Shown here: positions 1 to 64,000 of the stretch, in pieces
How the letters are laid out: each line of letters opens with the position of its first letter
Position numbering within the stretch: position 1 is the first letter of the stretch
NCBI GenBank assembly: GCA_021154885.1
Contig: JAJKHS010000100.1
Span: 1 to 64,000, forward strand
Reading direction: 5' to 3'
Length of the DNA: 64,000 bases
Source: Thermoanaerobaculum sp.
GTDB lineage: Bacteria; Acidobacteriota; Thermoanaerobaculia; Multivoradales; UBA5704
Notes under the pieces: model-generated
The model's input: the letters and a program-made list of their open reading frames with translations, nothing else
Database searches by the model: none
What the model was told of the DNA's origin: nothing
Translations under genes and position numbers: made by a program

Positions 1-3000
1 CGTTACAGCGGACAGGACGATCTCGCGGTGGGCTCACCCGTCGCCGGACGCACACACCGCGAGCTCGAACCGCTGATCGGGTTCTTCGTCAACACGCTGG
101 TTTTACGAGGAGACCTGCGAGGAGACCTGGCGGGCGCCCCCACCTTCCGCGAGCTGCTCGGCCGTGTGCGCGAGACCGCCCTGGCCGCCTATCTGCACCA
201 GGACGTGCCGTTCGAAAAGCTGGTCGAGGAGCTGGCCCCCGAAAGGAGCCTCGCCTATGCCCCCCTGTTCCAGGTGATGCTCGTGCTGCAGAACGCTCCC
301 GTCGCAAGCCTGGAGATCGAGAGCCTGCGCCTGCGGCCGGTGAACGTGGAAGGTACGACGGCGAAGTTCGATCTCACCTTGAGCCTCGAAGAGCACGGCG
401 ACGGGCTCCTCGGCACGGTCGAGCACGCCACCGATCTCTACGACGCCGCGACGGTCGACCGCCTGTTCGCGGGCTTCGAGCGACTGCTCGCCGGCCTGGT
501 CGAAGCGCCGGAGCGGCGCGCCGGCGAGGTGGGCCTGCTCAGCGCCGCGGAAGCTCTCCAGCTTCGCGCCTGGAACGCGACCGCCGCCGCCTACCCTCTC
601 GACCGCCCGCTCCATGCCTGGATCGAAGAGCAGGTTGGCCGTTCTCCCGATGCCGTGGCCATTACTTTCGAGACGGAGGAGCTGACCTACGGCGAGCTCG
701 ATCGGCGGGCCAACCGTCTGGCGCGCCGGCTCCAGGCCCTTGGCTGTGGCCCGGAGAGCCGCGTCGGCGTGCTCCTGGAGCGCTCCTGCGAGCTGCTCGT
801 CGCCCTGCTCGGCATCCTCAAGGCGGGCGCGGCCTATGCCCCCCTGGACCCCGACCATCCCGCCGGCCGCCTCGCCTTCCAGGATCGCGATGCCCGCCTG
901 CGGCTGATCCTGACCCGCGCCGGCCTGGCCGATCGCCTGCCGGGCGCCGAGGATCGCTTCCTGTTCCTGGAGCACGGCGAACCGGCGGCCGGAGATCTCG
1001 GTGATCTCGACGAGGGTCCGCTCTCGGTGCCCGTCGATCCCGATCATCCGGCCTACGTGCTCTACACCTCCGGCTCCACGGGCAGGCCCAAGGGCGCGGT
1101 GATCTCCCACCGGGCCATCGTCAACCGGCTCCTCTGGATGCAGGAGGCGCTGCAGCTTTCCGCCGCCGACCGGGTGCTCCAGAAGACCCCGTTCAGCTTC
1201 GACGTCTCGGTCTGGGAGCTGTTCTGGCCGCTGATGACCGGCGCCCGCCTGGTGGTGGCCCGACCCGGTGGCCACCGCGACAACGCCTACCTGGCGCGGC
1301 TCATCGCCGGGCAGGGGATCACGGTCCTGCACTTCGTCCCCTCCATGCTGCAGCTCTTCCTGGAGGAGCCCGGGGCAGGGGAGTGCCGCACGCTGCGCGA
1401 CGTGGTGTGCAGCGGCGAGGCGCTGCCCGCCGCGCTGGCCCGGCGGTTCGCCGCCCGCCTCGGCCACGCCCAGCTGCACAACCTCTACGGCCCCACCGAG
1501 GCCGCGGTGGACGTCACCTCCTGGGTCTGTGAGACCGGCGAGAGCTACCGCGGCGGCGTCCCCATCGGCCGGCCGATCGCCAACACCCGCATCCACCTGC
1601 TCGACCGCAACCTTCAGCCGGTGCCAGTGGGCGTGCCGGGCGAGCTGTTCATCGCCGGCGTCAACCTGGCGCGCGGTTACGTCGAGCGCCCCGATCTGAC
1701 GGCCGAGCGCTTCCTGCCGGACCCCGAGGGAGGGGAGCCCGGCGGGCGCGTCTACCGTACCGGCGACCTGGCGCGGTGGCGGACCGACGGGGCGATCGAG
1801 TACCTGGGCCGCCTGGACCACCAGGTCAAGATCCGCGGCGTGCGCATCGAGTTGGGGGAGATCGAGGCGGCGCTGCTGGCCCTGCCCGGCGTGCGCGAGG
1901 CGGTGGTGTTGGTGCGTGGGGATCAATCCCGCGAGGATCGCTCCGAAAAGCGTCTGATCGCCTATGTGGTGGGGGACGCTTCGGCCGGCGCGCTGCGCTC
2001 GGGCCTGCGGGAGCGTCTGCCGGAGCCCATGGTGCCCGCCGCCTTCGTGACGCTCGCGGCGTTGCCCCTCACGGCCAACGGCAAGGTGGACAGGAAAGCG
2101 TTATCTGCTCCGGAGGCGGCTCCGGAGCAGCCCGGCGCCGCGTCCGGGTACGCGGCGCCCCGCACCCGCGAGGAGGAGCTCCTGGCGACGGTCTGGGCGC
2201 AGGCTTTGCGCCTGCCGCGGGTGGGGGTCAACGACAACTTCTTCGAGCTCGGCGGCGATTCGATCCTCTCCGTCCAGATCGTGGCCCGGGCGCGCCAGGC
2301 CGGCCTGCGCTTCACCATGCGGCAGATCTTCGAGCACCAGACGGTGGCGGCGCTCGCCCGCCATGCCACATTCACAGATGCCGCTGGTGTCCGTGCCGAG
2401 CAGGGACCGGTGGCAGGCGAGGTGCCACTCACCCCGATTCAGCGCTGGTTCTTCGCGCAGGGCTTTGCGGACCCCCACCACTTCAACCAGGCCCTCCTGC
2501 TGGAGTCGCGAGAGCCCCTCGACCCCGCCGTCCTGGAACGCGCCATGGCCGCCATCGTGGAGCACCACGACGCCCTGCGGATGCGGTTCGCTCTCCAGCC
2601 GGGCGGCTGGCGGCAGGAGAACGCGCCGGCCGAGCCGGTGGCGCCCTTCCACCAGGTGGACCTTTCGGGCCTGCCGGCGCCTCGCCGGCGCCAAGCCTTC
2701 GAGCGGGCGGCCGCGGCTCTCCAGGCGGGCTTCGACCTGTCGGCGGGACCTCTGGCCCGCCTCTGCCTGTTCAATGGGCAGCCGGACCGGCTGCTCTGGG
2801 TCACCCACCACCTAGTGGTGGACGGGGTCTCCTGGCGCGTGCTGCTCGAAGACCTGGAGGGGGCGTACCGCCGGGCCGCGCGCGGGCTGCGCCCCACCTT
2901 GCCGCCCAAGACCACCTCGTTCCAAGAGTGGGCTCGCCGATTGACTGCGCATGCCGGGCATGCCGGCTCGGAGGCGTTGGCCCGCGAGCTGGATTACTGG

Positions 3001-4686
3001 CGCGAGACCGCCCGGGCTCCCGTCCCCCGCCTGCCCGTCGACTTCCCCTCTGCCGCCGATCTGGTCGGCGACGAAGCCACGGTCTCCTTCGAGCTCACTG
3101 CCGAAGAAACCGCGGACCTGCTCCAGACCCTGCCGTCGGTGTACCACAACCGCATCGACGACGCGCTGCTCAGCGCCCTGGTGCGGGCCCTGGCGGGCTG
3201 GACCGGCTCGCCGCGGCTGCGGGTGGACCTGGAGGGGCATGGCCGCGAGCCCATATCGGGCGATGTCGACGTCTCGCGCACCGTGGGCTGGTTCACCTCC
3301 CTGTACCCGGTCGTCCTGGAGGAGGGGGACGCCGGTCCCGGCGACGCCCTGGTGAGCGCCAGGGAGCGGTTGCGCGCCGTGCCGGGACGCGGTCTCGGCT
3401 ACGGTCTGTTGCGCCTGGAAGCGGCTCCGGCGGCCGAGATCCTGTTCAACTACCTGGGCCAATATCTGGGTCAAGCCGACGCCGCCTCCGAGGAGAGCTC
3501 TCTTTTCCGGGCTTCCACGGTCTCCGCCGGCCCCAGCCGGAGCCCGCGCGCCCGCCGCACCCACCCGTTGGAAATCGTCGGCATGGTGGCCGAGGGCCGG
3601 CTCCGGATCACCCTGACCTACGGCTCGCGGACGCATCGCCGGGAGACCGCGGAGCGACTGGCCGCGGCCTATGCCGGCGCGCTGCGGCAACTGATCCAGC
3701 ACGGCCGGGAAAGCGAGAAGACCGTCGCCGCGCCGGCCCCGCGCCTCGAGGAGGAGGCTGGCACCCCCTGGTCGCCGCTGGTGCCGATCCAGCCCCTCGG
3801 GGCGCGGACGCCGCTCTTCTTCGTCCATGCGCTCGGGGGAGAGGTCCTCGGCTACTACCAACTCGCCCGACAGCTCGGCACAGACCAGCCGGTCTACGGC
3901 CTCCAGGCGCGCCCCCTCGATGGGAAGGCCGGGCAGGCCGAAGCGCCGCAGGTTACGATCGAACAGGCGGCGGCCGAGTACGTCGATGCCGTGCGAAGCT
4001 TTCAGCCCGTTGGCCCCTACCTTCTGGCCGGGTACTCTTTTGGCGGGGTCGTCGCGTTCGAGATGGCGCGGCAGCTCAACCGTGCCGGAGAGGAGGTGGC
4101 GCTGCTCGCCCTCCTGGATCAACCGGTCTCTCCGGGCGACGAAGCCGCGGAAGTCGACACCGCGGCCGTCATCGCCGGCATGCTGCAGCATCAGGCCCGC
4201 GGCGAGGGGCGTACGCTGGAGCTCGATGCGGAAGCGCTGCGCGGTCTTCCCCTCGACGGCCAGCTCGCACGGGGCCTGGAGATCCTCGGCGGCCTGGAGG
4301 CGCTCGGACCGGGTTTCGACATCCCGCTGCTGCGCGATCTGGCCCTGGGGTGGAGCTCCAGGGCGACGGCCGTCGAACGCTACAGGGTTTCCACCTATCC
4401 GGGAAGGATCACCCTGTTGCGGGCGAGCAGCGTCGATCCGGTCGCCCTCCAGGAAGCGACTCCGCAACGACGGCAGATTTTCGAGGACCCCACCCTGGGC
4501 TGGGGTACCGTCGCAGCGGGCGGCGTGGAGGTCCACACCGTCCCCGGCAACCACCAGACGATCATCGCAGCGCCCCACGTGGAGACCCTCGCCGAGATCT
4601 TGGCAACGTGCATCGCGCGGGCCGAGCGAGGGCCGGGGCGAACAGCTTGCCTCATGGGGCCGGCAGCTCAACCCGTGGAGGTTTGA
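1..4686 (+). CDS. Terminal NRPS, C(partial)-A(Ser)-PCP-E-TE; 5' end outside window
   Basis: The reading frame is open from base 1, so the gene begins upstream; 1561 residues are visible. Domains in order: the C-terminal half of a condensation domain (about 1-190, with the VNTLVLR and DVPFEKLVEEL blocks); an adenylation domain (about 203-700; YTSGSTGRPKG near 354, YRTGDL near 585, NGKVD near 695); a carrier protein with GGDS, pantetheine Ser754; an epimerisation domain (PLTPIQRWFF near 808, HHLVVDG near 935, NYLGQ later); and a type I thioesterase with G-Y-S-F-G-G, nucleophile Ser1346, and a C-terminal GNH histidine. The pocket code reads DVWHVSLVDK, the serine family (EntF is DVWHFSLVDK). The module should activate L-Ser, epimerise it on the carrier, and release the chain by hydrolysis or cyclisation. 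The GGDS carrier variant fits an E domain directly downstream. The stop lies 704 nt before the end of the convergent transporter gene. Domain calls are secure; Ser is well supported; the release mode is unknown. Confidence 0.95.
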   Translation, partial: RYSGQDDLAVGSPVAGRTHRELEPLIGFFVNTLVLRGDLRGDLAGAPTFRELLGRVRETALAAYLHQDVPFEKLVEELAPERSLAYAPLFQVMLVLQNAPVASLEIESLRLRPVNVEGTTAKFDLTLSLEEHGDGLLGTVEHATDLYDAATVDRLFAGFERLLAGLVEAPERRAGEVGLLSAAEALQLRAWNATAAAYPLDRPLHAWIEEQVGRSPDAVAITFETEELTYGELDRRANRLARRLQALGCGPESRVGVLLERSCELLVALLGILKAGAAYAPLDPDHPAGRLAFQDRDARLRLILTRAGLADRLPGAEDRFLFLEHGEPAAGDLGDLDEGPLSVPVDPDHPAYVLYTSGSTGRPKGAVISHRAIVNRLLWMQEALQLSAADRVLQKTPFSFDVSVWELFWPLMTGARLVVARPGGHRDNAYLARLIAGQGITVLHFVPSMLQLFLEEPGAGECRTLRDVVCSGEALPAALARRFAARLGHAQLHNLYGPTEAAVDVTSWVCETGESYRGGVPIGRPIANTRIHLLDRNLQPVPVGVPGELFIAGVNLARGYVERPDLTAERFLPDPEGGEPGGRVYRTGDLARWRTDGAIEYLGRLDHQVKIRGVRIELGEIEAALLALPGVREAVVLVRGDQSREDRSEKRLIAYVVGDASAGALRSGLRERLPEPMVPAAFVTLAALPLTANGKVDRKALSAPEAAPEQPGAASGYAAPRTREEELLATVWAQALRLPRVGVNDNFFELGGDSILSVQIVARARQAGLRFTMRQIFEHQTVAALARHATFTDAAGVRAEQGPVAGEVPLTPIQRWFFAQGFADPHHFNQALLLESREPLDPAVLERAMAAIVEHHDALRMRFALQPGGWRQENAPAEPVAPFHQVDLSGLPAPRRRQAFERAAAALQAGFDLSAGPLARLCLFNGQPDRLLWVTHHLVVDGVSWRVLLEDLEGAYRRAARGLRPTLPPKTTSFQEWARRLTAHAGHAGSEALARELDYWRETARAPVPRLPVDFPSAADLVGDEATVSFELTAEETADLLQTLPSVYHNRIDDALLSALVRALAGWTGSPRLRVDLEGHGREPISGDVDVSRTVGWFTSLYPVVLEEGDAGPGDALVSARERLRAVPGRGLGYGLLRLEAAPAAEILFNYLGQYLGQADAASEESSLFRASTVSAGPSRSPRARRTHPLEIVGMVAEGRLRITLTYGSRTHRRETAERLAAAYAGALRQLIQHGRESEKTVAAPAPRLEEEAGTPWSPLVPIQPLGARTPLFFVHALGGEVLGYYQLARQLGTDQPVYGLQARPLDGKAGQAEAPQVTIEQAAAEYVDAVRSFQPVGPYLLAGYSFGGVVAFEMARQLNRAGEEVALLALLDQPVSPGDEAAEVDTAAVIAGMLQHQARGEGRTLELDAEALRGLPLDGQLARGLEILGGLEALGPGFDIPLLRDLALGWSSRATAVERYRVSTYPGRITLLRASSVDPVALQEATPQRRQIFEDPTLGWGTVAAGGVEVHTVPGNHQTIIAAPHVETLAEILATCIARAERGPGRTACLMGPAAQPVEV

Positions 4687-5133
4687 ACATTTCAGTCCCG
4701 GGTCGAGAGGTTGAACCCGCCGGTTGGACTGTCCGCCCGCCCGGATCTCCTGTTTTGTCGCGCAGACCGGCATCTGGGGTGCGCGTTGCGGCGGGTTCGT
4801 GTTGCAAGCGGCGGTTTGTGATGCAGCCGCAGAGCGGGTCCTCCAAAGCACGAGAGCAACCCGGAACGGATTGGTGGGACCTGGTTACTAGACTAGTCTG
4901 CCGCGAATTGGAAGCTCTCGCGGCGGACAAGCCGGTGGCGGTCCACGAGATCCGGCCGCTGGCCGAACCCACTGGCCGAAGAGCGTCGGAGTCCTGCCTG
5001 ATCGCACGCTCCAGGGCCGTTCGCAGGTCCTCGCTATCGACGCTGCCGCCGGCTCCGGCGCGAGTGAAGTCGCGAAAGATTCGACGAAGTTTCGGGACTT
5101 CCCTTGAATCAGGGTGATTGAGTAGGTTGCCCA

Positions 5134-5153
5134 AGTCACACTCCAGTCACACT
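5134..5153 (+). repeat. Direct repeat pair AGTCACACT, 11-bp period, left of tRNA end
   Basis: Two identical copies of AGTCACACT (5134-5142 and 5145-5153) are separated by CC, an offset of one helical turn. A related AGTCACC occurs at 5236-5242. The sequence resembles the arm-type integrase sites of phage lambda (consensus close to AAGTCACTAT). Being a recombinase arm site is inference. Confidence 0.55.
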
Positions 5154-5286
5154 GCGAGGTGAAAACCAGTGGTAACCGGCGGTACTGGGTGACAGTCCAG
5201 GATCGAGCTAAGTGCTTGACCTGTTGTACGTTGAGAGTCACCGGCTGTCATTGATTGACAGGGCTGGGCCTGTTTCCTAAACTCTT

Positions 5287-5314
5287 GGGGGTTCGAGTCC
5301 TCCCAGCCGCACCA
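5287..5314 (+). other. tRNA 3'-end fragment, probable recombinase attachment core
   Basis: The stretch reads as a normal tRNA 3' end. The T-stem GGGGG (5287-5291) pairs with CCTCC (5299-5303) with one G-U, around the T-loop TTCGAGT. The acceptor 3' strand CAGCCGC (5304-5310), discriminator A and encoded CCA follow. Upstream, CCGGCTG at 5241-5247 could pair with the acceptor at six of seven positions and would give a 74-nt unit, and TTCCTAA at 5274-5280 looks like an anticodon loop (CCT, Arg). However, the anticodon stem pairs at only two of five positions, the variable loop would be one base, and there is no proper D-arm. It is therefore not called a functional tRNA. Remnants of this kind are typical of integration sites in tRNA genes. 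Confidence 0.55.
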
Positions 5315-5323
5315 CTTTTTAAG

Positions 5324-5343
5324 ATCAACACTGTATCAACACT
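5324..5343 (+). repeat. Direct repeat pair ATCAACACT, 11-bp period, right of tRNA end
   Basis: Two identical copies of ATCAACACT (5324-5332 and 5335-5343) are separated by GT. The spacing matches the repeat pair on the other side of the tRNA-like core, but the sequence differs. The right pair starts 10 bases after the CCA end. Confidence 0.55.
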
Positions 5344-5389
5344 TATCTCTAGAGCATCGGAGCAGAAATGGGGCCGAAAAGCGGCGGGC

Positions 5390-7075
5390 TCAGGTAAACG
5401 GCTGAGAGATCATCAATCCCTTGTGCTCTGTGACAGAGCGATCGTACTCGACCTGCCCATAGTTCAGTTTGACGACGCGGTCGGCGACGTGGAAGTAATG
5501 GTCGTCGTGGCTGATGACGAAGACGGTCTTGCCTCGGCGCCGCAGCTCCGGGAGAAGCTCCAGGTAAAAGACCTGCTTGAAGGTCGGGTCCTGATCGGCC
5601 GCCCATTCATCGAAGACGTAGATCGAGCGATCCTCCAGGTAGGCGGTCAGCAGGGCCAGGCGCTTGCGCTGCCCTTGCGACAGGTCGAGCGTGGAGAACC
5701 GCCCTTGCTCCACCCGCACCTTGCGGTCCAGGCGCAGCCGCTCGAGGTAGCGAAGGGCTTCCTGGTCCAGCTTGGCGCTCTCCAGACCGAGCAGGTTCTC
5801 AAACAGGAAGAAGTCGGAGAAGACGACGGAGAAACGCTCGCGGTAGCTCTCCCGGTTGTGATCGGTGATCGCCTCGCCTGCGAAGCGGATCTCTCCCGCC
5901 TCCGGCGTGTAGAGGCCGATCAGGATCTTGGCCAGGGTGGTCTTGCCGCTGCCGTTGCCGCCGATCATGAAGACCAGCTCGCCGGGCCGGAATGTCAGGT
6001 CGACTGGTCCGAGCAGGAAGCTCTCGTCATTTTCCTGCCGGTAGCTGTGGGCCACGCCGTCCAGCTCCAGGAGGTCCCAGGTGCCCTGCGTGGCAGCCGG
6101 CGCTAGGTCCGGCGCCGGCGCCTCGGCATCCAGCGAGAACCCGAGATCCTCGACGGTCCGGATCGCCACCGTGGCGCGGGAGAGTGCCGGCAGGCTCGTC
6201 AGCAGGACCTCCAACGGGGTCATCATCTGGAACAGAACGATTGTGTAGGCGACCAGGACCTTGCCGTCGACCGGCTGGAACCGGGGGAGGACCAGGATGA
6301 GGAACCCGATCAGCATGAACAGCAGGACTTGCCCCCAGCTCGAGGCCACGGAGAACGCGATCTGACCGGCCCTGTAATCTTTCATCTGGGCCTTCGTGCT
6401 GTGCTCGACGCTCTGCAGGAAGGCCTCCCGCCGGCCGCGGTGCATCTTGAGCTCCTTGGTGCCCTCGACCATGGAGCGGATCTGGCCGAACACTTCGTCC
6501 ATCCATTGGCGCGAGCGTTGGAAGAAGAGGCTCGCCTTGCCTGCCGCCAGACGGTACGAAAGGGCGCCGCCCAGGATGACGACCGCCACCTCCAGGAGCA
6601 ACCGTGTGTCGAGCCAGCCCAGGTAGACGAGAGAGCTCACCACCAGTGTGACGTGCATGAGCAGGATCGGGACCATGGCCGTCGAGTCGGCGATCGTGCC
6701 GATGTCCGTGGTGAGGGTCGCGAGCAGACGCGACGCCCCGACCTGTTCGAGCTGGCGCAGTGGCGCCGAGAGCACCCGGCGGCTCAGCCGCAGCCGCAGG
6801 GCGAGCAGGCTGCTCTGCGACAGGTCCACGAGAAGCACCTGCGAGACGAAACGGCAGGCGGGCAGCACCGCGCAGAGGGCGGCGAAGGCCCAGATCCTGG
6901 CCGGGCCCGAGGACCCCGGACGGCCGATGAGCGAGTTGATCAACGCGATCATCCCGGTCGCCGCCAGGCCGCTCGCCACTCCTCCGATCGCGATGACGGC
7001 GATGCGCAGCCGGGAGTGCCGGATGTCCAATGACAGGCGCCGCAGGAACGAGAGCAGGCGGAGGAGCGAGGCCAT
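5390..7075 (-). CDS. Cyclic-peptide/siderophore ABC exporter, PvdE/SyrD type (fused TMD-NBD)
   Basis: This is a 561-aa half-transporter with six membrane segments followed by one ATPase domain, probably exporting the peptide made by the adjacent synthetases from the cytoplasm. The N-terminal 320 residues hold hydrophobic helices (for example IAVIAIGGVASGLAATGMIAL near the start). The ATPase domain has Walker A GGNGSGKTT near residue 370, the signature LSQGQRKR, and Walker B ending in VFDEWAADQDP near 485. The DEWAADQDP form of Walker B is typical of the cyclic peptide transporter family (PvdE, SyrD), and the length matches. I chose ATG at 7075 (MASLLRLL); a TTG at 7090 would add five residues. 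Neither has a strong ribosome site. The gene faces the NRPS gene at 1-4686 and diverges from the ATP-grasp-like gene at 7294. Confidence 0.92.
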   Translation of the reverse strand: MASLLRLLSFLRRLSLDIRHSRLRIAVIAIGGVASGLAATGMIALINSLIGRPGSSGPARIWAFAALCAVLPACRFVSQVLLVDLSQSSLLALRLRLSRRVLSAPLRQLEQVGASRLLATLTTDIGTIADSTAMVPILLMHVTLVVSSLVYLGWLDTRLLLEVAVVILGGALSYRLAAGKASLFFQRSRQWMDEVFGQIRSMVEGTKELKMHRGRREAFLQSVEHSTKAQMKDYRAGQIAFSVASSWGQVLLFMLIGFLILVLPRFQPVDGKVLVAYTIVLFQMMTPLEVLLTSLPALSRATVAIRTVEDLGFSLDAEAPAPDLAPAATQGTWDLLELDGVAHSYRQENDESFLLGPVDLTFRPGELVFMIGGNGSGKTTLAKILIGLYTPEAGEIRFAGEAITDHNRESYRERFSVVFSDFFLFENLLGLESAKLDQEALRYLERLRLDRKVRVEQGRFSTLDLSQGQRKRLALLTAYLEDRSIYVFDEWAADQDPTFKQVFYLELLPELRRRGKTVFVISHDDHYFHVADRVVKLNYGQVEYDRSVTEHKGLMISQPFT

Positions 7076-7092
7076 TCGGCAGCCGTCCAAGC

Positions 7093-7176
7093 CTAGACCA
7101 GGGCCTGCTCGCGGGTAACGGGCTCGGCCGTTCTCTTGACAGCCGGGACCTTCGCTTCACTGAAATCGATGGGCAT
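7093..7176 (-). CDS. Possible 27-aa small ORF immediately upstream of the exporter
   Basis: On the reverse strand an ATG at 7176 opens a 27-codon frame that begins MPIDFSEAK, ends REQALV, and stops with TAG at 7093-7095. A good ribosome site (GAAAGG, six bases of spacing) precedes it, better than that of the exporter. The stop lies 17 bases before the exporter ATG (7075) and two bases before its alternative TTG (7090), in a different frame, so translational coupling is possible. The peptide is polar, with no signal peptide and no membrane segment. It could be a leader peptide, a small protein, or chance. The divergent intergenic DNA continues to 7293. It has a TTGACA at 7136-7141 and an AT-rich patch near 7203-7220, but no clear full promoter. 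Confidence 0.33.
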   Translation of the reverse strand: MPIDFSEAKVPAVKRTAEPVTREQALV

Positions 7177-7293
7177 TTATGACCTTTCTGCGCCGACGCA
7201 CAGATTAGAATAACTTATCGTAGCGGACGGGACAGGCCGCCGTCCACCATCTCCGGATATTTCGCTGGCCGGTGCAGGAGGGGAGAGGAGACG

Positions 7294-8721
7294 ATGAGCG
7301 AGTTGACTTCAACCGCGCGGGAGAAGGCTGTGGAGGAGGAGGGTTGGTCCGAGGAGCTGCAGTCCTCTCATCGCAGCATCTCGCAACAGGATTTCCGTTT
7401 CCGCGAGTTCGCGCGAACCTGTCCCGAGCTCCTCGAGCGGTCAAAGTTCTCGGCGTTGGATCAAAAAAGGCATCTTTTGAAATATGCGATCCAGGCCTGG
7501 CCGACCTTCGTCGGCCGGGAGAAGCTCGCCGAGTTCCAGCGGGTGAGCGCCGGCATCAACCGCCTGATCCGGCAGATCCCGGCGCGGATCTTCCGGAATG
7601 ATCCCGCGAAGTTCAGTGACTTTTATGAGATTGGATCATCCGTGCTGGCCGAGATCGTGCTCTCAGAGCCCAGTGGTGTCGAGACCGTCCTATCGCGGGG
7701 GGATTTCATCGAGACCCGCAGCGGGTTCAAGTGCATAGAGTTCAACTTCACTCCCAGCCTGGGAGGATGGGAGACCTCCGTCCTCGTCGGTATGCATCTG
7801 GAGGTCCCCGCCACCGCCGAGTTCATCCGTTCGTCCGGCATCGCGGTCAAGTATACGAACACGATGCAGAAGTTTTTTTTTCATGTCATCGATGAAGCAG
7901 CTCGGAAGGGGCTCTGCCCGGATGGCGAGCTCAACATCGCTCTGGTCGTCGTTCGAGAGAACTCGGCCTACCTGACGCACGCCGCCGCGGAGTACCTGAA
8001 CGCCGAGTACGACTTGGCGAAGCAGGAGTTGCAGGGACGGCTTCGCGGCACTCTGGAGATCTGCCAGTATGGCGCTCTGGTTCCGAGCCGTGACGCACTC
8101 TTTCTGAACCGGCGCAAGATTCACGCCGTGGTCGAGCTCAGCGGCGAGATCACCCCCCCGGGGGTCTACCGTTGTTTCAAGGCCAACAAGCTCGTCCTGC
8201 TGAACGGCCCGCTGTCGCCCATCCTGTCCAACAAGCAGAACATCGCCCTGCTCTCCGAGCACGCGAGCTCTCCGATCTTCAGTGCCGAGGAGCAGGAGCT
8301 CCTCCTCAAGCATATCCCATGGAGCCGGCAAGTGACCGCTCGGGAGGTCGAGTATCTCGGCACGCGCGTTTCCCTGCCGGACCTGCTGGCCCACAGGCGG
8401 GAAGACCTCGTGCTGAAGGAGGTGCGGTCGTACGGTGGGAAGGACGTGATCGTAGGTCGGTTCGCGTCGGCGGAGAAGTGGGAGAAGCAGGCCCGGCTCG
8501 CCCTGGAGAAAGGAGGCTGGATCGTCCAGGAGCACATGGAATCGTTGCCCTACCTCTTCCAGTGCGGCGCCTACGGCTGCGCTCCCCACGATGCGATCTG
8601 GGGACCCTTCTACCTCGGCGACACCTACGGCGGAGCGATCCTGCGGGTGCAGCCCAAGTCGGCCGGTGGACCCGTCAACCTGAGCCTTGCCGCGACCGAG
8701 GGGATCGTCCTCGAAGTGTGA
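7294..8721 (+). CDS. Circularly permuted ATP-grasp-like protein (glutathionylspermidine synthase-like)
   Basis: This 475-aa soluble protein has no signal peptide or membrane segment. The clearest family clue is the C-terminal part. A stretch LVLKEVRSYGGKDVIVG (about 368-384) is followed by WIVQEHMESLPYLF (about 409-422), the lysine/Gly-rich ATP-binding pattern seen in circularly permuted ATP-grasp enzymes and glutathionylspermidine synthase-like proteins. The middle block CIEFNFTPSLGGWE (about 147-160) resembles the E-x-N metal-binding strand of the same fold. Such enzymes form amide bonds through an acyl phosphate, so a peptide-tailoring or amine-coupling role is possible; the substrate is unknown. 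The ATG is preceded by GGGAGAGGAG. The gene is flanked by the divergent exporter and the convergent permease. No close named relative is recognised. Confidence 0.65.
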   Translation: MSELTSTAREKAVEEEGWSEELQSSHRSISQQDFRFREFARTCPELLERSKFSALDQKRHLLKYAIQAWPTFVGREKLAEFQRVSAGINRLIRQIPARIFRNDPAKFSDFYEIGSSVLAEIVLSEPSGVETVLSRGDFIETRSGFKCIEFNFTPSLGGWETSVLVGMHLEVPATAEFIRSSGIAVKYTNTMQKFFFHVIDEAARKGLCPDGELNIALVVVRENSAYLTHAAAEYLNAEYDLAKQELQGRLRGTLEICQYGALVPSRDALFLNRRKIHAVVELSGEITPPGVYRCFKANKLVLLNGPLSPILSNKQNIALLSEHASSPIFSAEEQELLLKHIPWSRQVTAREVEYLGTRVSLPDLLAHRREDLVLKEVRSYGGKDVIVGRFASAEKWEKQARLALEKGGWIVQEHMESLPYLFQCGAYGCAPHDAIWGPFYLGDTYGGAILRVQPKSAGGPVNLSLAATEGIVLEV

Positions 8722-8743
8722 GCCCTTCCTGAAGTGAGGAGGC

Positions 8744-8762
8744 GCCCCCGCGCCGAGGGGGC
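8744..8762. terminator. GC hairpin between convergent genes
   Basis: A six-base-pair stem GCCCCC/GGGGGC closes a seven-base loop, 22 bases after the stop of the ATP-grasp-like gene and 9 bases after the end of the convergent permease. There is no T-run on either strand, so it would be a weak intrinsic terminator, possibly acting in both directions. Confidence 0.45.
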
Positions 8763-8771
8763 ATCGGCGTC

Positions 8772-11171
8772 TCATTCGTAGCGGATGGCGACGAGCGGGT
8801 CGGTCTGCGTGGCGCGCCAGGCGGGTACGAAGGTGGCGAGGAACGCAATGATGAGCAGGAAGCCGGCGGTGAAGACGTAGACGAGGAGGTCCGCCGCCGA
8901 AACTCCGAACAGCAGGCTGGCGATGACGCGGGAGGCGGCCAGGGAGCCGGCGACGCCGATGACGATCCCGATTAGGGTGAGGGTGAGGCCCTGGCCGGAG
9001 ATCAGGCGGAAGATGCTGCTGCGCTGGGCGCCGAGAGCGACCCGCACGCCGATCTCGTTCGTCCTCTCTGACACCGAGTAGGCGAAGATGCCGTAGATGC
9101 CCAGAGCGGCGAGGAGCAGGGCGAGCAGGGCGAAGAGGCTGAGCAGGACGGTCTTCGACCGCGGCTCGGCGATGGCCTGGGCGAGGTGGTCGTCCCAGGT
9201 CGTGAGCTCGTCCAGGGGGAGCTCGGAATCGAGGCCCCAGATCACCTTGCGCATGCTCTCGATATAGGGTCGTGGATCGCCGGAGGTGCGCACCATGTAC
9301 GTCAGGTCGTCGATGTGGTTCTGTGCCAGGGGGGTGTAGACGGAGGGGGTGATGTCTTCCGTGATGCCCCGCTCGCGGACATTGGCGACGATGCCCACCA
9401 CCTCCCAGTCCTGGTCTTTGAAGGTGAAGCGCTTGCCGAGCGCGCTCTGGCCGGGCCAATAGGAGTCGGCCATTTTGCGGTTGACGATGGCCACCGGCGG
9501 GCTGTTTTCGGTATCCGCGGTGGAGAACTTGCGCCCTTGGACGAGGGGGATCTGCATGGTGCCGAAATAGTCGCCGGAGACGATGCGTATGTTGGCAGTG
9601 GGCTCCTCCCCCTTGGGCGGCGTCGGGCGGTCCTTGAAGACGACGGAGCTGACGGTCGCCGGCCACATCAGGGGCGGCTGGTTGATGGCGCCCACCGAGG
9701 TCACGCCGGGCAGTACCGCGGCCCGCTGCTGCACCTCATCGAAGAAGGCGTTCCGTTTGGAGATGGAGTCGTAGCGCGGCGTGCTGGAGGGCAAGGCGAA
9801 GGGCGCCATGACCACATGGCTGGGATTGAAGCCGAGGTCCACCGCCCGCAGGTTCGCAAGGCTGCGCAACAGGAGGGCCGCGGTGATCAGTACCATCATG
9901 GTGAGGGCGACCTCGGCCACCAGCAGGGTCTTTAGGGGGCGCCGGGTTTGGCCGGAGCTCGAGCGTCCGCGGGCCTCCTTGAAAGCGGAGACGAGGTCGA
10001 GGCGGAAGGTCTGCGACACCGGCGCCAGGCCGGCGATGATGCCGGTCACGAGAGAGAGCAGGATGGTGATCAGGAGTACCCGCACGTCGACGGTGATCTC
10101 GTCCTGGCGTGGCACGGTGGAGAGCAGGTCGAGGAGGAACTGCTTTGATACCGAGGAGAGGATCAGGCCCAGGGCGCCGCCGAACAGCGCCAGCAGGACT
10201 CCTTCGATGAGGAACTGCCGGGTGACGTTGGCGCGCGAGGCGCCGAGGGCCAAGCGGAGCGAGACCTCGTGGCTGCGCTGGCTCGCCCGGGCGAGAAGGA
10301 GGCTCGCCACGTTGGCGCAGGCGATGAGCAGCACCAGAGCGACAGTGCCCATGAGGGCGAGGATGCCGGTACGGGTCTTGCCGACGACCACCTCCCGCAG
10401 AGGCACGACATTGACACCCCAGTGGGTGTTGCTGTCCGGGTATTGCTGCTCCAGGCGGGAGGCGATGGCCGAGAGCTCCCGCTGGGCGCTCTCCGTCGTG
10501 GCACCGGGCTTCAGGCGGCCGATGGTGAACAGATAGCGCCAGCGGATCGCCTCCTCCTTGGGAGTGAATGCCACCGGTACCCAGAGTTGGGCCGAGGTCG
10601 GGTAGACGTACCCGGGCGGCATGACACCGATGACCGTGTAGGGATCGCCGTTGAGACTCAGGGCCTTGCCGACGATGGCGGGATCGCCGCCCAGGTATTT
10701 CTTCCAGAAGGAGTGGCGCACCACCACCACCTTCGACTTGTCGGCGGCGTCCTCATCGGGCTGGATGCCGCGCCCCAGAAGGGGCTTCATGTCCATGATC
10801 TTGAAGAAGTCGCTGCTCACCCGGGCGCCGAGTTGGCTCGTGGGGATGCCGTGGCCGGTGATGTTGTAGTACTGGTAACCGGCAGGGCTGAACGCTGCGA
10901 AGACCGAGCTCTGCGCTTTCCAGTCGAGGAAGTCTCCCGGCGACACCATGCTCCTATCGTCGGCCGCCCCTTTCTGATGGTCGTATACCATCACGACACG
11001 ACCCGGATTCGAGACCGGAATGGGCTTCAGCAGCACGGCATTGACGATGCTGAAAATCGCGGTATTGGCACCAATCCCCAAGGCGAGAGCCAGGACTGCG
11101 AACAGGGTGAGGGTTGGCTTCTGGAAGAGCGACCGCAAGGAATGGCGCACGTCTCGCAGCATACCGTCCAT
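8772..11171 (-). CDS. ADOP-type ABC transporter permease (MacB/FtsX family, no ATPase)
   Basis: This 799-aa inner-membrane protein has the duplicated FtsX layout of the acidobacterial orphan permease family. A first helix carries the hallmark GIGANTAIFS (near residues 33-42). It is followed by a long MacB-like periplasmic domain, three helices near 270-390 (GTVALVLLIACANVASLLLARA), a second periplasmic domain (about 440-660), and three helices at the C-terminus. The end VPAWRATQTDPLVAIRYE is typical. There is no nucleotide-binding domain. ADOPs are usually annotated as permeases of unknown cargo; export or envelope stress have been suggested. An AGGAGAGA ribosome site precedes the ATG at 11171. 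The gene diverges from the megasynthase operon, with 211 bases between the two starts. No PadR regulator or partner ATPase is encoded next to it here. Confidence 0.9.
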   Translation of the reverse strand: MDGMLRDVRHSLRSLFQKPTLTLFAVLALALGIGANTAIFSIVNAVLLKPIPVSNPGRVVMVYDHQKGAADDRSMVSPGDFLDWKAQSSVFAAFSPAGYQYYNITGHGIPTSQLGARVSSDFFKIMDMKPLLGRGIQPDEDAADKSKVVVVRHSFWKKYLGGDPAIVGKALSLNGDPYTVIGVMPPGYVYPTSAQLWVPVAFTPKEEAIRWRYLFTIGRLKPGATTESAQRELSAIASRLEQQYPDSNTHWGVNVVPLREVVVGKTRTGILALMGTVALVLLIACANVASLLLARASQRSHEVSLRLALGASRANVTRQFLIEGVLLALFGGALGLILSSVSKQFLLDLLSTVPRQDEITVDVRVLLITILLSLVTGIIAGLAPVSQTFRLDLVSAFKEARGRSSSGQTRRPLKTLLVAEVALTMMVLITAALLLRSLANLRAVDLGFNPSHVVMAPFALPSSTPRYDSISKRNAFFDEVQQRAAVLPGVTSVGAINQPPLMWPATVSSVVFKDRPTPPKGEEPTANIRIVSGDYFGTMQIPLVQGRKFSTADTENSPPVAIVNRKMADSYWPGQSALGKRFTFKDQDWEVVGIVANVRERGITEDITPSVYTPLAQNHIDDLTYMVRTSGDPRPYIESMRKVIWGLDSELPLDELTTWDDHLAQAIAEPRSKTVLLSLFALLALLLAALGIYGIFAYSVSERTNEIGVRVALGAQRSSIFRLISGQGLTLTLIGIVIGVAGSLAASRVIASLLFGVSAADLLVYVFTAGFLLIIAFLATFVPAWRATQTDPLVAIRYE

Positions 11172-11254
11172 GAAAATCTCTCCTGGATCCTAGGAAGCTA
11201 TGTGAATACCCAACGACGAATGCACAAGGTCAGGTTCGCCCCGGGCATGGCTCG

Positions 11255-11268
11255 ACAGTATACACTGT
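11255..11268. promoter_or_regulatory. Inverted repeat ACAGT-N4-ACTGT in the divergent promoter region
   Basis: A perfect 5-bp inverted repeat with a 4-bp spacer sits in the AT-richest part (about 11245-11295) of the 211-bp region between the ADOP permease and the megasynthase operon. Its position suits an operator for a dimeric regulator controlling one or both genes. No regulator gene is in the window. I found no convincing -35/-10 pair; TATCAT at 11285-11290 is the best -10-like sequence for the forward direction. Confidence 0.35.
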
Positions 11269-11371
11269 TTTCCGGCAGATAGAGTATCATTGGTCCCTGT
11301 ACGTTTCGTCTAGATGGTCAGATGGCGAAGGTGGCGATCTCGCGACGGGTATATGTCCGCCCGAAGACTGG

Positions 11372-11380
11372 AAGGAGGTG
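11372..11380 (+). promoter_or_regulatory. Ribosome binding site that decides the FAAL-NRPS start
   Basis: AAGGAGGTG lies just before the ATG at 11383 and is a near-perfect anti-16S match. The frame is open further upstream (ATG at 11314 and 11353), but those starts lack a ribosome site and would add a non-homologous, Arg-rich extension. Confidence 0.8.
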
Positions 11381-11382
11381 CA

Positions 11383-19878
<8,496 letters not shown>

Positions 19879-19891
19879 AGGAGAAAAGGTT

Positions 19892-20833
19892 ATGGAAAAT
19901 GTAGCGACGACGTCCCGCAATCTCTCGAAAGCCCTGGTCCTCGCGGGCCTACTTCTGCTGCCCGCCGCCGCGGCGGCGGACGAAGGCGCGCGGTTCGTCG
20001 GACTATGGAAGGGCGCGATCATTTTCGAAAAGGGCGCCACCGAAGGGGACATGGTGCTCGATCTGATGCCCGATGCCGACGGCAAGCTGCTGGGACTTTG
20101 CTCGCTACCCATCCACGGCGTCGCGGACCATCCTCTGATCGACGTCAAGGCCGCCGGCTCGCAGCTTACCTTCATCTACCGAGACGACAAGGGCTCGTCT
20201 CAGGTGACGGTCTCTCTTTCCCCGGATGGGAAGCACCTGAATGGCAGCATGCAGGAGGGGGACAAGACGTACCCGCTGTTCTTCAAGAAGACGAGCCGCG
20301 AGGATCTGGCTCCCCAGGGCACCCTGCAGGTGCTCTCCGCCGACAATCGGGAGCTGCGGCAGCGCTTCGACCAGGACGCGGGAAAGGTCCGTCTGCTCGT
20401 CCTGCTCTCCCCGACCTGCGCGGGTTGCACGCGCATGGCGCGCATGATCCAGCGCTATCTTCTCGAAGAGGTGAACGATCCGCGCCTGGCCGTGTATCTG
20501 GTCTGGGGACCGATGCAGGAGACGGACAATCCGGAGGTGGCGAAGCAGATGCTGGTGCACGTGACGGACCGCCGAGCCGTGCATTTCTGGATGCCCAACA
20601 CCGATCTGACGAAGCAGTTCAACCAGCCGCTGAGCACCGAGCTCGCCGCCTGGGACGTCATCTTCTTCTTCGGTCCGCAAGCCCGCTGGACGCTGCCGCC
20701 GAAGCCCGCCGACTACGCGCACCAGTGGGGCACGAAGCTCCCCCAGGACCACCTGTTCAACGGCGAGAAGCTGGCTGCCCAGGTGCAGAAGCTCCTGCCG
20801 GCCAGGCAGGCTCTCCAGCAGGGGTCCAAGTAG
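19892..20833 (+). CDS. Exported thioredoxin-fold protein with CAGC motif
   Basis: This 313-aa protein begins with a signal peptide (residues 1-28, hydrophobic core ALVLAGLLLLP, Ala-rich cleavage region), so it should act outside the cytoplasm. The N-terminal half (about 30-130, beginning FVGLWKGAIIFEKG) is beta-rich and not assigned to a family. The C-terminal half has RLLVLLSPTCAGCTRMARM (about 165-183), a thioredoxin-like strand-CxxC-helix, and a C-terminal region compatible with the rest of the fold. A disulfide or thiol role is therefore likely. It sits between two synthetase genes. Its ribosome site AAAGGAGA overlaps the stop of the upstream gene, and its own stop is 28 bases before the next start, so it is co-expressed with the megasynthases. 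A link to the Cys-activating modules downstream is only a guess. Confidence 0.75.
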   Translation: MENVATTSRNLSKALVLAGLLLLPAAAAADEGARFVGLWKGAIIFEKGATEGDMVLDLMPDADGKLLGLCSLPIHGVADHPLIDVKAAGSQLTFIYRDDKGSSQVTVSLSPDGKHLNGSMQEGDKTYPLFFKKTSREDLAPQGTLQVLSADNRELRQRFDQDAGKVRLLVLLSPTCAGCTRMARMIQRYLLEEVNDPRLAVYLVWGPMQETDNPEVAKQMLVHVTDRRAVHFWMPNTDLTKQFNQPLSTELAAWDVIFFFGPQARWTLPPKPADYAHQWGTKLPQDHLFNGEKLAAQVQKLLPARQALQQGSK

Positions 20834-20861
20834 GTCTTCCGGGTCCCGGAGCGAGCCCACC

Positions 20862-23800
20862 ATGACGGCGGCGAACGATACACGACTGGTCTCCCGGCTC
20901 TCTGCCGATCAGTTGCGGTCGCTCGCCCGTCAGCTCCGGGACAAGACGGGCGGGGGAGGGGCGGACCGCCTCGTCCGCCAGCCCCATGCCGGCGGTCGTT
21001 TCCCGCTCTCCTTCGCTCAGGAGCGCCTGTGGTTCCTGGACCAGTTGGAGCCCGGGCTGATCAGCTACAACGTCGCCGTCAAGGTGCGGTTCCGCGGGCG
21101 GCTCGACCGCGGGGCGTTGCGGGAGAGCCTGTCGCGGATCGCCGGCCGGCACGAGGCCCTGCGGACCTCCTTCCGGGTGATGGACGGCAAACCGCGGCAG
21201 GAGGTCCGGGAGGCGGCGCCGGTCGCGGTGCCGCTCGTGGACCTCTGCGGCTTGCCGCCGGCACGGCGCGGTGCCGAGGCCGACGCTCTGGCGCTCAGCG
21301 CGGCGCGGACGCCCTTCGACCTGTCGGCAGGGGCCGCGGGGCCGCTGCTGCGGGCGACGTTGCTGCGGATGGCCAGGGAGGAGCATCGGCTCGTCCTCGT
21401 CCTGCACCACGTCGTCTGCGACGGCTGGTCGGCGGGTGTCCTGGTGCGGGAGTTCGCCCTGCTCTACGCCAGCCTGGCGGCCGGGGGGGAGGCCGCCCTC
21501 CCGGACCTGCCGGTGCAGCTCGTCGACTATGCGGAATGGCAGCGGCAGCAGAGCGCCAGCGGCGCCTGGAAGGAGTCGCTCGCCTACTGGCAGGATCAGC
21601 TCGCGGGCCTGCCTCCCCTTGCCCTGCCCACGGATCGTCCTCGCCGGCTGCTCCCGGGCTGGGATGGGGCGCGCGAGCGCCTCGACCTCCAGCCGGGCAG
21701 CACGGAAGCGGTGCGCGAGATCGGCCGGCGCGGCCAGGCCACCCCGTTCATGGTGCTGTGGTCCGTCTTCTCCGTGCTCCTCGCCCGCGCCGCCGGGCAG
21801 GACGATTTCGGCATCGCGACACCGGTGGCCGGGCGCAGCCGGCCGGAGCTCCAGGGCCTCATCGGCTTCTTCGCCGACACCCTGGTCCTGCGCACGGCCC
21901 TTGGCGACGACCCCAGCTTCGGGGACGTGCTCGCCCGGACCCGCGAGACCGTGTCCGCTGCCTTCGCACACCAGAGCGTGCCGTTCGCCCTGCTGGTCCA
22001 GGAGCTGGCGCCCGACCGCGCCCTGGGGACGACCCCCCTGGCGCAGGTGATGTTCAGCCTGGAGGACCTGCCTGCGATCCCGCCGTTCGCCGGGCTGACG
22101 GTGGACCTGGAGGAGATCGACAACCGGACGGCGAAGTTCGACCTCCTGCTCGCCCTGCGCTTCGGTGCGGAGGGTCTCCAGGGCCATCTGGAATACCCCA
22201 CGGACCTCTTCGAGCCGGCGACGGCGGCGCGCCTGGCGGCGCAGCTCGCACAGCTCCTCGCCGCGGTGGGGAGGGACGCGGCGGCGCCGGTCTTCGACCT
22301 GCCGCTGCTCAGCGCGGCCGAGCGCCACCAAGTGGTGACGGAGTGGAACGCCGTCGCCACGGGCCCGGCGGCGGGAACGATCCCGGAGCTCCTGTCGGCG
22401 CAGGCAGCGCGGACGCCCGGGGCGACGGCGGTGATCCAGGGCGCCGAGCGGCTCACCTACGGCGAGCTGCACGCCCGCGCCGGCCGGCTGGCGCAGGCCC
22501 TGCGGCAGCGGGGCGTCGGGCCCGAGATCCGGGTGGGCGTCTGCCTGGAGCGCTCCGCCGACCTGGTTGCCGCTCTGATCGCGGTGCTGCAGGCGGGGGG
22601 AGCCTACGTGCCTCTCGACCCGGCCTACCCTCGGGAGCGGCTCGCCTACATCCTCGCCGACAGCGGCGCCGCCCTGGTGGTGACGCGCGAGGAGCTGCTG
22701 GCGCGCCTGCCGGCGGACGGCGCTCCGGCGCTCTGCCTCGACCGTGCCTGGGGAGATTTCGGCACTGTCGAGGAGACCGCGGCGACGCCGGCCGGCGGGC
22801 CGGTGGCGTTGCCGCAGTCCCTGGCCTACGTGATCTACACCTCGGGCTCGACCGGGCGGCCCAAGGGGGTGGGGATCGAGCATCGCCACGCGGCGGCTCT
22901 CCTCACCTGGGCACGGGGCGCCTTTGCGGACGCGGAGATCGCCGGCGTTCTCGCCGCGACGTCGGTCTGCTTCGATCTCTCGGTCTTCGAGCTGTTCGTG
23001 CCTCTGGCCTGGGGCGGCAGCGTCATCCTGGCGGACACCGTGCTCGACCTGCCGGCGCTGCCGGCCGCCGCGCAGGTCACCCTGGTGAATTCCGTGCCCT
23101 CGGCCGTGGCCGAGCTGGTGCGCGGCGGCCTGCCGCCGGGCGTGCGCACGGTGAACTTGGCCGGGGAGGCCCTGCCGCGCCCGCTGGTGGACGAGCTCTT
23201 CGCCCAGCCCTCGGTCCGCCGCGTCCTCAACCTCTATGGCCCGTCCGAGGACACGACGTACTCCACCCTGGCCGCCATGCGGCGGGAGGACGCCCTGCCG
23301 CCGGCCATCGGCCGGCCCGTGGCTGACACCCGGGCCTCTGTGGTGGACGCCGCTCTCCGGCCGCTGCCCATCGGGGTGCCGGGCGAACTCGCACTGGCGA
23401 GCCGCAGCCTCGCCCGAGGCTACCTCGGCCGCCCGGAGCTGACGGCGGAGAGGTTCGTTCCGGACCCGCTGTCCGGAGTGCCCGGCGAGCGGACGTATCG
23501 TACCGGCGACCTGGCGCGCTGGCGCCCCGATGGCGAGCTGGAGTTCCTCGGCCGCACCGATCACCAGGTCAAGGTCCGCGGCTACCGCATCGAGATGGGG
23601 GAGATCGAGGCGGCGCTCCGCGACGTCCCCGGCGTCGAGGAGGCGGTGGTCGCGGTGTTCGAGACCGCGGCGGGGGACCGCCGGCTGGCCGGCTTCTACG
23701 TGGCGCGGCAGGGCGGCCTCGCGCCCGCCGACCTCCTCGCCCGGCTGCAGGCGCGGCTGCCCGCCCACATGGTGCCGGCCTCTCTCGTCCAGCTCGCAGC

Positions 23801-26800
23801 GCTCCCCCGCACCGCCAATGGCAAGATCGATCGCCAGGCGCTGCCGAAGCCGGAGTGGGGCTCCGCCTCCGCCGGTGCTGCGCCCCGCACGCTGGTGGAG
23901 CAGGTGCTGGCGGCGATCTGGTGCGACGTCCTCGGCGTCGAGCGGGTGGGGCGCGAGGACCGCTTCTTCGACCTGGGCGGCCACTCTCTCCTCGCCACCC
24001 AGGTGGTGTCGCGGGTGCGCGGCGCCCTGGGGATCGAGCTCCCGGTGCGGGCGGTCTTCGAGGCGAGGGATCTGGCGGCGCTGGCGGCGCGTATCGCGGC
24101 GGACCTGGCGCTGGCCGGGGGCGAGCCGCCAGAGCTCGCGCTCCCACCCCTGGTCCCGCAGCCGCGCCCGGAGGTGGTGCCACTGTCGTTCGCGCAGCAG
24201 CGCCTGTGGCTCCTCGACCAGCTCACCCCGGGCAGCGCGGCCTACAACATCCCGTACGCGGTGCGGGCGGCCGGCCGCCTGCACGTCCCCGCTCTGGCGC
24301 GGGCCTTCGCGGAGATCGTGCGCCGGCACGAGTCGCTGCGCACGACCTTCTTCGCCGCCGCAGACGCCGAGCCCGCGCAACGGATCTCGCCGCCGGCGCC
24401 CGTGCCGCTGCCGGTGGTCGACCTGCGCGGCCTGGGCGAGGCCGGTGCCGTGGCGGCAGAGCTCGCGGCGGCCGAGGCGCGGCGCCCCTTCGACCTCGCC
24501 CGCGGGCCGCTCCTGCGCGTCCGCCTGCTGCGCCTGGCCGCGGAGGAGCACCTGCTGCTCCTCACCCTGCACCACATCGTCAGCGACGGCTGGTCGCTGG
24601 GCGTGCTGGTGGGCGAGGTCGCGGCACTCTACGAGGCCTTCGTCCAGGGCCGGCCGTCGCCGCTGGCCGACCTGCCGGTCCAGTACGCCGATTTCGCGCT
24701 CTGGCAGCGCCACTGGCTCGCCGGCGGGGTTTTCGAGCGGCAGCTCGCCTTCTGGCGCTCCCGCCTGACCGGCGTGCCGGCGCTGGACCTGCCGGCGGAC
24801 CGGCCGCGGACGGGAGCGGCGGAGCCGCGCGGCGGCGCGCGGGCGGTCGCCCTCCCCGCGGATCTTGCCCTGGCCGTTCAAGCCCAGAGCCGGTCCCTGG
24901 GCGCGACGCCGTTCATGGTGCTGTTCACCGCTTTCGCGGCCCTCCTCTCGCGCCTCTCCGGACGGGAGGACCTGAGCGTCGCGGTGCCGGTGGCGGGCCG
25001 CCGCGCGCTGGAGACCGAGCCGCTCATCGGGTTCTTCGTCAACACCCTGGTCCTGCGCACCGACCTCTCCGGCGAACCGGCGTTCCGGGATGCCGTGGGC
25101 CGGGTCCGCCGGGTAGTGCTCGAAGCGGATGCCCACCAGGACCTCCCCTTCGAGCGTCTGGTCGAGGAACTGCAGCCCGCGAGGAGCCTCCGCTTGCCGC
25201 CTCTGGCGCAGGCGATGTTCGCGTTCCAGCACCTGCCGCAGACGGTGCTCTCCCTGCCGGACCTGACGCTCGCGGGGCGCGAGGTCGAGACGGAGGCGGC
25301 CAAATTCGACCTCTCCCTCTCCCTCTTCGAGTCGCCGGCGGGCATCGCGGGGCGCCTCGGCTACGACGCCGGGCTGTTCCTCCCGGCCACGGCAGCCCGC
25401 CTCCTGCGCCAGTACGAGGTGCTCCTCACCGCGGCGCTGACGGATCCGGAGCGCCGGCTGGCGAACCTGCCGCTGCTCAGGGAGGCCGAGCGCTTCCAAC
25501 TGCTGGTGGAGTGGAACGAGACCGGCGAGGCGCTCCCGGCGGGGGAGCCCGAGCCTGTGCAGCACCGGTTCGCGGCCCGTGCCGCCTCGACGCCGGACGC
25601 TCCGGCGGTGGTTTTCGAGGAGCGGTCCCTGACCTATGCGGAGCTCAACCGCCGGGCCAACCAGCTCGCGCACTTCCTGTTGCGCTGCGGCATCGAGCCG
25701 GAGGCGCCCGTGGCCCTGCTGTTGGAGCGGTCCGAGCAGGTGGTGGTGGGGCTGCTCGGGGCGCTCAAGGCCGGCGCGCCGTACGTCCCTCTCGATCCAG
25801 CGCTGCCGGGCGAGCGGCTGGGCGCCATGCTGGCCGACAGCGGAGCCCGGGCCGTGATCAGCACGGCGGGACTGGTGCCGCGCCTGCCCCTCCACGGCCA
25901 CGGCAGCGGTGTGCGGCGCATCCACCTCGACACCGACGCCGGGCCGATCGCCGCCGAGAGCGCCGAGGAGCCCTCGGTCGCGGTGACCGGGGAGAGCCTC
26001 GCCTACGTGATCTTCACTTCCGGCTCGACGGGACGGCCGAAGGGCGTGGCGGTGGAGCACCGGCAACTCGCCGCGTACGTGCAGGGGGTGGTCGCGCGCT
26101 TCGGTCTCGCGGAGTGTACGAGCTTCGGCCTGGTCTCCACCTTCGCCGCGGACCTCGGGCACACCGTGCTCTTCCCGGCGCTGGTCACCGGCGGCTGTCT
26201 GCACGTCATCGCCCAGGGGACGGCGGCCGACGCCGACGCCTTCGCCGGCTACTGCGAACGCCATCCCATCGACTGTCTCAAGATCGTCCCCTCCCATCTC
26301 GCTGCGCTGTTGACCGGCTCCCGCCCCGGGCGGGCGCTCCCCCGGCGCAGGCTGATCCTCGGCGGCGAGGCCTCCACCTGGGACGAGGTCGACCGTATCC
26401 GCAGCCTCGCTCCCGGCTGCCAGGTCTGCAACCACTACGGCCCGACCGAGACGACCGTGGGCGCCGTGGCCTTCGCCGTGCCCGAGGGTGGAGCGGAGCG
26501 CTTCTCCTCCCGCCTCCCCCTGGGCCGCCCCCTGCCCGGCGCCCGGGCCTACCTGCTGGACGCGCACCTCCAGCCGGTGCCGGTGGGAGTGCCGGGCGAG
26601 CTCTGGATCGGCGGTGCCGGCGTGGCCCGCGGCTACATCGGACGGCCCGACCTGACCGCCGAGCGGTTCTTCCCCGATGCCTGGGACGGTGCGCCGGGAG
26701 CCAGGGTCTACCGCACCGGCGACCTGGTGCGCCGGCTGCCCGGCGGCGACCTCGAATTCCTCGGCCGCATCGATCACCAGGTGAAGATCCGCGGTTTCCG

Positions 26801-29800
26801 CGTCGAGCCGCTGGAGGTCGCCGCCGTCCTCGAGCGGCACCCGGCGGTGCGGGAGGCCCTGGTGCTGGCGCTGGACGACGGGGCGGGAGCGCCGCGGCTG
26901 GTGGCCTACGTCGTGACCGCGGAGGCGGTGGGCGCCGAGGCGCTGCGCGCGCACCTCGCGGCGAGCCTGCCGGACTACATGATCCCGGCGGCGTTCGTGG
27001 CGCTGGACGCGCTTCCGCTGACCGCCAACGGCAAAGTGGACCGGGCGGCGCTGCCGCAGCCCGCCCTGGTGGCGCCCGAGGGGCCCGAGGGGAAGGACGC
27101 CGCGCCGCGCACTCCCACGGAAGAGCTGCTCGCCGGTCTCTGGGCCGAGGTACTGGGCCGCGGCCGGGTCGGGACCCGGGACGACTTCTTCGCCCTGGGC
27201 GGACACTCCCTGCTGGCGACCCGGCTGGTGGCGCGCGCGCGCCAGGCCTTCGGGCTCGACCTGCCGCTGCGCAGCCTGTTCGAGACGCCCACCATCGCCG
27301 GCCTGGCGGCGCGGATCGACGACCTGCGCCGGGGCGGGGAGCGCCCCCTGCCGCCGCCGATCATCCGCCGGACCGGGGGCGGCGAGGCGCCGCTCTCCTT
27401 CTCCCAGGAGCGCCTCTGGTTCCTCGATCAACTGGAGCCCGGGAGCGCGGTCTACAACCTGCCGTACTTCGCCCGGGTCCGCGGTCCGCTCTCGCCGGCG
27501 GCCCTCGCCGGCGCCCTCGTCGCAGTGGCGCAGCGGCACGAGAGCCTGCGCACCCGCTTTCCGGCGGCGGCCGGCCGGCCGGTCCAGCAGACCGCGCCGG
27601 AGCCGTGCATTCCCCTGCCGCTGGTGGACCTCGCCGCCCTGCCCCCGGCCGCGCGGGAGGCAGAGCTCGCGTGTCTGTTGACGGCGGAGGCGAGGCGCCC
27701 CTGGGACCTGGCCAACGGGCCGCTGGTGCGCGCCCGGCTGGTGCGCCTGGATGGCGCGGAGCACGTCTTCGCCCTGGCCATGCACCACATCGTCTCGGAC
27801 GCTTGGTCGCGCGGGGTGCTGACGCGAGAGGTGGCCGCCCTCTACGCCGCTCTGGCGCAGGGCGGGCCCTCGCCGCTGGCCGCCCTGCCGTTGCAGTACT
27901 CCGACTTCGCCCGCTGGCAGCGCGACTGGCTGCGCGGCGAGACCCTGGAAGCCGAGATCGCTTGGTGGCGCGACCGGCTCGACGGCATCCCGCCGCTCCA
28001 ACTGCCGCTGGACCGGCCGCGGCCGAAAGCGCGCAGCGGGCGCGGCGGCGCGCTGCCGGTGCCGTTGCCGGCGGGCTTCCGGGAGCGGGTGGAGGGGTTG
28101 GCGCGGCGGCTGGGGGCGACGCCGTTCATGGTCCTCCTCTCGGTCTATGCCGCGCAGCTCCACCGCTATATCGGGAGCGGGGGGGACGGCGGGATGGTGG
28201 TGGGAGCTCCCATCGCCAACCGCCACCGCACCGAGATCGAAGGGCTCATCGGTTGCTTCGTGAACACCCTGGCGCTGCCCGTCCGCTGCGGCGGCGAGCT
28301 CGCGTTCGAGGGGCTGGTGGCGCAGGTGCGGGAGACGGCCCTCGGCGCCTACGACCACCAGGACCTGCCGTTCGAGAAGCTCGTGGAAGCGGTGGCCGGC
28401 GGGCGGGACCTCCATCGCCCGCCCCTCGCCTCGGTGGCCTTCCTGCAACAGAGCGAGCCGATCGCGCGCCTCGATTTCTCCGGCCTCACCTGGGAACCCC
28501 TCGAGCTTCACAGCGGCACGGCGAAGCTCGACCTCACCCTCGCCTTCGCCGGCGCGGAGGGCGACCTCCGGGCGGTCCTGGAGTACGACCGGGACCTCTT
28601 CGACACCGCCACCGCGGCGCGCATGGCCGGGCACTTCGGCCGCCTCGCCGCGGCGGCCCTGGAGAGCCCGGGCGCGCCGCTCCCGGCGCTGCCGCTGCTG
28701 ACCGCCGCGGAGATCGCCGAGCTGGAAGCCTGGAACCGCACGGGTCGCGAGTATCCGGAGGGCTTCTGCCTGCATCAGCTCTTCGAGGCCCAGGTGGCGC
28801 GGACGCCCGAGGCCGAGGCCCTGGTCTGGGGCGGCGAGCGGGTGACCTATCGCGAGCTCGACCGGCGCGCCGGCCGGGTGGCCCGGGAGCTGCGGCGCCT
28901 GGGGGTGGGGCCGGAGGTGCGGGTGGGCGTCCTGCTCGGGCGTACCCCCGAGCTGGTGGCCGGGCTGCTGGGCATCCTGAAGGCGGGAGGCGCCTACGTG
29001 CCTCTGGATCCCGCCTATCCCGCCGAGCGCCTGGCGTGGATGGCGGCGGACGCGGGGATCGCCGCGGCTCTCGTCGAGGCCGGCGCTGACCAGGCCACGG
29101 CGATCTTCCCGCCCCGCGTCCACCGGCTCCACCTGCCGCTGGCGCCGGCGGACGGAGCGGGCGGGGACGGCCCGGAGGCCTGCGCCGCCGGTCCGGGTAA
29201 TCTGGCCTACCTGATCTACACCTCGGGCTCCACCGGGCGGCCGAAGGCGGTGGCGATCGAGCACCGCAGCGCCGTCGTGCTGGCGCAGTGGGCACGGGAG
29301 GTCTTCACCGCCGACGAGCTGGCCGGCGTCCTCGGCGCCACGTCCATCTCGTTCGACCTGTCGGTTTTCGAGCTGTTCGTCCCCCTGGCCTGGGGCGGCA
29401 AGGTGGTGCTGGCGGAAAACGCCCTGGCGCTGCCCACCCTGCCGGCCGCCGCGGAGGTGAGGCTGGTCAACACGGTGCCCTCCGCGATGACCGAGCTGGT
29501 CCGCCTCGGCGCGGTGCCCCCCGGGGTGCGGACGGTGAGCCTCGCCGGCGAGCCGCTGCCCCGGCCGTTGGCCGACCGGCTCTACGCCGGCGGGCGCGTC
29601 CAGAGGGTGCTCAACCTCTTCGGTCCCTCCGAGGACACCACCTACTCCACCTGGTCGCTGGTGGCGGCGGGCGATGGGCGGCCGCCGGCCGTGGGGCGTC
29701 CCGTCGCGGAGACGCAGGCCTGGGTGCTGGACGCGCACCTCGGCCGCCTCCCCGTGGGCGTGCCCGGCGAGCTCTACCTGGGCGGTGGCGGGCTCGCCCG

Positions 29801-32800
29801 GGGTTACCTGGGGCGGCCGGAGCTGACGGCCGAGCGCTTCGTGCCGGATCCCTTCGTCGCGGCTCCGGGAGCCCGCCTCTACCGGACGGGGGACCTCTGC
29901 CGCCTGCGCGCCGACGGCGAGCTCGAATACCTCGGGCGCCTCGACCATCAGGTCAAGGTGCGCGGCTTCCGCATCGAGCCGGGGGAGGTCGAGGAGGCGC
30001 TCCTCGCCTGCCCCGGCGTGCGCGAAGCGGTGGTCATGGCGCGGGAGGACGGCTCCGGAACGCGCTCCCTGGTGGCCTGGGTCGCCGCCGATGCCCCCGG
30101 TGCTCCCCTCGTCCGTTCGCTGCGCCAGCTCCTGGGCGAGCGGCTGCCGGCGCACATGGTGCCCTCGGTCTTCATCGAGCTCCCGGCCCTGCCGCGGACG
30201 CCCAACGGCAAGGTGGACCGCCGCGCCCTGCCGGCGCCGGAGCGGGACGGCGCGGTGGACGAGGCCGCGGGCGCCCTGCGGACACCGGTGGAGGAGGTCG
30301 TCGCGATGCTGTGGGCCGAGGTGCTGGGCGGCCCGACGCCGGGGAGCCGGGAGAGCTTCTTCGAGATCGGCGGCCACTCGCTGCTGGCGACCCAGGTGGT
30401 GGCGCGGGTGCGCGCTGCCTTCGGCGTCGAGCTGCCGGTGCGGGCCCTGTTCGAGAGCCCCACGGTGGCCGGGCTGGCGGCGGTGATCGAGCGGGCGCAG
30501 CGGGAGGAAGGTGGCCTTGCGGTGCCGCCCATCGCACGGTCGGCCGCGGTGCCGGCGGGAACGGCGCCCCTCTCCTTCGCCCAGGAGCGTCTCTGGTTCC
30601 TCGACCAGCTTGCGCCGGGCGACCCGGCCTACAATGTCGCCCAGGCGATCCGCCTGGAGGGGGACCTCGACGTACCGGTGCTGGCGCGGAGCCTGGCGGA
30701 GGTGGTGCGGCGGCACGAGACCCTGCGCAGCCGCTTCGCCGTCCAGGACGGCGGGCCGGTGTCGGTCCTCGCTCCGGCCTCGCCGTTCGCGCTGCCGGTG
30801 GTGGACCTCTGCGGCCTGCCGGCGGCGGTCCGGGAGGAGGCGGCCGGCGCGCTGGCGCGGCAGGAGGCGCGGCGCGCCTTCGACCTCGCCCGCGGACCGC
30901 TGCTGCGCGCCACGCTGCTGCGCCTCGGGGACGGCGCCTTCCTGGCGCTCTTCGGCTTCCATCACATCGCCGGCGACGGCTGGTCCATGGGGCTGCTGGT
31001 GCGCGAGGTGGGGGAGCTCTACGCCGCCTTCCGCCGCGGCGAGGCGTCGCCGTTGCCGGACCTCCCCCTGCGCTATGCGGACTACGCGGCCTGGCAGCGG
31101 GGTTGGTTGCAAGGGGAGGTGCTGGAGCGCGAGATCGCTCACTGGCGCGACCGGCTGAGCGGGGCTCCCGCGGTCCTGGAGCTGCCGGCGGACCGGCCGC
31201 GCGGTCTCGCGAGGAGCTCCCGTGGCGCGGCGCTCCCGTTCGTGCTGGACGCGGAGGAGAGCGCGGAGCTCGCCCGCCGCGGGCGGCGGGAAGGGGCGAC
31301 GCTCTTCATGACGCTCCTCGCCGGGCTGCAGACGCTGCTCGCCCGCTACACGGGGGAGACCCGCATCCCGGTGGGCGTGCCGGTGGCCGGCCGCAGCCAG
31401 GTCGAGACCGAAGGGTTGATCGGGCTCTTCGTCAACACGCTCGTCCTCTGCGGCAACCTCGACGGCATGCCGACGTACAGAGAGCTGATCCACAGGATCA
31501 GGCAGGAGGCGCTGGAGGCCTGGGCCCACCAGCACCTGCCGTTCGAGAAGCTCGTCGGTGCGCTCCAGCCGGACAGGAACCTGGGTGGCACGCCGCTGTT
31601 CCAGGTCCTGCTCGTGCTGCAGAACGCCCCGCTGCCCGAGCTGGCGCTTCCCGGCCTGAGCCTGCAACCTGTCGAGGTCGCGCGCGAATGGACGAAGTTC
31701 GATCTGAGCCTGCTGCTGGCGGAACGGCACGGTGAGGTCGTGGGCTGGATCGAGTACGGCACCGATCTCTTCGACGCCGTCCGCATGGAGCGGCTGGCCG
31801 GGCACCTGCGCACGCTGTACCGCGCGGCTGCCGTCGAGGCGGACCGGCCAGTGCGCGACCTGCCCCTGCTCACCGCAGCGGAGCGGTGGCAGCTCCTCGG
31901 CGAGTGGAACGCCACCGGCGCGCCGGTGGGCGCGCAGCGCTGCCTGCACGCGATGTTCGAGGAGCAGGTGGCGCGGACGCCCGGTGCGGAGGCGCTGGTG
32001 TGGGGGCACGAACGGCTCTCCTACGCCGACCTCGACCGGCGGGCGAATCGCCTGGCGTCCTGGCTGCGGCGGCACGGCGTCGGCCCCGAGGGCCGGGTCG
32101 CCGTCCTCCTCGAGCGCACGGCGGACATGGTGGTGACGCTGCTCGCGGTCCTGAAGGCCGGCGGCGCGTACGTGCCTCTGGACCCGGGCTATCCGCAGGA
32201 GCGGCTGGCCATGATGTCAGAGGATGCGGGGTTCGCGGCGGTCGTCACCCAGGCCGCCCTGACGCCGCGGCTCCCGGCGGCCGTCGCCGGCCTGCCGGTC
32301 GCCCGCGTCGACGCCGACCGCGCGGCCATCGACCGCGAGCCGGGGGAGAGCCCCAAGCCTGTCGCCGGGCCGGGGAACCTGGCCTATGTGATCTTCACCT
32401 CCGGCTCCACCGGCCGTCCCAAGGGGGTGGCCGTCGAGCACCGCAGCGCCGCGGCGTTCGTGCACTGGGCGCGCGGCGTCTTCAGCGCCGGGGAGCTGGA
32501 CGGCGTCCTGGCGTCGACCTCGATCTCCTTCGACCTTTCGGTGTTCGAGATCTTCGTCCCCCTCTCCTGGGGCGGCAGGATCCTGCTGGCGGCCAACGCG
32601 CTGGAGCTGCCGGCGCTGCCGGCCGCCGCCGAGGTCCGCCTGGTCAACACCGTCCCCTCGGCCATCGCCGAGCTGCTGGCCGCGGACGGACTGCCGGCGG
32701 CGGTGCGCACGGTCAACCTCGCCGGCGAGGCGCTGCTCCTGCCGCTGATGGAGCGCCTCTTCGCCGCCGGTGTCGAGCGGGTCTACAACCTTTACGGCCC

Positions 32801-35800
32801 TTCCGAGGACACGACCTACTCCACCTTCGCCCGCATGTCGCCGGCCGACCGGCGGGCGCCCGCCATCGGCCGGCCGCTGGCCGGCAGCCAGGCTTATCTG
32901 CTGGACGCCGGCATGCAGCCGGCGCCGTTGGGCGTCCCGGGCGAGCTGTTCCTGGGCGGCGCGGGGCTCGCCCGCGGCTATCTCGGCCGGCCGGACCTGA
33001 CGGCCGCCCGCTTCGTGCCCGATCCCTTCGGGCCGGCGGCCGGCGGCCGGCTCTACCGGACCGGCGACCTCTGCGTCTGCCGCGCCGGCGGCGACCTCGA
33101 GTTCCTGGGTCGCACTGACCACCAGACCAAGGTGCGTGGCTTCCGCATCGAGCCCGGCGAGATCGAGGCAGTGCTGCTGGCGCAGCCGGGGGTGCATGAG
33201 GCCGTGGTGGTGGCGCGTGAGCACCCCGCCGGCGGCAAGCAGCTCGTCGCTTATCTCGCCCCCATCCCCGCGGTCGCGGTCGACGAGCTGCGCGGTGCGC
33301 TCGGGCGTCACCTGCCGCCCCACATGGTGCCGGCGGCCTTCGTGATCCTGCCGGAGCTGCCGCGCACCCCGAACGGGAAGGTGGACCGCCGGGCTCTCCC
33401 GGCGCCGGAGCACGGCTCCGCTGCCCGCGGCTTCACACCGCCGCGTACCGCCGCCGAAGAGATCATGGCCGGGCTGTGGTCCGAACTCCTCAAGGTGCCG
33501 GCCGTGGGGGCCGAGGCCGGCTTCTTCGACCTCGGTGGCCACTCGCTGCTCGCCGCGCGGCTCGTGCACCGGATCCGCGACGTTTTCGGCGTCGCCCTGC
33601 CGCTGCGCTCGGTATTCGAAACCCCGGTGCTCGCCGACCTCGCGGTGCGGGTCGAGGCGCTGCGCTGGCAGGGCGGGGAGGCGCCGGCCGGCCGCCTGCG
33701 ACGGCGGACGGGAGAGGGCCCTGCCCCTCTCACCTTCGCTCAGGAGCGCTTGTGGTTCCTCGACCGCTTCGACCAGGGGCGCGCCGCCCTCAACCTGCCG
33801 GTGGCCCTGGAGCTGCGCGGCCCTCTCCAATTCCCTGTCCTGGCGCGGAGCCTGTCCGAGGTCGTGCGACGTCACGCGGTGCTGCGCACGGTGTTCGTGA
33901 GCTCCGGGGGGAGCGGGCGGCAGAGGATCATGGCCGCTACGCCGGTGCCCTTCCCCCAGGTCGACCTCACGGCCCTGGCGCCGGCGCGCCGCGACGCCGA
34001 GCGTTCCCGGCTGGTGGCCGAGGAGGCGCTCCGCCCCTTCGACCTGGAGCAGGGCCCGCCGCTGCGCGCCATGCTCTTCGCCCTCGACGGGCAGGCGCAC
34101 GTACTGGCGCTCAACCTCCACCACATCGTCGCGGACGGATGGTCGATCAGCATCCTGGTGCGCGAGGTCTCGGCGCTCTACCAGGCCGGTGCCTCCGGTC
34201 TCCCGTCGCCGCTCCCCGAACTGGCCGTGCAGTACGCAGACTTCGCCGAATGGCAGCGCTCCGAGCAGTCCGCGGCCCTGTACGGGCGGCAGCTCGCCTA
34301 CTGGCGAGAGCGCCTCGCCGGAGCGCCGCCGAGCATCGAGCTGCCCACCGACCGCCCGCGTCCGGCGGTGCAGACCTACCGCGGCGCGCGCTCCACCCTG
34401 GTGCTGGAGCGCGAGCTCGCCGACGGGCTCGCCGCCCTCGGCCGGGCGCGGCACGCGACCCTGTTCATGACCCTGCTCGCGGCGTGGAAGGTGCTCCTCT
34501 ACCGCTTCAGCGGCCAGACCGACCTCGTGATCGGGGCGCCGTTCGCGGGCCGCGGCAGCGCCGAGCTGGAGACGTTGATCGGCATTTTCCTCAACTCCCT
34601 CGCCCTGCGCACCGACCTGTCGGGCAACCCGGCGTTCGGCGAGCTCCTGGAAAGCGTGCGCGAGACGGCGCTGGGCGCCTACGCCCACGAGGACGTGCCC
34701 TTCGAGAAGGTGTTGGCCGAGCTGCGGCCGGAGCGCGATCTCAGCCGCACGCCGGTGTTCCAGGTCTTCTTCAACCTGCTGAGCTTCGAGGTGGCCGAGA
34801 TCCGGCTGCCCGGCCTGGAGGTCCGCCCCCTGGCGACGCCGGAGCTGCCCTCGAAGTTCGACCTCACGGTCTACGCGGCGGAGCGGCCGGAGGGGATCCT
34901 CCTCACCCTGGTCTACAACGCCGACCTCTTCGACGGCGCCCGCATGGCGGAGGCGCTGCGCCAGTACCGGCTCCTCCTGCGCCGGGTCGCCGCCGACCCG
35001 CGGGCGAGGATCGACGAGATCTCGCTGCTGAGCCCGGACGCCGCGGCGATGCTGCCGGATCCCCGAGTCCCGCTGGACGACGCCTGGCTCGGTCCGGTGC
35101 ATCAGATCTTCGCGCGCCGGGCCGCGGCGGCGCCGGACCGCACGGCGATCCTCGATCCCCGTGGCGCGGTGAGCTACGGCGAGCTCGACCGGCGCAGCAA
35201 CCGCCTGGCGCGCTCCCTGTGCGCGGGCGGCATCCGGGTGGGCGACGTGGTGGCCGTCTACGGCCACCGCAGCGCGCCCATCGTCTGGGCGATCCTGGGC
35301 ATCCTGAAGGCCGGCGCGGCGTTCGTGATCCTGGATCCGGCCTATCCGGCGCAGCGCCTCATCGAGCTCGTCGAGGTGGCCCAGCCGCGCGCCTGGCTGG
35401 AGATGGACGCCGCCGGCGCCCTGGCGCCGGGGCTGGCGGAGCACGTCGCGGCCCGACCCTGGTGCCGGCGGCTGCGCCTGACCTTCGAGCCCGATCCGGC
35501 AGCGGAGTGGGAGCATGTCTCCGCGCAGCCGGTGGCGGTCGAGGTGGGACCGGACGACGTGGCCTACATCGCCTTCACCTCGGGCTCGACCGGAATCCCC
35601 AAGGGCGTGCAGGGGCGCCACGGTCCGCTGTCCCACTTCATCCCCTGGCAGCAGAGCCGGTTCGGCCTGGATGCGTCCGACCGCTTCTCCATGCTGTCGG
35701 GGATCGCCCACGATCCCTTGCAGCGGGACATCTTCACGCCGCTCCAGATCGGGGCCACGATCGTGATTCCGGATCCCGCCGAGATCATGGTCTCGGGGCG

Positions 35801-37019
35801 TCTCGCGGAGTGGTTGCAGCGCGAGGAGGTCACCGTCGCCCATCTGACTCCGGCCATGGGGCAGGTGATCGCCCAGGCCCGGCCGGGGACCGTGCTGCCA
35901 GCCCTGCGCCATGCCTTCCTGGTCGGCGACGTGCTGACTCGCCGCGACGCGGCGCGGTTGCAGCGGCTGGCCCCGCGGCTGACCTGCGTCAACTTCTTCG
36001 GCTCCACCGAGACGCAGCGCGCCGTGGGCTTCTACGTCATTCCCGACGTGCCGGCGGCGGACGCCGCCGGGGAGGCGAGCCAGGAGGTGCTGCCCCTCGG
36101 GCGCGGCATGCAGGACGTCCAGCTCCTGGTGCTGAGCGCCGGCGACCAGCTCGCAGGCATCAGCGAGGTCGGCGAGGTGTGCGTGCGCAGCCCGCACCTG
36201 GCGCGCGGCTATCTCGGCGACCCCGAGCTGACGGCGCGCAAGTTCGTCCTCAACCCCTTCACCGGCGCCCCCGGCGACCGCCTCTACCGCACCGGCGACC
36301 TCGGCCGCTACCTGGCGGACGGCAACGTCGGCTTCCTCGGCCGTGCCGACCAGCAGGTCAAGATCCGGGGTTTCCGGATCGAGCTCGGAGAGATCCAGGC
36401 GATCCTCGGGCGCCACCCCGGCGTTCGCGAGGCGGTGGTGATGCCGTGGCAGGACGGAGCGGCGGAGAAGCGGCTGGCAGCCTACGTGGTGCCGAACGAC
36501 GGCATGACGCTGGACACCGGCGAGCTGCGACGCTTCCTCCAGGACCGCCTGGCGGCCTACATGGTGCCGTCGGTCTTCCTGGTCCTCGAGCGTCTGCCCT
36601 TGACGCCCAACGGCAAGCTGGACCGCCGCTCCCTGCCCGATCCCCGCACGGCGCGGCGCGGCGAGCAGGAGTACGTCCAGCCGCGGACCCGGTTGGAGAT
36701 CACCATCGCCGAGATCTGGCGGGAGGTTTTGCAGGTGGACAAGGTCAGCGCCTTCGACAACTTCTTCGATCTCGGCGGGCATTCGCTGTCGCTGCTGCAG
36801 GCGCACAGCGAGCTCAGGGAGCGGCTGGGCCGGGAGATCGCCGTGGTCGACCTCTTCCGGTACCCCACGGTCAGCGCGCTGGCCAGGGCGTTGACCCAGG
36901 AGCCGCCGGCGCCGGACGACGGCCGCCGCGATGGACGCGACCGCGCCGCCCGCAAGTGGCAGGCGATCGAAGAGCGCAGGAAGGTGGCAAGGATGAGGAA
37001 GGAGACCGGCCGTGGCTGA
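20862..37019 (+). CDS. Five-module NRPS: Ala, Asp, Ala, Ala, LYS2-like unknown
   Basis: This 5385-aa protein contains five C-A-PCP modules of about 1070 residues each and no E, MT or TE domain. Condensation motifs (HHxxxDG) lie near residues 182, 1237, 2309, 3367 and 4420; the third reads HHIVSDA. Carrier LGGHS serines lie near 1040, 2113, 3172, 4228 and 5308. Hand-read codes are DLFNNALTYK (Ala), DLTKIGHVGK (Asp), DLFNSALTYK (Ala), DLFNNALTYK (Ala) and DPRHFVFRAK (LYS2-like, substrate unclear). The protein extends the acyl-Gly-Leu chain by five residues and hands it to the polyketide synthase at the start of the next protein. Its last 40 residues are charged and helical (RDRAARKWQAIEERRKVARM), a likely docking segment. 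The ATG at 20862 follows the small gene by 28 bases with only a weak ribosome site. The stop overlaps the next start by eight bases. Confidence 0.95.
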   Translation: MTAANDTRLVSRLSADQLRSLARQLRDKTGGGGADRLVRQPHAGGRFPLSFAQERLWFLDQLEPGLISYNVAVKVRFRGRLDRGALRESLSRIAGRHEALRTSFRVMDGKPRQEVREAAPVAVPLVDLCGLPPARRGAEADALALSAARTPFDLSAGAAGPLLRATLLRMAREEHRLVLVLHHVVCDGWSAGVLVREFALLYASLAAGGEAALPDLPVQLVDYAEWQRQQSASGAWKESLAYWQDQLAGLPPLALPTDRPRRLLPGWDGARERLDLQPGSTEAVREIGRRGQATPFMVLWSVFSVLLARAAGQDDFGIATPVAGRSRPELQGLIGFFADTLVLRTALGDDPSFGDVLARTRETVSAAFAHQSVPFALLVQELAPDRALGTTPLAQVMFSLEDLPAIPPFAGLTVDLEEIDNRTAKFDLLLALRFGAEGLQGHLEYPTDLFEPATAARLAAQLAQLLAAVGRDAAAPVFDLPLLSAAERHQVVTEWNAVATGPAAGTIPELLSAQAARTPGATAVIQGAERLTYGELHARAGRLAQALRQRGVGPEIRVGVCLERSADLVAALIAVLQAGGAYVPLDPAYPRERLAYILADSGAALVVTREELLARLPADGAPALCLDRAWGDFGTVEETAATPAGGPVALPQSLAYVIYTSGSTGRPKGVGIEHRHAAALLTWARGAFADAEIAGVLAATSVCFDLSVFELFVPLAWGGSVILADTVLDLPALPAAAQVTLVNSVPSAVAELVRGGLPPGVRTVNLAGEALPRPLVDELFAQPSVRRVLNLYGPSEDTTYSTLAAMRREDALPPAIGRPVADTRASVVDAALRPLPIGVPGELALASRSLARGYLGRPELTAERFVPDPLSGVPGERTYRTGDLARWRPDGELEFLGRTDHQVKVRGYRIEMGEIEAALRDVPGVEEAVVAVFETAAGDRRLAGFYVARQGGLAPADLLARLQARLPAHMVPASLVQLAALPRTANGKIDRQALPKPEWGSASAGAAPRTLVEQVLAAIWCDVLGVERVGREDRFFDLGGHSLLATQVVSRVRGALGIELPVRAVFEARDLAALAARIAADLALAGGEPPELALPPLVPQPRPEVVPLSFAQQRLWLLDQLTPGSAAYNIPYAVRAAGRLHVPALARAFAEIVRRHESLRTTFFAAADAEPAQRISPPAPVPLPVVDLRGLGEAGAVAAELAAAEARRPFDLARGPLLRVRLLRLAAEEHLLLLTLHHIVSDGWSLGVLVGEVAALYEAFVQGRPSPLADLPVQYADFALWQRHWLAGGVFERQLAFWRSRLTGVPALDLPADRPRTGAAEPRGGARAVALPADLALAVQAQSRSLGATPFMVLFTAFAALLSRLSGREDLSVAVPVAGRRALETEPLIGFFVNTLVLRTDLSGEPAFRDAVGRVRRVVLEADAHQDLPFERLVEELQPARSLRLPPLAQAMFAFQHLPQTVLSLPDLTLAGREVETEAAKFDLSLSLFESPAGIAGRLGYDAGLFLPATAARLLRQYEVLLTAALTDPERRLANLPLLREAERFQLLVEWNETGEALPAGEPEPVQHRFAARAASTPDAPAVVFEERSLTYAELNRRANQLAHFLLRCGIEPEAPVALLLERSEQVVVGLLGALKAGAPYVPLDPALPGERLGAMLADSGARAVISTAGLVPRLPLHGHGSGVRRIHLDTDAGPIAAESAEEPSVAVTGESLAYVIFTSGSTGRPKGVAVEHRQLAAYVQGVVARFGLAECTSFGLVSTFAADLGHTVLFPALVTGGCLHVIAQGTAADADAFAGYCERHPIDCLKIVPSHLAALLTGSRPGRALPRRRLILGGEASTWDEVDRIRSLAPGCQVCNHYGPTETTVGAVAFAVPEGGAERFSSRLPLGRPLPGARAYLLDAHLQPVPVGVPGELWIGGAGVARGYIGRPDLTAERFFPDAWDGAPGARVYRTGDLVRRLPGGDLEFLGRIDHQVKIRGFRVEPLEVAAVLERHPAVREALVLALDDGAGAPRLVAYVVTAEAVGAEALRAHLAASLPDYMIPAAFVALDALPLTANGKVDRAALPQPALVAPEGPEGKDAAPRTPTEELLAGLWAEVLGRGRVGTRDDFFALGGHSLLATRLVARARQAFGLDLPLRSLFETPTIAGLAARIDDLRRGGERPLPPPIIRRTGGGEAPLSFSQERLWFLDQLEPGSAVYNLPYFARVRGPLSPAALAGALVAVAQRHESLRTRFPAAAGRPVQQTAPEPCIPLPLVDLAALPPAAREAELACLLTAEARRPWDLANGPLVRARLVRLDGAEHVFALAMHHIVSDAWSRGVLTREVAALYAALAQGGPSPLAALPLQYSDFARWQRDWLRGETLEAEIAWWRDRLDGIPPLQLPLDRPRPKARSGRGGALPVPLPAGFRERVEGLARRLGATPFMVLLSVYAAQLHRYIGSGGDGGMVVGAPIANRHRTEIEGLIGCFVNTLALPVRCGGELAFEGLVAQVRETALGAYDHQDLPFEKLVEAVAGGRDLHRPPLASVAFLQQSEPIARLDFSGLTWEPLELHSGTAKLDLTLAFAGAEGDLRAVLEYDRDLFDTATAARMAGHFGRLAAAALESPGAPLPALPLLTAAEIAELEAWNRTGREYPEGFCLHQLFEAQVARTPEAEALVWGGERVTYRELDRRAGRVARELRRLGVGPEVRVGVLLGRTPELVAGLLGILKAGGAYVPLDPAYPAERLAWMAADAGIAAALVEAGADQATAIFPPRVHRLHLPLAPADGAGGDGPEACAAGPGNLAYLIYTSGSTGRPKAVAIEHRSAVVLAQWAREVFTADELAGVLGATSISFDLSVFELFVPLAWGGKVVLAENALALPTLPAAAEVRLVNTVPSAMTELVRLGAVPPGVRTVSLAGEPLPRPLADRLYAGGRVQRVLNLFGPSEDTTYSTWSLVAAGDGRPPAVGRPVAETQAWVLDAHLGRLPVGVPGELYLGGGGLARGYLGRPELTAERFVPDPFVAAPGARLYRTGDLCRLRADGELEYLGRLDHQVKVRGFRIEPGEVEEALLACPGVREAVVMAREDGSGTRSLVAWVAADAPGAPLVRSLRQLLGERLPAHMVPSVFIELPALPRTPNGKVDRRALPAPERDGAVDEAAGALRTPVEEVVAMLWAEVLGGPTPGSRESFFEIGGHSLLATQVVARVRAAFGVELPVRALFESPTVAGLAAVIERAQREEGGLAVPPIARSAAVPAGTAPLSFAQERLWFLDQLAPGDPAYNVAQAIRLEGDLDVPVLARSLAEVVRRHETLRSRFAVQDGGPVSVLAPASPFALPVVDLCGLPAAVREEAAGALARQEARRAFDLARGPLLRATLLRLGDGAFLALFGFHHIAGDGWSMGLLVREVGELYAAFRRGEASPLPDLPLRYADYAAWQRGWLQGEVLEREIAHWRDRLSGAPAVLELPADRPRGLARSSRGAALPFVLDAEESAELARRGRREGATLFMTLLAGLQTLLARYTGETRIPVGVPVAGRSQVETEGLIGLFVNTLVLCGNLDGMPTYRELIHRIRQEALEAWAHQHLPFEKLVGALQPDRNLGGTPLFQVLLVLQNAPLPELALPGLSLQPVEVAREWTKFDLSLLLAERHGEVVGWIEYGTDLFDAVRMERLAGHLRTLYRAAAVEADRPVRDLPLLTAAERWQLLGEWNATGAPVGAQRCLHAMFEEQVARTPGAEALVWGHERLSYADLDRRANRLASWLRRHGVGPEGRVAVLLERTADMVVTLLAVLKAGGAYVPLDPGYPQERLAMMSEDAGFAAVVTQAALTPRLPAAVAGLPVARVDADRAAIDREPGESPKPVAGPGNLAYVIFTSGSTGRPKGVAVEHRSAAAFVHWARGVFSAGELDGVLASTSISFDLSVFEIFVPLSWGGRILLAANALELPALPAAAEVRLVNTVPSAIAELLAADGLPAAVRTVNLAGEALLLPLMERLFAAGVERVYNLYGPSEDTTYSTFARMSPADRRAPAIGRPLAGSQAYLLDAGMQPAPLGVPGELFLGGAGLARGYLGRPDLTAARFVPDPFGPAAGGRLYRTGDLCVCRAGGDLEFLGRTDHQTKVRGFRIEPGEIEAVLLAQPGVHEAVVVAREHPAGGKQLVAYLAPIPAVAVDELRGALGRHLPPHMVPAAFVILPELPRTPNGKVDRRALPAPEHGSAARGFTPPRTAAEEIMAGLWSELLKVPAVGAEAGFFDLGGHSLLAARLVHRIRDVFGVALPLRSVFETPVLADLAVRVEALRWQGGEAPAGRLRRRTGEGPAPLTFAQERLWFLDRFDQGRAALNLPVALELRGPLQFPVLARSLSEVVRRHAVLRTVFVSSGGSGRQRIMAATPVPFPQVDLTALAPARRDAERSRLVAEEALRPFDLEQGPPLRAMLFALDGQAHVLALNLHHIVADGWSISILVREVSALYQAGASGLPSPLPELAVQYADFAEWQRSEQSAALYGRQLAYWRERLAGAPPSIELPTDRPRPAVQTYRGARSTLVLERELADGLAALGRARHATLFMTLLAAWKVLLYRFSGQTDLVIGAPFAGRGSAELETLIGIFLNSLALRTDLSGNPAFGELLESVRETALGAYAHEDVPFEKVLAELRPERDLSRTPVFQVFFNLLSFEVAEIRLPGLEVRPLATPELPSKFDLTVYAAERPEGILLTLVYNADLFDGARMAEALRQYRLLLRRVAADPRARIDEISLLSPDAAAMLPDPRVPLDDAWLGPVHQIFARRAAAAPDRTAILDPRGAVSYGELDRRSNRLARSLCAGGIRVGDVVAVYGHRSAPIVWAILGILKAGAAFVILDPAYPAQRLIELVEVAQPRAWLEMDAAGALAPGLAEHVAARPWCRRLRLTFEPDPAAEWEHVSAQPVAVEVGPDDVAYIAFTSGSTGIPKGVQGRHGPLSHFIPWQQSRFGLDASDRFSMLSGIAHDPLQRDIFTPLQIGATIVIPDPAEIMVSGRLAEWLQREEVTVAHLTPAMGQVIAQARPGTVLPALRHAFLVGDVLTRRDAARLQRLAPRLTCVNFFGSTETQRAVGFYVIPDVPAADAAGEASQEVLPLGRGMQDVQLLVLSAGDQLAGISEVGEVCVRSPHLARGYLGDPELTARKFVLNPFTGAPGDRLYRTGDLGRYLADGNVGFLGRADQQVKIRGFRIELGEIQAILGRHPGVREAVVMPWQDGAAEKRLAAYVVPNDGMTLDTGELRRFLQDRLAAYMVPSVFLVLERLPLTPNGKLDRRSLPDPRTARRGEQEYVQPRTRLEITIAEIWREVLQVDKVSAFDNFFDLGGHSLSLLQAHSELRERLGREIAVVDLFRYPTVSALARALTQEPPAPDDGRRDGRDRAARKWQAIEERRKVARMRKETGRG
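20995..24130 (+). other. NRPS module C-A-PCP, Ala code DLFNNALTYK
   Basis: Pocket strands SVCFDLSVFELF, VTLVNSVPSA, VNLAGEA and NLYGPSEDTTYST give DLFNNALTYK, an alanine code known from cyanobacterial synthetases. Confidence 0.8.
24165..27345 (+). other. NRPS module C-A-PCP, Asp code DLTKIGHVGK
   Basis: This A domain has the variant FAADLGHTVLF in place of FDxSxxE. Counting back from the following TG gives D235, L236, T239. With LKIVPSH, ILGGEA and NHYGPTETTVG the code is DLTKIGHVGK, one conservative change in each of two positions from the classical Asp code DLTKVGHIGK. His at 322 favours Asp over Asn. No hydroxylase or interface domain is fused here. Confidence 0.8.
27380..33690 (+). other. 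Two consecutive NRPS modules C-A-PCP, Ala codes DLFNSALTYK and DLFNNALTYK
   Basis: The two modules (about 27380-30510 and 30560-33690) share pocket strands SISFDLSVFE and VRLVNTVPSA, with SLAGEP versus NLAGEA and LFGPSEDTTYST versus LYGPSEDTTYST. Both predict alanine; the first has Ser for Asn at position 299. Its C domain reads HHIVSDA instead of HHIVSDG. Confidence 0.78.
33720..36900 (+). other. NRPS module C-A-PCP with LYS2-like adenylation domain, code DPRHFVFRAK
   Basis: The A domain carries MLSGIAHDPLQRDIFTPL and NFFGSTETQRAVGFY, the signature of the alpha-aminoadipate reductase (LYS2) adenylation branch rather than of ordinary NRPS domains. The code DPRHFVFRAK resembles LYS2 itself, so aminoadipate is one possibility, but bacterial domains of this type have other substrates and I leave it open. 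The module lies directly upstream of the ketosynthase, so its residue is the one extended by malonate. Confidence 0.75.
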
Positions 37020-40000
37020 TTCGGGCGTCGGGAAAGGAATCGCGATCATCGGTCTCGACGGCCGGTTCCCCGGGGCTCCCAACGCCGAGGAGCTGTGGCG
37101 GAACCTGTGTGCGGGTGTCGAATCGCTCTCCCGGTTTTCGGCCGAGGAGCTGCGCGCGTCGGGCCTCGACGCGGCGCGCCTGCGGGATCCGCGCCTGGTG
37201 CCGGCCCGCGGCGTGCTCGCCGGGGTGGAGGACTTCGACGCCGGCTTTTTCGGCGTGAGCCCCCGCGAGGCGGCGACCACCGACCCGCAGCAGCGCGTCT
37301 TCCTCGAATGCGCCTGGGCGGCGCTGGAGGACGCCGGCTACGACCCGGCGACCTACGGCGGTCTCGTGGGCGTCTACGCCGGCTCCGCGCTCAGCTCCTA
37401 TGCCTGGAACAACCTGCGCTCGAACCCCGAGCTCCTGGCGTCGCTGGGGGCGCTCCAACTCGGCATCCTGAACGGCAAGGACCACCTGCCGACGCGGGTC
37501 TCCTACGCCCTGAACCTCAAGGGGCCGAGCGTCGCGGTGCAGACGGCATGCTCGACCTCGTTGGTGGCCGTTCACCTCGCCTGCCTCGCGCTGCTCAACT
37601 ACGAGTGCGACATGGCTCTGGCGGGCGGCGTCAGCATCGCGGTGCCGCAGAAGGCGGGTTACCTGTTCGAGGAGGGGGGGATCCTGTCGCCGGATGGGCA
37701 CTGCCGCGCCTTCGACGCCGCGGCCCGCGGCACGGTCATGGGCGACGGCGCCGGGATCGTGGTGCTCAAGCGCCTCGACGAGGCGGTGGCGGACGGCGAC
37801 CGCATCCGCGCGGTCATCCTCGGCTCGGCGATCAACAACGACGGCGCGGCGAAGGTGGGCTACACCGCCCCGAGCCTCGACGGCCAGGCGGAGGTCATCG
37901 CGGCGGCCCATGCCGTGGCGGGGATCGACGCCGGGACGATCACCTACGTGGAGGCGCACGGCACGGGCACACCCCTGGGCGACCCGGTGGAGGTCTCGGC
38001 TCTCACCCGCGCCTTCCGCATGAGCACGGACCGCGCCGGCTACTGCGCCATCGGCTCGCTCAAGACCAACATCGGGCACCTCAATACCGCGGCGGGCGTC
38101 GCCGGCCTCATCAAGGCGATCCTCGCTCTGGAGCACGGGGCGATCCCGCCGAGCCTGCACTTCGAACAGCCCAACCCGCGCATTCCCTTCGCAGGCAGCC
38201 CGTTCTTCGTCAACGCCCGGCTGGCCGAGTGGCCGGTCGAGGGCGCGCCGCGCCGGGCCGGTGTCAGCTCCTTCGGCATTGGCGGGACCAACGCCCACGT
38301 CGTCCTGGAAGAGGCACCCGCGCCGGAGCCGTCCGACGCCGGCCGGCCCTGGCATCTGCTGGTCCTCTCGGCCAGGACGGAGTCCGCCCTGGACACGGCG
38401 GCGGCGAGCCTGGCCGGCCATCTCGGCCACCACCCCGGGCTCGATCTCGCGGACGCCGCCTACACTCTGCAGGTCGGCCGCAACCGCATGGAGCACCGCC
38501 AGGTCCTGGTCTGCCGCGACGCCGCGGAGGCGGTGCGCGAGCTGACGGCGGGCGAGGCCTCGCGGGCCGTCCGCCGGCACGAGGAGGCGCGGGAGCGGCC
38601 GGTGGCCTTCCTTTTCCCCGGGCAGGGCGCGCAGTACGCCGGCATGGGGCGGGAGCTCTACGCGTTGGAGCCCGCGTTCAGGGAGCAGGTCGACCTCTGC
38701 GCCTCCCACCTCACGCCGCATCTCGGCTTCGACGTCCGCACGCTCTTCGATCCGGCGGCTGCCGAGCGGTTGCAGGAGACCGCGGTGGCCCAGCCGGCCC
38801 TCTTCGTCGTCGAGTACGCCCTCGCCCGCCTGTGGGCCGAGTGGGGCGTCGAGCCCGAGGTGATGATCGGCCACTCGATCGGCGAGTACGTTGCGGCCTG
38901 CCTGGCCGGGGTGATGAGCCTGCCCGACGCCCTGCGCCTGGTGGCCGCCCGCGGCCGCCTCATGGGGGAGCTGCCCCCGGGCGGCATGACGGCGGTCCAC
39001 CTCCCCGAGGCCGAGGTCCGCGCCATCCTCCCGGCGGGCCTGGAGATCGCCGCGGTCAACGGGCCGGCGCTCGTGGTGGTGGCGGGGTCCCTGGCGGCGG
39101 TGGCCGCCTTCGAGGGCGAGCTCGCGGCGCGCGGCATCGAGCACCGGCGGCTCAAGACCTCCCACGCCTTCCACTCCGCGATGATGGAGCCGATCCTCGA
39201 GCCGTTCGCTCAGGTGGTGGCCGCCATCGCGTTGCACGAGCCGCAGCGGGACTACGTCTCGAACCTGACCGGACGCCTGGCGACCGCCGCCGAGGCCACG
39301 GACCCAGGCTATTGGGTACGCCACCTGCGCCACGAGGTGCGCTTTGCCGACGGGGTCGACGAGCTGCTCCGCGAGCCGGGGCGGGTCTGCCTCGAGATCG
39401 GCCCGGGCCGCGCCCTCACCACCCTCGTCCGGCAGCACCCCGGGGCGCAGTCCGCGGTGGCGATCCCCGCCATGCGCCCCCAGACCCATGCGGGGTCGGA
39501 CCTGGCCTGGGCCCTGGAGGCCCTGGGCCGCGCCTGGCTGGCCGGCGTGCACGTCGACTGGCAGGGCTTCCACCGCCACCACCGGCGGCTGCGGGCGGGG
39601 CTGCCCGGCTATCCCTTCGAGAGGCAGCGGCACTGGATCGAGGCCCGCCCCGACCGCGCGGCCGGTTTCCTGCCAGCCGCTCCGGAAAGGATTGCGGACC
39701 CCGCCGGTTGGTTCCATGCTCGGATCTGGCGGCGGTCGGCGGGCCACGGCTCCACCGCGGCCGAGCCGGGGACATGGCTGCTGTTCGCCGCGCCCCACGG
39801 CCTGGGCGGCGAGATCCGCGGCGAGCTTGCCGCGCGCGGCGCCCGGGTGGTGCTCGCCGACCTCGCGCGGACCGGGGAGGCCCCTTCCCTCCTCGCCGGC
39901 TTGCGCGCCGACGGGATCGCTCCGCGATGTTGCGCCCTGGTGGTGGAGAGCTGTACCCCCGGCCCCGCGGCGGCCGGGGCCCTCGCGGCCCTCCTGTCCT

Positions 40001-43000
40001 CCCTGGCCGGAGACGCCGGCGAAATCCCTGAGCTGGTCCTGGTGACCGAGTGCGCCGAGGACGTGATCGGCGACGAGGCGACGAGCGCGGTCGCGAGCGA
40101 CGCCCTCGCCGCCCTGGCGGCAGAGGCCGCCCGGGTGTCCGGCCTCGCCTGGCGCTGCGTCGACGTCGGCGCCGAGGGCGCGCGGCGGAGCGACCGGCTG
40201 GTGGACGAGCTGCTCGCGCCGGGACCGCTCGCCACGCTGCCGGTGGTGGCCCTCCGCCACGGCCGCCGCTGGCTGCCGGACCACGAGGCGGTCCGCCTGG
40301 AGCGGCGCGAGGGAGCCATCCGCTCCGACGGCCGTTATCTCGTCGTCAGCGGGGGGAGCGGGGCGGTCGAGGCGAGCCTCGCCGTGACCGCCGCCCTCGA
40401 GGGCGCCGGCGCCCGGGTGCTGTCCCTGGCCGCCGATCCCGCCGCCCTGAGCGCCGCTCCTGAGCTCGCCGGCGGGCTGCACGGCGTCGTCGTCACGGAC
40501 TGCGGAGGGACCGCCGCCCGGACCCTCGCAGCGCTGGATGCGGCCCTCGGCGACCGCGTGCTGGACTTCCGGCTCGCCCTCGCCCCATTCGTGACCGCGG
40601 CCCGCGCTCGCCCCTGCTGGCGGATCGCCTCCTGGCAGGTCGCCGCCGAGGCCGGCGATGGCTGGGCGCTGACCCCGGCCGAGGCCGCCGAGGCCTTCGT
40701 GCGCCTGCTCTCCTGGCAGGGGGAGGAGCACCTGGTGGTCTCGCCCCGCGATCCGTCCGGCCCGGCACCGGCCGCCGAGCCCGCCTCCGCCGCGGTGCCG
40801 CAGATGCCGGCGCCCGAGGGCAGGAGCGGCCACGTGGCACCGCGCAACCCGGTCGAGCGCGATCTGGCGGCAATCTGGGAGCACTTCCTGGGCGTCGCGC
40901 CGGTAGGCGTCTTCGACAGCTTCCTCGAGCTCGGCGGCCACTCTCTGCTGGCCACCCGCGTCGCGGCGCGGATGCGCGAGGTCTTCGCGGTGGACGTGCC
41001 GCTCAGCAGCCTCTTCGAGGCCCCGCACCTGGCAGCCCTGGCGGCCGACGTCGCCGCGCGACAGGATGCTCTTCGCGGGCCGGGCGCCGCGGAGCAGGGG
41101 CCGGCGCCGCGCCTCCTCGCCGACCCGGCGGCGCGCCATGAGTCGTTCCCCCTCACCGAGGTGCAGCAGGCCTACTGGATCGGCCGCGGCGCCGCTTTCG
41201 AGCTCGGCAACGTCGCGGCGCACAGCTACCTCGAGGTGGAGGTGCGCAGCCTCGACCTGCCGCGGCTGAACGCGGCGCTCCACCGCCTGATCGACCGCCA
41301 CGAGATGCTGCGGGCGGTGGTGACACCCGACGGGCGGCAGCGCATCCTGGCCGAGGTCCCGGCCTATCAGATCGCAGTGGACGACCTGCGGGGCGTGGCT
41401 CCCGAGGCGGCAGGTGCCACCCTCGCGGAGACGCGCCGCCGCCTGGCGCAGGAGGTGGTGCCCACCGACCGCTGGCCGCTGTTCGCCGTGCGCGCCTCGC
41501 TGCTGGAGGGGGGAGTGACCCGCCTCCACATCCGGCTCGACTACCTGATCGCCGATGCGTGGAGCGCACGGATCCTGGCGCGCGACGCCGGCGCCCTCTA
41601 CGCCGACCCTGGGAGCGCCCTGCCGCCCCTCGACGTCTCATTCCGTGACTACGTGCTGTCGTTGGCCGCGCTGCGCGAGACCGCAGAGCACCGGCGGGCC
41701 CTCGACTACTGGCAGGGACGGCTGGCGGCGCTCCCCCCGGCGCCGGACCTGCCGCTGGCGGTGAGCCCGACGACCCTGGCGCGGCCGCGCTTCGAGCGCC
41801 GGCGCGCCGCCCTGCCGGCCGCTCTGTGGGCGGAGCTCAAGCGGCGCTTCGCGGCGACGGACCTCGCCCCGTCGGCGGCCCTGGCGGCGGTCTTCGCCGA
41901 GATCCTCACCGGCTGGAGCAAGAGCCCGCGCTTCACCATCAACCTGACGTTGTTCAATCGCCTGCCGGTCCATCCGCAGGTGGCGGAGCTGGTGGGCGAC
42001 TTCACCTCTCTCACCCTGCTGGCGGTGGACAACGAGGCGGCCGACGGCTTCCTGGCCCGCGCCCGGCGTCTGCAGCGGCAACTGTGGCGCGACCTCGACC
42101 ATCAGTCGGTCAGCGCCGTGCAAGTGCTGCGCGAGCTCGCCCAGAGCCGCGGCGAGCTGGCACGGGGCGCCATGCCGGTGGTCTTCACCAGCACGTTGAG
42201 CATGAGCGGCGGTCCGGCCGGCGGCGACGCCGCTGCGCCGATCTCCGATCCCGTCGAGGTGGTCTACAGCCTCAACCAGGGGCCGCAGGTCTGGATCGAC
42301 CACCAGGTTTCGGAGCGTGCCGGAGAGCTGGTCTTCAATTGGGACTCGGTGGAGGGCCTCTTCCCGCCCGGGCTGATCGACGCGATGTTCGGCGCCTACC
42401 GTGCCCTCCTGGAGAGCCTGGCGCGGAGCGACGAGGCCTGGGCCGTCGCCCCCCTGCCCCTGCTGCCCGCCGCCCAGCTCGAGCAGCGGGCGGCGGTCAA
42501 CGCCACCGCGGCGCCGCTCACCGGCGATCTCCTGCACACCCTCTTCCGCGAGCAGGCGGCCCGCCGGCCCGAGGCGACGGCGGTGGTCGGCGGCGACCGC
42601 CGGCTGACCTACGGCGAGCTCGCAGCCCGCGCCGGCTGGCTCGGCCGCCGGCTGCGCGAGATGGGCGCACGGCGCAACACGCTGGTGGCGGTGGTGATGG
42701 AGAAGGGGTGGGAGCAGGTGGCCGCGGTGCTCGGCGTGCTCGAGTCCGGCGCCGCCTATCTGCCCCTCGATCCGGCGCTGCCCGCCGAGCGCCTGGGCTA
42801 TCTGCTCGCCCATGGCGAGGTCGGGATCGCTCTCACCCAGTCGTGGCTGGAGGACCGGCTCGACTGGCCGGCTGGGATCGCGCGCCTCGCTGTCGACCGC
42901 GAGCCCGCGCCAGAAGGCGCGGAGCTCCTGGAGATCGTCCAGGAGCCGGGTGACTTGGCCTACGTCATCTACACCTCCGGTTCCACCGGCCTGCCCAAGG

Positions 43001-46000
43001 GAGTGATGATCGACCACCGCGGCGCCGTGAACACCCTCCTCGACGTCAATCGCCGCTTCACGGTGGGCGCGGAGGACGCCGTCCTCGCCATCTCGTCCCT
43101 GAGCTTCGACCTCTCGGTCTACGACATCTTCGGCCTGCTCGCCGCCGGCGGCCGCGTGATCGTACCGGAGCCCGGGACGAGCCGGGATGCCGGGCGCTGG
43201 GTGGAGCTGCTGCGGCGCGAAGGGGTGACGCTGTGGAACACGGTGCCGGCGCTCTTGGAGATGCTGGTGGAGCACGCGGCCGGCCGGCCGGGGCTCCTGC
43301 CGCCGGCGCTACGCCTCGCGCTGCTCTCCGGCGACTGGATCCCCCTGTCGCTGCCCGACCGGGCGCGCCAGCTCCTCCAGGACTTGCAGGTGGTCAGCCT
43401 GGGAGGTGCCACCGAAGCGTCCATCTGGTCGATCCTGTATCCCATCGGTGAGGTGGCGGCCGGTTGGAAGAGCGTCCCTTACGGCCGGCCCATGGTCAAC
43501 CAGACCTTCGCCGTCCTCGACGGCCAGCTCGAGCCGCGGCCGGTGTGGGTGCCGGGGCAGCTCTACATCGGTGGTGCCGGCGTGGCGCTCGGCTACTGGC
43601 GCGACGAGGAGAGGACAGCGGCCAGCTTCATTCACCATCCGCGCACCGGCGAGCGCCTCTACCGCACCGGCGATCTCGGCCGCTATCTGCCTGACGGCAC
43701 CATCGAGTTCCTCGGCCGCGAGGATTTCCAGGTCAAGATCCAGGGCTTCCGCATCGAGCTCGGGGAGATCGAGGCCGCCCTTGCCCATCACCCGGCAGTG
43801 CGCGACAGCGTGGTCGCCGCAGTGGGCGCGCCCCAGGGCGACCGCCGGCTGGTGGCCTACGTCGTCCCGGGGCCCGCCCCGCTCGCGGCGCACAGCGCGG
43901 AGGCCGAGTCGGAACAGGTGGCGCAGTGGCGGGTGCTGTTCGACGAGACGTACGGCGCATCGGCGGGGGAGGCCGCGACCTTCGACATCGCCGGATGGAA
44001 GAGCAGCTACGGCGGTGACATCCCGGCGGAGGAGATGCACCGCTGGGTCGCTGCCACGGTGGAGCGCATCCTGGCACTGCGGCCGCGGCGGGTGCTGGAG
44101 ATCGGCTGCGGCACAGGCCTGCTGCTGTTCCGTGTCGCCCCCTCCTGCGAGGTCTACCGGGGCACCGACCTTTCGGCCGCGGCGCTCGCCTCGATCCGGC
44201 GTCAGATCGCCGCGGCAGGTCTCGATCTGCCGCAGCTCCACCTCGCCCAGGCCACGGCTGACGATTTCAGCGGCATCGAGCCCGGCAGCTTCGACCTGGT
44301 GGTGATCAATTCGGTGGTCCAGTACTTCCCGGACGTCGACTACCTCCTGCGCGTTCTAACAGGCGCGGCGGCGGCCGTCGCTCCCGGCGGCCATGTCTTC
44401 GTGGGCGACGTGCGCGACCTGCCGACGCTGCCGGTCTTCCAGGCTGCCATCGAGCTGGCGCAGGCACTGGCGGACCTGTCGCGGGAGGAGTTGCGGCGGC
44501 GGATCGAGCAGCGCACGGCGCAGGAGGAGGAGCTGGTGGTCGCCCCCGATCTCTTCCGGGCTCTCGGGCGCCATCTGCCCGCAGTGCGGTGGGCGGCGGT
44601 GGAGCCGAAGCGCGGGCGCGACCGCAACGAGCTGGTCGACTACCGCTACGACGTGACGCTGGAGATCGGCCCCCCGGCCGCGCCGCGGGAGGTCCGCTGG
44701 CTGGATTGGGAGGAGGCTGGCGGCAGCCTCGCGGCCCTGCGCGGCCGGTGGCTCGCCGGAGCGGACGAGCCCCTGGCCGTCCGCGGCCTGTCGAACGCCC
44801 GCATCGCCGCGGACCTCGCCGCCCTCACCGGGACGCCGGAGGGTGCGGCCGGCACGGCGGCGGCCGTCGATCCGGAGGACCTGTGGAGCCTCGCGGCAGA
44901 GCTCTCCTGCGAGATCACCCTGGAGGTCTCCGGGGAGGCCCGCCCCGGTGCCCTCGACGTCGTGCTCTGGCGCCCCGCCGCGGTGGATTCGCCGTTCCCC
45001 CTCTGGAGCGGGCCGGACCCGCTCTCCGCGGCGCCGGATTGGAAGTCCTGGGCCAACGATCCGCTGCGGCCGAAGCTGGCCCGCACCCTGGTACCCGAGC
45101 TGCGCACCTACCTGCGCCGCAAGCTGCCGGAGTACATGGTGCCGGCCGCCTTCGTCGTTCTCGACCGCCTGCCGCTCACCGCCAACGGCAAAGTCGACCG
45201 CAGCGCCCTGCCCGCGCCGGGCACCGACGCCGCGGCGGGGCGTGGCACCCACGTGGCCCCGCGCACTGCCACCGAGCAGGTGGTGGCCGAGGTCTGGGCC
45301 CAGGTGCTGCGCGTCGAGCGCGTGGGAGCGGAGGACGGCTTCTTCGACCTCGGCGGCCACTCGCTCCTCGCTATCCAGGTGCTCTCCCGGCTGCGCGACG
45401 TCCTGCAGGTGGAGGTGCCGGTGCACGCCCTGTTCGAGTCCCCGACGGTCGCGGGGCTGGCGCAGGAGATCGACGCCATCCGGCAGCGCACGGCTCCGGA
45501 GGACGGCGGGCGGTTGCGGCCGGTCTCGCGCGACCAGCGGCTGCCGCTCTCCTTCTCCCAGCGGCGCCTCTGGTTCCTCGACCAACTGGTGCCGGGCAAC
45601 GCCTTCTACAACATCCCCGCGGGCGTCCGCCTCAAGGGCCGGGCCGACCTGCGGGCCCTCGCCGCGGCGCTCAACGAGATCGTGCGGCGCCATGAGTCGC
45701 TGCGCACCACCTTTGCCGAGGCCGAGGGCCAGCCCTATCAGGTGATCGCCCCGCAGCTCGACCTGGCGGTACCCCAGGTCGAGCTGCGGCACCTGCCCGA
45801 TGCCGCGGGGGAGGCCGAGATCGTGCGTCTGATGGCGCAGGAGACGCAGCGGCCGTTCGACCTCGCCGCCGGCCCGCTGCTGCGCGCCATCATCCTGCTG
45901 CGCGCCGCGAACGACTTCGTGCTCCTGCTCACGGTGCACCACATCGTCTCCGACGGCTGGTCCATGGGCGTGCTCTATCGCGAGCTCGGCGCCCTCTACG

Positions 46001-49000
46001 AAGCGTTCACCGCCGGCCGGCCGTCGCCGCTCCCCGCGCTGCCCATCCAGTATGCCGATTTCGCCTACTGGCAGCACCAGGCGTTGCTGGGCGAGCTGCG
46101 CGAGGTCCACCTGTCCTTCTGGCGCGAGCAGCTCGCCGGCCTGCCGGTGCTGGAGCTGCCCACCGACCGGCCGCGGCCGCGCTTCGAGAGCTTCCGCGGG
46201 GCGGTGGCGTCCACCACCCTCGACCGCTCCCTGGTACAGGCGCTCAAGGCCTTCAGCCAGCGCTCCGAGGCGGCGACCCTGTTCATGACCTTGCTCGCCG
46301 GGTTCAAGGTGCTCCTGGCGCGCTACTCCCGGCAGCCGGAGATCGTGGCCGGCTCGGCGGCGGCAGCGCGCAACCGCCCGGAGCTCGAAGGGCTGATCGG
46401 CTTCTTCCTCAACATGCTCGTCCTGCGCACCGACCTGTCCGGCGACCCGGGCTTCGGGGAAGCGGTGCGGCGCGTGCGCCAGGTCACCCTGGACGCCTAT
46501 GCCCATCAGGACCTGCCGTTCGAGATCCTGGTGGACGAGCTGCACCCGGAGCGCGACCCGAGCCGCAACCCGCTCTGCCAGGTCCTCCTGATGTACCAGA
46601 ACTACCCGGTGGAGGAGCGGGGGCTCGAAGGCTACTCCCTCAGCCTGATGAAGGTCGACAGCGGCACGGCCAAGTTCGACCTCGTCCTCTTCGTCGACGA
46701 CGTCGAGCAGGGATTGCAGGCGAAGTTCGAGTACAACACCGACCTCTTCGACGGCACGACGGTGCGCCGGATGCTTCGGCAGCTCGAGATCCTGCTGCGC
46801 TCGGCGGTGGCAAGCCCCGAGCAGCCGGTCACCGAGTTGGCGCTGATCGACGACGTGGAGCGGCACCAGCTCCTGGCCGAGTGGAACGACACGGAGCGTC
46901 CCTACGCCGCGGCGGACCGCATCGAGGATCTCTTCGAGCGCGCGGCGGCCCGCCATCCGGAGGCCGTGGCCGTGGTGTCCGACGACGGGGAGCTCACCTA
47001 CCGCGAGCTCGATGAGCAGGCCAACCAGTTGGCCTGGCAGCTCACAGCGCTCGGCGTGGGGCCGGGCCGCCACGTCGCGATCTACCTGGAGCGCTCGGCG
47101 GCCATGATCCCGGCGCTCCTCGGCGTCCTCAAGGCGGGCGGCGCCTACGTGCCCCTGGAGGTGACCTACCCGGAGGCGCGGATCGAGTGGATCCTCGACC
47201 GCCTCGACGTCCGCTGGATGGTCACCCAGGAGTCCCTGCTCCCCACGGTCCGGAGCCTCGCGGCGGGCGCTCTGGACGTGGTCTGCCTCGACCCTTCCGG
47301 CGGTGCTGCGGCCCTGGCCGCGCAGCCACGGCACCGCCCGGCCCGGCCCACCGTGGCAGATGGCATGGCCTACGTCATCTTCACCTCGGGGTCCACGGGG
47401 ACGCCCAAGGGCGTCATGGTGCGCCATGCCGCGGTCGTCAATCTGATCGACTGGATCAACCGCGAGCACCGGATCGGTCCCCGGGACCGGGTGCTGTTCG
47501 TCACCTCGCTCTGCTTCGACCTCTCGGTGTACGACGTTTTCGGGCTCCTCGCCGCCGGTGGCTCGATCCGCGTGGTCTCGGCGGCGGACGTGCGGGACCC
47601 GCAGCGCCTGCTCCAGATCCTCACGACCGAGCCCGTCACCTTCTGGGACTCGGCTCCGGCCACTTTGCAGCAGCTCGCTCCCTACTTCCCGGCGACGCCA
47701 TGCCACATTGCCCTGCGCCGCGTATTCCTGAGCGGCGACTGGATCCCCCTCGGGTTGCCGGACCAGGTGCGCGCGAGCTTCCCCGGCACCACGGTGATCA
47801 GCCTCGGCGGCGCCACGGAGGCGACCGTCTGGTCGAACTCCTTCCCGGTGGGAGAGGTCGAGCCGCACTGGGTGAGCATCCCCTATGGCCGGCCGATGCA
47901 GAACGCCCGCTACCACGCCCTGGACGCCGAGCTCGCACCGGCCCCCATCGGCGTGCCGGGCGATCTGTACATCGCCGGCGACTGCCTGAGCACCGGCTAT
48001 GAGGACCCTGTCCTCACCGCGGAGAAATACCTGCCGGATCCGTCCCCCGACCGGCCCGGCGCGCGCCTCTACAAGACGGGCGACCTGGTGCGCCACCTGC
48101 CCGATGGCAACCTCGAGTTCCTCGGCCGCGCCGACCAGCAGGTCAAGGTACGCGGCTTCCGTATCGAGCTCGGGGAGATCGAGAGCGTGCTGGCGCGGCA
48201 TCCGGCGGTGGTGGACGCTGTCGTCGCCGTGCGCGAGGACGAGCCCGGCGACCAGCGCCTGGTCGCCTATGCCGTGCCCCGGCACGGCGGCGCGGTGTCC
48301 ACGGCCTCGGAAGAAGACTGGCGGCTCCGCATCGCCGAGTGGCAGGCGATCTACGACAACATCTACGGCGACCCCGCGGCAGCCCTCGATCCCACCTTCA
48401 ACATCGCCGGCTGGCGGAGCAGCTACACCGGGCAGGCCCTCCCCGCCGGGGAGATGCGGGAGTGGGTGGACGACACCGTCTCTCGCATCCTCGCCCTGCG
48501 GCCGCAGCGCGTCCTCGAGATCGGCTGCGGCACCGGCCTGCTGCTGTTCCGGGTGGCGCCGCACTGCCGCTCCTACTGGGCCACGGACTTCTCCCGCACC
48601 GCGCTGCAGGCGATCCGCCGCACCCTCGACAGCCCCGGGCTGGAGCTGCCCCAGGTGCGCCTGTTCGAGCGCCTGGCCGACGACTTCGATGGCCTGCAGG
48701 CGGGATCGTTCGACCTGGTGATCATCAACTCGGTGGTGCAGTACTTTCCGGGCATCGAGTACCTCGCGCGGGTGGTGTCCGGGGCCGCAGGGCTCCTCGC
48801 ACCCGGGGGGCATCTCCTGGTGGGCGACGTGCGCAGCCTGCCTCTGCTGCCGACCTTCCACGCCTCGGTGCAACTGCATCAGGCGAGCTCGGACCTCGCC
48901 GCTGAAAGCCTGCGCCAGCTCACGCGGGAGGGTGTCGCGCGGGAGGAGGAGCTGGTCGTCGATCCGGCGTTCTTCGCCGGGATCGAGCGGCTCGTGCCCG

Positions 49001-52000
49001 GTCTCGACCCAGCGCGCATCCTGCTCAAGCGAGGCGCCTGCGACAACGAGCTCAACCGCTTCCGCTACGACGTCATCCTCGCCGCGGTCTCCGGCGAGCC
49101 TCGGGTGCCCGAACCCTGCCGCTGGCTGGCCTGGGAGGAGGAGGGGTGGACGTTCCCCGTCTTCGCGCAGTTCCTCGACGAGACCCTGCCAAGCCTCCTC
49201 GGCATCTACGGCGTGCCGAACGCGCGACTCGCCGTGGACCTGGAGCTGGAGAGGCTCCTCGCCGTCCCGGACGGTCCGGCGACAGCCGGCGACCTCCGGG
49301 AGGCCCTGGCGGCGCTGCCGGAGCGCGGCGTCGACCCGTCTGAGCTCTGGCGCCTGGGCGAGTCGCTGGGGTTCGCCGTCGAGATCTCCTGGTCGGTGGC
49401 GGGCAAAGGGCGCTTCGACGCGATCTTCCGCGACTCCCGCCGTGCATGGCAGCCGGTGGCGGTTCCCCGCAGCATGGCGGCGCCGGAGCGCTTGGCCGAC
49501 CTCGCCAACGATCCCCTTCAGGCGCGGGCGGAGCAGCGGCTGGCGTCGACCCTCCGCACCTGGCTGCAGCAGCACCTGCCGCCCTACATGATGCCCTCCG
49601 ACTTCGTGCTGCTGGAGGCCCTGCCGCTCACCGCCAACGGCAAGCTCGACCGGCGTGCGCTGCCGGCGCCGTCGCGCCGCTCGGGGAGGGCGATGGGCGC
49701 TCCCCGCAATCCTCTGGAGCAGAAACTGGTCGAGATCTGGGCGGAGGTGCTGGGCATCGAGCAGGTGGGTGTGCACGACAACTTCTTCGAGCTCGGCGGG
49801 CACTCGCTCCTGGCCACCCAGGTCATGGCGCGGGCGACCCAGGCGCTCGGCGAGGAGATCCCCCTGCGCTCCCTGTTCGAGAACCCGACGGTTGCCGGCC
49901 TCGCCGCGAGCTTCGGGCGTTCGCAGGGCGCGGCACACATGGCGGCGCTCCCCCGGATCGAGCCCGTCCCTCGCGACCGGCCGGTCCCGCTCTCCTACTC
50001 CCAGCTCCGGCTCTGGCTGCTCGACCGGCTGTCGCCGGGCAACGTCGCCTACAGCATCCCGACCGCGCTCCGCATGGAGGGGAACCTGGCGCCGGCGGCC
50101 CTCGCCGCGAGCTTGAGCGAGATCGTACGCCGCCACGAGGTGTTGCGGACCACCTTCGTCCTCGACGGCGACGAGCCGGTGCAGGTCATCGCCCCGGCGC
50201 TGCCGCTGCCGGTGGCCATCGTCGACCTGAGCGGGCTGCCCGCGGAGCGGCGGAACGCTGTCGCCCTGGGGCTCAAGGCGGCGGACGCCGCCCGTCCCTT
50301 CGACCTGGCGGTGGGCCCGCTGCTGCGCGTCTGCCTTCTCCGCTTCGGCGAGCGGGAGCACTGGGCGCTCGCCAGCCTTCACCATATCGTGGGGGACGGC
50401 TGGTCGGTGGGCCTTTTCATCCGCGAGCTCGCCGCGCTCTACGAAGCGGCGATCACCGGCCGGCCATCGCCTCTGCTGCCGCTGCCCGTCCAGTATGCGG
50501 ACTATGCGCACTGGCAGCGACAGACCCTGCGCGGCGCCCGCCTCGCGGCCCTGGTCGACTACTGGCGGCAGCACCTGACCGGCGCGCCGGCGGTGCTCGA
50601 CCTGCCCCTGGACCGGCCGCGGCCGGCGGTGCAGACGTACGCTGGGGACCTGTTGTCGGTCCTGGTGCCCGGAGAGGTGGTGGAGCGCCTGCGCGCCATC
50701 GGCCGCGCCGAGGCGTCGACCCTGTTCATGTCCCTCCTCGCGGCGTTCGGTGCCCTGCTCCGCCGTTCCACCCGGGCCGAGGACCTGGTGATCGGCACTT
50801 CGATCGCAGGCCGAACCCAGGTGGAGATCGAGGGCCTGATCGGCTTCTTCGTCAACACCCTGGCACTGCGGCTGGACACGTCCGGCGATCCGGAGCTCTC
50901 GACCCTCCTGCGACAGACACGGGAGACGGCGCTGGGCGCCTTCGCGAATCAGGACCTGCCGTTCGAGAAGCTCGTCGACGAGCTCCAACCCGAGCGCTCG
51001 CTCAGCCATTCGCCGCTCTTCCAGGTGATCGTCGTGCTGCAGAACGCCGCCTGGTCTAGCCTCGAGCTGCCCGGCGTGAGCCTCGGCCAGGTGACGTCCG
51101 GGGCCCCGACCGCGAAGTACGACCTGACGCTCCTCGCCGAGGAGCGCGACGACCAGCTCGCGGTCATGGCGGAGTACAACACGGATCTCTTCGACCGCGC
51201 GACCATGGCTCGCCTGCTGTCGCACCTCGCGCGGCTGCTGGAGAGCGCCGCCGCCGAGCCGCACCGGCGCCTGTCCGAGCTCGGCCTGATGTCCACCCCC
51301 GAGGAGCACCAACTGCTCCGCGAATGGAACGACTCGCAGGTGGCGCGGCCGGACGTGCCGCCCTGCCTCCACGAGCTGTTCGCGGCCCAGGCGCGGCGGA
51401 CCCCTGGCGCGGTGGCGGTGCGTGCCGGCGACGCGACCCTGAGCTACGGCGAGCTCGAGCGGCGCGCCAACCAGCTCGCCCGGCACCTGCGTGCCCGCGG
51501 CATCGGAGTCGAGTCCCGGGTCGGCGTGTGCGTCGAGCGTTCCCTCGAAATGATGGTGGCCCTGCTGGGCATCCTCAAGGCGGGGGCTGCCTACGTGCCT
51601 CTGGACCCGGCCCATCCGGTGCCGCGCCTGGCGCAGATGCTGGAGGATGCGGGTGTCCAGGTGGGAGTGACCCTGGGCCGGCTGAAGGCCGGCCTGCCGC
51701 CGGGAACGGCAGAGTGGATTCTCCTCGATACGGATGGGCCGTCCATCGAGCGGTGGAGTGGCGAGCCCGTCGCCGGCGGCGCGGGAGCGGAGAACCTGGC
51801 CTACGTGATCTACACCTCGGGATCGACCGGCCGGCCGAAGGGCGTGATGATCCCCCATGCGGCCATCGCCAACCGGCTCCTCTGGATGCAGGAGCGGTTC
51901 CCCCTCTCGCCCTCCGACCGGGTGCTGCAGAAGACCCCCTACACTTTCGACGCCTCCATCTGGGAGCTCTTCGTGCCGCTGTTCGCCGGGGCTGAGGTGG

Positions 52001-55000
52001 TCATGGCGCGGCCGGGCGGCCAGCAGGAGCCGGCCTACATGGTGGAGGCCATGGCCAGGCACGACGTCACCGTGCTCCAACTCGTCCCCTCCATGCTGCC
52101 GCTGATCCTGGCGGAGAAGGGGCTCGACGAGTGCCGCTGCCTGCGGCGGCTTTTCTGCGGCGGTGAGGCGCTCCCCATCGAGGCTTGCGCGCGTTTCGTC
52201 GAGCGCACGGGAGCGCGGGTCGTCAATCTCTACGGACCCACCGAGACGGCGATCGACGCGAGCTCCTGGCCCTACGAGCCGGGAGCTGGACACGTCATCG
52301 CGCCCATCGGCAGGCCGCTCTCCAACCTGGGCGTGCGGATCCTCGTCGAGGCGATGCAGCCGGCGCCCCTGGGTTCCCCCGGAGAGCTGCACGTGGGCGG
52401 CATCAGCCTTGCCCGGGGGTACCTCGGGCGCCCCGACCTCACGGCCGAACGCTTCGTACCCGATCCGTTCGCCGGCTCGCCGGGGGAGCGCCTCTACAGG
52501 ACGGGCGACCTGGCGAAGTGGGCCGCCGACGGCAACCTGCACTACCTGGGCCGCTCCGACCACCAGGTGAAGGTCCGCGGCTTCCGCATCGAGCTCTCCG
52601 AGATCGAGGAGGCGTTGAAACAGGAGCCTGGCGTGCGCGAGGCCGTGGTCCTGGCGCGCGATGGCGCCAGTGGCAAGCGTCTGGTCGCCTACCTCGTGGC
52701 GGCGGCCGGAGAGGTGCTCGACGAAGAGCGGCTACGCGCCGCTCTGGGGGGCAAGCTGCCCGAGTGGATGGTGCCGGCAACATTTGTGACCCTGACGTCG
52801 ATGCCGCTCAACACGAGCGGCAAGCTCGACCGCTCCGCCCTGCCGGAGCCGGAGGCGCCGCGCCTGGCGGGCGCGGCGCTGCCGCGCACGGCGGCCGAGC
52901 GCAAGATGGCGGAGATCTGGGCGCAGGTGCTGGGCCTCGACGCCGTGGGCATCCACGACAACTTCTTCAGCCTCGGCGGCGACTCCATCCTGAGCATCCT
53001 CATCGCCTCGCGGGCGAACCAGGCTGGGTTCAACCTGTCGCCGCGGCTCCTCTTCAAGCACCAGACGGTGGCCGAGCTGGCTGCCGCGGCGCAGACCGGC
53101 GACGGGGTACGCGCCGAGCAGGACCTGGTCACCGGCGAGGCGCCGCTGACGCCCATCCAGCGCTACCTCCTCGACGCGGACATCGCCGATCCACACCATT
53201 ACAACCAAGCGCTCCTGCTGGAGGTCCGCGAGCGGCTGGACCTCGAAGCCCTGGCCGCGGCGGTGGCCACCCTCGTCCGCCATCACGACGCGTTGCGCCT
53301 CCGCTTCGCACAGGGCGCCGCCGGTTGGACCCAGAGCTATGGGGAGGGCGCGAACGGCACCTTCGCCGCCGTCGACCTCTCGGGGCTGCCGGCGGAGACT
53401 CGGGGCGCCGCGATGCTCGCTGCCTCGACGGCGCTCCAGGCCGGGATCGATCTGGGCCGCGGGCCGCTGGTGCGGGTGGTGCATTTCGCGCTGGGCGCCC
53501 TACCGGACCGCCTGCTCATCGTCGTCCACCACCTGGTGGTGGATGGCGTCTCCTGGCGCATCCTCCTTCAGGACCTGGAGGAGTCCTACCGCCAGCTCGC
53601 CCGTGGCGCCGAGCTCCCCCTGCCGGCCAAGACCTCCTCTTTCAAGGAGTGGGCGATCCAACTCGCCGAGCACGCTCAATCGGCGGCGGTCCTGGGCGAG
53701 CTCGACTACTGGTTGGACCGGCGGCGGGCGGGAGTGACGCACCTGCCGGTGGACCGCCCACAGGGGCACAATCTCTCCGGAGCGGCTCGCATCGTCTCCG
53801 TGTCCCTCGACCGCGAGACCACCCGCGATCTGCTGCAACAGGTGCCCGGCACCTATCGCATCCAGAGCCATGAGCTGCTGCTGGCGGCAGTGGCGAGCAC
53901 CCTGGCGCAGTGGACGGGCTCTCCGCTGCTGCTCATCGATCTCGAGGGGCACGGTCGCGAAGAGGTCGCGGGAGCTCTCGATGTTTCCCGCACGGTCGGT
54001 TGGTTCACCGCAGTCTTCCCAGTAGTGCTGGAGCTCGCCGTCGGACAGGACGCCGAAGCGGCGCTCAAGGCGGTCAAGGAGCAACTGCGCCGCATCCCGC
54101 GCCACGGGATCGGGTATGGTCTGCTGCGCTACCTGACCAGAGCGCCTGAGGCCCTGCCGCTGCGTGCGCAGCCCCAGGCCGAGGTGAGCTTCAACTACCT
54201 GGGCCAGGTCGACCAGACGCTGGCCGGGTCGTCGCCCTTCGCCCTCGCCGCCGAGCCGGCCGGGCCTGCCCGTAGCCCTCGCCAGACGCGGCGTTATCTC
54301 CTCGAGGTCGATGCCGTGGTACTCGGCGGCTGCCTCCAGGTGAACTGGACCTACAGCGAGGCGGTGCACCGGCGGGAGACGATCGAGGCGCTGGCCGAGC
54401 GCTGCCGCGAGCGGCTCGCAGGCTTCATCCGGCACGCCCTGTCGGGAGCGGGGAGCGGCTGTACTCCCTCGGACTTCCCGTTGGCGCGCCTCGACCAGGC
54501 CGCCGTCGACCGGCTGGCGGACCGCGACCTTGAAGACGTGTTGCCCCTGTCGCCCCTGCAGTTGGGCTTCCTCTTCCACGCGCTGCACGCGCCGGAGGCC
54601 GGGACCTACATCCAGCAATTGGTCTCCACCCTGGAGGGCGGACTCGACGTCGATGCCTTCGAGCGCGCCTGGCAGGAGGTCGTGCGCCGCCACACCATCC
54701 TGCGCACGGCTTTCGTGTGGGAGGGTCTGCGCGAGCCCCTGCAGGTCGTGCGGCGGGACGTCACGTTGCGTGTCGAGCGCCTCGACTGGACGGGTCTCGC
54801 CCACCACGAGGTGGAGGTGCAGTCCGCCGCTTTCATCGCGGAGGACCGCCAGCGGGGGTTCGACCTCTCGGCGGCGCCGCTGATGCGCCTGGCGCTGATC
54901 GAGCTGCCGGGACGGGCCTTCCGGCTGGTCTGGAGCCATCACCACCTCCTCCTGGACGGCTGGTCGGTGCCCAGCCTGCTCGTGGAAGTCTTCCGGATCT

Positions 55001-55941
55001 ACGCGGCCCTGCGCGACAACCGGCGCCCCGAGTTGCCGCCGGCGCAGCCGTACCGCGCCTACATCGAGTGGTTGCAGGGGCAGGATCTTGAATCGGCGGA
55101 GACGTTCTGGCGTACCACCTTCGCCGGCTGTGAGGTGCCGACGCCGCTGCCGGGGAGCGGCCGGCCGGACGACGTGGGCCAGATTATGGAGCGGATCGCC
55201 CAGCTCTCCGCCGAGGAGAGCCAGGCGATCCTCACCATGGCCCGCCGGAGCCGTTTAACTCTCGGCACCCTCGTCCTGGGTGCCTGGGCGCTGATGCTTC
55301 GCCGCCTCAGCGGGCGCAATGACGTGGTTTTCGGCCTCACCCTGTCGGTCCGCCCGGCGGATCTCGCCGGGGTCGAGTCCATGGTGGGCGTGCTGCTCAA
55401 CACCCTGCCGGTGCGGATCCGCTGCGCGGCGCAGGAGCGTGCGGTGAGCTGGCTGCGCGCCCTCCAGGCGCAGCAGGTAGAGATCCGCCAGCATGAGCAC
55501 AGCCCACTCGTGGATGTCCAGCAGTGGGCGGAGGTGCCGCGGGGAGTGCCGTTCTTCGAGAGCGTGGTGACGATCCAGAACTATCCCATCGACCAGTCGC
55601 TGCGGGAGCATGCGACGGACCTGGCGGTCAGAGACGTCCGTTTCCTCGAGAAGGCCACCTTCCCGTTGAGCCTCGCCCTGATGCCGGGCTCGCGGCTGCC
55701 GCTCCAGATCCGCTATGACGGCGAGCGGTTCGCCGCCTCCCAGATCGAGCGCTGGCTGGGGTATTTGCAGCGGCTCCTGGTTGCCTTTTCCGGTTTGGAG
55801 GACGAATCGCTGGGTGACCTGGATACGTTACTCGAAGAGATGGACCGGCAGGAGCGGGCTGCGCAGGAGAAGGCCTACCGGGAGATCGAAGCCGAGAAGT
55901 TCAAGAAAATCAGGCGCCGCTCGGCGCCCGTCAGTGGATGA
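37012..55941 (+). CDS. Hybrid PKS-NRPS: KS-AT-KR(degenerate)-ACP / Cy-A-MT-PCP / C-A-MT-PCP / C-A-PCP-E / C
   Basis: This 6309-aa protein starts at GTG 37012, eight bases inside the previous gene and behind AGGAAGGAG, so it is translationally coupled. A cis-AT polyketide module comes first: KS (Cys180, His316, His356), AT (GHSIGEY, Ser622; HAFH 718-721, the malonyl-CoA type), a KR remnant (about 885-1260), and a carrier (Ser1311). A heterocyclisation module follows: Cy with DYLIADAWS (1510-1518), A with the exact Cys code DLYNLSLIWK, an SAM methyltransferase (VLEIGCGTG near 2361) inserted inside A, and a carrier (Ser2784). Next is C-A-MT-PCP (HHIVSDG 2976; code DLYDFSLVWK; MT near 3834; Ser4265). 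Then C-A-PCP-E (code DAWQFGLIDK, Gln; carrier GGDS, Ser5325; E HHLVVDG near 5506). A last C domain of the D-peptidyl acceptor type (HHLLLDG 5977-5983) ends the protein, with a charged tail EKFKKIRRR. Confidence 0.95.
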   Translation: MADSGVGKGIAIIGLDGRFPGAPNAEELWRNLCAGVESLSRFSAEELRASGLDAARLRDPRLVPARGVLAGVEDFDAGFFGVSPREAATTDPQQRVFLECAWAALEDAGYDPATYGGLVGVYAGSALSSYAWNNLRSNPELLASLGALQLGILNGKDHLPTRVSYALNLKGPSVAVQTACSTSLVAVHLACLALLNYECDMALAGGVSIAVPQKAGYLFEEGGILSPDGHCRAFDAAARGTVMGDGAGIVVLKRLDEAVADGDRIRAVILGSAINNDGAAKVGYTAPSLDGQAEVIAAAHAVAGIDAGTITYVEAHGTGTPLGDPVEVSALTRAFRMSTDRAGYCAIGSLKTNIGHLNTAAGVAGLIKAILALEHGAIPPSLHFEQPNPRIPFAGSPFFVNARLAEWPVEGAPRRAGVSSFGIGGTNAHVVLEEAPAPEPSDAGRPWHLLVLSARTESALDTAAASLAGHLGHHPGLDLADAAYTLQVGRNRMEHRQVLVCRDAAEAVRELTAGEASRAVRRHEEARERPVAFLFPGQGAQYAGMGRELYALEPAFREQVDLCASHLTPHLGFDVRTLFDPAAAERLQETAVAQPALFVVEYALARLWAEWGVEPEVMIGHSIGEYVAACLAGVMSLPDALRLVAARGRLMGELPPGGMTAVHLPEAEVRAILPAGLEIAAVNGPALVVVAGSLAAVAAFEGELAARGIEHRRLKTSHAFHSAMMEPILEPFAQVVAAIALHEPQRDYVSNLTGRLATAAEATDPGYWVRHLRHEVRFADGVDELLREPGRVCLEIGPGRALTTLVRQHPGAQSAVAIPAMRPQTHAGSDLAWALEALGRAWLAGVHVDWQGFHRHHRRLRAGLPGYPFERQRHWIEARPDRAAGFLPAAPERIADPAGWFHARIWRRSAGHGSTAAEPGTWLLFAAPHGLGGEIRGELAARGARVVLADLARTGEAPSLLAGLRADGIAPRCCALVVESCTPGPAAAGALAALLSSLAGDAGEIPELVLVTECAEDVIGDEATSAVASDALAALAAEAARVSGLAWRCVDVGAEGARRSDRLVDELLAPGPLATLPVVALRHGRRWLPDHEAVRLERREGAIRSDGRYLVVSGGSGAVEASLAVTAALEGAGARVLSLAADPAALSAAPELAGGLHGVVVTDCGGTAARTLAALDAALGDRVLDFRLALAPFVTAARARPCWRIASWQVAAEAGDGWALTPAEAAEAFVRLLSWQGEEHLVVSPRDPSGPAPAAEPASAAVPQMPAPEGRSGHVAPRNPVERDLAAIWEHFLGVAPVGVFDSFLELGGHSLLATRVAARMREVFAVDVPLSSLFEAPHLAALAADVAARQDALRGPGAAEQGPAPRLLADPAARHESFPLTEVQQAYWIGRGAAFELGNVAAHSYLEVEVRSLDLPRLNAALHRLIDRHEMLRAVVTPDGRQRILAEVPAYQIAVDDLRGVAPEAAGATLAETRRRLAQEVVPTDRWPLFAVRASLLEGGVTRLHIRLDYLIADAWSARILARDAGALYADPGSALPPLDVSFRDYVLSLAALRETAEHRRALDYWQGRLAALPPAPDLPLAVSPTTLARPRFERRRAALPAALWAELKRRFAATDLAPSAALAAVFAEILTGWSKSPRFTINLTLFNRLPVHPQVAELVGDFTSLTLLAVDNEAADGFLARARRLQRQLWRDLDHQSVSAVQVLRELAQSRGELARGAMPVVFTSTLSMSGGPAGGDAAAPISDPVEVVYSLNQGPQVWIDHQVSERAGELVFNWDSVEGLFPPGLIDAMFGAYRALLESLARSDEAWAVAPLPLLPAAQLEQRAAVNATAAPLTGDLLHTLFREQAARRPEATAVVGGDRRLTYGELAARAGWLGRRLREMGARRNTLVAVVMEKGWEQVAAVLGVLESGAAYLPLDPALPAERLGYLLAHGEVGIALTQSWLEDRLDWPAGIARLAVDREPAPEGAELLEIVQEPGDLAYVIYTSGSTGLPKGVMIDHRGAVNTLLDVNRRFTVGAEDAVLAISSLSFDLSVYDIFGLLAAGGRVIVPEPGTSRDAGRWVELLRREGVTLWNTVPALLEMLVEHAAGRPGLLPPALRLALLSGDWIPLSLPDRARQLLQDLQVVSLGGATEASIWSILYPIGEVAAGWKSVPYGRPMVNQTFAVLDGQLEPRPVWVPGQLYIGGAGVALGYWRDEERTAASFIHHPRTGERLYRTGDLGRYLPDGTIEFLGREDFQVKIQGFRIELGEIEAALAHHPAVRDSVVAAVGAPQGDRRLVAYVVPGPAPLAAHSAEAESEQVAQWRVLFDETYGASAGEAATFDIAGWKSSYGGDIPAEEMHRWVAATVERILALRPRRVLEIGCGTGLLLFRVAPSCEVYRGTDLSAAALASIRRQIAAAGLDLPQLHLAQATADDFSGIEPGSFDLVVINSVVQYFPDVDYLLRVLTGAAAAVAPGGHVFVGDVRDLPTLPVFQAAIELAQALADLSREELRRRIEQRTAQEEELVVAPDLFRALGRHLPAVRWAAVEPKRGRDRNELVDYRYDVTLEIGPPAAPREVRWLDWEEAGGSLAALRGRWLAGADEPLAVRGLSNARIAADLAALTGTPEGAAGTAAAVDPEDLWSLAAELSCEITLEVSGEARPGALDVVLWRPAAVDSPFPLWSGPDPLSAAPDWKSWANDPLRPKLARTLVPELRTYLRRKLPEYMVPAAFVVLDRLPLTANGKVDRSALPAPGTDAAAGRGTHVAPRTATEQVVAEVWAQVLRVERVGAEDGFFDLGGHSLLAIQVLSRLRDVLQVEVPVHALFESPTVAGLAQEIDAIRQRTAPEDGGRLRPVSRDQRLPLSFSQRRLWFLDQLVPGNAFYNIPAGVRLKGRADLRALAAALNEIVRRHESLRTTFAEAEGQPYQVIAPQLDLAVPQVELRHLPDAAGEAEIVRLMAQETQRPFDLAAGPLLRAIILLRAANDFVLLLTVHHIVSDGWSMGVLYRELGALYEAFTAGRPSPLPALPIQYADFAYWQHQALLGELREVHLSFWREQLAGLPVLELPTDRPRPRFESFRGAVASTTLDRSLVQALKAFSQRSEAATLFMTLLAGFKVLLARYSRQPEIVAGSAAAARNRPELEGLIGFFLNMLVLRTDLSGDPGFGEAVRRVRQVTLDAYAHQDLPFEILVDELHPERDPSRNPLCQVLLMYQNYPVEERGLEGYSLSLMKVDSGTAKFDLVLFVDDVEQGLQAKFEYNTDLFDGTTVRRMLRQLEILLRSAVASPEQPVTELALIDDVERHQLLAEWNDTERPYAAADRIEDLFERAAARHPEAVAVVSDDGELTYRELDEQANQLAWQLTALGVGPGRHVAIYLERSAAMIPALLGVLKAGGAYVPLEVTYPEARIEWILDRLDVRWMVTQESLLPTVRSLAAGALDVVCLDPSGGAAALAAQPRHRPARPTVADGMAYVIFTSGSTGTPKGVMVRHAAVVNLIDWINREHRIGPRDRVLFVTSLCFDLSVYDVFGLLAAGGSIRVVSAADVRDPQRLLQILTTEPVTFWDSAPATLQQLAPYFPATPCHIALRRVFLSGDWIPLGLPDQVRASFPGTTVISLGGATEATVWSNSFPVGEVEPHWVSIPYGRPMQNARYHALDAELAPAPIGVPGDLYIAGDCLSTGYEDPVLTAEKYLPDPSPDRPGARLYKTGDLVRHLPDGNLEFLGRADQQVKVRGFRIELGEIESVLARHPAVVDAVVAVREDEPGDQRLVAYAVPRHGGAVSTASEEDWRLRIAEWQAIYDNIYGDPAAALDPTFNIAGWRSSYTGQALPAGEMREWVDDTVSRILALRPQRVLEIGCGTGLLLFRVAPHCRSYWATDFSRTALQAIRRTLDSPGLELPQVRLFERLADDFDGLQAGSFDLVIINSVVQYFPGIEYLARVVSGAAGLLAPGGHLLVGDVRSLPLLPTFHASVQLHQASSDLAAESLRQLTREGVAREEELVVDPAFFAGIERLVPGLDPARILLKRGACDNELNRFRYDVILAAVSGEPRVPEPCRWLAWEEEGWTFPVFAQFLDETLPSLLGIYGVPNARLAVDLELERLLAVPDGPATAGDLREALAALPERGVDPSELWRLGESLGFAVEISWSVAGKGRFDAIFRDSRRAWQPVAVPRSMAAPERLADLANDPLQARAEQRLASTLRTWLQQHLPPYMMPSDFVLLEALPLTANGKLDRRALPAPSRRSGRAMGAPRNPLEQKLVEIWAEVLGIEQVGVHDNFFELGGHSLLATQVMARATQALGEEIPLRSLFENPTVAGLAASFGRSQGAAHMAALPRIEPVPRDRPVPLSYSQLRLWLLDRLSPGNVAYSIPTALRMEGNLAPAALAASLSEIVRRHEVLRTTFVLDGDEPVQVIAPALPLPVAIVDLSGLPAERRNAVALGLKAADAARPFDLAVGPLLRVCLLRFGEREHWALASLHHIVGDGWSVGLFIRELAALYEAAITGRPSPLLPLPVQYADYAHWQRQTLRGARLAALVDYWRQHLTGAPAVLDLPLDRPRPAVQTYAGDLLSVLVPGEVVERLRAIGRAEASTLFMSLLAAFGALLRRSTRAEDLVIGTSIAGRTQVEIEGLIGFFVNTLALRLDTSGDPELSTLLRQTRETALGAFANQDLPFEKLVDELQPERSLSHSPLFQVIVVLQNAAWSSLELPGVSLGQVTSGAPTAKYDLTLLAEERDDQLAVMAEYNTDLFDRATMARLLSHLARLLESAAAEPHRRLSELGLMSTPEEHQLLREWNDSQVARPDVPPCLHELFAAQARRTPGAVAVRAGDATLSYGELERRANQLARHLRARGIGVESRVGVCVERSLEMMVALLGILKAGAAYVPLDPAHPVPRLAQMLEDAGVQVGVTLGRLKAGLPPGTAEWILLDTDGPSIERWSGEPVAGGAGAENLAYVIYTSGSTGRPKGVMIPHAAIANRLLWMQERFPLSPSDRVLQKTPYTFDASIWELFVPLFAGAEVVMARPGGQQEPAYMVEAMARHDVTVLQLVPSMLPLILAEKGLDECRCLRRLFCGGEALPIEACARFVERTGARVVNLYGPTETAIDASSWPYEPGAGHVIAPIGRPLSNLGVRILVEAMQPAPLGSPGELHVGGISLARGYLGRPDLTAERFVPDPFAGSPGERLYRTGDLAKWAADGNLHYLGRSDHQVKVRGFRIELSEIEEALKQEPGVREAVVLARDGASGKRLVAYLVAAAGEVLDEERLRAALGGKLPEWMVPATFVTLTSMPLNTSGKLDRSALPEPEAPRLAGAALPRTAAERKMAEIWAQVLGLDAVGIHDNFFSLGGDSILSILIASRANQAGFNLSPRLLFKHQTVAELAAAAQTGDGVRAEQDLVTGEAPLTPIQRYLLDADIADPHHYNQALLLEVRERLDLEALAAAVATLVRHHDALRLRFAQGAAGWTQSYGEGANGTFAAVDLSGLPAETRGAAMLAASTALQAGIDLGRGPLVRVVHFALGALPDRLLIVVHHLVVDGVSWRILLQDLEESYRQLARGAELPLPAKTSSFKEWAIQLAEHAQSAAVLGELDYWLDRRRAGVTHLPVDRPQGHNLSGAARIVSVSLDRETTRDLLQQVPGTYRIQSHELLLAAVASTLAQWTGSPLLLIDLEGHGREEVAGALDVSRTVGWFTAVFPVVLELAVGQDAEAALKAVKEQLRRIPRHGIGYGLLRYLTRAPEALPLRAQPQAEVSFNYLGQVDQTLAGSSPFALAAEPAGPARSPRQTRRYLLEVDAVVLGGCLQVNWTYSEAVHRRETIEALAERCRERLAGFIRHALSGAGSGCTPSDFPLARLDQAAVDRLADRDLEDVLPLSPLQLGFLFHALHAPEAGTYIQQLVSTLEGGLDVDAFERAWQEVVRRHTILRTAFVWEGLREPLQVVRRDVTLRVERLDWTGLAHHEVEVQSAAFIAEDRQRGFDLSAAPLMRLALIELPGRAFRLVWSHHHLLLDGWSVPSLLVEVFRIYAALRDNRRPELPPAQPYRAYIEWLQGQDLESAETFWRTTFAGCEVPTPLPGSGRPDDVGQIMERIAQLSAEESQAILTMARRSRLTLGTLVLGAWALMLRRLSGRNDVVFGLTLSVRPADLAGVESMVGVLLNTLPVRIRCAAQERAVSWLRALQAQQVEIRQHEHSPLVDVQQWAEVPRGVPFFESVVTIQNYPIDQSLREHATDLAVRDVRFLEKATFPLSLALMPGSRLPLQIRYDGERFAASQIERWLGYLQRLLVAFSGLEDESLGDLDTLLEEMDRQERAAQEKAYREIEAEKFKKIRRRSAPVSG
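37033..41080 (+). other. PKS module KS-AT(malonyl)-KR(degenerate)-ACP
   Basis: KS and AT have all expected active-site residues. The region about 39690-40790 keeps the N-terminal structural half of a ketoreductase and its C-terminal end (WRIASWQV...WALTPAEAAEAFVRLL). The cofactor loop is altered to SGGSGAVEAS, and the segment that should carry the catalytic Ser-Tyr-Asn is missing. The beta-keto group is therefore predicted to stay unreduced unless another enzyme acts. The carrier has the PCP-like LELGGHS. Confidence 0.85.
41140..45490 (+). other. Cy-A(Cys)-MT-PCP module
   Basis: FPLTEVQQAYWIGR and DYLIADAWS (DxxxxDxxS) define a heterocyclisation domain, and the adenylation code DLYNLSLIWK is cysteine. 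A methyltransferase of about 340 residues, with VLEIGCGTGLLLFR and FDLVVINSVVQYF, is embedded between the A8 region and the A10 NGKVD. A thiazoline with an added methyl group, or an N-methyl-Cys if cyclisation fails, is predicted. No oxidase or reductase domain is fused. Confidence 0.88.
45535..49925 (+). other. C-A-MT-PCP module, unusual code DLYDFSLVWK
   Basis: The condensation domain is ordinary (HHIVSDGWS), not Cy. The A domain belongs to the same GGATEA subfamily as the Cys domain before it, but has Asp at 278 and Phe at 299. The embedded methyltransferase (VLEIGCGTGLLLFR, FDLVIINSVVQYF) closely resembles the one in the previous module. The residue is predicted to be methylated; its identity is not assigned. 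Confidence 0.8.
49980..54470 (+). other. C-A(Gln)-PCP-E module
   Basis: The pocket strands FDASIWELF, VLQLVPSM, LFCGGEA and NLYGPTETAIDASS give DAWQFGLIDK, a glutamine code. The GGDS carrier is followed by a complete epimerase (PLTPIQRYLL, HHLVVDGVS, GWFTAVFPV, SFNYLGQ), so D-Gln is expected. Confidence 0.85.
54520..55830 (+). other. Stand-alone C-terminal condensation domain after E
   Basis: VLPLSPLQLGFLFH and HHLLLDGWS identify a condensation domain that accepts a D-residue donor, as expected after an epimerase. It is not followed by an A domain in the same protein, so it must act together with the A-PCP of the next protein. Confidence 0.88.
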
Positions 55942-55976
55942 AGCAGGGTCCGTAAGGCGGTATTGGAGAAGAGCCT

Positions 55977-58900
55977 ATGAAGCCAGAGGTCGTTCAAGGA
56001 TTTCGGTTCTCGCCCCAGCAGGAAAGAGTCTGGCTGCTGCGGAGAATCGAAAGCGGGGATCCGTACCGGACCGCGTGCGCGGTGCGCATCCATGGACCTC
56101 TCGATCCCGAGGCGCTCGCCGCCGCAGCCCGCCGGGCCGTCGAGCGCAATGAGATCCTGCGGACCGTCTTTCGGAGCCTTCCCGGAGCCTCCATCCCTGT
56201 CCAGGTGATCCTGGACGAGCCCGCACTGGCATTCCGGGCCGTCGATCTGAGCGATCTGCGGGCAGAGGAACGGGAGACCTGGCTGTGGGAGCTCCAGAGG
56301 GAAGCGAACGGGCCGTTCGACCTGGAGGACGGGCCGTTGCTGCGCCTCGTCCTCGCCCGACTCTCGCCCAACGAGCACCGGCTCTTCTTGACCCTGCACG
56401 CGCTCTGCGGCGACGCGGCCACCCTGCTCAACCTGGTGGGCCAGATCGGCCGCGACTGCTCCTCGATGGGAGAGGGCGAGGAACCGCTCCAGTATGCCGA
56501 TCTCGCCGAGTTCTTCAACGAGCTACTGGAAACGGAGGAGATGGCGGCCGGCCGGGAGTACTGGCTGGAGAGGCAGCTCGCCGCCGTCCTCGACCTCACC
56601 CTGCCCTTCGACGGGACGGGCGATCCGTTCACCGCGCCGCCGGCCGGCCTCGCCGTCGCCGCGATCGACGGCAGGCTGCGGGCGCGCCTCGACGACTTTG
56701 CCCGGGTCTCCGCGGCACCTCTCGCCAATGTGCTGCTGGGCGCCTGGGTAACCCTGCTCTGGCGGCTCACCGGACGGGTGGATCTCGCCATCGCCACGGT
56801 CCATGATGGGCGCGCCTACGAGGGCCTGGACGCGGCGCTCGGCCTGTTCGCCCGCTGTTTGCCCATCTTCTGCCGTCTGGCGCCAGAGCTGTCGTTCGCT
56901 GAGCTGCTGGCGAAGATCGAAAGCGAGAGGTCGGAGGCGAACCGTTGGCAGGGGAGCTTCTCATGGCGGCTCCTCGAAAAGGGCTGGGCGGCCGAGGATC
57001 CGATCCCGACCTCTTTCCTCGCCTTCACCTTCACCGAGCTCCCCGCGGCCCGGCGCTACGGCGAGCTGAGCTTCGCCATCGAGCAGCTCGGTGCCACGAT
57101 CGACCGCGGCCGGCTCGAGCTGACCTGCGCGGCGGGCTCGGAACGCATCGACCTGCAACTGCAGGCATCTCCGGCCTTGTGCTCGCCTGTCGAGGCTCAG
57201 CGACTCCTCGTCCAGTTGACCGCTCTCCTGGACTCTGCGGTCGCCAGCCCACTGCAGCGGATTGGCGAGCTCCCGGTCCTCACCGAGGCCGAGCGGCACC
57301 AGCTACTGACCGAGAGCAATGACACCGACTTCGAGCTCGGTGCCGAGGAGCGGCTGCACGAGCTCGTCGCGCGCCAGTGCCGCGAGACGCCGGATCGCAT
57401 CGCCGCGGTGGAGGAGGGGGGCACGCTGACCTTCGGCGCTCTCGATGCTCAGGCCGGACGGATCGCCGGCGAGCTCCTGCTGCGCGGGATTCGTACGGAC
57501 GAGCTCGTCGGCATCTGCCTCGATCGGTCGTTGGAGATGCTGGTGGCCATCCTCGGAGTGCTCAAGGCGGGGGCGGCCTATCTGCCGCTCGACCCTGACT
57601 ATCCTCGGGACCGCCTGGCATTCATGATCGCCGACGCACGGCCGCGCCTGATCATGACTCAGAGGAGCCTGCGACACGGCTTGGAGTCCCATGGCGTCCC
57701 CACCCTGGTCGTGGACGAGGATCGGAGCGCGGCCCCGGCCGGCGAGCTGCCGCAGGCGGCCGGCCTGGCGACGGCCGACAACCTGGCGTACGTGATCTAC
57801 ACCTCCGGCTCGACGGGCCGTCCGAAGGGTGTCGCCGTCTCTCACCGAGCAATCGCCAACCGGCTGCTCTGGATGCAGCGGCACTTCCCGATTGGGGAGG
57901 AAGACGGCGTCGTCCTCAAGACGGCGTTCGGCTTCGACGCCTCGATCTGGGAGATCTTCGTCCCTCTCCTCGCCGGGGCTCGTGTGATCGTCGCGCGGCC
58001 GGGCGGCCATCAGGACAGCACCTATCTCGTGCGGCTCGTCCGCGAGCAGCAGGCGACGGTGCTCCAGCTCGTTCCCTCGATGCTGCGGGTGGTGGTCGAG
58101 GAGTCGGAGCTGCCGGAGTGCGCCTCGCTGCGCCGGCTCTTCTGCGGCGGTGAGGCGTTTCCCGGCGAGCTTCAGCGCCGTTTCGCCACCCGCCACGGCG
58201 CCGAGTTGCACAACCTCTATGGCCCGACCGAGGCGGCGATCGACGCCGCGCACTGGACGTGCCGGCCGGACGACGCGCCGGCCGTGCTCCCCCTGGGCCA
58301 GCCGCTGGCGAACGTCCGGGTCTACGTCCTGAGCCCACGGCTCGTGCCCGTGCCGCGCGGTGTGGCGGGTGAGCTGTGCATCGGCGGCCGCGGCCTCGCC
58401 CGCGGCTACCTGGGCCGGCCGGACCTCACGGCGGGACGCTTCGTGCCCGATGCCCAGAGCGGCCGGCCGGGGGAGCGCCTCTACCGCACAGGCGACCTGG
58501 CCCGGCAGCGCGCCGACGGCGCCCTGGAGTTCCTCGGCCGCATCGACCAGCAGGTCAAGATTCGCGGCTACCGCGTCGAGCTGGGAGAGATCGAGGCTTC
58601 CCTGGCGCGCCATCCCGCGGTGGCGCAGGCGGCGGTGGCCCTGCGCTCCGACGAGAGGGGAGACCGGTTGATCGCCTACGCGGTGCTCCGCGGCGCGGCG
58701 GTGGAGCCGGCGGAGCTGCGCGCCCTTCTCGCCGGCTCGCTGCCCGAGCCCATGGTGCCGGCGGTGGTGGTGGTCCTGTCCGCCCTGCCTTTCCTGCCCA
58801 ATGGCAAGCTCGACCGCAGCGCTCTTCCGGAGCCGCCGGACACCGCTACGGCGGGAGCCGGCAAGGAGGCGCCGCGCAACCTCACCGAGGAGCTGCTGGT

Positions 58901-61900
58901 CGGGATCTGGAGCGATGTCCTTGGCGCCGCCGGCATCGGTATCCGCGACAGCTTCTTCGATCTCGGCGGGCATTCGATCTCGGCGACCCAGATGGCGGCG
59001 CGCGTCCGCGCCGCCTTCGGCGTGGACCTGACGCTACGCGCCTTTTTCGACCACCCCACCATCGCCGAGATCGCAGCGACCGTCGACGCGATGCGGCGCG
59101 CGGGCCAGGCGCGCAGCACGCCGCCGATGGAGCCCCTGTCGCGTGACCTCCCGCTGCCGCTGTCGTTCGCCCAGCGGCGGCTCTGGTTCCTCGACCAGCT
59201 CCAGCCGGGCAATACGGCGTACAACGTCGGTCTCGCCTTTTCTCTGGCCGGCCGCCTGAGCCTGCCGGCCCTCGCCGCCGCCTTGAACGCAGTGGTGCAG
59301 CGCCACGAGGTGCTGCGGACGACGTTCCCGTCCGGTGACGGCGAGCCGGTGCAGGTGGCTGCGGCTGCGCTCGATCTGGCGCTGCCTGTGGTCGACCTGC
59401 GCGGGCTGCCGGAGGCTGTGCGCGATGGGGTCGTCCAGCGACTGGCGTCGGCGGCGGCGGGTCTCCCCTTCGACCTGGCCCACGGACCGCTCGTGCGCGC
59501 CCTGGCGCTGCGCACCGGAGACGCCGAGCTCACCGCGGTCCTCGCCCTCCATCACATCGTGACCGACGGCTGGTCGACGGGAATCCTGCTGCGCGAGATC
59601 GCCGAGCTCTACCGGGCAGCGGTGCAGCGGCGGCCGGCGGACCTGCCGGAGCTGCCGATCCAGTACGCCGACTTCGCGCACTGGCAGCGGCGGTGGCTGC
59701 AGGGGGAGGAGCTGGACGCCCAGCTCGCCTACTGGCGTGAGCGGCTCGCCGCTCTGCCGGTGCTCCAGCTCCCCACCGATCACCCGCGGCCGGCTCTCCA
59801 GACCTTTCGCGGCGCGACTCAGCCCGTGCTCTTGCCGGCGGCCACGACGGAACGCCTGGCGCTCCTGGGGCGCCAGCACGGCGCCAGCCTGTTCATGGCG
59901 CTGGCCGCCGCCTTCGACCTGCTCCTCGCCCGTCTCAGCGGCAGCCGCGACGTCGCCATCGGGTTCCCCGTGGCCGGCCGCGCCCGCCCGGAGGTCGAGG
60001 CTCTCATCGGCCTCTTCGTCAACACCCTGGTGCTGCGGACCGATCTCACAGGGAATCCCGGTTTGGAGACCGTCGTCGAGCGGATCCAGGGGGAGGTGCT
60101 CGCTGCCTCTGCCTACCAGGACCTGCCGTTCGAGCGCCTGGTCGAGTCGCTCCAGATCGAGCGCGACCTCAGCCAGAACCCGATCTTCCAGGTGATGCTC
60201 ATCCTCCAGAACCGGCCGCGCCGGGAGCTCGAAATCGAAGGGTTGACACTCCGCACCCTGCCGGTGAAGACGGGCACCGCCAAGCTCGACCTTTCCCTCG
60301 ACCTGGTGGAGACGGCGAACGGCCTGGTGGGCGCGTTCGAGTACAACTCCGATCTCTTCGAGCCGGCCACCATGGAGCGGTGGGCGCGGCATTTTGCCCA
60401 CCTGTTGGAGTCGGCGCTGGCGACCCCGGAGCGGCCCTTCCCGGAGCTCGACCTGCTGGGCGAGGCGGAACGCCGGCAGATCCTCGAAGGATGGAACGAC
60501 ACCGCGGTGAGCTACCGGTTGCAGCCGCTCCATCACCTGATCGAGGAGCAGGTGGCGCGTGCTCCCGAGGCCCTGGCCCTGGTCGGCGAGGGCGAGCGCC
60601 TGTCCTACGCCGAGATGGACCGCCGCGCCGGCCTGTGGGCGCGCCATCTGGGGAGCCTCGGCGTCGGTCCGGACACACCGGTGGGGATCTGCGCCGAGCG
60701 CTCGGTGGAGATGGTCATCGGGCTGCTCGCGATCCTCAAGGCCGGCGGCGCCTATCTCCCGCTGGATCCCAGGTACCCCCGGGAGCGCCTGGCGTTCGTG
60801 ATGAGAGACGCCGGCCTCGAGCTCGTCCTCACCCAGGAGCGGCTCCGCGGCGACCTGCCGGAGGAGGGGGTCCGGTACCTCTACCTGGACGGTGAGCCGC
60901 CGGCCGGCCCCGGAGCGGTGGTGCCGGCCGAGGTCGATCTCGCCAACCTGGCCTACATCATCTACACCTCGGGCTCGACCGGGTTCCCCAAGGGCGCCAT
61001 GGTCGCGCACGCCGGCATCGCCAACCGGCTGCTCTGGATGCAGGACGCCTACCCGCTGGGCGCGGACGATCGGGTCCTCCAGAAGACCCCCTACACCTTC
61101 GACGTCTCGGTCTGGGAGCTCTTCTGGCCGCTGCTCGCCGGTGCAACCCTGGTGATCGCCCGGCCGGAGGGGCACAGGGACAGCGCCTACCTGGTGTCGC
61201 TGATCGCCGCGGAGCAGGTCACCACGCTGCACTTCGTGCCCTCGATGCTCCAGGTCTTCCTGGAGGAGCCGCGAGCCGCGGAGTGCCGGTCCCTGCGGCG
61301 CATCCTCTGCAGCGGCGAGGCCCTGCCCGTCGAGGTGGCGAACCGCTGCCTCGCCCGCTTCGCCGCTTGCGGCACTGAGCTGCACAACCTTTACGGGCCC
61401 ACGGAGGCCTCGGTGGACGTGAGCTTCTGGGCCTGCCGTCCCGCGGAGCGGATGCAAACGACGCCGATCGGCCGGCCCATTGCGAATCTGCGGCTCTACG
61501 TCGTCGACACGGAGCTGCTGCCGGTGGCTCGCGGCGTGCCGGGCGAGCTGCTGATCGGCGGCGCCGGCCTCGGCCGGGGCTATCTCGGACGACCGGATCT
61601 GACCGCGGAGCGGTTCATCCCCGATCCGTTCGCCGCCGAGCCGGGGGGCCGGCTCTACCGTACCGGCGACCTCGCGCGCTTCCTGCCGGAGGGCGATGTC
61701 GAGTTCCGGGGCCGCATCGACTTCCAGGTGAAGATCCGCGGCTTCCGGATCGAGCTCGGCGAGATCGAGGCCGTGCTGGAGCGCCACCCCGCCGTCCGCC
61801 AAGCGGTGGTGGTCGCTGGCGACCAGCGCCTGGTGGCCTACGCGGTGCCGGGGGAGGGGGCTGCGCCGGCGCCAGCCGAGCTGCGGGCGCACCTCGCTGC

Positions 61901-64000
61901 GAGCCTGCCCGACTACATGGTCCCGGCGGCCTTCGTGCTCCTCCCGGCCCTCCCCCTTTCCCCCAACGGCAAGGTCGACCGCCGCGCCTTGCCGGCGCCC
62001 GGTGACGAGCACCGCGGCGACGGCGGTGGCGGTGACCAGGCCATGCCGCGGACACCGGCGGAGGAGATCCTGGCTGGACTCTGGCAGCGGCTCCTCGGCC
62101 GCGAGCAGGTCGGGCGGGACGAGAGCTTCTTCCATCTCGGCGGCCACTCCCTGCTGGCCACCCAGGTCCTCTCGCGCCTGCGCGACGATCTCGGCGTGGA
62201 CCTGCCGCTGCGCGCTTTCTTCGAGGGACCGACCATCGCCGAACTCGCCGCCGCCCTCGAGCGCGCCCGGGGAGCGCAGCAGCGGCCGCTGCCGCCCCTG
62301 CGGCGGCTGCCGCGCCACGGCGCGCTGCCCCTCTCCTTCGCCCAGGAACGGGTCTGGTTCGTCGAGCAGCTCGTGCGGGACAACCCGGTCTACAACATCT
62401 CGGCCGTCCTTGGCCTTGCGGGAAGGCTCGACGTTCCCGCCCTCGCCGCTGCCTTCAGCGAGATCGTGCGCCGCCACGAGGCGTTGCGCACCACCTTCCA
62501 GGAGGTAGCGGGAGAGCCGATGCAGATCGTCGGCCCGGCAGCGCCCGTGCCGGTGCCCCTCGTCGACCTGAGCGGCCTCGCCGAGCCGCGGTGCGGCGCG
62601 GAGTCGCTCCGGCTGCAGGTGGCGGAGGCGCGCCGCCCGTTCGAGCTCACCCGCGGTCCGCTGCTGCGGGTGTGCCTCCTGCGCACGGACGCCCGCGAGC
62701 ACCTGGTCCTCTTCACGGTGCACCACATCGTCTCCGACGCCTGGTCCATGAACCTTTTTGGCCGCGAGCTCGCGGCGCACTACGCCGCCTTCGAGACCGG
62801 CGCGGCGGCGGCGCTCCCCGAGCTGCCGATCCAATACGCCGACTACGCCGCATGGCAGCGCGAATGGCTGACGGGCGAGGTCCTGGAGGGCGAGCTCGCG
62901 TTCTGGGGCCAGCGGCTGGCGGGGCTCCCCAACCTGGATCTGCCCACCGACCGGCCCCGCCCGCCGGTCCAGACCTTCCGCGGTGAGCGCTGCTCGCGGG
63001 TGCTACCCGACGGCACGGTGGACGGCCTGCGGGCCCTTGGCGCCGCTCACGGCATTACGCCGTTCATGGCGCTGCTCGCCGCCTTCGAAGCGCTCGTCGG
63101 GCGCTATTCCGGGCAGGAGGACGCCGGGATCGGCTTCCCCATCGCGAACCGGCGCTGGACCGAGGTGGAGCCGCTCATCGGCTTTTTCGTCAACATGCTC
63201 GTCCTGCGCATGGACCTCGCCGGGGATCCCTCCTATCTCGAGCTCCTCAAGCGGGTGCGCGCCACGGCCCTCGACGCCTACATGCACCAGGACGTCCCCT
63301 TCGAGATCCTGGTCGGCCATCTCCAGCCCGAGCGCGACCTGAGTCGCAACCCGCTGGTGCAGGTCGCGTTTCAACTGCTGCACAGCCCCGGCGGCCAGAG
63401 CGAGCTGCCGGGGCTGGCGCTGACGCGTCCGCAGCAGGAAGGCGCGGTGGTGCGCTTCGATCTCGAGCTGGTCGTCTCCGAGGTCGGCGGGCGCCTCCTC
63501 ACCCATCTCGACTATTGCAGCGACCTTTTCGCGGATGCGACGGCGACGCGAATGCTCGGTCACTTCGAGAACCTGGTGGCAGCGATCCTCGCGGATCCCG
63601 GGTGCCGGCTCTCGGATCTGGCCCTGCTGTCCGCCGGCGAGCGGCAACAGCTCCTGCGGGTGTGGAACGATCCGGACGCCGCCTGGCCCGGCGGCGAGAC
63701 CCTGCACGGGCTCTTCGAGGCGCAGGCGGCCACCCGGCCCGGAGCGCCTGCGGTGGCCTTCGAGCTCGACGAGATGTCGTACGGCGAGCTCAACGCCGCG
63801 GCGAACCGCCTGGCTCACCACCTGCGCTCCCTGGGTGTCGGCCCGGAGACGCTGGTCGGCGTGTGCACGGAACGGTCGGTGGGCCTGGTGGTGGGCCTGC
63901 TCGGCGTGCTGAAGGCCGGCGGCGCCTACGTCCCCCTGGATCCGGCCTACCCGCGGGAGCGCCTCACCTACATGATGGACGACGCCGGGATCTCGGTCCT
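55977..64000 (+). CDS. NRPS, C-like(degenerate)-A(Gln)-PCP-C-A(Ser)-PCP-C-A(partial); 3' end outside window
   Basis: ATG at 55977 follows GGAGAAG and lies 36 bases after the previous stop. The frame is open to the window end, giving 2674 residues. The N-terminal domain (about 10-440, starting FSPQQERVWLL) has the condensation fold, but its active site reads LHALCGDAA near 141, so the first catalytic His and the Gly are lost. Then come A with DAWQFGLIDK (Gln; FDASIWE near 653) and a carrier (near 998). C with HHIVTDG (near 1192), A with DVWHLSLVDK (Ser; FDVSVWE near 1710) and a carrier (near 2054) follow. A third condensation domain (HHIVSDA near 2250) and the first 100 residues of another A domain end the window; its pocket is not visible. 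The gene continues the chain after D-Gln. It carries no E or TE domain in the visible part. Confidence 0.95.
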   Translation, partial: MKPEVVQGFRFSPQQERVWLLRRIESGDPYRTACAVRIHGPLDPEALAAAARRAVERNEILRTVFRSLPGASIPVQVILDEPALAFRAVDLSDLRAEERETWLWELQREANGPFDLEDGPLLRLVLARLSPNEHRLFLTLHALCGDAATLLNLVGQIGRDCSSMGEGEEPLQYADLAEFFNELLETEEMAAGREYWLERQLAAVLDLTLPFDGTGDPFTAPPAGLAVAAIDGRLRARLDDFARVSAAPLANVLLGAWVTLLWRLTGRVDLAIATVHDGRAYEGLDAALGLFARCLPIFCRLAPELSFAELLAKIESERSEANRWQGSFSWRLLEKGWAAEDPIPTSFLAFTFTELPAARRYGELSFAIEQLGATIDRGRLELTCAAGSERIDLQLQASPALCSPVEAQRLLVQLTALLDSAVASPLQRIGELPVLTEAERHQLLTESNDTDFELGAEERLHELVARQCRETPDRIAAVEEGGTLTFGALDAQAGRIAGELLLRGIRTDELVGICLDRSLEMLVAILGVLKAGAAYLPLDPDYPRDRLAFMIADARPRLIMTQRSLRHGLESHGVPTLVVDEDRSAAPAGELPQAAGLATADNLAYVIYTSGSTGRPKGVAVSHRAIANRLLWMQRHFPIGEEDGVVLKTAFGFDASIWEIFVPLLAGARVIVARPGGHQDSTYLVRLVREQQATVLQLVPSMLRVVVEESELPECASLRRLFCGGEAFPGELQRRFATRHGAELHNLYGPTEAAIDAAHWTCRPDDAPAVLPLGQPLANVRVYVLSPRLVPVPRGVAGELCIGGRGLARGYLGRPDLTAGRFVPDAQSGRPGERLYRTGDLARQRADGALEFLGRIDQQVKIRGYRVELGEIEASLARHPAVAQAAVALRSDERGDRLIAYAVLRGAAVEPAELRALLAGSLPEPMVPAVVVVLSALPFLPNGKLDRSALPEPPDTATAGAGKEAPRNLTEELLVGIWSDVLGAAGIGIRDSFFDLGGHSISATQMAARVRAAFGVDLTLRAFFDHPTIAEIAATVDAMRRAGQARSTPPMEPLSRDLPLPLSFAQRRLWFLDQLQPGNTAYNVGLAFSLAGRLSLPALAAALNAVVQRHEVLRTTFPSGDGEPVQVAAAALDLALPVVDLRGLPEAVRDGVVQRLASAAAGLPFDLAHGPLVRALALRTGDAELTAVLALHHIVTDGWSTGILLREIAELYRAAVQRRPADLPELPIQYADFAHWQRRWLQGEELDAQLAYWRERLAALPVLQLPTDHPRPALQTFRGATQPVLLPAATTERLALLGRQHGASLFMALAAAFDLLLARLSGSRDVAIGFPVAGRARPEVEALIGLFVNTLVLRTDLTGNPGLETVVERIQGEVLAASAYQDLPFERLVESLQIERDLSQNPIFQVMLILQNRPRRELEIEGLTLRTLPVKTGTAKLDLSLDLVETANGLVGAFEYNSDLFEPATMERWARHFAHLLESALATPERPFPELDLLGEAERRQILEGWNDTAVSYRLQPLHHLIEEQVARAPEALALVGEGERLSYAEMDRRAGLWARHLGSLGVGPDTPVGICAERSVEMVIGLLAILKAGGAYLPLDPRYPRERLAFVMRDAGLELVLTQERLRGDLPEEGVRYLYLDGEPPAGPGAVVPAEVDLANLAYIIYTSGSTGFPKGAMVAHAGIANRLLWMQDAYPLGADDRVLQKTPYTFDVSVWELFWPLLAGATLVIARPEGHRDSAYLVSLIAAEQVTTLHFVPSMLQVFLEEPRAAECRSLRRILCSGEALPVEVANRCLARFAACGTELHNLYGPTEASVDVSFWACRPAERMQTTPIGRPIANLRLYVVDTELLPVARGVPGELLIGGAGLGRGYLGRPDLTAERFIPDPFAAEPGGRLYRTGDLARFLPEGDVEFRGRIDFQVKIRGFRIELGEIEAVLERHPAVRQAVVVAGDQRLVAYAVPGEGAAPAPAELRAHLAASLPDYMVPAAFVLLPALPLSPNGKVDRRALPAPGDEHRGDGGGGDQAMPRTPAEEILAGLWQRLLGREQVGRDESFFHLGGHSLLATQVLSRLRDDLGVDLPLRAFFEGPTIAELAAALERARGAQQRPLPPLRRLPRHGALPLSFAQERVWFVEQLVRDNPVYNISAVLGLAGRLDVPALAAAFSEIVRRHEALRTTFQEVAGEPMQIVGPAAPVPVPLVDLSGLAEPRCGAESLRLQVAEARRPFELTRGPLLRVCLLRTDAREHLVLFTVHHIVSDAWSMNLFGRELAAHYAAFETGAAAALPELPIQYADYAAWQREWLTGEVLEGELAFWGQRLAGLPNLDLPTDRPRPPVQTFRGERCSRVLPDGTVDGLRALGAAHGITPFMALLAAFEALVGRYSGQEDAGIGFPIANRRWTEVEPLIGFFVNMLVLRMDLAGDPSYLELLKRVRATALDAYMHQDVPFEILVGHLQPERDLSRNPLVQVAFQLLHSPGGQSELPGLALTRPQQEGAVVRFDLELVVSEVGGRLLTHLDYCSDLFADATATRMLGHFENLVAAILADPGCRLSDLALLSAGERQQLLRVWNDPDAAWPGGETLHGLFEAQAATRPGAPAVAFELDEMSYGELNAAANRLAHHLRSLGVGPETLVGVCTERSVGLVVGLLGVLKAGGAYVPLDPAYPRERLTYMMDDAGISV
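55995..57290 (+). other. Degenerate condensation-like domain at the protein N-terminus
   Basis: Fold landmarks are present: FSPQQERVWLL at the start, GPFDLEDGPLLRLVLARL before the active site, and the ILDEPAL and VLLGAWVTLLWRL helices. HHxxxDG has become LHALCGD-A. It directly follows, across the protein boundary, an intact D-peptidyl-accepting condensation domain. Confidence 0.8.
57330..62260 (+). other. A(Gln)-PCP followed by C-A(Ser)-PCP
   Basis: The first A domain (about 57330-58830) reads DAWQFGLIDK, the same code as the epimerising Gln module of the preceding protein. The second (about 60530-61990) reads DVWHLSLVDK, a serine code, with the run KTPYTFDVSVWELFWPLLAG closely matching the Ser domain of the gene at 1-4686. 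Carriers are LGGHS (about 58965 and 62136). Confidence 0.82.

What the first reader, a model, noticed from the sequence alone, without database searches (positions are those of the whole stretch)
5134..5343. tRNA 3' end flanked by 11-bp-period direct repeats: candidate integration site
A tRNA-like T-arm, acceptor strand and CCA (5287-5314) is flanked by AGTCACACT x2 on the left and ATCAACACT x2 on the right, each pair offset by one helical turn. An inverted repeat CTGTCA/TGACAG also lies in the interval. This is the expected layout of a tyrosine-integrase core with arm sites. It separates the TE gene from the rest, so the synthetase locus may have been inserted at or rearranged near a tRNA.
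Basis: partly seen in the sequence, partly recalled or inferred. Interest (0 to 1): 0.6.

Follow-up and report, generated by a model that had tools for sequence, protein, structure and literature searches.

The report
Right end of tRNA-inserted NRPS island
The spot is the far end (attR) of a 44-64 kb block of foreign genes that once spliced itself into an arginine tRNA gene, carrying a peptide-antibiotic-type assembly line and Tc-toxin-like genes; it is a clear but ordinary kind of mobile island, now immobile because its integrase is broken.

Summary
Window 5272-5314 matches the 3' part (anticodon loop to CCA) of the genome's tRNA-Arg(CCT) on contig C108, apart from a 4-nt deletion. Both 11-bp-period repeat pairs are exact. 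They are 2 of only 4 such 9-mer pairs in 64 kb.

The AGTCACACT pair behaves as an integrase arm site. Its 84-nt block (5128-5211) has one other copy in the genome, 2.6 kb from that tRNA. The motif abuts an integrase start codon, or flanks tRNA-Arg 3' ends, in viral contigs. The tRNA is followed by an IHF consensus, a degenerate arm pair and a truncated 61-aa integrase start: an attL.

Contig overlaps join C108 to the window's first base. One NRPS frame stays open across every join. The window site is therefore attR of a 44.4-63.6 kb island: Dab transaminase, Tc-like genes, and NRPS(-PKS) ending in the window's thioesterase.

It is a new member of a known kind (tRNA-integrated island), now immobile.

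The parts
1..4686 (+). C-terminal part of the island's NRPS (C-A-PCP-C-TE); continues leftward off the contig into C108 through a 98-bp overlap
   Evidence: 98-bp exact overlap and open frame across the join; Pfam Condensation, AMP-binding, PP-binding, Thioesterase
5128..5211 (+). P-arm region of attR, the right end of the element; only other copy in the genome at C108:36478-36563(-), 91% identical
   Evidence: absent as a block from 58 relatives
5134..5142 (+). arm-type site 1, AGTCACACT
   Evidence: exact repeat, 11-bp period; same pair beside integrase genes and tRNA-Arg 3' ends in viral contigs
5145..5153 (+). arm-type site 2, AGTCACACT
   Evidence: as above
5245..5261 (.). short inverted repeat CTGTCA/TGACAG, not above chance
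   Evidence: 27% of shuffled segments contain such a repeat
5272..5314 (+). core: displaced 3' part of tRNA-Arg(CCT), anticodon loop to CCA, with a 4-nt deletion (TCGG)
   Evidence: alignment to the complete tRNA at C108:39195-39271(-)
5324..5343 (+). ATCAACACT pair right of the core; unassigned (chromosomal flank B', or remnant arm of another element)
   Evidence: exact and unique in the genome
5390..7090 (-). first gene outside the island: cyclic-peptide export ABC transporter (TIGR01194)

Best explanation
The site is attR of a genomic island inserted by a tyrosine integrase into tRNA-Arg(CCT). By the usual mechanism (inferred, not shown here), the integrase bound paired arm-type sites and exchanged strands in the anticodon loop of the tRNA gene. 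The island carried its own copy of the tRNA 3' end, which kept the tRNA intact at the left border (attL, C108). The original 3' end was pushed to the right border, where, free of selection, it lost 4 nt. Shown by sequence: complete tRNA and displaced fragment in the same orientation; arm pairs; integrase start next to attL; contig linkage by overlaps. Inferred: that both borders come from one insertion event, and that the cargo (Dab transaminase, Tc-like genes, NRPS-PKS with thioesterase) travelled with it. The integrase is cut to 61 aa, so the island is now fixed. A second P-arm copy 2.6 kb inside attL suggests that two related elements once sat in tandem.
For: Displaced fragment plus regenerated tRNA-Arg(CCT). 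attL side: IHF consensus AATCAAGCACTTG 6 nt past CCA, a degenerate 11-bp arm pair (AGTTGCACT/AGTCACAGT), then an integrase N-terminus MATVTKRTAG..., 47% identical to an intact integrase that lies about 100 bp past tRNA-Lys in the same genome. The AGTCACACT pair abuts the ATG of a phage integrase in L074/L077 and lies 75-105 bp from tRNA-Arg 3' ends in L075/L076. Assembly graph: the 98-bp and 41-bp overlaps close on C108-C115-C114-C7-C100 only, and the NRPS frame stays open throughout, 2882 aa (direct join) or 9267 aa (all contigs). Same-genome control: an intact 6.9-kb element in tRNA-Arg(ACG) on C107 with attL, P4-like integrase, attR and 11-bp arm pairs. In the relatives examined tRNA-Arg(CCT) lies next to the same upstream genes, and none of the 58 searched carries the P-arm block.
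Against: The integrase is truncated, so integration cannot be shown to be self-driven. C108 and the window lie on different contigs, so the linkage is inferred from overlaps. The ancestral right flank (TPR-pdp genes) is elsewhere in this genome (C92), so an empty attB could not be reconstructed. The island is not clearly atypical in G+C (60-73% against 66-70%).
Confidence: 0.86

Rival explanations
1. The window site is a P-O-P' junction between two tandem islands. The ATCAACACT pair would be the left arm of a second element, and the 90-kb NRPS-PKS cluster to the right would be a second island at the same tRNA.
For: Exact 11-bp pair ending in ACACT like the other arms; a second P-arm copy inside the left island and a tandem remnant at tRNA-Arg(ACG) on C107 show that accretion happens in this genome; a BGC lies on each side.
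Against: No third tRNA-Arg(CCT) fragment in the genome; no integrase among the ORFs listed or called just right of the site; the pair is 10 nt from the core, whereas other P' arms here are about 60 nt away; no IHF consensus.
Confidence: 0.15
2. The site is a true att relic, but its partner border was not the tRNA on C108, or a later rearrangement moved it, so the NRPS did not arrive with the element.
For: Different contigs; core genes downstream of the tRNA in other families have moved to C92; the two P-arm copies are not identical.
Against: Orientation is consistent and the assembly graph joins exactly these two borders, whichever way the repeat node is resolved; the same arm motif family occurs at both ends.
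Confidence: 0.1
3. Chance resemblance: a tRNA-like sequence and random direct repeats.
For: Rfam's tRNA score is below threshold.
Against: 43-nt match at E = 2.4e-12 to a tRNA of the same genome; arm block repeated beside that tRNA; independent viral examples.
Confidence: 0.01

Closest known systems
tRNA-integrated genomic islands as defined by Islander (PMC4383910)
   Same: Regenerated tRNA gene and displaced 3' fragment mark the two ends; anticodon-centred crossover subsite; same orientation; integrase remnant next to the tRNA.
   Different: Integrase truncated, so the strict Islander filter (intact integrase) fails; ends lie on two contigs joined by overlap.
High Pathogenicity Island (yersiniabactin NRPS-PKS, asn tRNA, P4-like IntB; PMC2801613)
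   Same: An NRPS-type cluster carried on an island in a tRNA gene flanked by direct repeats; hot spot with tandem islands and modules.
   Different: tRNA-Arg instead of asn tRNA; different integrase type (the fragment's relatives match phrog_1; no Arm-DNA-bind_3 hit in the intact C86 relative); cargo unrelated (Tc-like genes, NRPS with Dab transaminase).
P4-like 6.9-kb element in tRNA-Arg(ACG) of the same genome (C107)
   Same: attL/attR layout, 11-bp paired arms, displaced tRNA-Arg 3' fragment, tandem remnant.
   Different: Different arm sequence (GGACCACTGGT) and integrase (Arm-DNA-bind_3); integrase intact and next to attR.

Membership tests
tRNA-integrated genomic island (Islander criteria) | complete tRNA gene plus displaced 3' fragment of the same tRNA | tested here: met
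tRNA-integrated genomic island (Islander criteria) | fragment and tRNA on one replicon, same orientation, plausible length | tested here: met
   linked through closed contig overlaps and an open NRPS frame; 44.4-63.6 kb; not proven by long reads
tRNA-integrated genomic island (Islander criteria) | intact tyrosine integrase inside the island | tested here: not met
   only 61 N-terminal residues remain at C108:38892-39074; the rest was not found
lambda-type attachment site (arm-type sites, core, IHF) | paired arm-type sites on the element side of the core | tested here: met
   AGTCACACT pair 118 nt left of the core in the window; degenerate pair about 60 nt past the tRNA at attL
lambda-type attachment site (arm-type sites, core, IHF) | IHF consensus between core and P' arms | tested here: met
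   WATCAANNNNTTR 6 nt past CCA at attL on C108; also in C107 and in relative G005; none in the window, as expected of attR; binding not tested
lambda-type attachment site (arm-type sites, core, IHF) | recombination by the cognate integrase | not testable with these tools
   needs a recombination assay
integrative and conjugative element | relaxase and conjugation genes | tested here: not met
   gene calls of 100 aa or more over the island, family-scanned, give transaminase, Tc-like genes and NRPS-PKS only; about 740 N-terminal residues of the first NRPS were not scanned

The most novel reading that the evidence does not exclude
tRNA-Arg(CCT) in this genus is a landing strip where whole NRPS/PKS clusters accumulate in tandem: the left NRPS-Tc island and the 90-kb right-hand NRPS-PKS cluster both arrived there through related integrases, with the window site as the junction between them.
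Probability: 0.13. Interest if true: 0.55.

Novelty: new member of a known kind. Interest (0 to 1): 0.36.

Why it matters
It gives a precise border for a large biosynthetic island in a poorly studied lineage, suggests that one of two adjacent synthetase clusters was acquired as a unit together with Tc-like genes, and corrects cluster boundaries: a genome-mining tool would probably fuse the TE-containing NRPS with the separate cluster to its right. It also links two contigs that the assembler could not join.

Tried and rejected
Complete tRNA in the window: none. Symmetric attP with right-hand arms: not supported. Inverted repeat as a functional site: chance level. Empty-site comparison: other families have TPR-pdp genes right of the tRNA, but this genome keeps those genes on C92 among core genes, so the ancestral right flank could not be recovered. 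Same-genus G001 has NRPS/oxygenase/ATP-grasp-like fragments (read by eye from translations) right of the tRNA, but on a 5-kb contig, too short to compare. Exact arm motif in named genomes: 7 hits in Prevotella, Mediterranea and Sphingomonas, with arm-like repeats but no complete tRNA close by; not followed further. Relatives of the intact C86 integrase in viral contigs: none. Literature search for the arm sequence: only chance text matches.

Full report
What is there. Window 5272-5314 reads GTTTCCTAAACTCTTGG----GGGTTCGAGTCCTCCCAGCCGCACCA and aligns to the 3' part of tRNA-Arg(CCT) (C108:39195-39271, minus strand), from the anticodon loop to CCA, with one 4-nt deletion. It is preceded by AGTCACACT twice (5134, 5145) and followed by ATCAACACT twice (5324, 5335). 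Exact 9-mer pairs with period 11 occur four times in 64 kb; these are two of them. The inverted repeat at 5245-5261 is no more than chance.

Where the partner is. The window starts at base 1 of contig C100. The block 5128-5211 around the AGTCACACT pair has a single other copy in the 8.2-Mb genome, C108:36478-36563, 2.6 kb beyond the 3' end of the complete tRNA. On C108 the tRNA is followed within 6 nt by an IHF consensus, at about 60 nt by a degenerate arm pair (AGTTGCACT/AGTCACAGT), and then by the first 61 codons of an integrase. An intact relative of that integrase (47% identity over the N-terminus) lies about 100 nt past tRNA-Lys on C86 with its own 11-bp pair (CGGGACACT twice) in front of its start codon. 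This is an attL; the window holds the matching attR.

Linkage. The minus strand of C108 runs from the tRNA past a Dab transaminase gene (TIGR02407, itself on the other strand), the second P-arm copy, TcB/C-like and two TcA-like genes, into NRPS genes that run off the contig end. The last 98 bases of that strand equal the first 98 of the window. The same 98-mer ends C7 (reverse strand) and starts C115; a 41-mer joins C115, C114 and C7 and occurs nowhere else. Whichever way this node is resolved, the only outside ends are C108 and C100. Joined either way, a single NRPS frame stays open to the stop codon at window 4686: 2882 aa (direct) or 9267 aa (through all three small contigs, including a PKS module on C114). 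Border to border the island is 44.4 or 63.6 kb, more if C114 is repeated. The tRNA and the window core point the same way, as an island requires.

Independent support for the arm motif. AGTCACACTNNAGTCACACT in viral contigs sits directly before the ATG of a phage integrase (L074/L077; phrog_1, Pfam Phage_integrase) and 75-105 bp from tRNA 3' ends in L075 and L076; by their anticodon loops both are tRNA-Arg (my reading of the sequence). Among 99 genomes searched (the window's own and relatives) the exact pair is found only in the window's own genome; one other genome has a one-mismatch copy.

Mechanism. Following the principle stated for tRNA islands (PMC4383910), the integrase splits the tRNA gene, the island restores it at one end, and the displaced 3' fragment marks the other end; crossover at the anticodon loop is one of the recognised subsites. 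The displaced copy is free to decay, which explains the TCGG deletion. Shown: borders, orientation, arms, integrase remnant, linkage by overlap. Inferred: one insertion event, co-transfer of the cargo, former tandem of two elements (from the second P-arm copy).

Limits. The right flank before insertion could not be checked. In other families the tRNA is followed by TPR and pdp genes, which in this genome lie on C92 between core genes; within the genus the one comparable contig is short and already carries synthetase fragments. The right-hand ATCAACACT pair is unique in the genome and remains unassigned.

Placement. NRPS clusters on tRNA-borne islands are known, the High Pathogenicity Island being the classic case (PMC2801613). 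This is a new member of that kind with an unusual cargo pairing (NRPS plus Tc-like genes); a literature search for the combination returned one Pseudomonas comparative-genomics paper that was not read. It is not a new kind of system.

Noticed in passing
L007 (C107) 3207-10266: Intact 6.9-kb element in tRNA-Arg(ACG): attL, P4-like integrase (8705-10111), attR with displaced tRNA fragment (about 10121-10171), arm pairs GGACCACTGGT; beyond attR a truncated repeat of an island gene, i.e. a tandem remnant.
   Followed up: partly
L054 (C86) 3824-5086: tRNA-Lys(TTT) followed about 100 bp later by an intact tyrosine integrase with a CGGGACACT pair just before its start codon.
   Followed up: partly
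C108:18300-36150 (L011, L006): Three large genes with Tc-toxin-complex domains (SpvB/TcdB_mid; TcA-TcB-binding; ABC_toxin_N) inside the island; annotated only.
   Followed up: partly
L006:7463-8752: EctB-type diaminobutyrate transaminase inside the island, which hints at Dab residues in the NRPS product.
   Followed up: no
window 7294-8721: 475-aa ORF right of the att site with no Pfam or NCBIfam match.
   Followed up: partly
L056 (G001:C236) 1-2548: Same-genus genome: tRNA-Arg(CCT) is followed within about 20 nt by what reads as an NRPS condensation-domain fragment and then oxygenase- and ATP-grasp-like genes (read by eye), so this tRNA may be a recurrent landing site for biosynthetic genes.
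   Followed up: partly
L067 and L071 (Sphingomonas immobilis): Two sites with the same AGTCACACT pair followed by similar 150-bp sequences, possibly attachment sites of a related element.
   Followed up: no
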